64,000 nt of DNA from Methylobacterium sp. (GCA_002928875.1 PERO01000019.1:1-64000), one strand, 5' to 3'. Shown: positions 1-64,000, counted from the first letter of the stretch. A program made the numbers and translations. Notes: generated by a model not told the origin, from the sequence alone.

Positions 1-266
<266 letters not shown>

Positions 267-345
267 CGCTCTCATCGCCAATGCCCGCCTGGGCAGCGAT
301 GAAGACGAAATCGATCAAAAAAATGCTTGCTTCCTGAATTTCGCC

Positions 346-463
346 GGCCTGGTGGCCCTTGCGTCATGAAAAAACCCGATCCCATCCCGAACTCGGCCGT
401 TAAGCGTGACAGCGCCGATGGTACTAAAGCTCAAGCTTTGGGAGAGTAGGTCGTTGCCAGGCC
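346..463 (+). rRNA. 5S rRNA
   Basis: Conserved 'cccgatcccatcccgaactcggccgttaagc...gatggtact...ggagagtaggtcg' core; terminal stem ggcctgg/ccaggcc. Confidence 0.93.
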
Positions 464-512
464 TGCAAAATTCAGTCTTCGAACATGGCAACCAGCATAA
501 CTCGACGAAAAT

Positions 513-535
513 GCCCGCTCTCAGCGGGCTTTTTT
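513..535 (+). terminator. Rho-independent terminator after 5S rRNA
   Basis: gcccgct-ctc-agcgggc followed by a T run. Confidence 0.8.
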
Positions 536-565
536 GTTGGTGCCGCGCATCGCGGCAAGGTTTAT

Positions 566-642
<77 letters not shown>

Positions 643-671
643 AATTATCTGAACAAGGTCAGACAGATAGA

Positions 672-699
672 AAAGCCCCGATCTCGCGATCGGGGCTTT
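672..699. terminator. Bidirectional terminator between tRNA-fMet and the YHS gene
   Basis: Perfect 11-bp inverted repeat aaagccccgat-ctcgcg-atcggggcttt. Confidence 0.75.
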
Positions 700-811
700 G
701 TTCGTTCTGCGGTCCTGCAACGCCATGGACGGAATCCGGGCAGGAGCTGCCGGCGCCGGCGAAGCGGCTGGTTCCGGCCCTCTGAGGGCCGGAATCGCGA
801 CCCGTCTGCTT

Positions 812-1324
812 TCAGAGCGAGGCCGGCGTTTTGTTGCGGATCTTGCGCCAATTGGCATTTGCCTTGGCGAGCGTCCCGGCCGGATCCTTGTCCCAGATCT
901 CGACCGCCTGCTGATGGACGAACACGTAGAGCTGGCACTTGTGGAACCGGAAGATCTGCGGATCGCCATCGAGTTTCTTGCCGAGCGCGGCGCCTGTGGC
1001 ACAGAAGCCTCCGAAAGCCGGCTTGTACTTGGCCGGAGCAGCCACGAACTGGTCGCGCGCTTCCGCGCTGGCAAAGCGATAGATCGCACCGTCGATCGTC
1101 GCGGTATAATCGGCCGCGCCATTCTGCGGGGTCCGGTTCGGCCCATAGGTTGTCGGGTCAACATTGCGCAGGATCACGCCGTTCCGGTCGACATTGATCG
1201 CGGCCTTCGAGTTGAGATCGTACGCCTCGGCCGGCGTACCGACAGCGGTGGCTGCCGCCAGGATGGCCGTGGCGCCGAGCAGCATGGCCCGCCGTCCGAG
1301 CGTGAAGGTTGGGGTCTTTTCCAT
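812..1324 (-). CDS. YHS domain-containing secreted protein
   Basis: ORF with signal/TAT-like N-terminus (GRRAMLLGATAILAAA) and YHS-like segment 'YRFASAEARDQFVAAPAKYKPAFGGFCATG'. Confidence 0.8.
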   Translation of the reverse strand: MEKTPTFTLGRRAMLLGATAILAAATAVGTPAEAYDLNSKAAINVDRNGVILRNVDPTTYGPNRTPQNGAADYTATIDGAIYRFASAEARDQFVAAPAKYKPAFGGFCATGAALGKKLDGDPQIFRFHKCQLYVFVHQQAVEIWDKDPAGTLAKANANWRKIRNKTPASL

Positions 1325-1364
1325 GGAAGTATTCCTTTTCCGAGGGTTTGGATTGGGGACGCGC

Positions 1365-1916
1365 TCAGGCGGCCGTGCGGGTCGACACGACGGGGAAGTC
1401 GATGTCGGTCTTCGCGACTTCGTTCACGTAGTTCGTGAGGGTGTTGAGGGCGACGTGCAGGACGATCTCGATGATCTGCGCGTCGGAATATCCGGCGCTT
1501 CGGATGGCGGCGAGGTCTGCATCGCTGACATGGCCGCGATTGTTGACGACCTTCACGGCGAAGCGCACGGCGGCATCCGCCTGTGGATCGTTCGATGTGC
1601 CGCGGCGGTTGGCCGCCAGTTCGGCGTCATCGAGCTTCGCAAGGTTCTTGCCGAGATAGCTATGGGCCGAAAGGCAATAGTTGCAGCCATTGACCTCGGC
1701 GATCGCGATTGCGATGCGCTCGCGGGTGCGGGCGTCAAGCGTGCCTTTGCCGAGCGCGCCATTGAGGCCAAGATAGCCCTCGAGGGCGGCCGGCGAATTG
1801 GCGACGAGACGGAAAAGGTTGGGGACGCTTCCGAGTTGCTTCCTCACGGCTTCGAGCAGCGGCTGGGCATTGGCCGGCGCGGCTTCGATGCTCGCCGGTG
1901 TGGGAATACGGGACAT
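1365..1916 (-). CDS. Carboxymuconolactone decarboxylase / AhpD-like peroxidase-related protein
   Basis: 'RERIAIAIAEVNGCNYCLSAH' CxxC AhpD-type motif. Confidence 0.88.
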   Translation of the reverse strand: MSRIPTPASIEAAPANAQPLLEAVRKQLGSVPNLFRLVANSPAALEGYLGLNGALGKGTLDARTRERIAIAIAEVNGCNYCLSAHSYLGKNLAKLDDAELAANRRGTSNDPQADAAVRFAVKVVNNRGHVSDADLAAIRSAGYSDAQIIEIVLHVALNTLTNYVNEVAKTDIDFPVVSTRTAA

Positions 1917-2015
1917 GGCATAGCTCCATTCTGTTGGGCGATCCCAACGTCGGGATCGACATTGCCCAAGCTATGGAGTTTCCCGTTTTTGTGGAATGCA
2001 TGAATCAGAGAAGTA

Positions 2016-2038
2016 ATTATTCCGATGAAAGGAATAAT
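2016..2038. promoter_or_regulatory. Inverted repeat ATTATTCC-N7-GGAATAAT upstream of the CMD gene
   Basis: Perfect 8-bp arms about 100 bp upstream of the CMD start; related sequences at 5791-5820 and 9112-9126. Confidence 0.55.
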
Positions 2039-2208
2039 AGTCAGCCATGCGAGGAGTAGTTCAAGCGCGTCGTCTCACGTGCGCGGCCGCAGCAATCATG
2101 CTGACGGAACAAGGGCCTGGTGATTGGCCAGCCCGCAAGAACAGGCGGGCCGGCGCGGTCGATGCCTTCCCGCCCATCGGACGTCTGGCTCGCAACGCGG
2201 CGAGAAGC

Positions 2209-2868
2209 TCACGCCGGTAGATGCCCCACCTTGACAAGGATGGTGCAGCCCGAGCGCGTGAACGGATGATGCCGGCTCATCGAGGGTGAGCGCAGCCAGG
2301 TTCCGGCCGGATACGCGCCATGCTCGTCTTCGAAGGTGCCCTCGAGCACGAGAATCTCCTCGCCGCCGAAATGCGTATGCGGCTGGAAGACGGTGCCCGG
2401 CGCCCAACGGACCAGCGCCACGCTCTCGCTGCCGAATTGATGCAAGGGCAGCACCGTCAGGCCGTCCACGAGGCCGGGAAACCATTCGGCGCTGCGCGTG
2501 TCGATCACCTTGCGCTCGCGATCCTCGGGATCGAACTGCATCAGCTTCACGAACAGAACGCAGCCCTCGGCGCTGGACGGGGCATGCGAGGATCCCGGCG
2601 GATTGCGCACATAGGTGCCCGCCGGGTAAGTGCCATGCTCGTCGGCGAAAGTGCCCTCCAGCACCAGGAATTCCTCGCCGCCGCCATGGGTATGGGCGGA
2701 GAATCGCGAACCGGGCGCGTAGCGGACAATCGTCGTGGCGCGCGCCACCTCGCCGCCCTCGCGATCGAGCATCAACCGTTCGACACCGGCGAGCGGCGAG
2801 GGGACGAAGGCTTCGTCCCCCGGCCGCACCACGGCGCGCGTGGCATAGTCTGAGCGGATCTGGAGCAT
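2209..2868 (-). CDS. Duplicated-cupin (ChrR-like) protein
   Basis: Two cupin modules each with '(F/H)xHTHxGGEExLVLEGTFxDEHGxYPAGT'; start set at MLQIRSDY. Confidence 0.8.
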   Translation of the reverse strand: MLQIRSDYATRAVVRPGDEAFVPSPLAGVERLMLDREGGEVARATTIVRYAPGSRFSAHTHGGGEEFLVLEGTFADEHGTYPAGTYVRNPPGSSHAPSSAEGCVLFVKLMQFDPEDRERKVIDTRSAEWFPGLVDGLTVLPLHQFGSESVALVRWAPGTVFQPHTHFGGEEILVLEGTFEDEHGAYPAGTWLRSPSMSRHHPFTRSGCTILVKVGHLPA

Positions 2869-2894
2869 CGAAACCTCCTCTTGCCGGGGCTGGA

Positions 2895-3677
2895 TCAATT
2901 ATAGGCGTTGCGGCCGGCCATCACGCCGCCATCGACATCCCAGACGGCGCCAGTGACCCAGCTTGCCTTGGACGACAGCAGGAAGGCAATGACCTCGCCC
3001 ACATCCGTCGCCGTGCCGATCCGCCCGATGGGGTGAAAGCCGTTGAAGCCCTGCAGGGCCGCGTGCACCTGCTCCTTCGGAATGAAACCCTCGTAGATCG
3101 GCGTCTCGACCACCGCCGGCGAGACGGCGTTGACACGGATCCCGTGGCTCGCGAGTTCCATGGCAAGGTGCTGGGTCAGGGCATGAAGCCCGGCCTTGGC
3201 CATGGAATAGGCCGAGGAAGGGGTGGCCTGCACCGCCTGCTTCGCCCACATCGAGCCGATATTCACGATCGCGCCGCCCTGGCCATGCGCCACCATCGCC
3301 TTCGCGACGGCCTGCGTGACGAAGAAGGTGCCGCGGTTGAGGTCGTGATAGCGGTCGTAATCGGCCTCGTCATGTTCGAGGAAGGCCTTGGGCAGAAACA
3401 CCCCGGCTCCGTTCACGAGGCCGGTGAGGTCGGCATAGGCGGTTGGGATCCGGGCTGCGAAGGCGCGCACCGCCGCTTCATCGGCGATGTCCAGCGCTTC
3501 GATGTCGACCCGGCCGAGGGGCGAGAGTTCGGCCTGCGCGGCTTCCAGCTTGGCGCGCTGGCGCCCGAGCAGGATGACGGCCCCGCCGGCCTCCAGCATC
3601 AGGCGCGCCGCAGCCTTGCTCATGCCGCTGGCGCCGCCGATGAAAAGTGTCCGGGATTGCTGGCTGTTCTTGGTCAT
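2895..3677 (-). CDS. SDR family oxidoreductase
   Basis: Rossmann [20 protein letters not shown] motifs. Confidence 0.88.
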
Positions 3678-3685
3678 TGTGTCGT

Positions 3686-3700
3686 CCTTCTAGTTGGTAG
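3686..3700. promoter_or_regulatory. Candidate second TetR operator, upstream of the SDR gene
   Basis: ccttctagttggtag matches 13 of 15 positions of the element upstream of tetR (4302-4316). Confidence 0.5.
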
Positions 3701-3719
3701 GTTTGGGTTGCAAAAAAAA

Positions 3720-4289
3720 TCAGATCTTCAGCGTCGCGATCAGGTCGGCTGTGGCACGGGCCACGACACCGGGGTCGCTCATGCCCCAGGCGACGAGCGT
3801 CGCCCCTTCGAGCGCGGACAGGATGCGCTCCGCCGCCGTTTCCGGCTTGCCGACGAGCCTCAATTCGCCGCGCGCCGCGCCCTCGGCCAGCACCCGCGTC
3901 AGCCAGGCCAGCTGGTGCGCGAAGAAGCGGCGGACGCCGATGCGAACGTCCTCGGGCAGGGTCTGCATTTCGGTCACGAGCATGCCGCAGAGGCACAACA
4001 TGCCATCCTGGACGCTGGATTCGTAGATTCCGGCATAGCGCTCGATGCGGGCCAGCGCATGCGACACATCATTGTCGATGGCTTCGAGCAAGGTTCCGAA
4101 GCGTGTGGTGTAGTCGATCGCCAGCGCCGCGCCGAGATCGGCCTTTGCCGGAAAATGATGGTGGATGCTGGCCTTGCGGATGCCCACGGCCTCCGCGAGG
4201 TCGGCATAGCTGATGGCGCTGTAGCCGCGCGTCCGCACCAGCCGTTCGGCCGCCGCCATCAATTGCTCCCGGGTTGTTCCATGCGCCAT
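3720..4289 (-). CDS. TetR/AcrR family transcriptional regulator
   Basis: N-terminal HTH 'AAAERLVRTRGYSAISYADLAEAVGIRKASIHHHFPAKADL'; start set at MAHGTTREQ. Confidence 0.9.
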   Translation of the reverse strand: MAHGTTREQLMAAAERLVRTRGYSAISYADLAEAVGIRKASIHHHFPAKADLGAALAIDYTTRFGTLLEAIDNDVSHALARIERYAGIYESSVQDGMLCLCGMLVTEMQTLPEDVRIGVRRFFAHQLAWLTRVLAEGAARGELRLVGKPETAAERILSALEGATLVAWGMSDPGVVARATADLIATLKI

Positions 4290-4302
4290 GTCTTGTTTCT
4301 GC

Positions 4303-4316
4303 CTACCAGTTGGTAG
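4303..4316. promoter_or_regulatory. Candidate TetR operator ctacca-gt-tggtag
   Basis: 6-bp arm inverted repeat just upstream of the tetR start. Confidence 0.55.
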
Positions 4317-4350
4317 AATGTCAAGGGCGCTCAAGCCGGCGCGGCATCCA

Positions 4351-4554
4351 TCATGGCGCGAGGCGCACCGCGCGCAGAGCCCGCGCGATGGCCGTCCGGA
4401 GCCGTTCCACCAGGGGCGTCTCATCCGCCGGGAAGGCTTCGCCCCACACATCATCGGCCTCGCCACGTGGTTCGCAGGGCAGGAACTGGCCGTAACTGGC
4501 CTCGAGTTCGAGGCACTCCCTGTGCCGCAAGCGGCGCTCGTCTCGTTCGAACAT
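4351..4554 (-). CDS. Small hypothetical protein (67 aa)
   Basis: ORF with good SD (caggagaatacc-ATG), upstream of tetR and downstream of the MBL gene on the same strand. Confidence 0.55.
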   Translation of the reverse strand: MFERDERRLRHRECLELEASYGQFLPCEPRGEADDVWGEAFPADETPLVERLRTAIARALRAVRLAP

Positions 4555-4650
4555 GGTATTCTCCTGTCTGGATCGGGGGATCGCGGGCGGATCGGTGCGC
4601 CGCGCGCAAAATCCGGGCGCGGACCATCCCGCGCCCGGATTGTCTGGCGG

Positions 4651-5607
4651 TCAGTAGGACCAGTCGGCCGGGAGCCACTTCAGGCTGGCGCCATCCTTCA
4701 CGATCCGGCCGACGCCGGGGAACGGCATGTGGGTGGCCGCGAGCAGCGATTTCTCTTCGGCCGCCTTGGCGAAGAAGCGCGCGCGGGAGGCATCGGCGGC
4801 CGCCTTGTCCATCTCGAAGATGATCCCGAACCCGGGCAAGGCGGGATGCGCGGCGGGATGGAACATCATGTCGGAGACGAGATGGAGGCTCTGTCCGCCA
4901 TCCTCGATCTTCACGCCGATCTGTCCCGGCGTATGCCCGGAAAGATCGAAGACCGAGATGCCGCGCGTGATCTCGCGCTCGCCGTCGATCTGCTGCAGGC
5001 GCGGATAGAGCCGCACGAGCGCTTGCGTCGCCTCGAAACTCGACTTGGTGATCGCGGGGGCGCGCGCCTCGGTCGCGGGATCGGTGAAGGTCTTCACATC
5101 CCGCCGGTCGATGAACACGTCGGCATTGGGATAGTTGTTGCGGTTGCCGGTGACCATGCCGCCAATATGGTCGACATGCGCGTGCGTGAGGATCACCGCA
5201 TCGATATCCGTGGGCTTCACGCCGAGGGCGGCGAGCGTGCCGGGCAGGTAGCCCGACGTCTTGCTGACGGTGCCGGCCGGCCCGCTATCGACCAGCACAT
5301 AACGCTGGCCGTCATTGATGAGGTAGGTCGCGAAGCTGGCCCGCACGCCGCTGTTTCCGGCGGCGAAGACCGCCTGCGTGGCGGCCCGCGCCTGATCGGG
5401 CGTGACGCCGGTGAAAAGCTCGAACGGAAAATCGATGTAGCCGTCGGAAATGACGGTCACCTCGAAGCGTCCAACCTGATAACGGGCCGTGACCGGCAGG
5501 GGCTTCAGGGCGCCGGAGGATCGGGCGGAAACCGTGCCCGGCAGGGTCGCCAGCAGGGGCAGGGCGGCGAGGGAGGCGGCGAGGCCGCGGCGTGTCAGGT
5601 CAACCAT
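4651..5607 (-). CDS. MBL fold metallo-hydrolase, secreted
   Basis: 'THAHVDHIGG' zinc motif; TAT-like leader 'TRRGLAASLAALPLLA'; start set at MVDLTRRG. Confidence 0.88.
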   Translation of the reverse strand: MVDLTRRGLAASLAALPLLATLPGTVSARSSGALKPLPVTARYQVGRFEVTVISDGYIDFPFELFTGVTPDQARAATQAVFAAGNSGVRASFATYLINDGQRYVLVDSGPAGTVSKTSGYLPGTLAALGVKPTDIDAVILTHAHVDHIGGMVTGNRNNYPNADVFIDRRDVKTFTDPATEARAPAITKSSFEATQALVRLYPRLQQIDGEREITRGISVFDLSGHTPGQIGVKIEDGGQSLHLVSDMMFHPAAHPALPGFGIIFEMDKAAADASRARFFAKAAEEKSLLAATHMPFPGVGRIVKDGASLKWLPADWSY

Positions 5608-5790
5608 GGCAAGTTCCTTTGTCGAATTGGCCCTGCGGATGCGGGCCAGGTTTCGGGGCGAGCGGCACGGGACCGTCGCGGGTTGGGAGAATTCGATCGC
5701 GGCGTGTATCGCCTCGATGGGGGCGGGCCATCCGGCCTTGCTCCCGTGCAAGATGGCTTCAAGCTCGACTTGAAAGAATACGTGACGTAT

Positions 5791-5820
5791 GGAATTTATT
5801 ATTCCGCCAGAGGGAATAGA
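5791..5820. promoter_or_regulatory. GGAATTTATTATTCC-N7-GGAATA motif in MBL/LysR divergent promoter
   Basis: Located directly upstream of the lysR start; near-copies at 2016-2038 and 9112-9126. Confidence 0.55.
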
Positions 5821-5822
5821 AA

Positions 5823-6779
5823 ATGGACCGGCTGCATGAACTCGAGGTCTTCGTCGCGGTCGCGGATGCCGGCAGTTTCGCGAAGGCCGGAGCGCGTCTG
5901 CGCCTGTCGCCACCGGCCGTCACGCGGGCCATCTCGGCGCTGGAAGACCGGCTCGGTGCCCGCGTTTTCAACCGGACGACCCGCAGCCTGACGATCACCG
6001 AGGTGGGGCAGCGCTTTCTCGAGAATGCCCGGCGGATTCTCACCGATCTCGACACGGCCGAAAAGGAAGCGGTGGGCGAAACCTCGGTGCCGCACGGGCA
6101 TCTCAATGTGACGGCATCGGTGACATTCGGCCGCTCGGCCCTGACGCCGATCGTCTGCGGCTTCATGGCGCAAAACCCGCGCGTTTCTGTGTCGATCATG
6201 CTGCTCGACCGGCTGTCGAACCTCGTCGAGGAGGGGATCGACGTTGCCGTGCGCATCGGCGCCCTGCCGGATTCCAATCTCGTCGCGAAGAAGGTGGGCC
6301 TCGTGCGCCGCATCCTCGTGGCCAGCCCGGATTATCTCGCACGCCGGGGGATGCCGCAAACGCCCGCCGATCTGCGCCTGCATTCGATGATCGCCTTCAC
6401 CGGCCTGATGCCCAACCGCGAATGGCGATTTCTCGATGGGCGGAGCGGCCAGAGCGTGGCGTTCATGCCGCGTCTCGAAATCAACGATGCCATCGCCGCC
6501 ATCGCTGCGGCCGAAATGGGCGACGGGATCACCATCGCCCTGTCCTACATGGTCGCCGAAAAGATCCGGGACGGGCGGCTGGTGCCGATCCTCGACGCGT
6601 TCACGCCCGCCGCCGTGCCGGTGAGCCTCGTCTACCCGCAGACCCGGCTGATTTCACCGAAGGTCCGGGCCTTCGTCGATTTCGCGACGCCGCGCCTGCG
6701 CGCGACCCTCGAACAGCTGACGGTTCCGGTCTCCGGGTCCATTGCGGAGACGCCTTCGCCGGATCTCCCGACGGCGTGA
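5823..6779 (+). CDS. LysR family transcriptional regulator
   Basis: 'MDRLHELEVFVAVADAGSFAKAGARLRLSPPAVTRAISALEDRLGARVFNRTTRSLTIT' LTTR HTH. Confidence 0.93.
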   Translation: MDRLHELEVFVAVADAGSFAKAGARLRLSPPAVTRAISALEDRLGARVFNRTTRSLTITEVGQRFLENARRILTDLDTAEKEAVGETSVPHGHLNVTASVTFGRSALTPIVCGFMAQNPRVSVSIMLLDRLSNLVEEGIDVAVRIGALPDSNLVAKKVGLVRRILVASPDYLARRGMPQTPADLRLHSMIAFTGLMPNREWRFLDGRSGQSVAFMPRLEINDAIAAIAAAEMGDGITIALSYMVAEKIRDGRLVPILDAFTPAAVPVSLVYPQTRLISPKVRAFVDFATPRLRATLEQLTVPVSGSIAETPSPDLPTA

Positions 6780-6791
6780 GGCTTCGGCCGA

Positions 6792-7616
6792 TCAGGGCGT
6801 GCTGGCGGCGCGGACCGGCGCGTTTCTCAGATACCGCTCGGACCAGGCGGCGATGACGCCGGCGGCGTAGCGGGCATCTTCCGTGCGGCTCAGGAGGTGA
6901 TCGGCCCGGTCGAGGGAGACGAAGCTCTTGGGATGCCGCGCCGTCTCGAAGATCTTGGCGGCATTCTCGATTCCCACCGTGGCATCCCCCGGCGCATGCA
7001 GCACGAGCAGCGCCCGCTTCAGATGCCGGATCTTGTCTTCCAGCCGGTAGGCGCGGGCATCGGTGACGAAAGACCGCGCCACGCGGAAAGGCCGCCCCGC
7101 CAGCAGCACCTCGGCGCTGCCCTCTTCCTCGATCCGCGCGATGGAACTGCCGAGCTGATGCAGGACATGGGCGACATCGGCCGGCGCGCCCACGGTCACC
7201 ACCGCCTGCACTTCGGGCATCCGGTCGGCGGCCGCCAGCACGGCCGCGCCGCCGAGGGAATGCCCGATCAGCAGCAGGGGCGCGCGATCGTAATTGCGCA
7301 AATGATCGGCAGCCGCGACGAGATCATCGACATTGGAGGAGAAATTGGTGTGGGCGAACTCGCCCTCCGAGGCGCCGATCCCGGTAAAGTCGAAGCGAAG
7401 CACGCCGAAGCCGCGATCGGCCAGTTCGGTGGCGACGGCGCGGGCGGCGAAGATATCCTTCGAGCAGGTGAAGCAATGCGCAAACAGCGCATAGGCCTTG
7501 GGCTCACCCACCGGCAGATCGAGCCGCGCCGCCAGATCCGCCCCGCTCGGTCCGCGAAAAGTCAGCTTCACCGACTGGGGGCGCGCGGCCGGGGTGTCGG
7601 AGGCGTTCTGCATCAT
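6792..7616 (-). CDS. Alpha/beta hydrolase
   Basis: GHSLGG nucleophile elbow; 'LFAHCFTCSKD' hydrolase motif; start may be 7613. Confidence 0.85.
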   Translation of the reverse strand: MMQNASDTPAARPQSVKLTFRGPSGADLAARLDLPVGEPKAYALFAHCFTCSKDIFAARAVATELADRGFGVLRFDFTGIGASEGEFAHTNFSSNVDDLVAAADHLRNYDRAPLLLIGHSLGGAAVLAAADRMPEVQAVVTVGAPADVAHVLHQLGSSIARIEEEGSAEVLLAGRPFRVARSFVTDARAYRLEDKIRHLKRALLVLHAPGDATVGIENAAKIFETARHPKSFVSLDRADHLLSRTEDARYAAGVIAAWSERYLRNAPVRAASTP

Positions 7617-7848
7617 CTGTCCTTCCCGCCGGGAATCGCCACGGCTGAGCGCCCGGGTCGGCGGATCGGGCAGAGCCCCGGATCCGCCGGGACAAGCGGG
7701 ATGGGCGACCCGTCCTGTCTTCCGGCATTAAGGCCCTCAACCGCAGCCATTTGCAATTCACCGTTCCGCTACCGCGACTTGACGCCGGCGCGCCGCTTCC
7801 GGCGGCCAGAAGCGATCACCCGCAAGGGGCTAGCCGTCGCAGCAATGT

Positions 7849-8472
7849 TCACGCGCCGGGAAGCGCCGCCTTCCGCTCGGCCAGTTCCGCCTCGAGCGCG
7901 GCGATGCGGCTCAGCATCGGCGCGGTCAGGGTGCGAACCTCGTCGATCGTGAATCGCTCCGTGATGTGCTGGGGGCAATTCCAGTCGAAACCCTCGACCG
8001 TGATGAGGAAGCCGCGCTCCACGCGCGCCCGGTAATCCGGCGTTTCCAGCCGGGCGAGCATCGCCCGATCCTCGAGGCCGACCAGCCGGACGCGACCCAG
8101 CAGCTTCAGGCGCGTCTTGTTCGCGTAATCCATGAAGAACAGCGACACGCGATCGTCGGTGGTGAGGTTGCCGACGCTCACATATTGCCGGTTGCCGCGG
8201 AAATCGGCGAAGCCGATGGTGCGCTCGTCGATGATCCGGACGAAGCCGGCCGGCCCGCCGCGATGCTGGATATAGGGCCAGCCGGTTTCGCCGACCGTCG
8301 CCATGTAGAAGGAATCGCGCTGCGCGATGAAGCCGGCCTCCGATTCCGTCAGCGCCTGGTTCATGGCGTGGGGCACGTCATCCATGCGGGCATAGGCGCT
8401 CCGGCTTCCCATCTGCTCCTGGATTTTCCGCACGGTGGGAGTGAAGGCAATCTGGGTGAATTGATGGGGCAT
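7849..8472 (-). CDS. Pyridoxamine 5'-phosphate oxidase family (FMN-binding) protein
   Basis: 'FYMATVGETGWPYIQHRGGPAGFVRIIDE...YVSVGNLTTDDRVSLFFMDY'; start set at MPHQFTQIAF. Confidence 0.8.
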   Translation of the reverse strand: MPHQFTQIAFTPTVRKIQEQMGSRSAYARMDDVPHAMNQALTESEAGFIAQRDSFYMATVGETGWPYIQHRGGPAGFVRIIDERTIGFADFRGNRQYVSVGNLTTDDRVSLFFMDYANKTRLKLLGRVRLVGLEDRAMLARLETPDYRARVERGFLITVEGFDWNCPQHITERFTIDEVRTLTAPMLSRIAALEAELAERKAALPGA

Positions 8473-8501
8473 GACATTCTCCTGCGGGCAGGGGCCGCGC
8501 G

Positions 8502-8993
8502 TTACAGTCCGAGATCCGACAGGCCGGGATGATCCTGCGGGCGGGGGCCCTGAGGCCAGTGGAATTTGCGGTCGGTCTCGCTGATCGGCTGATCGTTGAT
8601 GCTGGCGAAGCGCAGGGCCATCAGGCCGCGCGCGTCGAATTCCCAGTTCTCGTTGCCGTAGGAGCGATACCATTGGCCGGAATCGTCGTGCCACTCATAG
8701 GCGAAGCGCACCGCGATGCGGTTGTCGGCGAAGGCCCACAATTCCTTGATCAGCCGATATTCCAGCTCCCGGCTCCATTTCCGCGTCAGGAATTCGACGA
8801 TCTCGGCCCGCCCGCGCGGAAACTCGGCGCGATTGCGCCAGCGGCTGTCCTCCGTATACGCCAGGGACACGCGCTCTGGGTCGCGCATGTTCCAGGCATT
8901 CTCCGCCATGCGCACCTTCTGCACCGCGGTTTCATGCGTGAAAGGCGGGAAAGGGGGCCGTGCGCCGCTGGCATCGGGGGCGGGTTGGGTCAT
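8502..8993 (-). CDS. SnoaL/NTF2-like, DUF1348-type protein
   Basis: '[59 protein letters not shown]'; start set at MTQPAPDA. Confidence 0.8.
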
Positions 8994-9111
8994 GACGGGC
9001 TCCTGTGTCGAGGTGGCCCTTCCGAAGCGGGCCGCGAGCGATGGCAGGGGTGAGCCCTGCCGTGGCCTGAACAATGGCGCGGGATGACGCGCTGCGGAAT
9101 ATCTGGCCCGT

Positions 9112-9126
9112 GGAATTCATTATTCC
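9112..9126. promoter_or_regulatory. GGAATTCATTATTCC motif upstream of the SnoaL-like gene
   Basis: 14/15 identical to 5791-5805. Confidence 0.5.
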
Positions 9127-9191
9127 TGTTGGTGAAACGGTGTCAGAAGGGGGCCGGGAACGCCATTCACGCGCCGGAAGGATGCGCGCCT

Positions 9192-10067
9192 TCAGCGATC
9201 GCCATTGGCCAACGGCTCCAGCCAGCGCGGACGCCCAGCCGCCTGGCTCAGCCGGTCGACGACGATCGCCAGCAGTACGATCCCAAGACCACCCACCGCG
9301 CCTTGTCCGGCATCGGCGCGCTGCAGCCCGATGAGCACCGTTTCGCCAAGGCCCCGTGCGCCGATCATCGAGGCGATCACCACCATGCCGAGCGCAGCCA
9401 TCACCGATTGGTTGATGCCGGCCATGATCGCGGGGCGGGCCAGCGGCAATTCCACGAGCCAGAGCGCCAGTCGTTCGGAAAGACCCAGCGCGCGGGCGGC
9501 ATCGCGATCGTCCACCCGCACCGAGCGCAGGCCGAGATCCGTCATGCGCGCCACGGGCGGCACGGCGACGATGACGGTCGCGAACAGGGCGGGTGCCGTG
9601 CCGAGCCCCAGCAGCATCGCGGCGGGAATGAGGTAGACGAAACTCGGCACGGTCTGCATCAGGTCATAGATGACCCGCGCGACCTGCCCGAAACGTGGAT
9701 AGCGCGCGCCGGCAATCCCCAGGGGCAGGCCGATCAGCACCGCCGCGGCGACGGCGACGCTGACAAGCGCCAGCGAGCGCATGGATTCGGCCCAGAGCCC
9801 GAGAAGCCAGAGGCCCATCATCAAGGCGCCCATCGCGAGGCCGAAGCGGATCGACCGGCCCAGCCGCCAGCCCAGCGCGACGATGCCCAACCCGAGCAGC
9901 CAGGGCGGTGCCAGCAGCAAAGCCCATTCCAGCCAGCGCACGGGCATGGTGACGCCGCGCCCGAAAGCCTCGACGCCTTCCGGATTGAACTGCAGCAGGC
10001 GTTCGACGCCCCGGTTGACGAGTTGGCGCAAAACAGCGCCAAGTTCTCCGTATTCCAGCTTGCGCAC
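9192..10067 (-). CDS. ABC transporter permease, glycine betaine/proline (ProW) type
   Basis: Multi-TM; 'QTVPSFVYLIPAAMLLGLGTAPALFATVIVAVPPVARMTDLGLRSV' BPD permease motif. Confidence 0.85.
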   Translation of the reverse strand: MRKLEYGELGAVLRQLVNRGVERLLQFNPEGVEAFGRGVTMPVRWLEWALLLAPPWLLGLGIVALGWRLGRSIRFGLAMGALMMGLWLLGLWAESMRSLALVSVAVAAAVLIGLPLGIAGARYPRFGQVARVIYDLMQTVPSFVYLIPAAMLLGLGTAPALFATVIVAVPPVARMTDLGLRSVRVDDRDAARALGLSERLALWLVELPLARPAIMAGINQSVMAALGMVVIASMIGARGLGETVLIGLQRADAGQGAVGGLGIVLLAIVVDRLSQAAGRPRWLEPLANGDR

Positions 10068-10132
10068 CCCTTGAGCCGGTTCCGCTCAGGTGGCTGGCGG
10101 TTGAGCGAAAGACAGCGTGTTAGCTCGACCGA

Positions 10133-11119
10133 TTAGAGCGCGCCGGCGACACGGTTTGCAACCTCGGCCGGAACCCAGCCGCGCCACACCTCCGGCTTCT
10201 CCTTCATGAAGCGCAAGGCGGCCTGCTCGACGCTGATCCCGGCCGCCTTGCCGGCCGCGAGCGCCGCCGATGTCTGGGCCGAACTCGAGCGATAGGCCTT
10301 GAGGAACGCGGTGATCTGCGGCGCCGCTTCCACGAAACGGACATTCGCGCCGATCACCACCTCCGAGACCGGGTAGGCCGTCGCCCGCTCCGGACGGGCC
10401 TCGGCGATCATCTTCGCCCATATCTCGCGATCGAAGGCCGGCTCCTCGAGCTTCACGAGGTCATGCGCGCCCACGAGCCAGCTCGGCGACCAATGGTAGA
10501 ACAGCACCGGGCGGCCGCGCTTCAGGCCGGAATCGATCGCCGCGACCAGCGCCTCGCTCGCGCCCGGCCGCACATTGGTGAAATGCGCCTCGAGCCCGTA
10601 GGCCACGAGCTTCTTGCTGTTCACCACCTCGCATTGCCAGCCCGGCACACAATTGTAGAACAGGCCCTTGTCCGGGTTGTCGGGGTCGGCGAACAGCGCC
10701 TTGTTCGCCACGAGATCGGAAACCTTCTTCAGGTTCGGAGCCTTGGCGTTCGGGCCTTCGACCAGCGCGCGGGGCACATACCAGCCCTCGGTCGCGTCGG
10801 GGAATGTCGTGCCGAGGCGGACGACCTTCTTCTCGCGCTCGGCATCCACCCAGGGCTGCACCGGATTGGCGAGCCAGATTTCCATGGTGAGGTCGACATC
10901 GCCGCGGGCCAAGCCGTTCACAAGCGGAATGGTCGCGCCGGGCACGCGCTCGGTCTTGCAGCCATAGCCCTTCTCGATGATCGTCCGGGCGATGGTGGTG
11001 TGAAAGGCGGCGGAATCATAATCGAGACCGGCAAAATTGATCGGCCGATTGATCTCGCAGGCGGCAGCGCCCGCACATGTTCCGAGGGCCGCCGCCAGGA
11101 CAGCCAGAATACGCTTCAT
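10133..11119 (-). CDS. Glycine betaine/quaternary amine ABC transporter substrate-binding protein (ProX/OpuAC type)
   Basis: Signal peptide MKRILAVLAAALGTCAGAAA; OpuAC-like fold signatures ('DYDSAAFHTTIARTIIEKGYGCKTERVPG'). Confidence 0.83.
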   Translation of the reverse strand: MKRILAVLAAALGTCAGAAACEINRPINFAGLDYDSAAFHTTIARTIIEKGYGCKTERVPGATIPLVNGLARGDVDLTMEIWLANPVQPWVDAEREKKVVRLGTTFPDATEGWYVPRALVEGPNAKAPNLKKVSDLVANKALFADPDNPDKGLFYNCVPGWQCEVVNSKKLVAYGLEAHFTNVRPGASEALVAAIDSGLKRGRPVLFYHWSPSWLVGAHDLVKLEEPAFDREIWAKMIAEARPERATAYPVSEVVIGANVRFVEAAPQITAFLKAYRSSSAQTSAALAAGKAAGISVEQAALRFMKEKPEVWRGWVPAEVANRVAGAL

Positions 11120-11286
11120 CGTCTTTTCCCCCAACCTCAGGCGCCGTCAAACTAGGTGCGCGTCCGGGAAATGACTATTCGTAATTTCCCCTGGTCACGG
11201 CGTTGTGAGAGGACAGTGTATGAAAATGGGAAAGTCGGGCAGGCGTCGATTTGACGCCTCCCGTTTTGCTCAGGCGATCACAGCGT

Positions 11287-11469
11287 TCAGAGCGTGACCG
11301 GGGCGGTCCAGGCGCCGTAGGCGGCCATCACGAGCGGGATCAGCAGCATGGCGGTCGCGACCGCGAAGCCGGCGATGTCGAGCATGCTGAAATGGGCGTG
11401 GCCGTCGGACGGCACGTCGTAGGCGCCCCGTGTGGGCATCGTCGAATGGTTCATGTCGATTGCGGACAT
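11287..11469 (-). CDS. Small (60 aa) single-TM protein
   Basis: MSAIDMNHSTMPTRG...FAVATAMLLIPLVMAAYGAW; strong SD 'aggagg' upstream. Confidence 0.5.
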   Translation of the reverse strand: MSAIDMNHSTMPTRGAYDVPSDGHAHFSMLDIAGFAVATAMLLIPLVMAAYGAWTAPVTL

Positions 11470-11611
11470 CGTGTCCTCCTGTCTGGCGAAGTGATGCCAT
11501 GAGGACGCGGGAAGGGTCCGTTTTGTTCCATCCGCCGGTGCCACCGGGTCGGCCGGGCGATGCGAACGGAGAGGGGACCGGAGCAGCCCGAAGGCGAAGC
11601 CGCGACGCAGA

Positions 11612-11641
11612 AACCCCCCGGCCGAGGAGGCCCGGGGGGTT
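11612..11641 (-). terminator. GC-rich stem-loop downstream of flgH
   Basis: aaccccccgg/ccggggggtt arms; short T run on the minus strand. Confidence 0.45.
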
Positions 11642-11788
11642 CGCTTCGCAAGGCGAGAGCCCGCATCAGGGGGGAGCGAGGGGCAAGGTTCGCCCTGGCC
11701 GCCGGCTCGGGTTGGAGGCGAGCCGGTCGGTGGGGGTGGGTGCGGCAGACGCGAGACCGGCGCCGCACCGAGCGGTGAAAGGGAGGCT

Positions 11789-12556
11789 TCAGAAGGGCAG
11801 GAGCACGTCCAGCACCTGCTGGCCGTAGCGGGGCTGCTGCACATCGGTGATCTGGCCGCGGCCGCCATAGGCGATGCGGGCCTGGGCGATCTTGGTCGAG
11901 TCGATCTGGTTGCCGGCCTCGATATCCTCGGGGCGGACCACACCGGCGACGATCAGCTCGCGCACCTCGAAGTTGACGCGCACCTCCTGCTTGCCCCCGA
12001 TGACGAGATTGCCGTTCGGCAGCACCTGCGTCACCACTGCGGCGACATCGGTCACGACCTGCTCGGAGCGCTTCACGGAGCCCGCGCCCTTCGAGTTCGT
12101 ATCCGAGTTGAGGTCGACGAGGGCGGCCGGGTTGGCGCCGTCGGGCAGGTAGCGGTCCAGCGCGTTCTCGTAGCCGAAGAAGCCCTTGGCGCCGAAATTG
12201 TCGGCGTTCTGGCGGCTGCGCTGCGTCGTGTTGTCGATGTTGGCGCGATCGGTGATCCGCACCCGCACGGTGAGGAGGTCACCCACGACCTGCGCGCGCT
12301 GATCCTTGAAGAAGGCGCGCGAGCCGGGCCGCCAGAGCGAATTCGCCTGGTAGGAGATCGGCTTCGGCGCCGGCATCGGCATCGAGACCGGCTTGTAGCC
12401 GGGCTGCGCCACGGGGTTCTCGATCGCCGAGAGCGTGGGTGCCTTGCCCACATTCGACAGGCGGTCGAGCGAGCCGCAGGCCGGCAGGGCCATCAGCGGC
12501 AGGGCCATCAGGCCGATACGGGAGGCGAGGGCGCCGGGATTCCGGGTGGTGGACAT
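11789..12556 (-). CDS. flgH: Flagellar L-ring protein FlgH
   Basis: 'SLWRPGSRAFFKDQRAQVVGDLLTVRVRITDRANIDNTTQRSR' and 'GNLVIGGKQEVRVNFEVRELIVAGVVRPEDI'. Confidence 0.95.
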   Translation of the reverse strand: MSTTRNPGALASRIGLMALPLMALPACGSLDRLSNVGKAPTLSAIENPVAQPGYKPVSMPMPAPKPISYQANSLWRPGSRAFFKDQRAQVVGDLLTVRVRITDRANIDNTTQRSRQNADNFGAKGFFGYENALDRYLPDGANPAALVDLNSDTNSKGAGSVKRSEQVVTDVAAVVTQVLPNGNLVIGGKQEVRVNFEVRELIVAGVVRPEDIEAGNQIDSTKIAQARIAYGGRGQITDVQQPRYGQQVLDVLLPF

Positions 12557-12588
12557 GGCACGCGTCCTTTCGAGACGGAAACGATGAA

Positions 12589-12632
12589 GCATTTTCGAGC
12601 GAAGTGGATTCCGGTTCGCGTGAAGAAAATGC
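12589..12632. repeat. Interspersed palindromic repeat (GCATTTTC...GAAAATGC type)
   Basis: gcattttcgagcgaagtggattccggttcgcgtgaagaaaatgc; 8-bp perfect arms; resembles a repeat common in Rhizobiales genomes. Confidence 0.6.
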
Positions 12633-12646
12633 GTTGAAACAGACCT

Positions 12647-13624
12647 TTAACGGCTGAGTGCGCTGTCGGAGAGGCTGGCTTGCGGGGCCACCGGCCCGGC
12701 GATGGTGACCTGGGCGGAGCCGGTGACGACGCCTTCCACGATCTTCTTGGATTGCAGGTTCTGCACCTTGACCGGGTCGCCCATCGAGCCCGAGCCCTGG
12801 GCGCGGCCGCGCATGGTGAGCGTCAGCCCCTTGGTGACGTAGGTCACGGTGACGAGGCTCGCCTTCTCGACGAGGATCGGCTTCGCAAGATCGGCCGAGC
12901 GGATCATCTCGCCGGCCTTCAGCGCCCGGCGGGGCACCATGCCGATGAGATCGGAGAGCGGGCGGACGACATCCGCCCCCACCTGCGCGGCCGGGCGCCT
13001 GACCAGCACCACGTCCTTCGCCTGGATGGCTTCGCCGCGATCGAGATCGCCAACCGGCACGGCCACTTCGCGCATCTCCACGATGCTGCCGGTCACGGTC
13101 CAGCCATCCGGCCCGTCGAGGCCGCCGGGAAGCGTCAGCCGCGCCTCGAAGCGCCCGGTGCGCATGTCCCGCAAGAACTGCGCGACCTTGAGGGTCTCGC
13201 CGCGTGCCGCATCGACAAGGCGCGCGGCATGGTGATCGTCGATCACGATATCGAGGTTGCCAAGCGCACCGCGTTCGGCGGCCACGCGGGCAATGGCTTC
13301 CTGCATGTCGTCACGGCTGACCGTGCGGCCTGGCCGGGTGATCGCCACCGAGACGACGTCGCCGGTCTCGATGCCGCGGATTCCGTGCTCGCGCGCCGCC
13401 TCGATGATGCGATCGGCGCGGATCGTGCCGCGATGGCCGGGCTGCGGCGCCCGGAACACCGCGATGGCACCCTTCTCGCCGACGCCTTCGATGAGCTGGT
13501 CGAGCCGGACTGTCTCGCCGGTGACGGTGATTTCGGATTTGAGCCGCATCGCCTCCTGCGCGAGGGCGGAGGTGCCCGCGAGCAGGGTCGCGACGAAAGC
13601 GAGGGAGAGCAGGCGCGAGGTCAT
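12647..13624 (-). CDS. flgA: Flagellar P-ring assembly chaperone FlgA
   Basis: SAF-type domain 'VPVGDLDRGEAIQAKDVVLVRRP...RRALKAGEMIRSADLAKPILVEKASLVTVTY'; position between flgG and flgH. Confidence 0.92.
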   Translation of the reverse strand: MTSRLLSLAFVATLLAGTSALAQEAMRLKSEITVTGETVRLDQLIEGVGEKGAIAVFRAPQPGHRGTIRADRIIEAAREHGIRGIETGDVVSVAITRPGRTVSRDDMQEAIARVAAERGALGNLDIVIDDHHAARLVDAARGETLKVAQFLRDMRTGRFEARLTLPGGLDGPDGWTVTGSIVEMREVAVPVGDLDRGEAIQAKDVVLVRRPAAQVGADVVRPLSDLIGMVPRRALKAGEMIRSADLAKPILVEKASLVTVTYVTKGLTLTMRGRAQGSGSMGDPVKVQNLQSKKIVEGVVTGSAQVTIAGPVAPQASLSDSALSR

Positions 13625-13638
13625 GATGGCAGAGCTCC

Positions 13639-14430
13639 TCAGCCGCGGAACAGGTTGGAGGTCGCCTGAAGCATCTGGTCCGCCCCGGTGATGACCTTGG
13701 AATTCAGCTCGTAGGCGCGCTGCGCCTGGATCATCGCGGCGATCTCGGTCACCGCGTTGACGTTCGATTCCTCGAGGTAACCCTGCTGGAGGTTGCCGAA
13801 GCCCTCCGCACCCGGCGTGCCATCCACGGGGGCGCCGGAACCCGGCGTCTCGAGATAGAGGTTGTCGCCGATCGATTCGAGGCCGACCTTGTTGATGAAG
13901 CGCGTCATCGTGAACTGGCCGAGCGCCTGCGGCTGCACCTGCCCCGGCACGGTCGCGGTGACCTGGCCGAGCTGGTTGACCGACACGCTCGTCGCATCGG
14001 CCGGGATCGTGATGCCGGGATCGACGAGATAGCCGTCCTTGGTGGTCAGCCGGCCCTGGCTGTCGGTCTCGAAGCCGCCGTCGCGGGTATAGGCGATGCG
14101 GCCATCGGGCAGCTGGATGCGGAAGAAACCCTCGCCGCGGATCGCCATGTCATAGGTGCGTTCCGTGTTGGTGACGTTGCCCTGGCTCATGATGCGGGGC
14201 GTGGCGACGGTTTTCACGCCCGAACCCACGAACAGGCCGGCCGGCGCCTGGGTGTTCTGGTCCGAGGTGGGCGCGCCCGAGCGACGCTGATGTTCGTAGA
14301 GCAGATCCTGGAAATGGATGGTCTGCCGCTTGAACCCCGTCGTGCGCATGTTCGCGACGTTGTTCGAGATGACTTCAACGCTTTTTTCCTGCGCCATCAT
14401 GCCGGTGGCAGCGGTGTAGAGAGCACGCAT
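13639..14430 (-). CDS. flgG: Flagellar basal-body rod protein FlgG
   Basis: 'MRALYTAATGMMAQEKSVEVISNNVANMRTTGFKRQ'; C-term 'AMIQAQRAYELNSKVI'. Confidence 0.96.
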   Translation of the reverse strand: MRALYTAATGMMAQEKSVEVISNNVANMRTTGFKRQTIHFQDLLYEHQRRSGAPTSDQNTQAPAGLFVGSGVKTVATPRIMSQGNVTNTERTYDMAIRGEGFFRIQLPDGRIAYTRDGGFETDSQGRLTTKDGYLVDPGITIPADATSVSVNQLGQVTATVPGQVQPQALGQFTMTRFINKVGLESIGDNLYLETPGSGAPVDGTPGAEGFGNLQQGYLEESNVNAVTEIAAMIQAQRAYELNSKVITGADQMLQATSNLFRG

Positions 14431-14454
14431 GGGACTGGCCTTTCAGGTTCAGGT

Positions 14455-15195
14455 TCAGATCGGCTCGCCGAGCCGCTGGATCGCGGTACGGCGGGTTTCG
14501 TCGGTGCGGGACATCAGGCTCGCGACGTTCTGGTAGGCACGATTGACTTCGATCATCCGGCTGATCTCGACGACCGGCTGGACATTGGAGCGCTCGACAT
14601 AGCCGGCCTGGACGCGGGCCTGGGTGACCGGCTCGGCCTGCTGGCGCGTGGTGAAGAGGTTGGCGCCCACATTCTCGAGGGCCTGCGGATTGCCGAAACG
14701 CACGACGCGCAGCCGGCCCCGCGTGCCGTTGTTGGTGCCGACCGTGCCGTCGCCGGCGATGCTGATCGGGCCATCCTGCTGCGTGAACTGGAAGGCACCC
14801 TGCTCGCCCTGCAGCGCGTAGCCGTCGGAATTGACGAGCTCGCCATTGGCGTTGAGCATCAGGGCGCCGTTGCGGGTGTAGCGCTCGCCCTGCGGCGTCT
14901 GCACGACGAAGAAACCCTCGCCAGTGATGGCGACGTCGAGCGGGTTGCCGGTCGGCTCCAGCTTGCCGCCGGAAAGGTCCAGCGGCGTGCCCCGGTCGAC
15001 AACGAAGGATACGCGACGATCGTCCCCGCGGCGAAAGCTGTCCGCGCTGGCGACCGGCATCTGGAACTCGCGCGAGGTCGAGATCCGACGCTTGAAACCA
15101 TTCGTGTTGGCGTTCGCGACATTGTTCGCGATGACGTCCATTTCACGCCTCAACGCCGTCTGGCGCGAAAGCGCGATGAGAAGCACGTTCTCCAT
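14455..15195 (-). CDS. flgF: Flagellar basal-body rod protein FlgF
   Basis: Rod protein N-term 'REMDVIANNVANANTNGFKRR', FlgF-like C-term 'EISRMIEVNRAYQNVASL'. Confidence 0.93.
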   Translation of the reverse strand: MENVLLIALSRQTALRREMDVIANNVANANTNGFKRRISTSREFQMPVASADSFRRGDDRRVSFVVDRGTPLDLSGGKLEPTGNPLDVAITGEGFFVVQTPQGERYTRNGALMLNANGELVNSDGYALQGEQGAFQFTQQDGPISIAGDGTVGTNNGTRGRLRVVRFGNPQALENVGANLFTTRQQAEPVTQARVQAGYVERSNVQPVVEISRMIEVNRAYQNVASLMSRTDETRRTAIQRLGEPI

Positions 15196-15423
15196 GCCCC
15201 ATCTCCTCGGTTTTGCGTGTCGCCGATCTCTCGCTCCCCAGCGCAGATCATTGACGCTGCAGTAACCAAACCAAGGATCGTGCCAAAGGCCGTTTCCGAT
15301 AAAATCCGAATAAAAACAGGATGATGAATTTATCGCCGTCTTGAGGCGGCTCGGTCATGGATTGCCTGTCGGCAGAAATGATCAGGCAAAATTTGCCGGT
15401 TTGGCCGAAAAAGAAATCCTTCG

Positions 15424-15431
15424 TTAACCAT
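15424..15431 (+). promoter_or_regulatory. Candidate CtrA half-site TTAACCAT upstream of fliL
   Basis: GAAA-N7-TTAACCAT; only the second half is a strong match. Confidence 0.35.
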
Positions 15432-15557
15432 GCTCCCCCAAGTTCGGGATCAAGGCGCTGCGCTCCGCGCCGGGCGATTCCGGGAGAACCCGGCCAAGTC
15501 CGTCGCAGAGCGGGAAGCAAGGACAAATCCGGGATATTCCGGTTTCAGGGTGATGCG

Positions 15558-16061
15558 ATGGCTGCGAACACCGCAACGAAGGGTGAAGACATTCCCGAAG
15601 AGGGCAAGGCTGCCGCTTCGGGCGGCAAGAAGAAGCTCATCATGATTTCCGTTGCTGCGGCCCTGCTGGCTGCCGGCGCCGGTGGCGGCTATTACTTCTG
15701 GCAGCGCTCCAAGGCGGCGGAAGCCGAGAAGACCGCGCAGCTGAAGAAGAAGGCCTTCTTCTTCGATCTGCCGGAAATCACCGTGAACCTTGCGGCCGCG
15801 CCCGGCCAGGAGCGCCCGGCCTATCTGCGCCTGAAGCTGGCGCTCGAGGTCGAGGATCAGAAGATCATCGCCGAGATCCAGCCGCTGATGCCGCGCGTGA
15901 TCGACAATTTCCAGATCTTCCTGCGTGAACTGCGCCCGACCGATCTCGAGGGTTCGGCGGGTCTCTACCGCCTGAAGGAAGAGCTGGTGCGCCGCGTGAA
16001 CGCGTCGGTCTACCCCGCGCGCATCGAGGCGATCCTGTTCCGGGACGTGCTGGTGCAGTGA
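15558..16061 (+). CDS. fliL: Flagellar basal body-associated protein FliL
   Basis: N-terminal TM; 'FFDLPEITVNLAA...YLRLKLALEVED...PRVIDNFQIFLRELRPTDLEGSAGLYRLKEELVRRVN'. Confidence 0.93.
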   Translation: MAANTATKGEDIPEEGKAAASGGKKKLIMISVAAALLAAGAGGGYYFWQRSKAAEAEKTAQLKKKAFFFDLPEITVNLAAAPGQERPAYLRLKLALEVEDQKIIAEIQPLMPRVIDNFQIFLRELRPTDLEGSAGLYRLKEELVRRVNASVYPARIEAILFRDVLVQ

Positions 16062-16113
16062 GTTTGCGACCTTCTGGTCCAGTGAGCGTGACCTTTCGGT
16101 CAAGGAGACGATA

Positions 16114-17259
16114 GTGGCTGATACCCCGGACAATTCCCAGGACGATCTTGCCGACGAATGGGCCCGCGCGCTCGGCGAGGCCGGCGTCGAGGATGCCGAT
16201 ACCGGCGGCGCGCCGAAGCCGAAGGAGCCGGGGCTGGACCTCGATCTCGGCACCGGGCTCTTCCTCGACCAGGAAGAAGTGGACACGATCTTCGGTTTCG
16301 ACCCCGAGGATGCCGACCAATCCAAGCAGAACGGCGTGCGCGCGATCGTCGATTCGACGGTCGTCTCCTACGAGCGCCTGCCGATGCTCGAAATCGTGTT
16401 CGACCGTCTGGTCCGCACGCTCACGACCACCCTGCGCTCGTTCTTCTCGGACAACGTCGAAGTCAGCCTCGATGACGTGACGAGCGTGCGCTTCGGCGAT
16501 TACGTCTCCTCGCTGCCGCTGCCGACCATCCTCGCGGTGTTCAAGGCGGAGCCCTGGGAGAATTACGGCCTCATCACCATCGACAGCGACCTGATCTATC
16601 TCGTGATGGACGTGCTGCTCGGTGGCCGGCGCGGCCTCTCGAATTTCCGCATCGAGGGCCGGCCCTACACCACGGTCGAGGTGAACCTGGTTCGCCGCCT
16701 GCTGGATCTCGTGCTGGGCGAGGCCGAGCAGGCCTTCCAGCCGCTCTCGCCGGTGAAGTTCATCCCGGAGCGCATCGAGACCAACCCGCGCTTCGCCTCC
16801 ATCACGCGGCCCGCCAATGCGGCGATCCTCATCGCGCTCGCCATCGACCTCGAAGGGCGCGGCGGGCGGGTGGAAATCCTGCTGCCCTATGCCACGATCG
16901 AGCCGATCCGCGAGTTGCTGCTGCAGTCCTATATGGGCGAGAAGCTCGGCCGCGACCACATCTGGGAAGGCCATCTCGCCTCCGAGATCTGGCAGGCGAC
17001 GCTCGATCTCGATGCCGTGCTGCACGAAACCAGCATGCCGGTCTCGAAGGTGCTCGAATTGCAGGTCGGCGACACGCTCGTCTTCGACGTGCGCGGCGAC
17101 CCGATGGTCACGGTCCGCTGCGGCGACCTCATGGTGACGCAGGGGAAGATCGGGCGCATCGGCGATCATATGGCGATCCAGATCGCGAAGCCCCTCAGAC
17201 GGTCAAGAACGACACTCGCAGCCTTCGAACAAGGCGTCTCAGTCAGGCGCGACAGGTGA
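16114..17259 (+). CDS. fliM: Flagellar motor switch protein FliM
   Basis: 'MLEIVFDRLVRTLTTTLRSF...VYLVMDVLLGG-like...LPYATIEPIRELLLQ'. Confidence 0.94.
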   Translation: MADTPDNSQDDLADEWARALGEAGVEDADTGGAPKPKEPGLDLDLGTGLFLDQEEVDTIFGFDPEDADQSKQNGVRAIVDSTVVSYERLPMLEIVFDRLVRTLTTTLRSFFSDNVEVSLDDVTSVRFGDYVSSLPLPTILAVFKAEPWENYGLITIDSDLIYLVMDVLLGGRRGLSNFRIEGRPYTTVEVNLVRRLLDLVLGEAEQAFQPLSPVKFIPERIETNPRFASITRPANAAILIALAIDLEGRGGRVEILLPYATIEPIRELLLQSYMGEKLGRDHIWEGHLASEIWQATLDLDAVLHETSMPVSKVLELQVGDTLVFDVRGDPMVTVRCGDLMVTQGKIGRIGDHMAIQIAKPLRRSRTTLAAFEQGVSVRRDR

Positions 17260-17263
17260 ATCC

Positions 17264-17758
17264 ATGTCCGGACAACTCGGTTTGATCATTGAAATCATTG
17301 TCGGCGGCCTTCTCGCCGTGACCATCGGTTATTGCATCCTGCTGGATCGTCGCCTGCGCGCGGTCCGCGCCGACGAGGCGGTGATGCGCAAGACCATCAT
17401 GGAGCTTTCCATCGCGACCGATCGCGCCGAGCGCGCGATCGATGCGCTGAAGCACACGCTCGGCGATTGCGACCGCACCCTCGGCGAACGCCTGCGGGTG
17501 GCCGAGCGCTACGCGTCGGACCTCGAGGACCAGATCCGCTCGGGTGACGATGTGCTGAACCGCATCAGCCGCATCGTCTCCACCGCGCTCGACAGCCCGG
17601 TGGTAGAAGGTGCGACCGACCCGGCCGAGGCCTTCTCCCAGCATGTCATCCGCACGCAGCCGGCCATCCGCTCGGCCTCCCGCATCTCCCAGACGCTTGC
17701 CGCTGCGCAGGCCCTGGCGACCCGCGGCGCCGAGAAGAAGCGGGAAAACGTGGCATGA
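17264..17758 (+). CDS. DUF6468-like flagellar-cluster protein (single TM, coiled coil)
   Basis: N-terminal TM, then a helical segment; immediately after fliM and overlapping the next gene start. Confidence 0.7.
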   Translation: MSGQLGLIIEIIVGGLLAVTIGYCILLDRRLRAVRADEAVMRKTIMELSIATDRAERAIDALKHTLGDCDRTLGERLRVAERYASDLEDQIRSGDDVLNRISRIVSTALDSPVVEGATDPAEAFSQHVIRTQPAIRSASRISQTLAAAQALATRGAEKKRENVA

Positions 17759-18594
17759 CCCGCATCCGGCTGATCCCTGTCCTGATCTTCGGGCTGGTCT
17801 CGCTGCTGACCATCCGGGTTCTGTCGATCGCGCTCGACAATCGCCCGCTGCCGCAGCTCTCGGACCTCGGACCGGCCGCGGGTGACCGTTTCGCCCGTTC
17901 CATCGAACGCGCCCGGCTCGGCCAGCAGGCCGACAGCCAGATCATCACCGGCTCGACCGGCAACGCGGACGCCACCAAGGCCGCCGACGCCAAGGCCCCC
18001 GATGCGAAATCGCCTGCCGTGGCCCAGGCCCCGGCCCAGCAGGGCGAAGCCAAGGTGCCGGCGATCAAGCCCGAGCCCGAAGGCACCCGCCTGCCGCCGC
18101 CCCCGGCCCAGATGCCGGAACGCGGCCAGGTCGCGAGCCCGGCGGAGCGCGATCTCCTCGAGCGCCTCAAGGACCGTCGCACCGAGATCGAGGCCCGCAA
18201 TCGCGAACTCGAGATGCGCGACAGCCTGCTGCGCACCACCGAGCGCAAGCTCGACGAGAAGATCGGCCAGCTCCGCACGCTTGAAGGCCAGTTCGACGCC
18301 AACCAGGCCGCCAAGAACGACCCCAAGCAGCGCTTCAAGCCGCTGGTGACGATGTACGAGACGATGAAGCCGAAGGAGGCCGCGCGGGTTTTCGACCGGC
18401 TCGACATCAAGGTGCTGATGGATCTCGTGCAGCAGATGAATCCGCGCAAAGTGGCCGAAATCCTCGCCGCGATGGAACCCGCGGCGGCCGAACGGCTCAC
18501 GGTGGCGCTGGCCCGGCAGGCGCAGAACGTCTCCGAGGCGACGGTGCCGGCGGCCGATGGCGAGTTGCCGCGGCTCACGCCGCCGGCGCGCTGA
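17755..18594 (+). CDS. MotE-family flagellar protein (MgtE intracellular N-like domain)
   Basis: 'MYETMKPKEAARVFDRLDIKVLMDLVQQMNPRKVAEILAAMEPAAAERLTVAL'. Confidence 0.8.
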   Translation: MTRIRLIPVLIFGLVSLLTIRVLSIALDNRPLPQLSDLGPAAGDRFARSIERARLGQQADSQIITGSTGNADATKAADAKAPDAKSPAVAQAPAQQGEAKVPAIKPEPEGTRLPPPPAQMPERGQVASPAERDLLERLKDRRTEIEARNRELEMRDSLLRTTERKLDEKIGQLRTLEGQFDANQAAKNDPKQRFKPLVTMYETMKPKEAARVFDRLDIKVLMDLVQQMNPRKVAEILAAMEPAAAERLTVALARQAQNVSEATVPAADGELPRLTPPAR

Positions 18595-18600
18595 GGCGGG

Positions 18601-18615
18601 TTAAGCGGGTGTTAG
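18601..18615 (+). promoter_or_regulatory. Candidate CtrA-like box TTAA-N7-TTAG
   Basis: ttaagcgggtgttag, about 103 bp upstream of the large TPR gene. Confidence 0.35.
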
Positions 18616-18717
18616 GCATGATGGCCTAGTCTCCGAAATCAGGTTCGGCGGGGCGCGTTCGAAGGCCCCGCCAAGACGTGCCTTCTCCCGTTCGGCTCCT
18701 GTACCGGGTCTTGTGCT

Positions 18718-21700
18718 GTGTTGCGTTCGCGTTTTTCCAAACTGTTCGCCCGTGTGGCGGGCCTCGTGCTGATTCCCCTCGCGGTCCAGAGCCAGTCGCT
18801 CGCGGCCAGCGGGCAGGTGAGCGGCTCCGAGCAGCAGGGCTACGGCCGGCTGGTCTTCACGTTTGATGCGCCGGTGGGCGCCAAGGTGCGCGCCGTCAAC
18901 TCGGTGCTCATCGTCGAATTCGACGACAGTGTCGTTCTCAATCCCGACAAGCTGCCGATGGAAGTGCCGAATTATATCGGCATCGCCCGGCTCGACCCCG
19001 ATGGGCGTTCGGTGCGCATCGGCCTCAATGGTCGCTTCCGGCATGATCTGAAGACCGCCGGCGAGCGGGTGTTCCTCGATCTCATGGGACCGCGCTGGCA
19101 GGGCTTGCCGCCGCCCATGCCGCAGGACGTGATCGACGAACTCGTGCGCCGCGCCCGCGTCGCGGAAGAGCGCGCCAAGCGCGTCGAGGCCGAGAAGAAG
19201 GTCGATCGCGCGATGGAATTGCGCGTGGCGCATGCGGCCCGGTTCCGCCGCGCGATCTTCACCATGCCGCGCTCCGCCCCGATCGCCTATGACGAACGCG
19301 ACGGCGACGTGACGCTCATCTTCGAAGGCGATTTCGAACTGCCCGAGGCGCTGGCCCGCTCGCGCCTCGCCGGTTCGGTGGAGAATGTCCGCGTGACCAA
19401 GGAGCCGAACCGGCTGCAGGTCAACATGAAGGTCGCCGAGGGCATGAAGGTGCGCGGCTTCCGCGAGGATGACAGCTTCACCATCGACATCTCGCGCCTC
19501 GATGGCCGCCCGCTTTCCGAGGGCCTGAGCGAACCGCCGCCCGCGCCGCCGGCCGTCGTGGCCCCGCCTGTCGCCCAGGCGCCCCAGCCGCCGGCCCCGG
19601 CCCCCGCCGCGCCAGAGGCCGCGCCGCTGCCCTCCGCCGCCACCTTGCCCCGGCAGGCTGCGGCACCGGAGCCGGTGCGGCCCGAAACGCTGTTGCCCGT
19701 GACAAGCGGCGATGCCATCGATTTCCGGATCGAGAGCGGTCGCGACCCGCAGGGTTTCGCCTTGCGCCTCGCCGGGCTCGGCAAGGCGCCGGTCGCGATC
19801 TTGCAGCGCGGACCCACATTGCTCGTGGTCGTCGAGACGCCGCAGACGCCGGGCATTCCGACCGTTCCGCCCGACATGAAGGGCCAGGTCGATGGCGTGC
19901 AGCTGTCGCGCCTTGCCCAGGCCACCGTGCTGCGCCTGACGCCCAAGGTGGAAGGCCAGTTCTGGCTTACGCGCGATGGCGGTGATCTCATCGTGCAGCG
20001 CGGCAAGAGCGAAGGCACGCCCGAGGCCTTCGCCGGACAGCCGATCCGGCTGCAGCGCGGTTTCGATCCGCAGGGCCGCGATGCCATCGAGGCGCTGTTT
20101 GGCGGCGAAGGCCGTCTCGTCACCATCGAGGACCCGCAGACCGGCGGCAAGCTCGCGATCGTGCCGGTTTCGGGGAGCGCCTTCGCCAGTCCCAAGGCGC
20201 AGAGCTTCGCCGAGGTGCTGATCGAGCGCACGCTGGCGGGCTTCGCCGCCCTGCCGCTCGACGAGGCCGTGACGGTGGCGCGCAAGGAAAACGGCGTGCT
20301 GCTGAGCCACGAGATCCGGCTCAACCTGTCCTCGCTGCCGGCGCCCGAACCGGCCGGCGCCCGCGATCGCAAGTCGCTGCTGATCGAGCCCGATCAATAC
20401 GAGAAGCTCGCCAAGGAGCCGCTGCGGCTTCTGGAGCGCAGCCTTCTGCGCGCGGCATCCGAAGCCCCGCGCATCACGCGACCCCAGGCGCGGCTGCGGC
20501 TGGCGCAGGCCTATCTCGCGCACAAGGCCTATCCGGAGGCGGAAGGCGTGCTCGATGTGCTGGCGGCGGATGATCCCGAGGCGGGTGCGCAGAAGAACGT
20601 GATTTTCGCCCGCGCGCTTGCGGCCACCATGATGGGCCGGATGGTGGAGGCCACGCGCTTCCTCAACGAGCCGCAACTCGCGCAGGAGCCCGAGCAGCGG
20701 CTGCTTCAGGCCATGGTGGATGCGAAAGCATTGCGTTATCCGCAGGCCGTCAGCGGCTTCAAGGCCGGAGCCGAGGCGCTCGATCGCTACCCGGATCGCC
20801 TGCAGGGCGATCTGCGCCGCTATGCGATCGAGGCGGCGATCGAGGCCGGCGATCAGGTCTTCGCGCGCGAGCAGCTGAATGCCTATGACCGGATCGACTC
20901 AGCATTCCGCGATACCGCCTTGCTGCAATTGATGGCCGGTCGTCTCGCCGAGATCGAGGGCCGCATGCCGGATGCCTTCTCGGCCTACAGCCTCGCGGCG
21001 CATTCGCCCGACCGGCGGGTCGAGGCCGAGGCGCGCTACGGCCGGGCGACGGCCGGGCTCGCCGCCCAGAAGATGACGCCGGACGAGGCCAAGGCCGAGT
21101 TCGAAACCCTGACCGCGATCTGGCGGCGCAGCGAGACCGAGGTCAAGTCGCTGGCGCGTCTCGGTGAAATCTATGCGCAGGAGGGCCGTTGGCGCGAGGC
21201 GTTCCTCGCCTCCCAGCGCGCGACCGGGCTGATGCCGAATCACCCGATCACCCGCCGGCTCGAGGAGGCGATGGGTCGCCGGTTCGAAAGCCTCTTCCTC
21301 GATTCGGAGCAGCAGAAGATCTCCAAGGTCGAGGCGCTGGCGATCTATCAGGAATTCCGCACGCTGGTGCCGCCGGGCCGGCGCGGCGACGAGATCGCCC
21401 GTCGCCTCGCGGATCGCCTGTTCGATCTCGATCTCGTCAACGAGGCCGCCGAGATTCTCGAGCATCAGGTGAAGAACCGCCTCGAGGGCGTGGCCCGGTC
21501 GGTCGTCGCCACGCGCCTCGCCGTGATGCATGTCCAGAACCGCCAGCCCGTAAAGGCGCTGACGGTGCTGAGCGAGACCCGTCTCGCGAGCCTGCCGCCG
21601 GAACTGAAGCGGGCGCGGACGCTGCTGGAGGCCCGGGCCCTCGGCGAAGTGTTCCGCACGGCGCTCGCCATCGAGGTTCTCGCCAACGAGACGGGCAACG

Positions 21701-22146
21701 ATGTCGAACGCCTGCGCGCCGACATCCAGTGGAAAGGCAAGGCCTGGCGCGAGGCCGGGGAAGCCTATGAGCGCGTGCTGGGCGATGCCTGGCAGGGCGA
21801 TGTCGCTCTCACCGATCAGCAGCGCCTCGATGTTTTGCGCGCCGGGCTCGCCTATGTGCTGGCGGAGGAAGCCATGTCGCTCGACCGGCTGCGCTCCAAA
21901 TACATGCCGAAAATGGCGAAATCGCCCGATGCCGGTGCCTTCAACATGATCGCGCTGGAGAATTACTCCAACCCGAGCGGTTTCCGCGAGGTGGCGCGTC
22001 AGGTGGTGAACGCCGACACGCTGACCGAATTCCTGGCCTCGTATCGCCGGCGCTATCCCGAGGCGGCGGGCGAGGCGCGGCCGGTGCGCAGCGCCGGCGA
22101 CCAGCGCCAGTCCGCGCTGCCGCAGGCCAATGCCGGGCCGGGCTGA
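18718..22146 (+). CDS. Large secreted protein: AMIN-like beta domains, Pro-rich linker, TPR superhelix (1142 aa)
   Basis: GTG start, signal peptide; 'GYGRLVFTFDAPVGAKVRAVNSVLIVEFDDSV' AMIN-like; TPR-like helices in the C-terminal half ('RLAQAYLAHKAYPEAEGVLDVLAADDPEAG', 'RLGEIYAQEGRWREAFLASQRATGLMPNHP'). Confidence 0.8.
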   Translation: MLRSRFSKLFARVAGLVLIPLAVQSQSLAASGQVSGSEQQGYGRLVFTFDAPVGAKVRAVNSVLIVEFDDSVVLNPDKLPMEVPNYIGIARLDPDGRSVRIGLNGRFRHDLKTAGERVFLDLMGPRWQGLPPPMPQDVIDELVRRARVAEERAKRVEAEKKVDRAMELRVAHAARFRRAIFTMPRSAPIAYDERDGDVTLIFEGDFELPEALARSRLAGSVENVRVTKEPNRLQVNMKVAEGMKVRGFREDDSFTIDISRLDGRPLSEGLSEPPPAPPAVVAPPVAQAPQPPAPAPAAPEAAPLPSAATLPRQAAAPEPVRPETLLPVTSGDAIDFRIESGRDPQGFALRLAGLGKAPVAILQRGPTLLVVVETPQTPGIPTVPPDMKGQVDGVQLSRLAQATVLRLTPKVEGQFWLTRDGGDLIVQRGKSEGTPEAFAGQPIRLQRGFDPQGRDAIEALFGGEGRLVTIEDPQTGGKLAIVPVSGSAFASPKAQSFAEVLIERTLAGFAALPLDEAVTVARKENGVLLSHEIRLNLSSLPAPEPAGARDRKSLLIEPDQYEKLAKEPLRLLERSLLRAASEAPRITRPQARLRLAQAYLAHKAYPEAEGVLDVLAADDPEAGAQKNVIFARALAATMMGRMVEATRFLNEPQLAQEPEQRLLQAMVDAKALRYPQAVSGFKAGAEALDRYPDRLQGDLRRYAIEAAIEAGDQVFAREQLNAYDRIDSAFRDTALLQLMAGRLAEIEGRMPDAFSAYSLAAHSPDRRVEAEARYGRATAGLAAQKMTPDEAKAEFETLTAIWRRSETEVKSLARLGEIYAQEGRWREAFLASQRATGLMPNHPITRRLEEAMGRRFESLFLDSEQQKISKVEALAIYQEFRTLVPPGRRGDEIARRLADRLFDLDLVNEAAEILEHQVKNRLEGVARSVVATRLAVMHVQNRQPVKALTVLSETRLASLPPELKRARTLLEARALGEVFRTALAIEVLANETGNDVERLRADIQWKGKAWREAGEAYERVLGDAWQGDVALTDQQRLDVLRAGLAYVLAEEAMSLDRLRSKYMPKMAKSPDAGAFNMIALENYSNPSGFREVARQVVNADTLTEFLASYRRRYPEAAGEARPVRSAGDQRQSALPQANAGPG

Positions 22147-22161
22147 GGACAGGGTGGCGGG

Positions 22162-22968
22162 CTAAAGCGGGCCGAAACTCTGCACGAGTGAACCCGCCAC
22201 GAGCCGCCACCCGTCGACCAGCACGAAGAAGATAAGCTTGAACGGCAAGGCGACCGTCACCGGCGGCACCATCATCATGCCCATCGAAATCAGGATGGAC
22301 GAGACCACGAGGTCGATGATGAGGAACGGGATGAACAGCAGGAAGCCGATCTCGAAGGCGCGCCGCAATTCCGAGATCATGAAGGCCGGAACCAGCACCT
22401 GAAGCGGCATCGCCTCGGGCGTCGCCGGCGGCGGCTGGCGCGACAGATCGAGAAACAATTCAAGGTCGGCCGTGCGCACATGCTTCATCATGAAGGCGCG
22501 GAACGGCGCGGAGGTGCGCTCGAACGCCTCTGCCTCGCGGATCTGCCCGGCGAGGAAGGGCTGCAGGCCCTGCTCATAGGCCTGCTGGAAGACGGGGGCC
22601 ATGATGAAGGCGGTCAGGAACAGCGCGAGGCCGGTCATCACCGTGTTGGGCGGCGCGGTCTGCGTGCCGATGGCCGAGCGCAGCAGCGACAGGACCACGA
22701 CGATCCGGGTGAACGAGGTCACCATGATCAGGATCGACGGCGCCAGACTGAGGATGGTCAGCAGCGCGACGAGCTGCAACGCACGCTCCGTCAACCCCAG
22801 GCCCTGCCCGAAATTGATCGAGATATCCTGCGCATAGGCACCGGTGGCGAGCGCTGCGCCGAAGAGCCCGAGCAGCGCGGCGGCGTAGCACGGCCGGGTC
22901 CGGATGACATCCGGCCGGGACGGGGGTTGGGGCGTGGTGCGCGCGATCTGCGAAGCCGGTTCCGACAT
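22162..22968 (-). CDS. fliP: Flagellar type III export protein FliP
   Basis: 'TILSLAPSILIMVTSFTRIVVVLSLLRSAIGTQTAPPNTVMTGLALFLTAFIMAPVF...FLLFIPFLIIDLVVSSILISMGMMMVPP'. Confidence 0.97.
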   Translation of the reverse strand: MSEPASQIARTTPQPPSRPDVIRTRPCYAAALLGLFGAALATGAYAQDISINFGQGLGLTERALQLVALLTILSLAPSILIMVTSFTRIVVVLSLLRSAIGTQTAPPNTVMTGLALFLTAFIMAPVFQQAYEQGLQPFLAGQIREAEAFERTSAPFRAFMMKHVRTADLELFLDLSRQPPPATPEAMPLQVLVPAFMISELRRAFEIGFLLFIPFLIIDLVVSSILISMGMMMVPPVTVALPFKLIFFVLVDGWRLVAGSLVQSFGPL

Positions 22969-23072
22969 GGCCGAGAGGGACCATGATTCCCCCGCCTCGC
23001 GCCAGTGCTTTGCCCGCGTGAAAACAGCTCAGGTCCAGTTGCGCACGGCTTTTCGCAAGCCGGCGCTGGTCG

Positions 23073-24158
23073 TCACGGCTTGGGCGGCGTGCCGGGGCGG
23101 CCGAGGAGCTTCGCCATCTCTTCCTCCAGCAGGTCCATTTCCGCTTCCGTCGGCGGTTTCGATGGCGGCGGGGGCGGGGCGGGCGCGGCCTGTGGCTCGC
23201 CGGCGATCTCGGCGGGAAGGGGCTTGGGCGACGCGATGGATGCGCGCGGCCCCGGCGGAACGATGGGTTTCTGCAGCACCTCCGAGAGGCGGCGCGCCAT
23301 CTCGCTCATCGGCTCCTGCCGGGTGGTTTCCGGGCGCGCAGGCTCAGGCCGCGGGGCGGGAGGGGGCGGCGGAGGCGGTTGCGGCACCGGCTGCAGGATC
23401 GGCGGCGCGGGGGCGACGGGCGGGGGCGCCATCACAGGCGGGGCCATCACAGGCGGCGCCATGACCGGTGGAGCCATGACCGGAGGGGCCACCACAGGCT
23501 GGGTCATGACAGGCGGCGGGGGCGGCGGTGGCGGCGGGGCCACGGCGCGGGGCTGCGGCTGCGCGGGCTGTTCCATCGCCTTCAGGGCGCGTTCGAAATC
23601 ATCCTCGAACCGGGCAGCGGCCATCGGCTGCGCGGGCGGCGCGGCGATTGTGGGCGCCTGGGGAGGCTGAGGGGCAGGGCGGGGCGCGGGCGCCACCATC
23701 GGGGCGGGCGGCGCGACCGGACGCTGCGGAGCGGGTGCCGGCGCCGGCGCCGGGATGTTCGGCTGCAGCGCGATGGCCGGCTTGGCCGGCTCGACCGGCT
23801 CGACGAGGGGTTCGCCCTCGGCGCGGCCGCGCATGCCCCGCTCGCCCCGGACGATGCCCTGCTCGATGAGCACGTCGTTCGTGCCACCGATGAGCAGCAG
23901 ATGCTCGACATTGTCGCGCCGGATGATGACGAGCTTGCGGCCCTCGCGATCGAGCGGGAAGGCGTCGGTGACGGCCAGCCGCTGCACGCGCCCACCGCGC
24001 GCGGTATTGCTCGACATGTTGAGCGCCGGCCGCAGCGCACGGATGAGCCACAGCGCGATCGCGATCACGACGATCAGCAGGAGCAGCCCGAGGCCGATCC
24101 ACAGCATCGCGGAAACCGCGCTATCGCCGGATGTCAGCTTGTCGATTAGAGCTTGCAT
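23073..24158 (-). CDS. fliO: FliO-like flagellar protein with long Pro-rich C-terminus
   Basis: TM, then 'RVQRLAVTDAFPLDREGRKLVIIRRDNVEHLLLIGGTNDVLIEQGI' FliO core; adjacent to fliP. Confidence 0.85.
   Translation of the reverse strand: MQALIDKLTSGDSAVSAMLWIGLGLLLLIVVIAIALWLIRALRPALNMSSNTARGGRVQRLAVTDAFPLDREGRKLVIIRRDNVEHLLLIGGTNDVLIEQGIVRGERGMRGRAEGEPLVEPVEPAKPAIALQPNIPAPAPAPAPQRPVAPPAPMVAPAPRPAPQPPQAPTIAAPPAQPMAAARFEDDFERALKAMEQPAQPQPRAVAPPPPPPPPPVMTQPVVAPPVMAPPVMAPPVMAPPVMAPPPVAPAPPILQPVPQPPPPPPPAPRPEPARPETTRQEPMSEMARRLSEVLQKPIVPPGPRASIASPKPLPAEIAGEPQAAPAPPPPPSKPPTEAEMDLLEEEMAKLLGRPGTPPKP
23424..23516. repeat. Tandem 15-bp-unit repeats encoding (PPVMA/P)n in fliO
   Basis: Consecutive ggcgccatcacaggc/ggagccatgaccggt-type units coding 'APPVMAPPVMAPPVMAPPVMAPP'. 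Confidence 0.75.
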
Positions 24159-24345
24159 GGGTCAACCACCGGAAGCGACACGAAACCTCACGAGACGCAC
24201 GGCAAAAACCTGCATCATCCTTTGCGGATGGCGTCAATGCCCAAGTCTCGCTCGGCCGGCGAAACGGCGTGATCCATTGTGCGAAACGCGCTTGCCGACC
24301 GCACTGCAAAAAAATGGCCGGAAACGGGACAGATCCTTCATGGCG

Positions 24346-24364
24346 TTTACGGGATCTTAACCAT
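24346..24364 (+). promoter_or_regulatory. Candidate CtrA box TTTA-N7-TTAACCAT upstream of flgB
   Basis: tttacgggatcttaaccat; one mismatch to TTAA-N7-TTAAC. Confidence 0.55.
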
Positions 24365-24422
24365 GAATGCGGCAAGAATTGCCTTGTCATTCGCCCGAAT
24401 GGCGGATTTTGCCGAGGCCTTC

Positions 24423-24851
24423 ATGATTCATGATCTAACCACCTTTGCGGCCCTGAAGCAGCGCATGCGCTTCCTGCAGTCGCGCCAGAAGGTGCTGGCC
24501 GAGAACGTGGCCAATGCCGACACGCCCGGTTACAAGCCCAAGGATATCGCCCAGATCGGCGTCGATCCCGCCACGCGCGGCTCCGATGCGAGCCGCCGCA
24601 TGGGCGTTCAGCGCTATGGCCAGGTCGCTGGCCTGATGGTCACGAGCCCGATGCATATCAGCCAGAACGCGAAGGGCGCGGGCACGGAGGATCGCGGCGC
24701 GAGCTTCGAGACGCGCCCCTCCGGCAACGCGGTGAACCTCGAGGACGAGATGCTCAAGGTTTCCCAGAACCAGATCGACTTCCAGACCGCGGCGAACCTC
24801 TATCAGCGTGGGCTCGCCACGCTGAAGACGGCCATCGGCCGCCGGGCCTGA
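24423..24851 (+). CDS. flgB: Flagellar basal-body rod protein FlgB
   Basis: 'MRFLQSRQKVLAENVANADTPGYKPKDI'. Confidence 0.95.
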   Translation: MIHDLTTFAALKQRMRFLQSRQKVLAENVANADTPGYKPKDIAQIGVDPATRGSDASRRMGVQRYGQVAGLMVTSPMHISQNAKGAGTEDRGASFETRPSGNAVNLEDEMLKVSQNQIDFQTAANLYQRGLATLKTAIGRRA

Positions 24852-24866
24852 CAGGGAGGATAAGCC

Positions 24867-25277
24867 ATGGACTTCCTGAAATCTCTCGCGATCGCCGCAT
24901 CCGGCCTGCGCGCCCAGTCGGGCCGCATGCGCGTGATCGCGGAGAACGTCGCGAATGCCGACACGACCCCCACGCGCCCGGGCGAGCAGCCCTATCGCCG
25001 CAAGGTCGTCACCTTCCAGCAGAAACTCGACAACGAACTGGGCGTGAACACCGTCCAGCTCGGGCAGATCAAGCGCGACCGGTCCGAGTTCCGGACGCGC
25101 TTCGAGCCGGGCAACCCGATGGCCGATGCCCGGGGCTTCGTGCAGAAGCCCAATGTCGACAGCATGACCGAAACGCTGGACCTCCGCGAGGCCCAGCGCA
25201 GCTACGAAGCCAACCTCAACGTCATCAGCACGACCCGCAGAATGCTGGCGCGGACGCTTGAAATCCTGCGTGCCTGA
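24867..25277 (+). CDS. flgC: Flagellar basal-body rod protein FlgC
   Basis: 'LAIAASGLRAQSGRMRVIAENVANADTT...EAQRSYEANLNVISTTRRMLARTLEIL'. Confidence 0.95.
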   Translation: MDFLKSLAIAASGLRAQSGRMRVIAENVANADTTPTRPGEQPYRRKVVTFQQKLDNELGVNTVQLGQIKRDRSEFRTRFEPGNPMADARGFVQKPNVDSMTETLDLREAQRSYEANLNVISTTRRMLARTLEILRA

Positions 25278-25306
25278 GTTCGAATTCCTCACGATCGGAG
25301 AACACG

Positions 25307-25630
25307 ATGAAAACGATGATGAATCCGGGCATCGCTGCAAGCGCTTATGCCCTTCAACAGAAGATGAATTCCAATCCGGCGGCTTTGCTCGGCAAGAATG
25401 AGGCGGCCGGCGGCTCCTTCGCCGACATCCTCGAGGCGACCGTGGGTCGCACGCAGGAAGCCGGCAAGAAATCCGATGCGCTCGCCATGCGCGCGGCCGG
25501 CGGCAACCCCACCGACCTCGTCGAGGTGGTGACCGCCGTGGCCGAGAGCGAGGCCGCGCTCGAGAGCCTCGTGGCCGTGCGCGACCGCGTGGTTGCGGCC
25601 TACGAGGAAATCATGCGGATGCCGATCTGA
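25307..25630 (+). CDS. fliE: Flagellar hook-basal body protein FliE
   Basis: C-term 'DLVEVVTAVAESEAALESLVAVRDRVVAAYEEIMRMPI'. Confidence 0.93.
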   Translation: MKTMMNPGIAASAYALQQKMNSNPAALLGKNEAAGGSFADILEATVGRTQEAGKKSDALAMRAAGGNPTDLVEVVTAVAESEAALESLVAVRDRVVAAYEEIMRMPI

Positions 25631-25899
25631 TGCAGGGCGCCGAGCTGATCGAGGTTGCGCGGGACGGGCTCATCACCTTCTTCAAGGTGGGAATGCCGGT
25701 GATGGTGGTCGGCCTTCTGGTCGGCTTCATCATCTCGCTGTTTCAGGCGCTCACGCAGATCCAGGAACAGACGCTGGTCTATGTGCCGAAGGTCGCGGCG
25801 ATCTTCGGCTCGCTGCTCTTCCTGCTGCCCTTCATGGGCGATGCCATGGCCGCCTTCATGGCGCGCATTGCCGCCCGGATCATTACCGGCGGAAACTAG
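25630..25899 (+). CDS. fliQ: Flagellar export protein FliQ
   Basis: 'GMPVMVVGLLVGFIISLFQALTQIQEQTLVYVPKVAAIF'. Confidence 0.96.
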   Translation: MQGAELIEVARDGLITFFKVGMPVMVVGLLVGFIISLFQALTQIQEQTLVYVPKVAAIFGSLLFLLPFMGDAMAAFMARIAARIITGGN

Positions 25900-25962
25900 C
25901 CGTCGCGCCGCGTCCGCGCGGCGCACGAATTCCTTCGGCAAAAGGCGCCGAATCACCGAAAC

Positions 25963-26745
25963 ATGGGCGGGATGACCCTCACCATCCTGCCCGAATTCGC
26001 TTTGGCCTTCATGCTCGTGTTCGCCCGCGTCGGCACGATGATGATGCTCATTCCGGGCCTTGGCGAACAGGTCGCGCCGCAGCGCGTGCGGCTCGCCTTC
26101 GCGCTGTTCGTGACCCTGCTGACCTTGCCGATCATCCGCCCGGCGATCCCGAATGTCGGCACGAATTTCGACCTCGCCGCCCGCATGCTGGTGACGGAAA
26201 TCCTGATCGGCATCACCTTCGGGCTTTCGGCGCGCTTCCTGATGTCCTCGATGCAGACCGCCGGCGTGCTGATCTCGCAGCAGATCGGCCTGTCCTTCAC
26301 GATGGGCATCGACCCCACCGGCGGCGATCTCGGCCAGGCGGCGGCACTCTCGACCTTCCTGTCGCTGCTCGCGATCTCGCTGATCTTCGCGGGCAACCTG
26401 CACCACATCGCGATCTACGGGATCGTGGACAGCTACCAGACGCTGCAGCCGGGCGCGACGCCGGCCAGCGGTGATGCCGCGCAACTCGCGCTCACCATCG
26501 CGAGTTCGGCCTTCGTGACGGGTGTGCAGATCTCCGCGCCCTTCATGGTCTTCGGCCTCGTCTTCAACGTCGGGCTCGGTGTCCTGTCGCGTATGATGCC
26601 GCAATTGCAGGTGTTCTTCATGGCGATGCCGGCTATGATCCTGCTGGGTACGATGGTGTTCATCCTCGTGCTCGGCCTGATGATGGACGGCTTTCTTGCC
26701 CATGTGGTGAGGTCCTACAAAGAATTCTTCCCGGGATTGAGGTAG
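25963..26745 (+). CDS. fliR: Flagellar export protein FliR
   Basis: FliR-type multi-TM, between fliQ and flhB; start may be 25972. Confidence 0.95.
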   Translation: MGGMTLTILPEFALAFMLVFARVGTMMMLIPGLGEQVAPQRVRLAFALFVTLLTLPIIRPAIPNVGTNFDLAARMLVTEILIGITFGLSARFLMSSMQTAGVLISQQIGLSFTMGIDPTGGDLGQAAALSTFLSLLAISLIFAGNLHHIAIYGIVDSYQTLQPGATPASGDAAQLALTIASSAFVTGVQISAPFMVFGLVFNVGLGVLSRMMPQLQVFFMAMPAMILLGTMVFILVLGLMMDGFLAHVVRSYKEFFPGLR

Positions 26746-26751
26746 GCGCCG

Positions 26752-27819
26752 ATGGCCGGTGATACCGATCAGGAAGACAAGACAGAAGAACCGACCGAAC
26801 GCCGGATCGAGCAATCGATCGAGCGCGGCGAGGTGCCGAAGAGCATGGAGGCCGCGACCTTCCTCGTGCTCGCGGGCGGCACGCTCGCCTTGCTCATCAC
26901 CGGCATGATCGGCCTCTCGGGTTTCGTCGCCGGCATGCGCGGCTACATCGAGAACGCGCACCAGGTCTCGATCAATCAGGCCGGATTGATGAGCGTCTTC
27001 GTCGAGGGGACCCGCACGATGGCGACCGTTCTGGCGCTGCCCTTCATCTTCGCGATGGTCGCGGGGCTCGCCTCGGGGCTGATCATGCACAAGCCGCTCT
27101 GGACCACCGAGCCGATGGTGCCGAAGTTCAACCGCATCTCGCCACTTGCGGGGTTCAAGCGCATCTTCGGCAAGGAAGCCCTGGTGCAGTTCGCCAAGAG
27201 CTTCGTGAAATTCACGATCGTCAGCGCGCTGCTTTTCTACGTGCTGTGGCCCGAGCGCAAGCACATCGGCAACATCGTCCAGCTCGAACCGGGCATGATC
27301 CTCGATATCACCTGGTCGCTGTCGCTGAAGCTGCTCGGCGGCGTGCTCGCGGTCTATGCCTTCGTGGCGGCGGCGGATATCCTTTACCAGCGCTTCACCT
27401 GGCGGCAGCGCCTGAAGATGACCCGCGAGGAACTGAAGCAGGAATTCAAGGAGACCGAGGGTTCGCCCGAGATCAAGGCGAAGCTCCGCAAGATCCGCTC
27501 CGAGCGCCTGCGCCAGCGCATGATGGCGGCGGTGCCGCAATCCTCGGTGATCATCACCAACCCGACCCACTACGCCGTCGCGCTGAAATACGAGGCCGGG
27601 ATGAATGCCCCGGTGCTGGTGGCGAAGGGCCTCGATCTCGTCGCGCTGAAGATCCGCGAGATCGCCACGACACACGAAATCGCCATCGTGGAGAACCCTC
27701 CGCTCGCGCGGGCGTTGCATGCGCAGGTGGAAATCGATGAGGAAATCCCCGAGGAGCACTACAAGGCAGTTGCGGAAGTGATCGGTTACGTGATGCGCTT
27801 GAGACAGAACCGTTTCTGA
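26752..27819 (+). CDS. flhB: Flagellar export protein FlhB
   Basis: 'DKTEEPTERRIEQSIERGEVPKS', autocleavage motif 'NPTH' in 'VIITNPTHYAVALKYE'. Confidence 0.97.
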   Translation: MAGDTDQEDKTEEPTERRIEQSIERGEVPKSMEAATFLVLAGGTLALLITGMIGLSGFVAGMRGYIENAHQVSINQAGLMSVFVEGTRTMATVLALPFIFAMVAGLASGLIMHKPLWTTEPMVPKFNRISPLAGFKRIFGKEALVQFAKSFVKFTIVSALLFYVLWPERKHIGNIVQLEPGMILDITWSLSLKLLGGVLAVYAFVAAADILYQRFTWRQRLKMTREELKQEFKETEGSPEIKAKLRKIRSERLRQRMMAAVPQSSVIITNPTHYAVALKYEAGMNAPVLVAKGLDLVALKIREIATTHEIAIVENPPLARALHAQVEIDEEIPEEHYKAVAEVIGYVMRLRQNRF

Positions 27820-27877
27820 GCCAGAACGCTGATGAGACGGCACGGCGAATCCGCCGGGCAGGGGAGGTTTCAGTCGC

Positions 27878-30469
27878 ATGTTGAAGGAGAGCCCGGCCGG
27901 CCCGCCCATCGATCGCAGCCAGCGCCATGGCAGTCCCGTGCTGCTGCTGCTCGTGACCCTCGTCGTCGTGGGATCGGTGCTGTCGCTGGCGATCCTCGAA
28001 GAGCGTCACCACGCCACGGTGCTCACGCTGTTCCTGGCCGGCTTTGCGGCACTCGGGGTGCTCGCGGCGTTCCTCTATGCGGTGGGCATCCTGCAATTCG
28101 CCGGTCGCGCCTCGCGCAACGACATCACGAAGGCGATCGTGGATGGCGCGGAGGACGGCCAGCTGGTGCTCGATCGCGAGGGCAAGGTGCTCTACGCGAA
28201 TGCCTCCTATCAGGCGTTCTGTGGCGGCGTGCCGGGCCGGGCGGCCAGCATCCGCCCCGTGGAACGGCTGTTTTCGGGCGGGTCCGACGTCAGCGAGGCG
28301 ATCTACCGGCTGGCGCAGGCCGCCCGCGAGGGGCGCGGCGCGACCGAGATCATCCGCCTCGTTCCCGCTCTGGCCGGTGGCGGCCCCTATGGCTGGTACC
28401 GGGTGCGGGTGCGCCCGCTCTCGCGCGCCGAGGGCGACACGGCCGTGCATTGGCGCGTGACCGACATCACCCGCGACCGCGAGAAGCACGAGAACGAATT
28501 CCAGGAATTGCAGCAGGCGATCTCGTATCTCGACAGCGCGCCGGCCGGCTTCTTCTCCGCCCGGCCCGAGGGCCGGATCCTCTACATCAACGCCACGCTG
28601 GCGGACTGGCTCGATTACGACCTCGCCGAGATTGCCGACCGCGACCTCGAGATCCGTGAAATCGTCGCATCGGGCGGCGAGGCCCTGCTCGCGCATGTGC
28701 AGGGGCAGCCGGGCGCGGTGCGCACCGAGACCATCGATCTCGACCTGAAGCGCAAGGGCGGCCAGCGCCTGCCGGTGCGCCTGCTGCATCGCGTGGCCTT
28801 CGCCGCCGACGGCACGGCCGGCGTGTCGCGCACGCTGGTTCTCAACCGTTCGGCCGAAGCCGGCGGAGCGGAGGGGCTGCGCGATGCGGAAGTGCGCTTT
28901 GCCCGGCTGTTCAACACCTCGCCCTTCGCCATCGCGACGCTGAGCCGCTCGGGCGGGATCGAGACCACCAATGCGCGCTTCGCTGGCTTCCTGCCCGGCC
29001 CGCAGGCCGCCGGCCCGCGCGACCTGATGAGCCTGATCGCGCCGGCCGATCGCCCGCGCATCGAGGCGGCCTTCGCCACGGCGCGGGACGGGGCGGGCGA
29101 GAGCGAACCCGTCGATGTGGCGCTGTCCGGCGAGGCCGGCCGCTCCGCGCGCTTCTTCTTCGTGCCATCGGGCGCGAGCGAGCGCAGCGACGAGGCCGTG
29201 ATCGCCTATGCGCTGGAAACGACAGATGAAAAGAAGCTGCAGGAGCAGCTGTTCCAATCCATGAAGATGAACGCCGTCGGCCAGCTCGCCGGCGGTGTCG
29301 CGCATGATTTCAACAACCATCTGCAGGCGATCGTGGGCTTCGCGGACCTGCTGGCCGGAAATTTCCGCGCCACCGATCCGCGGCATCAGGACGTGATGCA
29401 GATCAAGAATTCCGCAAACCGTGCGAAAAGCCTCGTGCGGCAATTGCTGGCCTTTTCACGACAGCAGACCCTGCTGCCGGAAACCATCGATCTCGGTGAT
29501 CGGCTCGGCGATCTCAACGCGATGCTGAAACGCTCCATCGGCCCCAATGTCGAACTCGACATCCGCCATGGCCGCGACCTCTGGCCCACCTTTGCCGACC
29601 CTGCTTCCTTCGACAACATGATCATAAACCTCGCGGTGAATGCCCGCGATGCCATGCCGGAGGGCGGCCGCCTCACCATTCGCACGGCGAATGTGCCGGC
29701 GGCGGATACGGACGAATACGATGTCGAGGGGTTGAAGCGCGGCGATTATGTCGTCGTCGACGTGGCCGATACCGGCACCGGCATGTCGCCCGAAGTCCGG
29801 CGCAAGATCTTCGAACCGTTCTTCACGACCAAGGAAGTGGGGCGCGGCACCGGGCTCGGCCTCTCCTCGGTCTATGGCTTCGTCACCCAGTCGAATGGCT
29901 CGATCGATTGCGTGAGCGAACTGGGCAAGGGCACGACCTTCCGGATTTTCCTCCCCCGCCACGTGCCGCGCGCCGGCGACCTGCTGCCCGCCGGGGATGA
30001 CACGCCGTCCGCGAGCGAGATGCCGGGCGAGGCCCCGGCCGGCGGCGAAGCCGGCACGCCGGTGGCGCAGGCCGAAAAGCCGCCCATTGCGGATCTGACC
30101 GGAACCGGCACCATCCTGCTCGTCGAGGATGAGGATGCCGTGCGCAATTTCGGCGCCAGGGCCCTTCGTTCGCGCGGCTACACCGTGATCGAAGCGCAAT
30201 CCGGCGTCGATGCCTTGCACCAGCTCGAAACCCATGCCATCGCGGATATCGACCTCGTCGTCTCCGATGTCGTGATGCCGGAAATGGATGGTCCCTCGCT
30301 TCTGCGCGAATTGCGCGCGCGCAAGCCGGAAATCCGGGTGATCTTCGTTTCGGGCTATGCGGAGGAAGCCTTCCGCAAGAACCTGCCCGAGGGCCAGCAA
30401 TTCGATTTCCTGCCGAAACCGTTCAGTCTCAAGCAGTTGATCGAGGCCGTGAAGCGGGTGATGAGCTGA
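27878..30469 (+). CDS. cckA: Hybrid sensor histidine kinase, CckA-like
   Basis: Two TMs, PAS regions, H-box '[25 protein letters not shown]', HATPase '[11 protein letters not shown]', C-terminal receiver; downstream of flhB. Confidence 0.85.
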
Positions 30470-30515
30470 GCCCGGGCGACGTGACGCCTGGAACAGCGCC
30501 GGGAGGCGCGCCTGC

Positions 30516-31502
30516 TCAGAAGATCATCCCGCCATCATAGGCGGCAGCGATCCGCCCCAGCGCCGCTCGCGCGGCATCATCCAGCGGCAGCGGCTCTTCC
30601 GGCACGGCCTGCAGACCCTTGCGCGGAAAGTCGGCCTTGCCCCGCAGGAGTTTTCGCAATTCCGGGCCGCGCTCCAGGCCTTCCGTGCCGGCCGACTTCT
30701 CGAGAAGACCGCGCAGAAAGGCGGGTGATAACTCCGGCAGGCTCGCCAGCAGCCCGGCGACCAGCCGCATGGTCAATTCCCGATCGGGATGCTCTTCGTT
30801 TTCCCCGGCCTTTCCATATTCGTACAGGTGTTTCACCACATCCCACGAGGCAGGCGCGGGCGGAAAGCGCTCCGCGAGTGCCGCCTCTTCGTCAGCGACA
30901 TAGAAGCGGTTGAGATCGTCCGTGAAAGCCATCCGATAGCCGCGCGCAAGAAGACCGGGCTCCCAGGCCGCCGATGCATCCGCCATGCTTCCCGGCTCGA
31001 CGGCTTCGATGCACATCACGCGCGGCCGGTGCCGATCGAGATCAAGGCCGGCCAAAACGATGCCCTCCGCGCCCTCGACATCGATCTTCAGGAAGTCGAT
31101 CGCCCCGATCTTCCGCTCGTCGATGATGCTGGACAGCCGCCGGATCGGGCGTTTCTCGCTGCGGTAGTCCGCGCCGAACGCCTTGGCGCCGCGCGCTTTC
31201 TCCTCAACGATCGAGGAGAAGCCGTGCAGGCGCTCCACGCGATGGAACAAGACCTCGCCGTCGCGATCGCCGACCGGATGGTCGATCACGAGATCGCGCG
31301 GGCGAACCGTCGCATAAGCCCTGGCCAGCGCCTGTTGCGGCTCGACGACAAGCCCGCGCCAGCCGCGAAGGTAGAAATGAAAACTGACATTGTCTGCAAC
31401 GGGATGGCCGCCGCCGATATCGATGTAGAATCCGCGTTCCTGCTCCGCGAACACCCCTTCGAGATGGTAGTCTTCCAGCCGCTGGGCGTACGAAATTCTC
31501 AT
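30516..31502 (-). CDS. FkbM family methyltransferase
   Basis: '[33 protein letters not shown]...[34 protein letters not shown]'. Confidence 0.88.
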
Positions 31503-31567
31503 GCCGCAACCGATCTCCCTCGACCCGAGGCTTAAGCCAGCGCATGGCTGTTGGCAAGTCCGAACAA

Positions 31568-31582
31568 GAACAAAAAAAGAAC
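31568..31582. promoter_or_regulatory. LexA (SOS) box, alphaproteobacterial type
   Basis: GAAC-AAAAAAA-GAAC (reverse complement GTTC-N7-GTTC), 72 bp upstream of the recA GTG start. Confidence 0.75.
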
Positions 31583-31653
31583 TTTACAATGAGAACAAAG
31601 ATGGAATAAACCGTCTGTTGAAGCTGCCCCGCCAATCCCCTAAGGAGGGTCTC

Positions 31654-32730
31654 GTGTCTCAATCTGTGCTCCGACTCGTGGAAGGTTCCTCCATGGACAA
31701 GACCAAGGCTCTCGATGCCGCGCTCTCGCAGATCGAGCGCGCCTTCGGCAAGGGTTCGATCATGCGGCTCGGGCAGCAGAAGGCGCTCGAGATCGAGACG
31801 ATTCCAACGGGTTCGCTGGGTCTCGATATCGCGCTCGGCGTCGGTGGGTTGCCGCGCGGCCGGGTGATCGAGATCTTTGGCCCCGAATCGTCCGGCAAGA
31901 CGACATTGGCGCTGCATACGGTTGCGGAGGCGCAGAAGATCGGCGGCGTGTCCGCCTTCATCGATGCGGAGCATGCGCTGGATCCGATTTACGCGCGCAA
32001 GCTTGGCGTCAATCTCGATAACCTTCTGATTTCCCAGCCGGATACGGGGGAGCAGGCGCTCGAGATCGCCGATACACTCGTCCGGTCGGGAGCTGTCGAT
32101 GTGCTGGTGGTCGATTCGGTCGCTGCGCTCACGCCCAAGTCGGAAATCGAGGGCGAGATGGGCGAGGTTCAGCCCGGCCAGCAGGCGCGGTTGATGAGCC
32201 AGGCCCTGCGCAAGCTCACGGCATCCATCTCGCGTTCGAACACGATGGTGATCTTCATCAACCAGATCCGCATGAAGATCGGCGTGATGTATGGCAGCCC
32301 CGAGACGACGACCGGCGGCAATGCCCTCAAGTTCTATGCCTCGGTCCGGCTGGATATCCGCCGGATCGGCTCGATCAAGGAGCGCGAGGATGTCGTGGGC
32401 AATACGACCCGCGTGAAGGTTGTGAAGAACAAGGTGGCCCCGCCCTTCAAGCAGGTCGAGTTCGACATCATGTATGGCGAGGGCGTCTCGAAGATGGGCG
32501 AGTTGATCGATCTCGGCGTGAAGGCGGGAATCGTCGAGAAGTCCGGCGCCTGGTTCTCCTATGACAGCCAGCGTCTCGGGCAGGGCCGCGAGAACGCCAA
32601 GACGTTCCTGAAGCAGAACCCCGCTGTGGCCGACAAGATCGAGCAGTCGCTTCGCCAGAATGCCGGGTTGATTGCTTCCACGATTTTCGAGGGCACGCCG
32701 GGCGATGGGGAAGGCGAGGAGGAGGTCTGA
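31654..32730 (+). CDS. recA: Recombinase RecA
   Basis: Walker A 'GPESSGKT'; '[27 protein letters not shown]'; GTG start with SD taaggaggg. Confidence 0.97.
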
Positions 32731-32864
32731 CATTAGATCGCCCTTGCGCGTTGCGCTCGGGCGTGGACAGGGCTCGGACTGCTGTCTAGAAGCGATCTCA
32801 GCATGCGTATCGCCCAGACGGGAAGCGCAGGATTTGATCCTTGGACGGAGTGCAGGGTTTCGCC

Positions 32865-35522
32865 ATGGCGGGTGTAAGTGAAGTTCGGTCGGCATTTCTG
32901 GATTTCTTCGGTGGCAGCGGGCACAATCTCGTTCCCTCGTCTCCGCTGGTTCCGCGCAACGACCCAACCCTGATGTTCACGACGGCGGGGATGGTTCAGT
33001 TCAAGAACCTGTTCACCGGCCTTGAGACACGAAGCTACACGCGGGCGGCGACGGCCCAGAAATGCGTGCGTGCTGGCGGCAAGCACAACGATCTGGACAA
33101 TGTCGGCTATACCGCCCGGCATCACACCTTCTTTGAGATGCTGGGGAATTTTTCCTTCGGTGATTATTTCAAGGAAGATGCGATCCGTTATGCCTGGACG
33201 CTGGTGACGCGCGATTACGCCTTGCCGAAGGACAAGTTGAGCGTCACCGTCTACCACACGGATGACGAGGCCTTCGATCTCTGGAAGAAGATTGCCGGGC
33301 TGCCCGACGAACGCATCATCCGCATCGCGACATCTGACAATTTCTGGGCGATGGGAGACACAGGACCTTGCGGTCCGTGTTCGGAAATCTTCTACGACCA
33401 TGGTCCCCATGTTCCGGGCGGCCCGCCGGGATCGCCCGACGCGGATGGCGATCGCTTCATCGAGATCTGGAATCTCGTTTTCATGCAGTATGAATCGCTG
33501 CCCGATGGCAGCCGCGTGCCCCTGCCCAAGCCGTCGATCGATACCGGGATGGGGCTCGAGCGAATCTCCGCCGTTCTGCAGGGCACGCACGACAATTATC
33601 GCATCGATCTGATGCGGAGCCTCATTCTGGCGGTCGCGCAGGCGACCGGGATCGATCCGGATGGGCCGCAATCGGCCTCGCACCGGGTGATCGCTGATCA
33701 TCTGCGCGCTTCGGCCTTTCTCGTGGCGGATGGCGTGCTGCCGTCCAATGAAGGTCGTGGCTATGTGCTCCGCCGCATCATGCGACGTGGCATGCGGCAT
33801 GCCCATATGCTCGGCGCCCGTGAGCCGCTCATGCACCGCATCGTCCCGGTTCTGATCCGCGAGATGGGCCAGGCCTATCCGGAACTGGTGCGCGCGGAGA
33901 CCCTGATCACCGAAACCCTGCGGCTTGAGGAAACCCGGTTCCGCAACACGCTCGAGCGCGGATTGGCCCTGCTCGAAGGCGAGGTGCAGAAGCTCGGCGA
34001 TGGACAGGTTTTTTCGGGCGAAACCGCGTTCCGCCTCTATGATACCTACGGGTTCCCGCTCGATCTCACGCAGGATGCCCTGCGTGCGCGCCGCATTTCG
34101 GTCGATGTCGATTCCTTTCAGGCCGCGATGGAGCGGCAGAAGGCCGAAGCCCGCGCGCATTGGGCGGGGTCCGGCGAAGCGGCGAACGAAGCGATCTGGT
34201 TCCAGGTTCGCGACAAGGTCGGCACCACGGAATTCCTCGGCTACGGCACGGAGGAGGCCGAAGGGGTCGTCACGGCCGTGGTTCATGACGGCAAGATGGT
34301 CGAGAAGGCCGTTGGCGAGGTGGCGGTCACGCTGAACCAGACCCCGTTCTACGCCGAGAGCGGTGGCCAGGTCGGCGATCAGGGCGTTATCCATGGCGAG
34401 GGTTTCCGCTTTCGCGTCACGGATACGGTCAAGCGCGCCGGCGATGTCTTCGTGCATCTCGGTGTCGTGGAAGAAGGCGAGATCCAGGCGGGCCGCGCTG
34501 CTTTCCTGCGGGTGGACAAGGCGCGCCGCAGCGCCATTCGCGCCAATCATTCGGCCACGCATCTCCTGCACGAGGCCTTGCGGCAGGTTCTGGGCGATCA
34601 CGTTGCGCAGAAGGGTTCGCTGGTCGAGCCGGAGCGCCTGCGCTTCGATATCTCTCACCCCAAGCCGATCGCGGGCGAGGAACTCGAGCGGGTGGAGGAT
34701 ATCGCGAATGCCGTCGTGCTGCGCAATGAGCCGGTGGTGACGCGGCTGATGGCGGTGGATGATGCCATCGCCTCCGGGGCCCGCGCCTTGTTCGGCGAGA
34801 AATATGGCGATGAGGTGCGCGTCGTCTCCATGGGGACGATCGACCGGCCCGATGGCAACAACGCCCCCTATTCGGTGGAATTGTGCGGCGGCACGCATGC
34901 CGCGCGCACGGGTGATATCGGGCTCATCGCCATTGTGGGCGAGGGGGCGGTGTCCGCGGGTGTCCGCCGCATCGAGGCCATGACGGGCAGCACGGCGCGC
35001 CGTTACCTGAATGAACAGAGCCGCCGGCTGAAGGGGGTGGCGCAGGTGTTGCGCGCCAATGTCGACGAGGTGGCGGAGCGCGCCGCGATCCTCGCCGAAG
35101 AGCGCCGCAAGCTCGATCGCGAACTGGCGGATGCGCGCCGCAAGCTGGCCATGGGCGGCGGAAGTGCTGCGCCCGAGGCGGTCGAGAAGGCCGGTTCGAC
35201 CGCTTTCGTCGGGCGCAGCCTGCCGGGCGTGGAGGTGAAGGATCTCAAGGGCCTGGCCGATCAGGAGAAGGCGCGCCTGGGTTCGGGCGTGGTGGCGCTC
35301 GGCGTTGTCGGCGAGGATGGGCGCGCAGGCCTTGTGGTGGGGGTGACGGCCGATCTCGCGGGCCGCATCAACGCCGTCGATCTCGTGAAGATCGGCTCGG
35401 AGGTGCTGGGCGGCAAGGGCGGCGGCGGGCGACCGGATATGGCGCAGGCCGGCGGGCCCGAGGGCGCCCGGATGGCGGAAGCGCTGGCGGCGATTCGCAC
35501 CCGCGTCACCGAGCTGGGGTGA
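32865..35522 (+). CDS. alaS: Alanyl-tRNA synthetase
   Basis: '[40 protein letters not shown]'; '[34 protein letters not shown]'. Confidence 0.98.
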
Positions 35523-35525
35523 CCC

Positions 35526-36746
35526 ATGCGCAGACGCAGCGCCCGGATGTTCCGCAAGCGCTGCCATGAGCTGCTCGATGGCGGTTCGCCGCATGATGGG
35601 GCAAGCCGCATCGTGCATCGCGCCATCGTCGCGCTCATTCTCGTCAGCGTGGTCGCGGTCATTCTGGAATCGGTCCCGCGATTTGCCGCGCAGTTCAGTC
35701 TGCTGTTTCACGGCATCGAACTGGTCGCGGCGATCGTCTTCACGGTCGAATATGTCCTGAGGCTGTGGTCTGCGGTGGAACATCCGCTGCTGCGCCCGTT
35801 GCCGGCCTGGCGGGCGCGGCTGGCTTATGCCGTGCAGCCCGCCCTTCTGGTCGATCTGCTGGCGATCCTGCCCTTCTATCTCGCGCTGGTCGGGCCCACG
35901 GATTTCCAGGTCCTGCTGATCTTTCGGCTCGTCCGCTTCTTCAAGCTTGCGCGCTATTCGCCCGGCATGCGCTCGCTGCTGGAAGCCGTGCGCGCCGAGC
36001 GCCGCGCCCTGCTCGCCTGCCTCGTGATTCTTGGCGGGTTGATGATTGCCACCGCCGCGCTGATGCATGTGGTGGAGGGGCCGGCGCAACCGGACAAGTT
36101 CGGCTCCATCCCCGAGGCGATGTACTGGTCGATCATCACGCTCACCACGGTGGGCTATGGCGATGCGCATCCCGTGACGATCGGCGGCAAGGTGGTCGCC
36201 GGCATCACGGCGGTGCTCGGGCTCGTGATGCTGTCGCTGCCCGTGGGCATCATCGCGACCTCTTTCGCCGAAGTGATCCATCGCCGGGATTTTGTCGTCA
36301 CCTGGAACATGGTCGCCCGCGTGCCGCTGTTTGCGAGCCTGAATGCCGGCGAGATCGCGACGATCATGCGCTTCCTGCGCTCGCAGGTCGTCGAGGGCGG
36401 CGAGGTGGTGGTGCGGCGCGACGAGCCATCCGCCGCGATGTTCTTCATCGCGAACGGCGCGGTCGAGATCGAGATGACCGGACGCCGCCTGCGCATGGAG
36501 ACCGGGCAGTTCTTCGGCGAGGCCGCGTTGTTCAGCGAGGCGCATCGCACCGGCACGGTCCGCGCGATGGTTGCGACCCATCTCCTGGCGCTCGACCGCG
36601 AGGATTTCATGGTGCTGATGGAGCAGAACCCGGATATCGCGCGCTCGATCAACGAGGCGATCCGCAACGAACGCAACCTGGCACCCGTCGAGCCCGGCGG
36701 CGATATCGCCGTTGCCGAATTGCACGAGAAAAGGCCGCCGGCCTGA
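35526..36746 (+). CDS. Cyclic nucleotide-gated/voltage-type K+ channel (MloK1-like)
   Basis: 6-TM region, selectivity filter 'TLTTVGYGD', C-terminal cNMP-binding-like domain. Confidence 0.9.
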   Translation: MRRRSARMFRKRCHELLDGGSPHDGASRIVHRAIVALILVSVVAVILESVPRFAAQFSLLFHGIELVAAIVFTVEYVLRLWSAVEHPLLRPLPAWRARLAYAVQPALLVDLLAILPFYLALVGPTDFQVLLIFRLVRFFKLARYSPGMRSLLEAVRAERRALLACLVILGGLMIATAALMHVVEGPAQPDKFGSIPEAMYWSIITLTTVGYGDAHPVTIGGKVVAGITAVLGLVMLSLPVGIIATSFAEVIHRRDFVVTWNMVARVPLFASLNAGEIATIMRFLRSQVVEGGEVVVRRDEPSAAMFFIANGAVEIEMTGRRLRMETGQFFGEAALFSEAHRTGTVRAMVATHLLALDREDFMVLMEQNPDIARSINEAIRNERNLAPVEPGGDIAVAELHEKRPPA

Positions 36747-37184
36747 TCAGCGCGGCAGATCCGGCTCGGCCGCGAGCAGGATCGCGCGGGTCTCGTCTGT
36801 CACCGGCACGCTTTTTCGCGTGGCCTGATCGGTATAGGCCCAGATCACCTCGCCCATGGCCGAGGCTTCGTCCTCGCCGTCCCGGAAGACGCCCAGCACG
36901 AAGGCGACGCTGGAGCGCCCGATGCGCGCGACCTTCACACCCACCCGGAACGGATCGTCGAAATGCAGCGGCCCGCGAAACTCCACGCTGGCCTTCACCA
37001 CATGGAAATCGCAGCCCGTGCGCTTCGCATCCGAATAGCGCTCGTGATTCAAGGCCCGGAAATATTCGTGGATCGAGACATCGAAGAAGGTGAGATAATG
37101 CGCGTTGTAGACGACGCCCTGGCCATCGATCTCCGAATAGCGCACGCGGTAGGGGTGGAAAAAGCGGAAGGTGCTGCGATTCAT
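36747..37184 (-). CDS. Acyl-CoA thioesterase (hotdog fold, YbgC-like)
   Basis: 'RVRYSEIDGQGVVYNAHYLTFFDVSIHEYFRAL'; start set at MNRSTFRFF. Confidence 0.88.
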   Translation of the reverse strand: MNRSTFRFFHPYRVRYSEIDGQGVVYNAHYLTFFDVSIHEYFRALNHERYSDAKRTGCDFHVVKASVEFRGPLHFDDPFRVGVKVARIGRSSVAFVLGVFRDGEDEASAMGEVIWAYTDQATRKSVPVTDETRAILLAAEPDLPR

Positions 37185-37240
37185 GATGTTTCCCTGCGGG
37201 GGCGCAGCTTGCCGCGGGCCGGGCGCCGGCACAAACGAAA

Positions 37241-37260
37241 AAGGGGCCCGAAGGCCCCTG
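37241..37260 (-). terminator. Rho-independent terminator of icd
   Basis: Minus strand caggggccttcgggccccttttt. Confidence 0.7.
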
Positions 37261-37282
37261 ATCCGTTGATGCGTGGCGCGCT

Positions 37283-38497
37283 TCAGGAGGCCATCGCCTT
37301 GCGCAGGTTCTCGTCGATCTTGTCGAGGAAGCCCGTGGTCGAGAGCCATTTCTGATCGGCGCCGACCAGCAGCGCGAGGTCCTTGGTCATGGAGCCGGCT
37401 TCGACCGTGTCGACGCAAACCTTTTCGAGGGTCATCGAGAACTTCGCGAGTTCCTGGTTGTCGTCGAGCTTCGCGCGATGGGCGAGGCCGCGGGTCCAGG
37501 CGAAGATCGACGCGATGGAGTTCGTGGAGGTCTGCTTGCCCTTCTGGTGCTCGCGATAATGGCGCGTCACGGTGCCGTGGGCCGCTTCCGCCTCGACGAT
37601 CTTGCCGTCCGGCGTCATCAGCACCGAGGTCATGAGGCCCAGCGAGCCGAAGCCCTGCGCCACGGTGTCCGATTGCACGTCGCCGTCGTAGTTCTTGCAG
37701 GCCCAGACATAGCCGCCGGACCACTTGAGCGCCGAGGCCACCATGTCGTCGATCAGGCGATGCTCGTAGGTAATGCCGGCTTCCTTGTAGGCCGCGGCGA
37801 ATTCGGTCTCGTAGACCTCCTGGAAGATATCCTTGAAGCGGCCGTCATAGACCTTGAGAATGGTGTTCTTGGTCGAGAGATAGACCGGATACTTGCGGTT
37901 GAGGCCGTAATTCAGCGAAGCGCGGGCGAAATCGCGGATCGATTCGTCGAGGTTGTACATGGCCTGCGCCACGCCGGCGCCCGGCGACTTGAACACCTCG
38001 CGCTCGATCACCGCGCCATCCTCGCCGACGAATTTCATCGTCAGCGTGCCCTTGCCGGGGAACTTGAAATCCGTCGCGCGATACTGGTCGCCGAAGGCAT
38101 GGCGGCCGATGACGATCGGCTGCGTCCAGCCCGGCACGAGGCGCGGCACGTTCTTGCAGATGATCGGCTCGCGGAAGATGACGCCGCCGAGGATGTTGCG
38201 GATGGTGCCGTTCGGCGATTTCCACATTTCCTTCAGGTTGAATTCCTGCACGCGCTGCTCGTCGGGCGTGATGGTCGCGCATTTCACCGCGACGCCGTGC
38301 TTGCGGGTCGCCTCGGCGGCCTCGATCGTCACCTTGTCGCTGGTCTTGTCGCGGTATTCGATGCCGAGATCGTAATAATGCAGGTCGATGTCGAGATAGG
38401 GGTGGATCAGCTTGTCCTTGATGAGCTGCCAGATGATCCGGGTCATCTCGTCCCCGTCCATCTCCACTACCGGATTCTTGACCTTGATTTTCGTCAT
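37283..38497 (-). CDS. icd: NADP-dependent isocitrate dehydrogenase
   Basis: '[43 protein letters not shown]'. Confidence 0.97.
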
Positions 38498-38702
38498 CGC
38501 GTCCCCGCATCCATCGCTTGGCATCGTTTCCCCCGCCGGCGCGAGACGCGCGCAAACGGACCGGCGGCGGCTATAGCATCGCGTGCGCATGAGCGGAAGA
38601 CGATCCGCTATCAGCCTTTCGCGAGGTGGAATTGTGTTTGGCGGGTTGACCGTCCGCCCGGCGCCCTGCATCTGGCCGGGGAGCGGGGGAGATGAAGACG
38701 CG

Positions 38703-39545
38703 ATGAGCGAGCCAGTGCAGCAATCGGTCCGGCGGGCGGCGCCCGTCGTCATTCTCGTGCGGCCGCAGCTCGCCGAGAATATCGGCATGTGCGCGCGCGC
38801 CATGGCGAATTTCGGCCTCTCCGAGATGCGCCTTGTCGCCCCGCGCGATGGCTGGCCGCAGAAGGCGCAGCTGAAGAAGGGCGCGTTCTCCGCCGCGGCC
38901 GGCGCGACGCATATCCTCACGGCCGCGAAGCATTACGACACGCTCGACGCGGCCCTGTTCGATCTCCATCACGTCTATGCCACCACCGCGCGCTTCCGCG
39001 AGCAGGCGAAGCCGGTGGAAGCGCCCGCCATCGCCCTGCCGGATGCCGCGCGCCGCGTCGCGTCGGGTCAGAAGGTGGGGCTGATGTTCGGCCCCGAGCG
39101 CACCGGCCTCGAAAGCGACGAGGTGATGGCCGCCTCCTCCATCATCACGTTTCCGGTGAACCCCGAATATGCCTCGCTGAACCTCGCGCAGGCCGTTTTG
39201 CTCACCGGCTATGAATGGATGCGCGCGTCGCAGGGCGATGTGCTGCCCTTCTCGATGCCCGAACCGAGCCCGCTGGCCTCGCAGGGCATGGTGGGGCAGT
39301 TCTTCGGATTTCTCGAACAGGAACTCGACCGCGTGCGCTTCTTCCACCCCGAGGGCAAGAAGCCGGTGATGATGCGCAATCTGCGCAACATCATCCATCG
39401 CATGGCACCCACCGAACAGGATATCCGCACGCTCTGGGGCATGATCGACCTGCTCGCCAAGGGCGGCAAGCAGCCGGGATCGAAGCAGCCGGGCGTGAAA
39501 AAGCCGAATGCGGATGGCGAGGCCCAGCCGCTCACGGATGCGTGA
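38703..39545 (+). CDS. trmJ: tRNA/rRNA methyltransferase, TrmJ-like (SPOUT)
   Basis: '[38 protein letters not shown]...[15 protein letters not shown]...[11 protein letters not shown]'. Confidence 0.88.
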
Positions 39546-39611
39546 AGGCTGCACGGCGCTGCATCCGCGCGTGCCCGTTTCGCGTATGCCTAGATTGCTG
39601 AGGCCCTTCGC

Positions 39612-40925
39612 ATGATCTCCCGTCGCGCCGTTCTCGCTGGAACATTGTCCGCGCCTTTCGTGGCGAACATTGCGGCGCGCGCGCAAGGCGCGGCGGATAT
39701 CGATGTCGCGATCATCGGCGCGGGCGCGGCGGGCATCCATGCGGCGCGGCAGGCGCGGGCAGCCGGGCTGACGGCGCGGATTTTCGAGGCGCGCAGCCGC
39801 GTGGGCGGGCGTGTCTTCACCGATACGAGCCTCGGTTCGGATTTCGAGGCCGGCGCTTTCTACATCCACTGGGCCGAGACCAATCCATGGGCGGAGATCG
39901 CGAAATCCCTGCAGATCGAGGCGATCAGCGACAGCGGGCTCTGGGGCGGCTTCGACGTCTTCTCGAATGGCCGCCGCCTCACGGGCGAGGAGCGGAGCCG
40001 CCGGCGCGGCGGTTTCTGGCGGCTCGCCAACGTGCTCGACGGCGAACCGACCGCGATGGACATGTCCTTCGGCGAGGCCGCGCGTCGCGTGAGCCCCGAC
40101 CAACCCGACGCGGCGAGCGGCATGACCCTGCTGAGCCTCGGCGAGGATGCCGATCGCGTCTCGATCCGGGATTACCAGCGGCTTGATTCCGGCGAGGATC
40201 TGGTGCTGCCCGGCGGCTATGGCCGGTTGCTCGCCCGCTATGCCGAGGGGCTCGACATCGCGCTCGCGACCCCGGTGACGGCTGTCGATTACACCGGCCC
40301 CGGCATCCGGCTCGAAACGCCGCGGGGCACCGTGCGGGCCCGCGCGGTCATCGTCACGGTTTCGGTCAACGTGCTGAAATCCGGCGCGATCCGCTTCACG
40401 CCGGAATTGCCGGCCGGAACGCGCCGCGCGCTCGAAGGGCTCGGCATGGGCGCGCTGACGAAACTTGCGCTGCGGTTCGAGGCAACGAAATTCGGCCAGA
40501 CCCCCTGGACGCAATTCTTCGACAGCAGCCGGCCGGGCGATCTCGTGAATTTCGAATTCTGGCCGTGGGGCAATGATCTCGTGGTCGCGCATTTCGGCGG
40601 CGATTATGCGCGCGGCGTGGCTGCCATGGGCGAAGCGGCGGCGGTCGATCACATGCTGGCGCGGCTCGTGGCCATCCTCGGGGAAGACGCGCGCAAGGCG
40701 TTCCGGGGCGGCCGTCTCGCGGGCTGGAGCGCGGACCCGCTGGCGCTCGGCTGCTATTCCATCGCGAAACCCGGCGAGGCGGACCAGCGCGATGCGCTGG
40801 CGCAACCCGTCGCGAACCGCCTCTGGTTCGCGGGCGAGGCTTCCGCCGGTGCCGGCTCCATGACGGCCGGCGGTGCGGCCCTGGCCGGCGCCCGCGCAAT
40901 CGCGATGATCCGCAAGGTGCTGTGA
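39612..40925 (+). CDS. Flavin monoamine oxidase family protein
   Basis: 'IDVAIIGAGAAGIHAARQARAAGLTARIFEARSRVGGRVFTD'; C-term 'RLWFAGEASAGAGSMTAGGAALAGARAI'. Confidence 0.9.
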   Translation: MISRRAVLAGTLSAPFVANIAARAQGAADIDVAIIGAGAAGIHAARQARAAGLTARIFEARSRVGGRVFTDTSLGSDFEAGAFYIHWAETNPWAEIAKSLQIEAISDSGLWGGFDVFSNGRRLTGEERSRRRGGFWRLANVLDGEPTAMDMSFGEAARRVSPDQPDAASGMTLLSLGEDADRVSIRDYQRLDSGEDLVLPGGYGRLLARYAEGLDIALATPVTAVDYTGPGIRLETPRGTVRARAVIVTVSVNVLKSGAIRFTPELPAGTRRALEGLGMGALTKLALRFEATKFGQTPWTQFFDSSRPGDLVNFEFWPWGNDLVVAHFGGDYARGVAAMGEAAAVDHMLARLVAILGEDARKAFRGGRLAGWSADPLALGCYSIAKPGEADQRDALAQPVANRLWFAGEASAGAGSMTAGGAALAGARAIAMIRKVL

Positions 40926-40977
40926 GCCGCTTGCGGTTCTTCAACGAATCCGAAGCATAACGGCAGGGGCTTTTGCT

Positions 40978-41063
40978 CGTCATTGCGAGGGGCAAAGCAA
41001 AGAGGCAATCCAGTCTTGGTTTGCGGATTGCCGCGTCGGGCTTCCGCCCTCCTCGCAAGGACG
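40978..41063. repeat. Palindromic interspersed element (CGTCATTGCGAGG...CCTCGCAAGGACG)
   Basis: Outer arms 12/13 complementary; inner arms gcaatcc/ggattgc. Confidence 0.75.
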
Positions 41064-41078
41064 GTGCTTGAGGGACAC

Positions 41079-41870
41079 ATGGGTCCAGTCACGAAAGAGA
41101 ACCCCCGCATTCTCGTCTTCGATTCTGGCCTCGGCGGCCTCACCGTGTTCCGCGCCATCCGCGCGCTTCTGCCGGGCGCGGATTACCTCTACCTCGCGGA
41201 TGATGCGCGCTTTCCCTATGGCGCGCTGGCACCGGACGCGTTGATCGACGGGGTGCTCGATGTCATTGGCGCGGCAATCGCGGATTTCCCGGCGGATTGC
41301 GTGGTGATCGCCTGCAACACGGCCTCGACGCTCGTGCTACCGGCCTTGCGGGCGCGCTTCACGATGCCGATTGTCGGCACGGTTCCGGCGATCAAGCCGG
41401 CTGCGGCGGCCACGAAAAGCGGGCTCATCGCCGTGCTCGCGACGCCGGGCACCGTGAGCCGCGACTACACCGCCGAGTTGATCCGCGACTTCGCGCAAGG
41501 CGTGGCGGTGACGCTCGTCGGCTCGAAGGCGCTGGCGGGCCTCGCCGAGCGGGCCTTGCGCGGCGAAACGGTAGCCGATGCCGATATCCTCACGGAAATC
41601 GGTCCCTGTTTTGTCGAGCAGGACGGCCGGCGCACCGATCACGTCGTGCTGGCCTGCACGCATTATCCGCTGCTGCTCGACCGCTTGCAGGCGCTGGCGC
41701 CCTGGCCGGTCGAATGGATCGATCCCGCACCGGCCATCGCGCGACGCGTGGCGCAGGTGCTGGCCCGCGAGGCGCGGGGGGAGGGGATGTTCGCGGCCCA
41801 TTCCACGAAAGCCGGCACGAATTCCGCCTTGCTGGCCGTGGCGACGCGGATTCTCGCGTTGCCGGCTTGA
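41079..41870 (+). CDS. murI: Glutamate racemase
   Basis: 'ILVFDSGLGGLTVFRAIRALLPGADYLYLADDARFPYG...VIACNTASTLVLPALRA...LACTHYPLL'. Confidence 0.94.
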   Translation: MGPVTKENPRILVFDSGLGGLTVFRAIRALLPGADYLYLADDARFPYGALAPDALIDGVLDVIGAAIADFPADCVVIACNTASTLVLPALRARFTMPIVGTVPAIKPAAAATKSGLIAVLATPGTVSRDYTAELIRDFAQGVAVTLVGSKALAGLAERALRGETVADADILTEIGPCFVEQDGRRTDHVVLACTHYPLLLDRLQALAPWPVEWIDPAPAIARRVAQVLAREARGEGMFAAHSTKAGTNSALLAVATRILALPA

Positions 41871-42003
41871 CTTTCCCCGCCCGAGGCGCGATGAGCGCGC
41901 TTCCCCTGCACGAGCCTGCTCGGCGGAGGGATACGCACCCGTGACACCGGTTTCGTGTGTCTGTCGCGCCGCAATCTCCCCGGAGATGAAGGCGAGAGGA
42001 GGG

Positions 42004-42057
42004 GCGTTCCAAGCTCCGGCCCTCACGGGCCTCACCCGTTCGGGTCTGCTGGAACGC
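42004..42057 (+). ncRNA. Candidate structured leader (three-way junction) upstream of rpsD
   Basis: P1 gcgttcca/tggaacgc (8 bp) enclosing hairpins ggccc-tcac-gggcc and accc-gttc-gggt. Confidence 0.4.
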
Positions 42058-42133
42058 GATGGTGGAACCCCTGAATGGCGCTGCCGTTCGGGTTGCCGTC
42101 GTTTTCGGGCTGATCCGCCAGAAGGAAACGACG

Positions 42134-42751
42134 ATGTCGAAGCGTCACGAAGCGAAATACAAGATCGATCGCCGCATGGGCGAGAACATCTGGGGCCGCC
42201 CGAAGTCCCCGGTGAACAAGCGCGAATACGGCCCCGGCCAGCACGGCCAGCGCCGCAAGGGCAAGATGAGCGATTTCGGCACCCAGCTTCGCGCCAAGCA
42301 GAAGCTGAAGGGCTATTACGGCTCGATCTCCGAGAAGCAGTTCCGCCGCTACTATGCCGAAGCGGTTCGCATGCGCGGTGACGCCGGCGAGAACCTCATC
42401 GGCCTGCTCGAGCGCCGCCTCGATGCGGTGGTCTACCGCGCGAAGTTCGTGCCGACCGTCTTCGCCGCCCGCCAGTTCGTGAGCCATGGCCACGTGAAGG
42501 TGAATGGCCGCCGCGTGAACATCGCGTCCTATTCGGTAAAGCCGGGCGACGTGATCGAGCTGCGCGATGCCGCCAAGAACATGATCCTCGTGCAGGAAGC
42601 CGTGGGCCTCGCCGAGCGCGACGTGCCGGATTACATCGAGGCGGATCACGGCAAGTTCGCCGCAAAGCTCGCCCGCATCCCCGGCCTCACGGACGTGCCC
42701 TACGCGGTGAAGATGGAACCGAACCTCGTCATCGAATTCTATTCGCGCTGA
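42134..42751 (+). CDS. rpsD: 30S ribosomal protein S4
   Basis: '[63 protein letters not shown]'. Confidence 0.98.
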
Positions 42752-42858
42752 TGGGTTTTGCGTGAGGTGCCTTTGGGGCACCTCGTTCCCTCGCATGGGC
42801 TCGGACGGCTTTCGGCCTCCGTTTGGAGCCTTGGTTGCTCAGGGAAAAGCCTTAGAGA

Positions 42859-42882
42859 AGCCGCCTCCGGGCGGCTTTTTTC
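42859..42882 (+). terminator. Rho-independent terminator after rpsD
   Basis: agccgcc-tccg-ggcggct followed by TTTTT. Confidence 0.8.
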
Positions 42883-42885
42883 ATG

Positions 42886-43434
42886 TCAGAGGCGGCTCAG
42901 GAAGCCCGCGAAACGCATCAGGCCCTCGGGCCAGGGGCCGAAACCCGCATCGACATTGATATGCCCGGCTTCGCCCGCATCGACGAGCAGCGAACCCCAG
43001 CTCGCGGCAAATTCGTCGGCCTTCTCGTACGTGCAGAACGGATCGTTCCGGCTCGCGACCAGCAGCGAGGGGAAGGGCAGGGGATCGCGCGGCACCGGCG
43101 CGAAGGCGCGATCGATGCCGGGGCTGAGATTGTCCCGCTCGACATTCGACGGCGCGACGAGAAAGGCCCCGCGCACCTTGTCCGACAGCATCGGCGCGGC
43201 ATGGGCGGTCGTGATCACGCCGAGGGAATGCGCAACAAGCACCACCGGCTTGTCGGCCGCCTTCACGGCTTTCACCAGCGCCTCCACCCAATCGCCCTTG
43301 CGGGCATCGGCCATCACCGGCTCCCAGATGCGGCTGGCCGTGGAGAGTTTCGCCTGCCAGCGGCTCTGCCAGTGCTCGGGCCCGGAATTCATGAAGCCCG
43401 GCAGGATGAGGATGGAAGCGTCAGCGGTTTTCAT
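42886..43434 (-). CDS. RBBP9/YdeN family alpha/beta hydrolase
   Basis: 'ILPGFMNSGPEHWQSRWQ' and 'VVLVAHSLGVITTAHAA'; start set at MKTADASIL. Confidence 0.87.
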   Translation of the reverse strand: MKTADASILILPGFMNSGPEHWQSRWQAKLSTASRIWEPVMADARKGDWVEALVKAVKAADKPVVLVAHSLGVITTAHAAPMLSDKVRGAFLVAPSNVERDNLSPGIDRAFAPVPRDPLPFPSLLVASRNDPFCTYEKADEFAASWGSLLVDAGEAGHINVDAGFGPWPEGLMRFAGFLSRL

Positions 43435-43466
43435 GGCCAATCCAATGAGGCGAATGCTGTTTTCCG

Positions 43467-43552
43467 CGTCATGCCCGGCTTCGGGCCGGGCATCCACGAC
43501 TTTTCATCGTGGCAGGAAGACGGGGTTGGCCGGGACAAGCCCGGCCATGACG
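43467..43552. repeat. Palindromic interspersed element (CGTCATGCCCGG...CCGGCCATGACG)
   Basis: Outer arms 11/12 complementary, with internal ggcttcgggccgggc hairpin. Confidence 0.75.
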
Positions 43553-43558
43553 GGAGCG

Positions 43559-44866
43559 TTACGCTTCGCCGAAAACCCGCGCGAAGATCGTTTCGACATG
43601 CTTGAAATGGTAGCCGAGATCGAACATCGCCTCGAGTTCCGCCACGGGAATGCGCGAGGAAACCTCCGTGTCGGCCTTCAGCGAGGCGAGGAAATCCGCG
43701 CCGTGCTCCCAGGTCTTCATGGCGTTGCGCTGCACGAGGCGATAGCTGTCCTCGCGGGAGACGCCGGCCTGCGTCAGAGCCAGCAGCACGCGCTGCGAAT
43801 TGTGCAGGCCCGAGAGCTTGTCGAGGTTCTTCTGCATGTTCGCGGGGTAGATCAGCAGCTTGTCGATCACGCCCGTGAGGCGTGCCAGCGCGAAATCGAG
43901 CGTGATGGTCGCGTCCGGGCCGATATAGCGCTCGACGCTTGAATGCGAGATGTCGCGCTCATGCCAGAGCGCCACGTTCTCCATGGCCGGCAGGCAATAG
44001 GCGCGCACCATGCGGGCAAGGCCGGTGAGGTTCTCGGTGAGAACCGGGTTGCGCTTGTGCGGCATCGCCGAGGAGCCTTTCTGGCCCGGCGAGAAATACT
44101 CTTCCGCTTCATAGACTTCCGTGCGCTGGAGATGGCGGATTTCCGTCGCGAGCCGCTCGACGGACGAAGCGATCACCGCGAGCACCGCGAAATACATCGC
44201 GTGCCGGTCGCGCGGGATGACCTGCGTCGAGACGGGCTCGATCGCGAGGCCCATCTTCTCGGCCACTTGCGCTTCCACGGCGGGGTCGATATTCGCGAAG
44301 GTGCCGACGGCGCCGGAAATGGCGCAGGTCGCGATTTCCGCGCGCGCGGCGACAAGACGGGCGCGGCAGCGATCGAACTCGGCATAGGCCTGGGCGAGCT
44401 TCAGCCCGAAGGTCACCGGCTCGGCATGGATGCCATGGGAACGGCCGATGGTCGGGGTGAATTTGTGCTCGAAAGCCCGGCGCTTGATGGCCGCAAGCAG
44501 CAGATCGAGATCCTTCAGCAGGATGTCGCTGGCGCGCGCGAGCTGCACGGAAAGCGTCGTATCCAGCACATCCGAGGAGGTCATGCCCTGATGGACGAAG
44601 CGCGCCTCGGGGCCGACGATTTCGGCCAGATGCGTGAGGAAGGCGATGACATCGTGCTTCACCTCGCGCTCGATCGCGTCGATGCGCTCGATGTCGAAGG
44701 TCGCAGGGCCGCCCTTCTCCCACACGGTCGCTGCGGCTTCCTTCGGCACCACGCCGAGTTCGGCGAGCTTGTCGGTCGCATGCGCCTCGATCTCGAACCA
44801 GATGCGGAACTTGGTCTCGGGCGACCAGATGGCGACCATCTCTGGCCGGGCGTAGCGGGGAATCAT
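43559..44866 (-). CDS. purB: Adenylosuccinate lyase
   Basis: '[27 protein letters not shown]'; signature '[11 protein letters not shown]'. Confidence 0.97.
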
Positions 44867-44903
44867 GGGAAATCTCACGGGGCGGAAAGCTGTCGACCCT
44901 CGC

Positions 44904-45410
44904 TTACACTTGGCGCGCGCCGGGCTCAACCTCGGTTCGCGATGCCGGTTCCGGCCGGCGTGGCGCCGGTATCAGCAGGTAGCCCGCCACGACAAGCAGC
45001 GGCGCCATCCAGGGCAGCAGGAACAGCGGCGCGGTGTAGAAGAACAGCCCCATCAGCTCGGCGCTGCCGAAGGTGGCCCACATCACGAAATGCCGCAGCC
45101 CCGTGATGAACACGCCGGCCGCGATCCGGGAATAGAGGAGGAAGCTCAGGGCGCCGCCGAGGAGAAAACCGAGGAGGAACAGGAACCCGCGCATCCGCGT
45201 GGCCCAATTCGGCCGGCCGAGGCGCGCTAGGATGCCAACGAGGCCCGCAGCGATCCATGTCCCGAGAAAACCGCCGCCAAACCAGATCGCGATCAGCGCA
45301 ACGGCGCGCCAGTTCCAGATCTCGCCCTGCAAGGCGATCCAGATCGCCATCGATGCCGCGCTCGTCGCTCCGAGCCCCAGGCTGCGCGCGAGAAGCGCGG
45401 CGTGCCTCAT
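44904..45410 (-). CDS. Hypothetical multi-TM membrane protein
   Basis: ORF with about 4-5 hydrophobic helices; start overlaps the rpe stop region. Confidence 0.65.
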   Translation of the reverse strand: MRHAALLARSLGLGATSAASMAIWIALQGEIWNWRAVALIAIWFGGGFLGTWIAAGLVGILARLGRPNWATRMRGFLFLLGFLLGGALSFLLYSRIAAGVFITGLRHFVMWATFGSAELMGLFFYTAPLFLLPWMAPLLVVAGYLLIPAPRRPEPASRTEVEPGARQV

Positions 45411-46117
45411 CCCCGCGCGCGGCCGGCTTCCGCCGCTTGCCGGAGCGCCGCGACATTCGCGGCATAGGCCTGCCGCCCGCCCTTGAAGGCGGCCGAACCG
45501 GCGACCAGCACATTCGCCCCGGCCTCGGCGATCTCGGCCGCGTTGGCGGGTGTCACGCCGCCATCGATCTCGAGATCGATGTCCCGGTCGCCGATGATCG
45601 CGCGGCAATCCCGCAGGAGGTTCAGCGCGGAGGGGATGAAGCTCTGCCCGCCGAAACCGGGATTGACGCTCATCACCAGCACGAGATCGACCATGTCGAT
45701 GACGGGCGCAATCGCGCTCGCGGGGGTGCCGGGGCAGATCACCACGCCGGATTTCTTGCCGAGCGCGCGGATCGCCTGCAGCGTGCGGTGGATATGCGGG
45801 CCCGCCTCGACATGCGCGGAAATGAGATCGGAACCGGCTTCCGCGAAGTCCCGGAGATAGGGATCGACGGGGGAAATCATCAGGTGGGCATCGAAGAAGG
45901 AGGCGACGCGCGGCCGCAAAGCCTTGATGATCGGCGCGCCGAACGAGATGTTCGGCACGAAATGCCCGTCCATCACGTCGATATGCACCCAGTCGGCACC
46001 CGCCGCCATCATTGCTTCGACATCCGCGCCGAGATCGGCGAAATCGGCGGAGAGGATAGAGGGCGCGATCAGGATCGGGCGGGTCATGGTCGACCGGGTC
46101 ATGGTCGTCCGGGTCAT
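45407..46117 (-). CDS. rpe: Ribulose-phosphate 3-epimerase
   Basis: 'ILIAPSILSADFADLGADVEAMMAAGADWVHIDVMDGHFVPNISFGAPI'; start ambiguous (46117, 46102 or 46087). Confidence 0.96.
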   Translation of the reverse strand: MTRTTMTRSTMTRPILIAPSILSADFADLGADVEAMMAAGADWVHIDVMDGHFVPNISFGAPIIKALRPRVASFFDAHLMISPVDPYLRDFAEAGSDLISAHVEAGPHIHRTLQAIRALGKKSGVVICPGTPASAIAPVIDMVDLVLVMSVNPGFGGQSFIPSALNLLRDCRAIIGDRDIDLEIDGGVTPANAAEIAEAGANVLVAGSAAFKGGRQAYAANVAALRQAAEAGRARG

Positions 46118-46119
46118 GG
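46081..46119. repeat. 15-bp tandem repeat at the rpe 5' end (three ATGs)
   Basis: gggtcatggtcgacc gggtcatggtcgtcc gggtcatgg. Confidence 0.8.
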
Positions 46120-47082
46120 CGGGGCCTCGCGGGATTTGTCAGGCTCGAGGCGAGCCTTTAGGGCCTTCAGCACCACGGGCGCAACATAGATCGGGATCTG
46201 CGCCAGCGCGAAATAGAGGAAGGTCGTCTTCGGCACCACCGCGAGCAGGGGCGCGACGACGATGCCCATGTTTCTCAGGCCGATGCCAATCGCCGCCGAG
46301 AAGCGATCGTTGAAGGCAAACGGCCGGAACAGCGCGAAGGCGAGCGTGAAGTTCAATGCGCAGAAGAAACAGGAGAGGCCCAGCATCGTCAGCATCAGCA
46401 GCGGGTTCTGCAGCGTGGCGTCCAGCACGCCGTCCATGGCCGCGATGGCGAAGAGGAAGAACATCAGCACGCCGAGCCCGTCGAGTTCGAGCTTCACCGC
46501 CTGCAGCCGCGGCGTGCCAGCCACGCGTCGCAGGATCAGCCCGCCGACCATGCCCGTCCCCACGAACCAGAACAGCCGCTCGGCCAGTGCCAGCGGCGAG
46601 ATCGGCACCTCGGCACCGGCAAGCAGGCTCGTGAAGATCGGGGCGAGCAGCGGCGTCGTCGCCATGCCGAGCACGAGGGAGGCGAGCGCCAGCGAATTCT
46701 CGAACCCGAGCAAGGCCGCATAGACCGGTGCCGCCATCAGCGGTGGCGCCGAGGCCATCATGGCGATCGCGAGCTGGATGCCCGGATCAAGCGCGCGGAA
46801 CCACGGCAGATGCAGGAAGAGATAGCCCACCAGCGGCGGAAGCAGACAGCTCACCGCCAGCACGATCAGCAGGCGTTTCGGGGCCGTCAGCACCGCCTTG
46901 ATGCCCGGCAGGTTCATCCGCGCGAAGGCGAGCATGATGAAGACGAAGATCGTGATGGGAATGGCCGGCCGCATCGCGGCGGCGAGTTGCGGCAGCGCGA
47001 GACCGAGAAAAATCGAGATGGCATAGGCCGGGGCGGCATGCCGGCCGAGGCGCTGGAGCAGCTGGCGCGGCCAATCAAGCAT
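46114..47082 (-). CDS. Bile acid:sodium symporter-like (BASS family) transporter
   Basis: Multi-TM; 'MMASAPPLMAAPVYAALLG', 'AAIGIGLRNMGIVVAPLL'. Confidence 0.65.
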   Translation of the reverse strand: MLDWPRQLLQRLGRHAAPAYAISIFLGLALPQLAAAMRPAIPITIFVFIMLAFARMNLPGIKAVLTAPKRLLIVLAVSCLLPPLVGYLFLHLPWFRALDPGIQLAIAMMASAPPLMAAPVYAALLGFENSLALASLVLGMATTPLLAPIFTSLLAGAEVPISPLALAERLFWFVGTGMVGGLILRRVAGTPRLQAVKLELDGLGVLMFFLFAIAAMDGVLDATLQNPLLMLTMLGLSCFFCALNFTLAFALFRPFAFNDRFSAAIGIGLRNMGIVVAPLLAVVPKTTFLYFALAQIPIYVAPVVLKALKARLEPDKSREAPP

Positions 47083-47204
47083 GGAGAGCCGTCGAATTCA
47101 CGGAAACTGCGACGTTTGGCCGGAGAAACCTTTGCTGCAATGCGAAAATCAGCGTTGAACGTCGCCGCGGATTGGGGTGATTGTAGCCAGCGAGGAGAAT
47201 GCGC

Positions 47205-48449
47205 ATGCGGGTGGATGTTCTGGTTCTGGGTGGCGGTATCGTGGGAACCGCGCTGGCCCTGTCGCTGGCGTTGAAGGGCCGTTCGGTCGCGATGATCGAG
47301 AAGGGCAGCCCCGGCGGGGCGACCTCGTTCGGCAATGCCGGCCTCATCCAGAGCGAAGCGGTCATGCCCTATCCTTTTCCGCGCGATCCACTCCTTCTGG
47401 TGCAATACGCGCTGAACCTCAAGGCGGAAGCGCATTATCACGTGAGGGATGTGCTGCATGTCGCACCCTATCTCTGGCGCTATTTTCGCGCGTCCACCCG
47501 CGAGGGCATGCTGAAGACTGCCCGGGCGAATGTGCCGATCTTCGGCGTCTGCCTCGACGAGCACAGGCAGCTTGCGAAGGCTGCGGGCGTGGAAAACATG
47601 CTCCGCCCCGGCGGCTGGATGAAGATTTTCCGCACCCAGAAGGCCATGGACGAGATCGGCCGGGCGACGCTCGCTGACCTCAAGCCCTTCGGCGTCGAGA
47701 CCGTGCTGCTCGATCGCATGGGCGTGGCCGAGCGCGAGCCGAACCTCTTGGACAAGGCGATCGGCGGCATCCATTTCCCGACGCCGCTCTCGCTCAACGA
47801 TCCCGAGGCGCTGACGCTCGCCTATGCCCGGCATTTCGAATCGCTCGGCGGCCAGATCCTCAGCGGCGATGCGATGACGCTCGAAGAGCGCAATGATGGC
47901 TGGACCGTGAAGACCAACAGCGGCCTCGTCTCCGCCCCGGATTGCGTGGTGGCGCTCGGCCCCTGGGCACCGGATCTGCTGCGCCCGATGGGCTATCGCG
48001 TGCCGATGGGCGTGAAGCGCGGCTATCATGTTCATATGCGCCCCAGGGGCAATGCGCGGCTCGGCATCCCCGTGCTCGATACCGAGAACGGCTACATGAT
48101 GGTGCCGATGGCGAATGGCATCCGCCTCACTTCGGGCGCGGAATTCGCGCATCGCGATTCCCCGCCGACGCCGCGCCAGATCGACATGATCGAGCCGCGC
48201 GCGCGGGAATTGCTGCCGCTCGAAGGCCGCGTCGAGGCGGTTCCGTGGATGGGCGCGCGGCCTTGCATGCCCGACATGCTGCCGGTGATGGGCAAGGCCC
48301 CGCGCCACAAGGGCCTGTGGTTCAATTTCGGCCACGCGCATCACGGTTTGACGCTGGCCGGCTCGGCCGGGCGGCTTCTCGCCGAGATGATCACCGGCGA
48401 GACGCCCTACACCGATCCGAAGCCCTATGCGCTGGAGCGGTTCGGCTAG
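47205..48449 (+). CDS. FAD-dependent oxidoreductase, DadA/D-amino-acid dehydrogenase type
   Basis: 'VDVLVLGGGIVGTALALSLALKGRSVAMIEKG'; C-term 'WFNFGHAHHGLTLAGSAGRLLAEMITG'; start may be 47199. Confidence 0.88.
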   Translation: MRVDVLVLGGGIVGTALALSLALKGRSVAMIEKGSPGGATSFGNAGLIQSEAVMPYPFPRDPLLLVQYALNLKAEAHYHVRDVLHVAPYLWRYFRASTREGMLKTARANVPIFGVCLDEHRQLAKAAGVENMLRPGGWMKIFRTQKAMDEIGRATLADLKPFGVETVLLDRMGVAEREPNLLDKAIGGIHFPTPLSLNDPEALTLAYARHFESLGGQILSGDAMTLEERNDGWTVKTNSGLVSAPDCVVALGPWAPDLLRPMGYRVPMGVKRGYHVHMRPRGNARLGIPVLDTENGYMMVPMANGIRLTSGAEFAHRDSPPTPRQIDMIEPRARELLPLEGRVEAVPWMGARPCMPDMLPVMGKAPRHKGLWFNFGHAHHGLTLAGSAGRLLAEMITGETPYTDPKPYALERFG

Positions 48450-49444
48450 AGGCCGAACCGGCTCTTCCAATCCGGCAGCGCGCCTTCGAAAGGCAGGGCT
48501 TTCGCCTCGTAGATGCCGCGCGCGATGGCGCGGGCCACGCAATCGCCCGCAAGCATGCCGAGTTCCGTCAGGTTCAGCATAGGCTCGCCCAGCGGTTTTT
48601 TGCCCGTCGCCGCCGCGAAGATCGTGTCGCCATCCATCGGCGCATGGGCCGGGCGGATCGCGCGCGCGAGCCCGTCCTGCGCCATGATGGCGAGGCGCTT
48701 GGCCTGCGCTTTCGTCAGCGTCGCATCCGTGACGACGATGCCGATGGTCGTCGCCGGCTCGGCCGCATGGCCCTTGATCCGGAGTGTCAGGGCATCCGGC
48801 GGCAGGTTCGAAGGCCAGCCGCGCCCGCCGAATTCGCCGTTCTGTTCATAGGGCGCCGCCCAGAAATGCGGACCATCGCCCATCGTGGCGCTGCCGATGG
48901 CGTTCACCGCCATCAGCGCCGCGACGCGGTGGCCGGCGCGGGTCTCGGCGCTCGCCGCGCCAATTCCGCCCTTGAGGTTCGCGGTCGTCGCACCGAGGCC
49001 GGCCCCCACCGAGCCGAGCGCTTCGTCATGCCGCGCGAGCGCCCGTTCGGTCGCAAGCCGCCCGAGATCCCAGTAGGGCGGGCGGGCGCCCCAGGCCTTG
49101 TCGCCGCCATTCAGGAGGTCGAACAGGATCGCCTGCGGCACGATGGGCACGCGCACCGATCCGACCGCGAAACCGCGGCCCGCCGCCGCGAGCGCGGCCA
49201 TCGCCCCACCTGCGGCATCGAGCCCGAAGGCCGAGCCGCCGGAGAGCAGGATCGCATCGACCGTCTCGACCGTCATATCCGGCTCGAGCAGACCCGTATC
49301 GCGCCCGCCCGGCGCGCCACCCAGCACCGAGACCGAGGCAATCGCCGGCGTCTCGAACACCACGGCCGTCACACCGCTCGCGACGCGTTCATCCCCGGCG
49401 TGACCGACGCGGAGACCTGCGACAGCGTTCAAAGAATGATGCAT
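48446..49444 (-). CDS. P1 family (S58, DmpA-like) peptidase
   Basis: 'GLRVGHAGDERVASGVTAVVFE', 'ILLSGGSAFGLDAAGG'. Confidence 0.88.
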   Translation of the reverse strand: MHHSLNAVAGLRVGHAGDERVASGVTAVVFETPAIASVSVLGGAPGGRDTGLLEPDMTVETVDAILLSGGSAFGLDAAGGAMAALAAAGRGFAVGSVRVPIVPQAILFDLLNGGDKAWGARPPYWDLGRLATERALARHDEALGSVGAGLGATTANLKGGIGAASAETRAGHRVAALMAVNAIGSATMGDGPHFWAAPYEQNGEFGGRGWPSNLPPDALTLRIKGHAAEPATTIGIVVTDATLTKAQAKRLAIMAQDGLARAIRPAHAPMDGDTIFAAATGKKPLGEPMLNLTELGMLAGDCVARAIARGIYEAKALPFEGALPDWKSRFGL

Positions 49445-49515
49445 GCGAAACCCCTCACGCGATTGTTGAAGGCTGGGGACCTTTTTCTCAACCTGTTTTC
49501 CGCTATGTCGGGGGC

Positions 49516-50253
49516 ATGACCGGTGAATTGACGCTGCCCATCATCGCGCTCGCGGGGCTCCTCTCGTTTCTCAGCCCCTGCGTGCTGCCGCTCGTGCCGC
49601 CGTATCTCGCCTATATCGCGGGGACGAGCGTGAGCGAACTCGCGCAGCAGGAGCGCGTGGATTCCGCCCTGCGCCGCCGCGTGCTGGTCGCGGCCCTGTT
49701 CTTCGTTCTCGGATTTTCGACCGTTTTCATCGCGCTCGGCGCCGGCGCATCGCTGGTCGGCGCGATCCTCCGGGCCTATGCGCATATCCTCGCGCAGGTC
49801 GCGGGCGTGGCGATCATCCTGATGGGTTTGCACTTCCTCGGCGTGTTCCGCATCGCCTTCCTCTCGCGCGAGGCGCGGGTGCAATTGTCACGGCCGCCGG
49901 GCATGGGCGGTGCCTATCTCATGGGTCTCGCCTTCGCCTTTGGCTGGACACCCTGCATCGGCCCGGTTCTGGCGGGCGTGCTGGCGGTCGCGGGCAGCGA
50001 GGCGACGGTCTGGCGTGGTGCGGGGCTGCTGGCGGTCTATTCCGCCGGGCTCGGCGTGCCGTTCCTGCTCGCGGCCTTCGCGATGGGCCCGTTCCTGCGG
50101 TTCCTGAAGGGTTTCCGCGCCAATCTCGGCCACGTGGAGAAGGGGATGGGCGTGCTGCTGGTCATCACCGGCGTGCTGTTCCTCACGGGAACCATCAGCC
50201 AGTTCGGCTTCTATCTGCTGGAAGCGTTCCCGGCACTCGGCAATCTCGGCTGA
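49516..50253 (+). CDS. ccdA: Cytochrome c biogenesis protein CcdA
   Basis: 'GLLSFLSPCVLPLVPPYLAYIAG', 'AFGWTPCIGPVLAGVL'. Confidence 0.93.
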   Translation: MTGELTLPIIALAGLLSFLSPCVLPLVPPYLAYIAGTSVSELAQQERVDSALRRRVLVAALFFVLGFSTVFIALGAGASLVGAILRAYAHILAQVAGVAIILMGLHFLGVFRIAFLSREARVQLSRPPGMGGAYLMGLAFAFGWTPCIGPVLAGVLAVAGSEATVWRGAGLLAVYSAGLGVPFLLAAFAMGPFLRFLKGFRANLGHVEKGMGVLLVITGVLFLTGTISQFGFYLLEAFPALGNLG

Positions 50254-51350
50254 ACGAGGTTCTCGGTCAGGACTTGCGTGATCGGCCGCTCGACGAGGCG
50301 ATGGATGATCAGCGCCAGCACGATCGACAAGGCCATCGCCAGTGCCACCAACGGCCAGAATCCGAGTGTTTCGTGCAGGCCGATCGCGAGCCAGAGCTTG
50401 CGCAGCGCGACGATCACGAAGGGATGCGCGAGGTAGAGCGCGTAGGAGGCATCGCCCAGCATCACCCAAAAGCGGGCAGGGGCGCTTTCCGCGCGCCGCT
50501 CAACGGCCGGTGAGAGGATCAGCGCGGCCATGATCAGGGCGGCCGGCACGCCCCAGCAGGCAAGGCGCTGCCAATCGTTGGGGGTGATCCAGTTTTCCGG
50601 TTTCGTCGCGGCGCCCATCGGGTCGGCCAGTAGGATCACGAAGGCCAGGACCAGTAGGATGAGTTGTGCGCCTCGGGGCAGGCGGATGCCGCGCCGGAAG
50701 GCCATCGCGATGCCCATGCCGGCCACGAATTCGAGCACGACGGGCTTCGCCCAGAACTCGAGCGCCAGCGGCAGGCCGGGCAGGATGGCGCCGAGCGTCA
50801 CCAGCGCCAGCAAGGCGCCGGTGACCGCCCATACCGCCTTTTCCCTTGGCAGGAACAGCGCCGGCGCGAACAGCACGTAGAAGAACATCTCGTAATTCAG
50901 CGTCCAGCCCAGGGTGTAGAACGGGCGGGGATGGCCGTCCCGGAACAGGTCCATGGGCCAGAAGAGGTAGGAGGCGGCGATCTCGCCCCATGAGAAATCC
51001 GGCCGGTTCGCCTCCCGCCCGAACTGGGTCGCGAGGATCAGATAGGCCGTGGCCAGCAGCCAGTAGAGCGGCACGATGCGGATGAGGCGGCGCAGCATGA
51101 AGGCGCGCGCGGCACCTTCGCGCCCGAACAGCCGCTCGGAGGCATGCACCATGATGAAGCCGGAAATGACGAAGAACAGGTCGACCCCCGCGCCCCATGG
51201 CAGGGCATGATTGCGGGTGAAGGCCTGCCCGGCACGCATCGCGCTCACCAGCGCATCGTGCTGCGCATGGCCGAACACGACCGTCAGCGCGGCGATCGCC
51301 CGCAGGACCTGCAGGACAGCGATCTGCGACGGCGCGGATTGGGAACCCAT
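50211..51350 (-). CDS. Acyltransferase family 3 membrane protein (OafA-like)
   Basis: 'VLQVLRAIAALTVVFGHAQHD...GVDLFFVISGFIMVHASERLFGREG'; start set at MGSQSAPSQ. Confidence 0.9.
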   Translation of the reverse strand: MGSQSAPSQIAVLQVLRAIAALTVVFGHAQHDALVSAMRAGQAFTRNHALPWGAGVDLFFVISGFIMVHASERLFGREGAARAFMLRRLIRIVPLYWLLATAYLILATQFGREANRPDFSWGEIAASYLFWPMDLFRDGHPRPFYTLGWTLNYEMFFYVLFAPALFLPREKAVWAVTGALLALVTLGAILPGLPLALEFWAKPVVLEFVAGMGIAMAFRRGIRLPRGAQLILLVLAFVILLADPMGAATKPENWITPNDWQRLACWGVPAALIMAALILSPAVERRAESAPARFWVMLGDASYALYLAHPFVIVALRKLWLAIGLHETLGFWPLVALAMALSIVLALIIHRLVERPITQVLTENLVQPRLPSAGNASSR

Positions 51351-51482
51351 CGGCGTTCGGCCTTTCGTTTGGCCGATGCTCGCACGGGAAGTTTGACAGG
51401 CCGTTTCGGCCTTCACGAAATCGGGTGGCCCCGGGGCGCCTCGCGCCGCAATCTCCGCGCGTCACTCACGAAGGAGACCCGC

Positions 51483-52007
51483 ATGTCCGCCACTCTCGCC
51501 CTGTCGCCCGACCGTCCCCGCGCCGAACCCGCGCTCGCGCTGCGGTTCCAGAGCCTCTCGCCCGACGCCTTCGCGCCCCTGTTCGAACTCACGGATGCCG
51601 CTTTGTTCGATCGCGGGATGCGCCGCGTGATCGCGAGCGAGGAGCCCGGCATCAGCTATCCCTGCCGCGTGAGCCTCGACTACGCCCGTGCCGGTGAGGA
51701 ATTGCTGCTCGTGAACCATCGTCATCTCGACCGGGGCACGACGCCTTATCGCGCCGAAGGGCCGGTCTATGTGCGGCGCGTCGCCGAGGCCTATGCCGCG
51801 ACCAGCGCCTTTCCGCCCATCATCATGCAGCGCGAAATGGCCGTGCGCGCCTATGATCACGACGGGATCATGGTCGAGGCGGATCTCGCCGCGAAGGAGG
51901 AATTGAAGGCGCTCACCCGGGCCTGGCTCGCGCGCCCCGACGTGGCGCATGTCGATTTCCATTCCGCCCGGCGCGGTTGCTTCTTCTGCCGCGTCTTCCG
52001 GGCCTGA
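51483..52007 (+). CDS. DUF1203-type protein
   Basis: 'YPCRVSLDYARAGEELLLVNHRHLDRGTTPYRAEGPVYVRR', C-term 'HVDFHSARRGCFFCRVFRA'. Confidence 0.8.
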   Translation: MSATLALSPDRPRAEPALALRFQSLSPDAFAPLFELTDAALFDRGMRRVIASEEPGISYPCRVSLDYARAGEELLLVNHRHLDRGTTPYRAEGPVYVRRVAEAYAATSAFPPIIMQREMAVRAYDHDGIMVEADLAAKEELKALTRAWLARPDVAHVDFHSARRGCFFCRVFRA

Positions 52008-52013
52008 AACGCA

Positions 52014-52039
52014 GAAAGCCCGCCTTGCGGCGGGCTTTC
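52014..52039. terminator. Bidirectional terminator between the DUF1203 gene and livJ
   Basis: Perfect 11-bp arms gaaagcccgcc-ttgc-ggcgggctttc. Confidence 0.8.
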
Positions 52040-52062
52040 CCGATTGGCAATCCGCGAACGGA

Positions 52063-53184
52063 TTACGGATTCTGGATGTAGGTCACCTTGCCGTCCGCAC
52101 CCTTCTTCCAGGTGTACATGACGTAGTCCGGACGGGTGATGTCGCCCTTCTTGTCGAAGGAGAGTTCGCCGATCACGGTCTTGAACTTCTGACCGGACTT
52201 GATCTGCTCGGCGACCTTCTTCGGGTCGAGCGACTTCGCGGCTTCCGCCGCCTGCGCCATCACTTCCACGGCCGCGTAGGAGTAGAGCGTGTAGGCTTCC
52301 GGGTTGATGCCCTTGGCCTTGAAGGCCGCGACGACCTTCTGGGCTTCCGGACGGTTGCGCGGGTCCGGCGGGAAGGTCATCAGGGTGCCTTCGACGCCCG
52401 GGCCGCCGATGGTGGCGAACTCGTCCGAGGTGATGCCGTCACCCGACATCAGCACGGCGTTGAGACCCTGGTCGCGCATCTGGCGCACGATCAGGCCGCC
52501 TTCGGTGTGCAGGCCGCCCCAGTAGACGACGTCCACGCCGGCATTCTTCATCTTGGTGATGAGCGCCGAGAAATCCTTCTCGCCGGTGTTCACACCTTCA
52601 TAGATGACTTCGCGCACGTTCTTGGCGTTCATCGCCTTCTTGGTCTCGTCCGCGAGGCCCTGGCCGTAGGTGGTCTTGTCGTGAACGACCGCGACCTTCT
52701 TGTTGGCGAGGTTCTTCACGATGTAATCGGCCGCGACCGCGCCCTGCTGGTCATCGCGACCGCAGGTGCGGAACACGTTCCAGAGGCCACGCTCGGTGAT
52801 CTTCGGGTTGGTGGCGGAGGGCGAGATCATGAGGATCCCGTTCTCGGCATAGACTTCCGAAGCCGGCATCGTCACGCCGGAGTTGAAGTGGCCGACCACG
52901 AACTTGATGCCGTCGCCCACGAACTTGTTCGCAACCGAAACGCCCTGCTTCGGGTCCGACACGTCATCGCCCTTCGCGGGCGCGGCGAACTTCTGGCCGA
53001 GCACGCCGCCGGCGGCGTTGATGTCGGCGATCGCCTGCTCGGTGCCGTCCGTCAGCTGCTTGCCGAAGGCGGCGTTCGGGCCGGTGATCGGACCGGCCAC
53101 GCCGATCTTGATCTGGGCCTGGGCCACCGACGACAGCGTCAGCGCTGCGGCCATGGCGACACCGGCCAACAAGGTCTTTTTCAT
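52063..53184 (-). CDS. livJ: Branched-chain amino acid ABC transporter substrate-binding protein
   Basis: Signal peptide, 'IKIGVAGPITGPNAAFGKQLTDGTEQAIADINAAGGVLGQK'. Confidence 0.93.
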   Translation of the reverse strand: MKKTLLAGVAMAAALTLSSVAQAQIKIGVAGPITGPNAAFGKQLTDGTEQAIADINAAGGVLGQKFAAPAKGDDVSDPKQGVSVANKFVGDGIKFVVGHFNSGVTMPASEVYAENGILMISPSATNPKITERGLWNVFRTCGRDDQQGAVAADYIVKNLANKKVAVVHDKTTYGQGLADETKKAMNAKNVREVIYEGVNTGEKDFSALITKMKNAGVDVVYWGGLHTEGGLIVRQMRDQGLNAVLMSGDGITSDEFATIGGPGVEGTLMTFPPDPRNRPEAQKVVAAFKAKGINPEAYTLYSYAAVEVMAQAAEAAKSLDPKKVAEQIKSGQKFKTVIGELSFDKKGDITRPDYVMYTWKKGADGKVTYIQNP

Positions 53185-53337
53185 CAGGTCTCTCCCTGCG
53201 ATTCTTTCATGTTGCGGGTCACACGCCACCCGCGAAGCGTTCTCGAAGCGCGGCTCCCGAAAGAGGCCGCGCCTGATCTCATCAAAGCGGGTTTTCAGCA
53301 TGCTGTCACCCACCTTGAATTCCCCTGTGCGGCGGCG

Positions 53338-53697
53338 TTACGCCCCCGCTTTCCTGCGCCACGAGACGAACGAGTTCTTCTCGAAGGCGAAGCCGTACTG
53401 GCGCGCCATCTGGTTGGCGCGCTCGTGACGCCAGCCGATATAGGCTGCGACAAAAATCAGAATGGTGTCAACGATGTAGTAGCGCAGCGACAGCAGCGTG
53501 CCATGGAACATCGCGAAGTGGATGAAGCGCACCGCGCCGCCCAGCAGCAGCATGTAGGGGATGAGGATCCAGATCGGCTTCCAGGTCTTCGCGACCGCGA
53601 TCCCCGTCCGCCAGGCCGCCCAGCCGCCCATCGCCACCGTGACGAGCAGGAACAGCCAGATCGACGGTTCCTCGTAGAGAATGCCTTGCAGGTCCAT
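53338..53697 (-). CDS. Conserved small membrane protein of liv operon (DUF6867-like)
   Basis: 119-aa TM protein between livF and livJ on the same strand. Confidence 0.65.
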   Translation of the reverse strand: MDLQGILYEEPSIWLFLLVTVAMGGWAAWRTGIAVAKTWKPIWILIPYMLLLGGAVRFIHFAMFHGTLLSLRYYIVDTILIFVAAYIGWRHERANQMARQYGFAFEKNSFVSWRRKAGA

Positions 53698-54467
53698 CAG
53701 TGATGCCCCCCCTCGAGATAGGCCGCCTTCACCTGCGGGTTGGTGAGCAGTTCCTTGCCCGTGCCGCTCATGGTGATGACGCCGTTGACCATGACATAGG
53801 CGCGATGCGCCAGTTTCAGCGCGTGATAGGCGTTCTGCTCCACGAGGAAGATGGTCATGCCATCGGTGCGGTTCACATCCTTGATGACCTCGAAGATCTG
53901 CCGGACGATCAGCGGCGCGAGGCCCAGCGAGGGCTCGTCGAGCAGCAGCAGCTTCGGCCGGGCCATCAGCGCGCGGGCGATGGCGAGCATCTGCTGCTCG
54001 CCGCCCGAAAGCGTGCCGCCACGCTGCTGGAGGCGCTCCTTGAGGCGGGGGAAGATCGTGCAGACCTTCTCGAGATCCTGGTTGAAATGGGCGAGGTTGT
54101 TGACCGTCGCGCCCATCTGCAGGTTTTCGAGCACGGACATGCGCGGGAAGATGCGGCGCCCTTCCGGCGATTGCGCGATGCCGAGCCGCGCGATCTCGTG
54201 CGTCGGCAGCCGCGTGATGTCGCGGCCTTCATAGATTACCTGGCCTTCGCGCGCCTGCGGCTTGCCGAAGATCGTCATCATCAGCGTCGACTTGCCGGCA
54301 CCGTTGGCGCCGATCAGCGTGACGATCTCGCCCGGCTTCACATCGATATCGACGCCCTTCAGCGCGATGATGTTGCCGTAATAGGTCTTCACGCCGCGCA
54401 CGGCGAGCAGCAGGCCGTCGGTGGAGGAGGCGGGAGTGCCGCCCGCCATGGGAGAGGTCATGGTCAT
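53697..54467 (-). CDS. livF: Branched-chain amino acid ABC transporter ATP-binding protein
   Basis: 'GANGAGKSTLMMTIFG', 'LSGGEQQMLAIARALMARPKLLLLDEPSLGLAPLIV'. Confidence 0.94.
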   Translation of the reverse strand: MTMTSPMAGGTPASSTDGLLLAVRGVKTYYGNIIALKGVDIDVKPGEIVTLIGANGAGKSTLMMTIFGKPQAREGQVIYEGRDITRLPTHEIARLGIAQSPEGRRIFPRMSVLENLQMGATVNNLAHFNQDLEKVCTIFPRLKERLQQRGGTLSGGEQQMLAIARALMARPKLLLLDEPSLGLAPLIVRQIFEVIKDVNRTDGMTIFLVEQNAYHALKLAHRAYVMVNGVITMSGTGKELLTNPQVKAAYLEGGHH

Positions 54468-55378
54468 GCGCCCACCTCCGCTTCCACGGCTTCCACTTCG
54501 TCGTCGGGCACGCCGAGATAGGCGGCGATGACCTTCGGGTCGGCCTTCACGTCGGCCGGCGGGCCATCGGCGATCTTGGTGCCGTAATCCAGCACGACGA
54601 CGTGGTCGGAAATCTGCATCACCACGCTCATGTCGTGTTCGATGAGCAGCAACGAGGTGCCGTGATCCGAGCGGATCGATTGCAGCAGCGTGTTGAGCTC
54701 GAGGCTTTCCTTGGGGTTGAGGCCCGCGGCCGGCTCGTCGAGGCAGAGCAGCACGGGGTCCGTGCACATCGCGCGGGCGATTTCCAGCCGGCGCTGGTCG
54801 CCATAGGGCAGGTCGCCGGCGGGATCGTCGGCGCGGTCAATCAGCTTGGTCTTCTCGAGCCAGTATTTCGCCTTCTCGATCGCCGCCTTCTCGGAACGGC
54901 GGAAGCTCTTGAGGCCGAGAAGCCCGCCGATCGTCCAGTTCGAGGCGACCATCAGCGGGTTGTGCTGCGCGACCATCAGGTTCTCGAGCACGGTCATGCC
55001 CGAGAAAAGGCGGATGTTCTGGAAGGTGCGGGCCACATGTGCCCTGGCCGAGATCTCGAAATCCGGCATGCGCTCCAGCAGGTAGAGCGCGCCGCCGGGC
55101 CCGGCGAGGGTGGGGGAGGAACTGTCCGTCAGCGTCTCCACATGCCCTTCGAACGGAATCGTGCCCTGCCGCAGCGCGATGCGCCCCACGGTCGGCTTGT
55201 AGAAGCCGGTGATGCAGTTGAACACCGTCGTCTTGCCGGCGCCATTCGGGCCGATCAGCGCGGTGATGTCGCCGCGTCCGGCCGAGAAGGAGAGATCGTT
55301 GACGGCAACGAGGCCGCCGAACCGCATGGTGAGGTTCTCGACCTTGAGAACCGGGTCATGAATCCAGCGTTGCATCAA
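54464..55378 (-). CDS. livG: Branched-chain amino acid ABC transporter ATP-binding protein
   Basis: 'GPNGAGKTTVFNCITGFYKPT', 'LPYGDQRRLEIARAMCTDPVLLCLDEPAAGLNPKES'. Confidence 0.94.
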   Translation of the reverse strand: MMQRWIHDPVLKVENLTMRFGGLVAVNDLSFSAGRGDITALIGPNGAGKTTVFNCITGFYKPTVGRIALRQGTIPFEGHVETLTDSSSPTLAGPGGALYLLERMPDFEISARAHVARTFQNIRLFSGMTVLENLMVAQHNPLMVASNWTIGGLLGLKSFRRSEKAAIEKAKYWLEKTKLIDRADDPAGDLPYGDQRRLEIARAMCTDPVLLCLDEPAAGLNPKESLELNTLLQSIRSDHGTSLLLIEHDMSVVMQISDHVVVLDYGTKIADGPPADVKADPKVIAAYLGVPDDEVEAVEAEVGA

Positions 55379-55391
55379 TGGATGTCCTTTC

Positions 55392-55436
55392 GGATGATCT
55401 TGTCCGAAAACCGGGAACCACTTTTCGGGATCATCC
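55392..55436. repeat. Interspersed palindrome (GGATGATC...GATCATCC)
   Basis: ggatgatcttgtccgaaaaccgggaaccacttttcgggatcatcc; 8-bp arms; overlaps the livM stop codon. Confidence 0.65.
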
Positions 55437-56858
55437 GTGCCCCTCTTTCACATGGTCGGAGGACACGGTCTTCTTCTCCTTCAGGAACACCGAAGGTTCG
55501 CGCACGGAAATCAGCCCGCGCGGCTTCCAGAGCATCATCAGCACCATGCAGAGGCCGAAGATCAGCATGCGATACTGCGCGGGGTCGAAATTCGGGCCGA
55601 AGATCACCTTGAGCGCATCGAGTTCGCGCAGGAGTTCCACGCCACCCACCAGCAGGATCGAGGCGATCACCACGCCGAGCAGGCTGCCCATGCCGCCGAG
55701 CACCACGATGGCAAGGATCTGCGCGCTTTCGAGGAACACGAAGCTCTCGGGCGAGATGAAGCCCTGGCGCGCGGCGAAGAAGGCGCCCGCGAAACCGCCG
55801 AACATCGCGCCGATCGCGAAGGCTGTCAGCTTGGTGCTCACCGTGTTGATGCCGAGCGAACGGCAGGCGATCTCGTCCTCGCGCAGGGCTTCCCAGGCGC
55901 GGCCGACCGGCAGCTTCCTCAGCCGCGAGGACACGCCCGCCGTGATCAGCGCCAGCACGAGGATGACGTAGAACAGGAAGATCGTGCGATAGATCGGCGA
56001 GAATTCGAGCCCGAACCGCGCGGCAAAGCCGCTATCCGAGGCATTGAACGGTATCCCGAAGAAACTCGGTCTCGGGATGGACGAGATGCCCGCATAGCCG
56101 CCCGAGAACTCCACCCAGTTGATCAGCACGAGGCGGATGATCTCGCCGAAGGCCAGCGTCACGATCGCGAGGTAGTCGCCCCGCAGACGCAGCACCGGGA
56201 AACCCAGCAGCACGCCCCAGAAGGCCGCGAGGATGCCCGCGACCGGCAGGCAGATCCAGAATGCCCAGAGCGGCCAGAAGGTCGGGCCGATGAGATCCGC
56301 CATGAAGGCCTTCACCGGCTCGCTGGTGGCAAAAAGCGCGTAGGAATAGGCGCCGACCGCGTAGAAGGCGACATAGCCGAGATCGAGCAGGCCCGCGAGG
56401 CCCACCACGATGTTCAGCCCCCAGCCCAGCATGATGTAGATCAGGATCTGGATGCCGAAATTGTCGATCCACTTGATCGCGCCCGAGGGGCCGGCGGTGG
56501 CCAGCACCATCATGGGATAGGCGAAGAGGAAGCCCACGAAGACCGGCAGGCCGTATTTCTCGAGCTTCAGCGCGAGATCGCCCTTGGCCTTCTTTTCCTT
56601 GGCCGGGCCGAGCGTATCGCGATGGGCATAGTAGAGGCCGATCGCGAGGCGGCCGACAAAGACCACGCCGCAGATGATCGCCAGCATGCCGGGGCGCAGC
56701 AGCAGCACCATCTGGTTGTTGAGCGACTGGTCGGTCTTGACGCCGATCAGCAGCGCGAAGAGCCCGAAAGCCACCAGGGTCGCGAGGATCGCGTCGCGCA
56801 GGATCTGCCCGTAATCGATCTTCGGCATGGAGCCGGGAGGAGAATACGCGTTCGACAT
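55431..56858 (-). CDS. livM: Branched-chain amino acid ABC transporter permease LivM
   Basis: 'GLAGLLDLGYVAFYAVGAYSYALF', 'PVGRAWEALREDEIACRSLGIN'. Confidence 0.94.
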   Translation of the reverse strand: MSNAYSPPGSMPKIDYGQILRDAILATLVAFGLFALLIGVKTDQSLNNQMVLLLRPGMLAIICGVVFVGRLAIGLYYAHRDTLGPAKEKKAKGDLALKLEKYGLPVFVGFLFAYPMMVLATAGPSGAIKWIDNFGIQILIYIMLGWGLNIVVGLAGLLDLGYVAFYAVGAYSYALFATSEPVKAFMADLIGPTFWPLWAFWICLPVAGILAAFWGVLLGFPVLRLRGDYLAIVTLAFGEIIRLVLINWVEFSGGYAGISSIPRPSFFGIPFNASDSGFAARFGLEFSPIYRTIFLFYVILVLALITAGVSSRLRKLPVGRAWEALREDEIACRSLGINTVSTKLTAFAIGAMFGGFAGAFFAARQGFISPESFVFLESAQILAIVVLGGMGSLLGVVIASILLVGGVELLRELDALKVIFGPNFDPAQYRMLIFGLCMVLMMLWKPRGLISVREPSVFLKEKKTVSSDHVKEGHG

Positions 56859-56859
56859 C

Positions 56860-57783
56860 TTACACCTTCTCGACTTCCGGCTTGCCGAGCAGGCCCTGCG
56901 GCATGAAGATCAACACGATCGCCAGGATCGAGAAGGCCGCGACATCCTTGTAGTCGATGGAGAAATAGGCCGACCACAAGGTCTCGATCAGCCCGATCAG
57001 CAGGCCGCCGAGCACCGCGCCCGGCAGCGAGCCGATGCCGCCGAGCACGGCCGCCGTGAAGGCCTTCACGCCCGGCACGAAACCGTCGGAGAACACCACC
57101 ACGCCGTAATAGTTCAGGAACAGCGTGCCCGCGACCGCCGCCAAAGCGGCGCCCATGATGAAGGTGATCGAAATCGTGCGGTTCACGTTGATGCCGAGCA
57201 GCTCGGCCATCTTCTGGTCCTGCTCGCAGGCACGCTGCGCGCGCCCCAGCGGGGTCTTCTGCACCACATACCAGAAGACCGAGAGCAGGACGACCGTGGT
57301 CACCATGATCAGGATCTGCTTGTAGGAAATCGCGACCGCGAAGCCATCCTTCTGCATCAGCACGATGGATTCACGCATCACCGGCGGGATCGGCTTGTTG
57401 CGCGGTCCCTGGGCAACCTGCACAAAATTCATCAGCAGGATCGACATGCCGATGGCCGAAATCAGCGGCGCGAGGCGGAACGAACCGCGCAGCTTGCGAT
57501 AGGCCACGCGTTCGATCGTCCAGCCGTAGAGCGCCGTCACGGCCATCGACACCAGCAGTGCCAGCACCAGCGCCAGGAAGACCACGCCGCCGGATAGCCC
57601 GAGAAGCGCCGTGACGGCCATGAAAACGATCAGCGCCACGAAGGCGGAGATCATGAACACATCGCCATGCGAGAAGTTCACCATGCCGATGATGCCGAAC
57701 ACCATCGTGTAGCCAATGGCGATCAGCCCGTAGACCGCGCCAAGCGACAGCCCGTTGATGACTTGCTGCAGAAAGACTTCCAT
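56860..57783 (-). CDS. livH: Branched-chain amino acid ABC transporter permease LivH
   Basis: 'QQVINGLSLGAVYGLIAIGYTMVFGIIGMVNFSHGDVFM'. Confidence 0.94.
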   Translation of the reverse strand: MEVFLQQVINGLSLGAVYGLIAIGYTMVFGIIGMVNFSHGDVFMISAFVALIVFMAVTALLGLSGGVVFLALVLALLVSMAVTALYGWTIERVAYRKLRGSFRLAPLISAIGMSILLMNFVQVAQGPRNKPIPPVMRESIVLMQKDGFAVAISYKQILIMVTTVVLLSVFWYVVQKTPLGRAQRACEQDQKMAELLGINVNRTISITFIMGAALAAVAGTLFLNYYGVVVFSDGFVPGVKAFTAAVLGGIGSLPGAVLGGLLIGLIETLWSAYFSIDYKDVAAFSILAIVLIFMPQGLLGKPEVEKV

Positions 57784-57980
57784 TCCCCTCACGCCTCTCC
57801 CGGACGCACGCCCCGTCTTTGGTGCGGAGACCCGTCAAGCGGATTTCGTGCCAACCCTGGTGGCCGCTCCCGAGGCCGCCAGAGTGCCCGACGCTATCAG
57901 CGGATGAAAACCGCCGCAATCGGAGCCGTGCAAGAAGTGGCGCAAGCGAGGCCCGGCATCAATCCCGCAATCCGGCGTTG

Positions 57981-58016
57981 TGGCGGGGAATTCCGCCAAA
58001 ATTTGCCACTCTGGCA
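57981..58016. promoter_or_regulatory. Pair of adjacent inverted repeats between the 4HypE gene and livH
   Basis: TGGCGG-N6-CCGCCA (57981-57998) and TGCCA-CTC-TGGCA (58004-58016). Confidence 0.35.
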
Positions 58017-58045
58017 GGGATTTCCACAATGGACTGCGCAAAATG

Positions 58046-59062
58046 TCAGGACTCGAGACGATCGGCGAGCACAAAGCCATGCCGGAAGGGGTCGTGATCA
58101 TCGACGAAGATCGTGTTGAGCCCGGTCATCACGGCCCAGCCCTCGATGGAGGGAATGATGGCGGGGAAGTCGCCAACCCGCGTTTCCCCCTCGATCCGGG
58201 CCTGGAAGAGCGAGCCGATGATGCTCTCGTGCACGAAGGTTTCACCCGCCTTGATGCGGCCCTTCGCGGCCCATTGCGCGAGCCTTGCCGAGGTGCCCGT
58301 GCCGCAAGGGCTGCGGTCGATCGCCTTGTCGCCATAGAACACGGCATTGCGCGCGGTCGCGCCCGCCACGGTCGGCGCGCCGGTCCAGAGCACGTGCCGG
58401 CAGCCGCGAATGGCCGGATTTTCCGGATGGACGCATTCGATCGTGCGGTTCACCGCCTCCCGCACCCGCGGGCTGAGCCGCAGGATATCCGAGGGGTTGA
58501 GATCAGCGATGTCGCGGAAGGCGGGCTGGGGATCGACGATCGCGTAGAAATTCCCGCCATAGGAAATGTCGACCACCAGTTCGCCGAAGCCCGCCACGTC
58601 GAGCTTCACTTCGGTCTTGTAGAGGAAGGAGGGGATGTTGATGAGCTTCACGCTCGTCACGCGGCCTCCGGCCTCGGTGTAATGCGCTTCGACGAGACCC
58701 GCGGGCGTGTCGAGCCGCAGGATGCCCGGCGTCTTCGGCTTCACCTGGCCCTGTTCGAGAGCGAAGGTGACGGTGCCGATGGTGCCGTGCCCGCACATCG
58801 GCAGGCAGCCGCTCGTCTCGATGAAGAGGATCGCGATGTCGCAATCCGGCCGCGTCGCGGGGTAGAGGATGGAGCCGGACATCATGTCGTGCCCGCGCGG
58901 TTCGAACATCAGCGCGGTGCGGATCCAGTCGTGATGCGCGAGGAAATCGTCGCGCTTCGCGCTCATGTCGGCGCCCTTGAGCACCGGGCCACCGCCCACG
59001 ACCATGCGGACGGGATTGCCGCAGGTATGCCCGTCGACGCAGAAAAACGTATGCCTTGCCAT
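58046..59062 (-). CDS. 4-hydroxyproline 2-epimerase / proline racemase family
   Basis: Both catalytic Cys motifs present: 'MCGHGTIG' and 'DRSPCGTGTSA'; 'CVDGHTCGNPVRMVVGG'. Confidence 0.9.
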   Translation of the reverse strand: MARHTFFCVDGHTCGNPVRMVVGGGPVLKGADMSAKRDDFLAHHDWIRTALMFEPRGHDMMSGSILYPATRPDCDIAILFIETSGCLPMCGHGTIGTVTFALEQGQVKPKTPGILRLDTPAGLVEAHYTEAGGRVTSVKLINIPSFLYKTEVKLDVAGFGELVVDISYGGNFYAIVDPQPAFRDIADLNPSDILRLSPRVREAVNRTIECVHPENPAIRGCRHVLWTGAPTVAGATARNAVFYGDKAIDRSPCGTGTSARLAQWAAKGRIKAGETFVHESIIGSLFQARIEGETRVGDFPAIIPSIEGWAVMTGLNTIFVDDHDPFRHGFVLADRLES

Positions 59063-59084
59063 TGCCTTGCCTGATTTTATTGAA

Positions 59085-59495
59085 TCATTCTCTGAGGATG
59101 GTGCCATCCGCGTTCAGCGTGATCCGGCCCTGCGGCAGGCGCGCCTGCTCGCTCTCCGCGAGGCGGAAGGCCGGCGGCGGCTTCCAGCCCATCTCGCGGC
59201 CCACGACACAACCGATGAGCAGGATGGCATCCGGCGCCGCGAGCAGCAGGGCGGCGGGCGCGAGGCCGAGGCGGATGAGTTCGAGCAGCACCGCCGAGGA
59301 GGAGGACGAGCCGATCGTGCCCGGCAGCGCCAGCACCGTTCCGGCGATGCTCGCCCCGCATTGCGGATGCCGCACCTGGATGATGCGGCCCGTCGCCGGG
59401 TCCACCCCGCCCCAGAAGGAGAGCGGCGCGGTCAGTGCCAGAACCGGGCCTTCGACTGCACCGTCGTGATCGGGAAAGAGCGGTTCGGCGCGCAT
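59085..59495 (-). CDS. Aconitase X swivel (small) subunit
   Basis: 'LSFWGGVDPATGRIIQVRHPQCGASIAGTVLALPGTIGSSSSSAVLLELIRLGLAPAALLL'. Confidence 0.85.
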   Translation of the reverse strand: MRAEPLFPDHDGAVEGPVLALTAPLSFWGGVDPATGRIIQVRHPQCGASIAGTVLALPGTIGSSSSSAVLLELIRLGLAPAALLLAAPDAILLIGCVVGREMGWKPPPAFRLAESEQARLPQGRITLNADGTILRE

Positions 59496-60748
59496 CAGGC
59501 CCATCCTCCGCGATCGGTCTGGAGGGAACCGGAAACCGCCGCTTCCACGCATTCCGCGAGGCTCGCATAGCGCACGGCATAGCCGGTATTGCCCGGTGCG
59601 TAATGCGCGAACTTGCCGGAATTCGTGGCGAGCACGCCGGCGATCTCGGCCAGCATCGGCGTGACGACGATGCAGGTATCGGCCACCAGCGTCACGCCCG
59701 CATCGATCAGCGCCTGCCTTTCGGCTTGCGACAGCGCGAGCAAGGCATGCCGGCCCGTGCAGGCATAGAAGGGCCGGGCGATCGGCCGTCCATCAAGGCG
59801 CGCGATCACCTCGCGCAATTCATCGGCCGAGCAATGCGGCGAGCCGATCGCCACGGCGTCGATCGCGCCGGATTGCGTGGTCGAGAGGCCGTTCCGGGCC
59901 GCTGCGAGCCGTTCCGGTGTCACCGGAATGACCGGCGGATGCCCCGCGCCGCCTGTCACGGTTGTCATGTCGGGTGCTTCGGGCGTGACGCCGAGGATAT
60001 GGAACAGCCCCACCGCGCCGGCCGAGGCCGCAGCCGCGCCGAAGGCCTTCAGCCGATCCTCGGTCGCGAAGCCCGCAAGCCCGGTGACGACGCCGACCGC
60101 CGTGCCCGCTTCCTGCCCGTAAAGCGTACCGATGACCGGCCAGAACACATCCGAACCGCGCAATTCAGCGCTGAGACCGGAGCAATCCAGCACGAAGGTC
60201 GCGCGGCGGTTCTCCGGCTTGTGCAGGCCATAGAATGGCGCGCGCCCGGCGATGGCACAGGCGATATCGAGGAAATCGCCATAACGGTTGGTGCGCGCGC
60301 CGAGCACGGAATTGCAGAAGGCGACCGCATTCGATTCCCCCCAGGCGACATCGCTGCCGAGCGCCGGCCGGTGCCCGGCCTGATAGGGCGCGCAGGTCCA
60401 GGAGGGTTCGCAGCCCATCGCCTCGTAGGCGCGCATCATGCGGTAGGCCATGTCGTGCTGATGCGGCGGAAGGCGGGTTTTCGCGCCGCAGGCGAGATCG
60501 AGCCCGCCCACGTTGAGCGTCGCGGGAATGGCGACCTTCGCGCCGAGTTCCACCAGTCTTTCGGCGAAAAGCGTGCCGGAATCGCCATGATAGAGCGCGC
60601 CGTCGATATGGGCGGATGCGACGGGGATCAGCTTTTCCGCGCCCATGAGCCGCGCGGTTTCCGCGACGATGCGCATGGCGAGCGCCGTGGCTTCGCCGGT
60701 TTCGCCGGCCAGCATCGCGCGTTCTTCGGAGGTGAGGGTGAGGGTCAT
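59495..60748 (-). CDS. Aconitase X catalytic (large) subunit
   Basis: 'MLAGETGEATALAMRIVAETARLMGAEKLIPVASAHIDG...AWGESNAVAFCNSVLGARTNRYGDFLDI'. Confidence 0.87.
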   Translation of the reverse strand: MTLTLTSEERAMLAGETGEATALAMRIVAETARLMGAEKLIPVASAHIDGALYHGDSGTLFAERLVELGAKVAIPATLNVGGLDLACGAKTRLPPHQHDMAYRMMRAYEAMGCEPSWTCAPYQAGHRPALGSDVAWGESNAVAFCNSVLGARTNRYGDFLDIACAIAGRAPFYGLHKPENRRATFVLDCSGLSAELRGSDVFWPVIGTLYGQEAGTAVGVVTGLAGFATEDRLKAFGAAAASAGAVGLFHILGVTPEAPDMTTVTGGAGHPPVIPVTPERLAAARNGLSTTQSGAIDAVAIGSPHCSADELREVIARLDGRPIARPFYACTGRHALLALSQAERQALIDAGVTLVADTCIVVTPMLAEIAGVLATNSGKFAHYAPGNTGYAVRYASLAECVEAAVSGSLQTDRGGWA

Positions 60749-60766
60749 CGTCGGCGTGGCCCGGGC

Positions 60767-61648
60767 CTATCGCGTGCAGGTCTTGGGCAGGCGGGTCACC
60801 GTGCCGGTCATCTGGTCATTCGGATTGTTGCTCTGTCCGGCCTGGTTCCTGGCGACGTAGCTGTCACGCGCGACGAAGCGACCCGTATCGCCGTTCCAGG
60901 TCACGGTATAAGTGCCGCCGCCCGTCCACAACGTGCCATAAGCCCGCCCGCTCTGCGTGAAGGTGCCGGCCGTGCCGGATTGCGGCGTGAACACCATCTG
61001 CACGCCGCGGAATTCGCCCTTCGGCCGCACCTGAAACGGCCGGTCAAACCCGCAGATCTCGGTCTCGATCTGGAAATAGGGGCCCGTCGAGGCTTTCAGC
61101 GCATGGACCCGCGGGCAAAGCTGGTCGAGGAGGTTGCGCAGGTTCTCGCGCAAGGAGGCCTCCAGTTCGGGGATATCCTTGCCGCCACCCTGCACAGTCG
61201 CGATGACCTCGCCGGTCTTCGCATTCTCGAGGCTGAGCCTGTAGCTGCCGCCCTCGGCGCTCTCGATCACGCTGCCGGTGATGCGATGGCCGAGCGGGAT
61301 CGTGCGATCCGTGACCCTTGTCGCCGGATCGACGAGGCCCGGCGTCTGGCCAAGCTGGAGTTCCCGCTGGCGCTCCGCCTCGCGTTTCACCTCGACCTGC
61401 TGCACCTTGCAATCCTTGTAGAGCGGATCGCTCATGATCCCGGACAGCACCGTATCGGCCATGGCCGAGAGGCCCGTGCCGAGCCCGCTCTTCTGGCCGT
61501 TCTCGAGGAAATTCTCGATGCCGAGGCCGGTGATCGACGCGGCCTGACCGCTGGTGAGTGGTACAGCGACGAGGCCCGCCACCAGAACGAGGCAGGTTGG
61601 CAACAGCCTCAGTCCGCTCGCGCGCCTCATCGGCATGAAGGCCTCCAT
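60767..61648 (-). CDS. Secreted protein of unknown function
   Basis: Signal peptide; 'VTDRTIPLGHRITGSVIESAEGGSYRLSLENAKTGEVIATVQGGGKDI'. Confidence 0.65.
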   Translation of the reverse strand: MEAFMPMRRASGLRLLPTCLVLVAGLVAVPLTSGQAASITGLGIENFLENGQKSGLGTGLSAMADTVLSGIMSDPLYKDCKVQQVEVKREAERQRELQLGQTPGLVDPATRVTDRTIPLGHRITGSVIESAEGGSYRLSLENAKTGEVIATVQGGGKDIPELEASLRENLRNLLDQLCPRVHALKASTGPYFQIETEICGFDRPFQVRPKGEFRGVQMVFTPQSGTAGTFTQSGRAYGTLWTGGGTYTVTWNGDTGRFVARDSYVARNQAGQSNNPNDQMTGTVTRLPKTCTR

Positions 61649-61764
61649 CTCCTCGCATCGGCAGATTGCGCGGATTCACGAGGGGCTGGCAAGGGCGATC
61701 GCATCCGCAAAACCCTTGCAGTCCTGGGCGAAAGGCTGACAAGAGGGGGCTGGTCAGCAAGGCA

Positions 61765-62319
61765 GTGGCACGCGTGAACTCTCATCCCCACCCCGATCCC
61801 GCCGCCGGCGCGGCGCTTCAGGCCCACCCCGCCGCGGGCGCTTTCCGCGAGGCGATGAGCCGTGTCGCGGGCGCGGTGCATGTCGTGGCAACCGATGGAC
61901 CCGCCGGTCGTGCGGGCCTGACCGCCACGGCGGTGACCTCGGTCTCCGACAGCCCGCCGAGCCTGATCGTCTGCCTCAACGCCACGAGCCGCACGGCCGG
62001 CATCCTGAAGGCGAACGGGATCTTCTCGGTGAACACGCTGGCCGCCGCCCATGTCGCGCTCGCCCGGCATTTCTCGCGCTCCGGCCTGTCGATGGACGAG
62101 CGCTTTGCGCAGGGCGCGTGGCAGGCCGGAGCGGGCGGTGCACCGCTGCTCGCGGGCGCGCTGGCCCGCTTTGCCGTGAAGGTGGTGGATCTGCGGCAGG
62201 TCGGCAGCCATCATGTCGTCGTGGGCGAGGTGCTTTCGGCCGAAGCCGGGGCGGATGCCGAACCGCTGGTCTATCACCGCCGCGATTATCGCGTTCTGCA
62301 CGATCGGGACCATGCCTGA
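61765..62319 (+). CDS. Flavin reductase family protein (HpaC-like)
   Basis: 'AFREAMSRVAGAVHVVATDGPAGRAGLTATAVTSVSDSPPSLIVCLN'; GTG start uncertain. Confidence 0.85.
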   Translation: MARVNSHPHPDPAAGAALQAHPAAGAFREAMSRVAGAVHVVATDGPAGRAGLTATAVTSVSDSPPSLIVCLNATSRTAGILKANGIFSVNTLAAAHVALARHFSRSGLSMDERFAQGAWQAGAGGAPLLAGALARFAVKVVDLRQVGSHHVVVGEVLSAEAGADAEPLVYHRRDYRVLHDRDHA

Positions 62320-62923
62320 CGGGCTCGAGGCCCTGCCGAGGATCGAGGTCGGCTCGGCCGCCGAATTGCGCGATTGGCTCCTGCGAGAAGGAGAGAGGAG
62401 CGGCAGCGTCTGGCTCGTCACCGCGCGGAAGCATGTCGCCGGGCGGCATCTGGGCTGGGCCGATCTTGTCGACGAACTCCTGTGCTTCGGCTGGATCGAC
62501 AGCCTGCCGCGCAAGCTCGACGCGGATCGCACCATGCATCTGATCTCGCCGCGCAAGCCGGGTAGCGCCTGGTCGGCGATCAACAAGGCGAAGGTCGAGA
62601 AGCTTCTCGCCGAGGGTCGGATGACCCCGCGCGGGCTGGCCGCGATCGAGGCGGCGAAACGCGACGGCAGCTGGGATGCCCTGGCCGAGGCCGACCCGGA
62701 GAACCCGCCTGTGGATCTCGTCGCGGCGCTTGCGGCCGAGCCGTCGGCGGAGGCGTTCTTCGCCCGGTTTCCCCGTTCGTCGCGCCGCGCCATCCTTGAA
62801 TGGATCGCGCTGGCGAAAACCCCGGAGACGCGGGCGAAGCGCATCGCCGAGACTGTCCATCTCGCAGGCGAAAACCGCAAGGGAAACCACCCCAAGGGGC
62901 GCGATGCCGGCCCGACAGCCTGA
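62312..62923 (+). CDS. YdeI/OmpD-associated family protein
   Basis: 'ELLCFGWIDSLPRKLDADRTMHLISPRKPGSAWSAINKAKVEKLLAEGRMTPRG'. Confidence 0.85.
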   Translation: MPDGLEALPRIEVGSAAELRDWLLREGERSGSVWLVTARKHVAGRHLGWADLVDELLCFGWIDSLPRKLDADRTMHLISPRKPGSAWSAINKAKVEKLLAEGRMTPRGLAAIEAAKRDGSWDALAEADPENPPVDLVAALAAEPSAEAFFARFPRSSRRAILEWIALAKTPETRAKRIAETVHLAGENRKGNHPKGRDAGPTA

Positions 62924-62941
62924 CCGGAGCAGGTCTCGCGC

Positions 62942-63640
62942 TCACACCGAGCGCGTGATGCCGCCATCGACGCGGATATTCTGCCCGGTGATGTAACCTG
63001 CATCCTCCGACAGCAGGAAGGCCGCGGTCTTCGCGATCTCCGCCACCGTGCCGTAGCGGCCCATGGGGATGCGCGCCTTGAATTGCGGCTTCTCGGGCAG
63101 CGAATCGATGAAGCCCGGCAGCAGGTTGTTCATGCGGATGTTCTTCGCGGCATATTGATCCGCGTAAAGCTTCGTGAAGCTCGCGAGGCCCGCGCGCAAC
63201 GTGCAGGAGATCGGGAAGGCGGGGTCTGGCTCGAAGGCCGCGAAGGTCGAGATGTTCACGATCGCGCCGCCGCCCCGGCTTTCGAAGATGGGCGTGACGA
63301 GCCGCGCGACTTTCACCACGTTGAGGATGATGAGGTCGAGGCCCTTGCGCCAATCCTCGTCGGTCAGCGCGAGCAGGTCGCCCTTCGGCGGATGGCCGGT
63401 GGAAAGCACCGCGCCATCGATTTGGCCCCAGGCGTTCATCGCCGCGTCGATCAGGCGCTGGAGGTCGGCCTCCTCCGTGACGGAGCCGGTGACACCCACG
63501 CCGCCGAGTTCCTTCGCGAGCGTCTCCGCGCCGCCGGAGGGCGAGAGAAGCGCCACCTTCCAGCCGCGCGCGGCCAGTTCGCGCGCGCACGCGCCGCCCA
63601 TGCCCTTGCCGGCGCCGGTGAGGATCGCGACCTTGCTCAT
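62942..63640 (-). CDS. SDR family oxidoreductase
   Basis: 'VAILTGAGKGMGGACARELAARGWKVALL'; 'GYITGQNIRVDGGITRSV'. Confidence 0.87.
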   Translation of the reverse strand: MSKVAILTGAGKGMGGACARELAARGWKVALLSPSGGAETLAKELGGVGVTGSVTEEADLQRLIDAAMNAWGQIDGAVLSTGHPPKGDLLALTDEDWRKGLDLIILNVVKVARLVTPIFESRGGGAIVNISTFAAFEPDPAFPISCTLRAGLASFTKLYADQYAAKNIRMNNLLPGFIDSLPEKPQFKARIPMGRYGTVAEIAKTAAFLLSEDAGYITGQNIRVDGGITRSV

Positions 63641-63663
63641 GGGAATGCCTTTCGATGAAGGGA

Positions 63664-64000
63664 TCAGCCCGGGCCGGGCGCGTTCACGAGCCGGGCCAGG
63701 TTCTCGAGGCTCTGTTGCCAGCCGAGATAGCATTGCTCCGGGGGGATCGCATCGGGAATCCCGGCCTGTTCGATGGAAAGCTCGGTGCCGCAGCTCACGG
63801 CGGCCAGCGTCACCGTCACCTCGATCGTGCCGGGCAGGCCGGGATCGTCGAACTGATCCGTGTAGCGGATGAGGCGATGCGGGACGAGTTCCAGGAATTC
63901 CCCGCCGAATCGATGGGTCTCCCCGGTCGCGAAATGGTGGAAGGCCATGCGGAACCGGCCGCCCTCCCGCGCATCGTAGGATTCCACGCTGGCCGTGAAT
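63664..64000 (-). CDS. SRPBCC (AHSA1-like) domain protein, truncated by window end
   Basis: 'VESYDAREGGRFRMAFHHFATGETHRFGGEFLELVPHRLIRYTDQFDD'; frame stays open to the window end. Confidence 0.8.
   Translation of the reverse strand, partial: FTASVESYDAREGGRFRMAFHHFATGETHRFGGEFLELVPHRLIRYTDQFDDPGLPGTIEVTVTLAAVSCGTELSIEQAGIPDAIPPEQCYLGWQQSLENLARLVNAPGPG

Follow-up and report, generated by a model that had tools for sequence, protein, structure and literature searches.

An E-ring with TPR spokes has been proposed as an ancestral part of the flagellar motor that was lost in the E. coli model. Both Feng et al. and a review from 2026 proposed that MotE is the same protein as FlgY, the subunit of this ring, and that it has TPR partners of related structure in MotK, CC_2058, MotC, FlcB, and PflA (PMC11870540, PMC13023049). 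In Cereibacter sphaeroides, MotK was described in 2024 as a periplasmic protein with MotE and MotB2 as binding partners; filaments form without it, but rotation requires it, and CC_2058 was named as its distant counterpart (PMC10954123). CC_2058 of Caulobacter had been found independently in 2021 as FssB, and a strain with a deletion of fssB makes filaments but is non-motile and fails in stator signalling (PMC7885107). According to the 2026 review, there is no cryo-ET of motors with MotE and MotK (PMC13023049).

Here we analyzed a locus of Methylobacterium sp. on a DNA stretch of 64,000 nucleotides (GCA_002928875.1, PERO01000019.1:1-64000), which is referred to as the window; its features are listed in Table 1. 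The initial annotation had seen in one of the genes a secreted AMIN-like/TPR protein and, by analogy with PflA/PflB, a candidate periplasmic scaffold related to the stators. Based on architecture, gene position, and lineage, with Q3IY86 and Q9A6M9 compared by description, we assign this protein to the MotK/FssB type; it is very probably a periplasmic flagellar motor protein that links the cell wall to the motor for stator function. The architecture, the position after motE, the co-occurrence with FliM, and the published MotK and FssB phenotypes all support the analogy, and a scaffold role is likely, with a geometry that we infer. What did not hold was the idea of an under-described component, as counterparts (MotK and FssB/CC_2058) were characterized between 2021 and 2026. 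The window protein adds a new and larger member to a kind of motor part that was described only recently.

Table 1. Features of the locus; positions are counted from the first nucleotide of the window, and residues are those of the motK-type protein.
Feature	Position	Strand	Basis
fliL	15357..16061	+	Pfam FliL, E 2e-18
fliM	16114..17259	+	Pfam FliM, 1.5e-59; NCBIfam fliM over cut-off
DUF6468 protein	17264..17758	+	Pfam DUF6468, 4.8e-24
motE (E-ring subunit, FlgY/FlbB type)	17755..18594	+	MgtE_N, 5.8e-6, over cut-off; FlbB, 9.8e-7, below cut-off
motK-type gene	18718..22146	+	1142 aa, GTG start; full-length homologues
Signal peptide, residues 1-28	18718..18801	+	sequence inspection; also present in homologues
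AMIN-like domain 1, residues 29-125	18802..19092	+	model, PilQ/AmiC fold matches, hhalign to both other AMIN-like domains
AMIN-like domain 2, residues 178-264	19249..19509	+	model, fold matches, hhalign
Pro/Ala linker, residues 265-326	19510..19695	+	58% P+A
AMIN-like domain 3, residues 333-432	19714..20013	+	hhalign to domains 1 and 2
Conserved non-AMIN region, residues 440-545	20035..20352	+	unlike AMIN domains; conserved across homologues
TPR solenoid, residues 552-1125	20371..22092	+	Pfam TPR in most homologues; all-helical model
Most conserved block, residues 876-1070	21343..21927	+	column entropy, invariant columns
fliP, convergent with the motK-type gene	22162..22968	-	Pfam FliP, 6e-82
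Probable divergent, long fliO	23073..24158	-	weak FliO match (TIGR03500, E 2.9e-4); 361 aa
Kinase gene, possibly cckA	27878..30469	+	PAS-PAS-HisKA-HATPase-receiver

The 1142-residue open reading frame is real. Its G+C content at the three codon positions (74/47/86%) has the pattern usual for coding sequence in GC-rich genomes, and the frame is common to full-length homologues of 1100 to 1300 residues that share 28 to 83% identity. Fourteen other genomes of the same genus keep it over its whole length (56 to 83% identity), and in further families the identity is about 30%. The host genome is 3.24 Mb, and its nearest named relative among the genomes searched is a Beijerinckiaceae MAG; a contig scan with the single protein as the query gave one locus, in a Beijerinckiaceae MAG, with 78% identity.

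On inspection, the protein starts with an apparent Sec signal peptide, which is also found at the start of the homologues. Residues 29 to 268, modeled from a two-sequence alignment with a mean pLDDT of 73 (mostly 70 to 87 in the first domain), fold as two beta domains with a helix between them. When this model was compared with the PDB, PilQ of the type IV pilus machine was the only match with an E value of ≤0.001, and AmiC and other PilQ AMIN structures came next in the ranking with a probability of 1.00. The two AMIN-like regions noted in the initial annotation are both present, but a third one follows the linker. In hhalign comparisons, domain 1 matched domain 2 (P 1.7e-10) and domain 3 (P 1.2e-6), and domain 2 matched domain 3 (P 1.4e-9), whereas residues 440 to 545, which served as an internal control, gave no profile-profile match to the AMIN-like domains (P 0.14 or worse). 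This mutual homology indicates that there are three AMIN-like domains and not two. The linker that separates the second from the third consists of 58% Pro plus Ala, compared to 21% for the whole protein.

No Pfam domain is above the cut-off in the window protein itself. Among 24 homologues, Pfam AMIN-like was found in 12, AMIN in 4, and TPR_2 in 17, and TPR families match the helical half of the homologues strongly but that of the window protein weakly. The model of residues 327 to 1125, also from a two-sequence alignment, is all-helical in the TPR solenoid (residues 552 to 1125) and poor overall (pLDDT 47), with residues 622 to 796 mostly at 70 to 89. Its top PDB match is 9hmf_K, a chain of the Campylobacter periplasmic motor scaffold (E 1.4e-4), with a TM score of only 0.17, a large rmsd, and the low pLDDT just given, so that we take it as a hint; other TPR proteins, including NlpI, come after it among the fold matches of this low-confidence model. 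With TPR repeats in the homologues and an all-helical model, the helical-repeat C-terminal half that had been described is confirmed. In the alignment of the homologues, column entropy shows that conservation peaks at residues 876 to 1070 and in the first AMIN region; the former block is a candidate docking surface for MotE and MotB.

Pfam and NCBIfam matches confirmed the reported gene position, after fliL-fliM-DUF6468-motE and before a convergent fliP. The gene for the FlgY-type E-ring protein is thus co-encoded with the motK-type gene and lies directly upstream. In its product, a membrane segment at the N terminus is followed by a charged helical stretch and then by a C terminus like MgtE_N, and this layout is the signature that has been used to find E-ring proteins (PMC13023049). 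The DUF6468 gene probably corresponds to the pflI position of the published order fliL-pflI-motE-motA-motK; a literature search of limited scope returned nothing relevant on DUF6468/PflI. The probable fliO lies upstream of fliP on the same strand. CckA, as which the kinase may possibly be identified, controls flagellar genes in relatives, and a similar kinase gene is present directly 3' of motK at locus L089 (12829-15420). An additional open reading frame at 14290-15324(+) was rejected as a gene of the fliL operon, being a shadow frame opposite a rod gene of the flgE/F/G family at 14455-15195(-).

The distribution of MotK was determined in 61 genomes of near relatives and in a class-wide sample of 240 genomes of Alphaproteobacteria from 202 genera. 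A clear homologue is present in 35 of the 61 near relatives, and DUF6468 is over the cut-off in the same 35. This set coincides with that of the near relatives whose FliM scores high, save two incomplete genomes, G010 without MotK and G018 without FliM; near relatives with only a divergent FliM (up to 116 bits) have neither MotK nor DUF6468. Class-wide, MotK homologues were found in 131 genomes: 123 have both MotK and FliM, 8 only MotK, 10 only FliM, and 99 neither, and the Fisher p value of 3e-45 (n=240) overstates the case, as related genomes are not independent, although the sample spans 202 genera. The co-occurrence with flagella expected from the initial annotation is thus found, and orthologues are not widespread in relatives without flagella, since 99 of the 107 genomes without FliM also lack MotK. 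A high-scoring or fragmentary FliM occurs in 123 genomes, of which only G105 and G117 are without a MotK match. The contig of G105 stops just after motE, and in G117 motE is followed by a MotK with TPR repeats only, which was overlooked by the class search. Seven of the eight genomes with only MotK were inspected (G275 was left out), and all seven loci are on short or fragmented contigs; motE adjoins in G183, G158, and G106, and fliP in G281.

Several other observations concern location. In G036, motK is retained more than 2 Mb away from fliM (C1:2238654 and 4599802), and the two genes are also apart in G035 (C1:714968 and 701481). A match in G025 (E 3.5e-4) covers only residues 734 to 843, without DUF6468, and was treated as generic TPR noise. 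Plasmid records gave only one weak, unannotated MotK match. Locus L156, on a 1.25-Mb conjugative plasmid of Sphingobium sp. V4 (NZ_CP081002.1, 1225430-1230662), carries fliL-fliM-motE-motK with a short MotK (open reading frame of 711 residues).

This distribution bears on whether the protein could be a general envelope protein, a TPR protein of the YbgF or NlpI kind with a housekeeping function at the peptidoglycan or outer membrane, that is merely located among flagellar genes. There is a weak YbgF match in the TPR part, NlpI and similar TPR envelope proteins are among the fold matches, and AMIN domains occur in amidases too. However, MotK tracks FliM and DUF6468 across the class, it is kept in G036 where its gene is unlinked from fliM, and mutants of the Caulobacter counterpart are paralyzed (PMC7885107). 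We consider such a housekeeping function very improbable.

In the 20 class-wide loci opened first, fliL-fliM-DUF6468-motE...motK lie on one strand in every case (with fliL off the contig in one), and fliP is convergent at many of them. The number of AMIN domains varies from 0 to 3 and the length of the protein varies too, while the TPR core is constant, and TPR-core matches persist in all variants. At L075, L149, and L150 the protein starts at AMIN 2, and L091 apparently has an extra AMIN-like region. The relative in G117 (L089, 10685-12772), directly after motE, has no AMIN domain at all; this protein of about 594 residues consists of a signal peptide and TPR repeats and matches the TPR half of MotK with an hhalign probability of 99.6%. 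Because a few members are without AMIN domains, anchoring to peptidoglycan cannot be essential everywhere.

The most plausible mechanism for the window protein as a MotK-type scaffold is the following. After export by Sec, the AMIN-like domains on either side of the linker, two N-terminal and one C-terminal to it, would grip peptidoglycan, and the flexible Pro/Ala linker would give reach. The TPR solenoid, most conserved at residues 876 to 1070, would bind the MotE ring that surrounds the MS ring as well as the periplasmic part of MotB. As a spoke or anchor, the protein may in this way recruit stators, hold them in place, or keep them open. The location and the interaction steps were shown for MotK only and are carried over to the window protein by analogy; binding to the wall, the docking face, and the geometry of the spoke are proposed.

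A different arrangement of genes is found in other lineages, where at 21 loci two tandem genes for MotB-like membrane proteins lie between motE and motK, directly 5' of motK (L065, 6532-7895; L070, 7674-9132(-); L074, 7827-9340; L077, 7307-8730; L079, 7865-9381; L083, 8714-10152(-); and 15 more loci). The ion-binding Asp of MotB is present in the second member of every pair (21 of 21) and absent from the first member in 20 of 21. The pair is sometimes preceded by cheY/cheZ-like genes. In the complete pair-bearing genomes that were checked, MotA_N is over the cut-off once per genome and a canonical motB is located elsewhere, usually beside motA, indicating that no separate MotA goes with the pair. 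The genome of the window does not have the pair, and no description of it (orphan MotB) was found in the literature searched, which was limited in scope. One could speculate that in many Alphaproteobacteria the Asp-less and the Asp-bearing MotB-like protein are dedicated partners of the MotK spoke, without MotA, and could form an asymmetric, possibly non-conducting, stator-like wall anchor, and that the window lineage lost the pair and compensated with a wall-binding MotK with three AMIN domains, but we regard this as unlikely.

The MotB-like genes next to motK are also what would be expected if MotK were a stator activator or a stabilizer of MotE that binds MotB and opens its plug, without a fixed place in the motor. 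MotK needs MotA2/MotB2 for its localization and is itself needed for MotE to be stable (PMC10954123), and motility of a mutant in fssA, a related stator factor, is rescued by plug mutations in MotB (PMC7885107). On the other hand, the size of the protein, its long solenoid, and its AMIN anchors suit a structural element, and the proposed homologues PflA and FlcB are visible as scaffold parts (PMC11870540, PMC13023049). We take the activator function as a serious rival, though not a likely one, and prefer the scaffold.

In more than half of the Alphaproteobacteria sampled, the MotK family is retained along with MotE, which makes the MotK type the common form in this class and not a peculiarity of Cereibacter or Caulobacter. 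Its TPR core is the constant part and its AMIN domains, 0 to 3, are the variable part. The distribution points to tractable species in which it can be asked how stators are held, and for stator evolution the MotB-like pair found beside motK in many lineages offers a lead that can be tested.

Of the known systems, MotC of Sinorhizobium meliloti raises the question of whether the window protein could be an orthologue of this rhizobial motility protein that was enlarged by AMIN domains. MotC resembles it in being a periplasmic partner of MotE that is rich in TPR-like helices (PMC13023049), but has about 430 residues and no AMIN domain, and its gene follows motB in another flagellar system. The window protein lacks this gene position, with the single motA-motB of the host genome on contig C1 and the motK-type gene on C4. 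In an hhalign comparison, the profile of MotC from five relatives matched the TPR half of MotK with a probability of 1.7%, showing no sequence relation, and MotC was rejected as a sequence relative of the MotK family; common descent of the two would therefore have to be argued from structure. The divergent-FliM system, carried by members of the window's own family (L132, L133, L134, L135, and L136), has the rhizobial order motB-motC at five loci (G034, G025, G021, G019, and G036), with a FliK-like gene next where this was read, and G036 carries both this system and that of MotK. The idea of an enlarged MotC is thus improbable.

PflA of Campylobacter and Helicobacter is a periplasmic protein with AMIN and TPR domains that binds the FlgY E-ring (PMC11870540, PMC13023049) but shows no detectable sequence similarity to the window protein. 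A segment like that of PflB, which has a transmembrane segment plus an antiparallel beta pair inside the TPR fold, was not noticed in the sequence of the window protein by eye, and cage proteins such as FcpM/N/O and PflD have been reported from Campylobacterota only. FlcB of Borrelia burgdorferi, a component of the spirochaete collar, has TPR repeats and binds FlbB, which is the counterpart of MotE (PMC13023049). Closer to the window protein is FssB/CC_2058 of Caulobacter crescentus, which is secreted, has an AMIN-like N terminus and TPR repeats, and is encoded directly 3' of the MotE homologue CC_2059, with mutants that have filaments and do not rotate them (PMC7885107, PMC13023049). MotK of the Cereibacter sphaeroides Fla2 system (RSWS8N_12065, Q3IY86) likewise has a signal peptide, an N-terminal AMIN-like fold, a Pro-rich disordered linker, and a TPR-like C terminus, and its gene comes after motE in the fliL operon (PMC10954123). 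It has 652 residues and one AMIN domain, whereas the window protein has 1142 residues and three, and in Cereibacter motA is located between motE and motK, whereas in the window motE is directly upstream and motA-motB are elsewhere. In every feature tested, that is, the signal peptide, the AMIN-like N terminus, the TPR C terminus, and the gene adjoining motE, the window protein fits MotK/FssB, and what it adds to the known systems is the domain count, the distribution across the class, the gene context, and the MotB-like pair.
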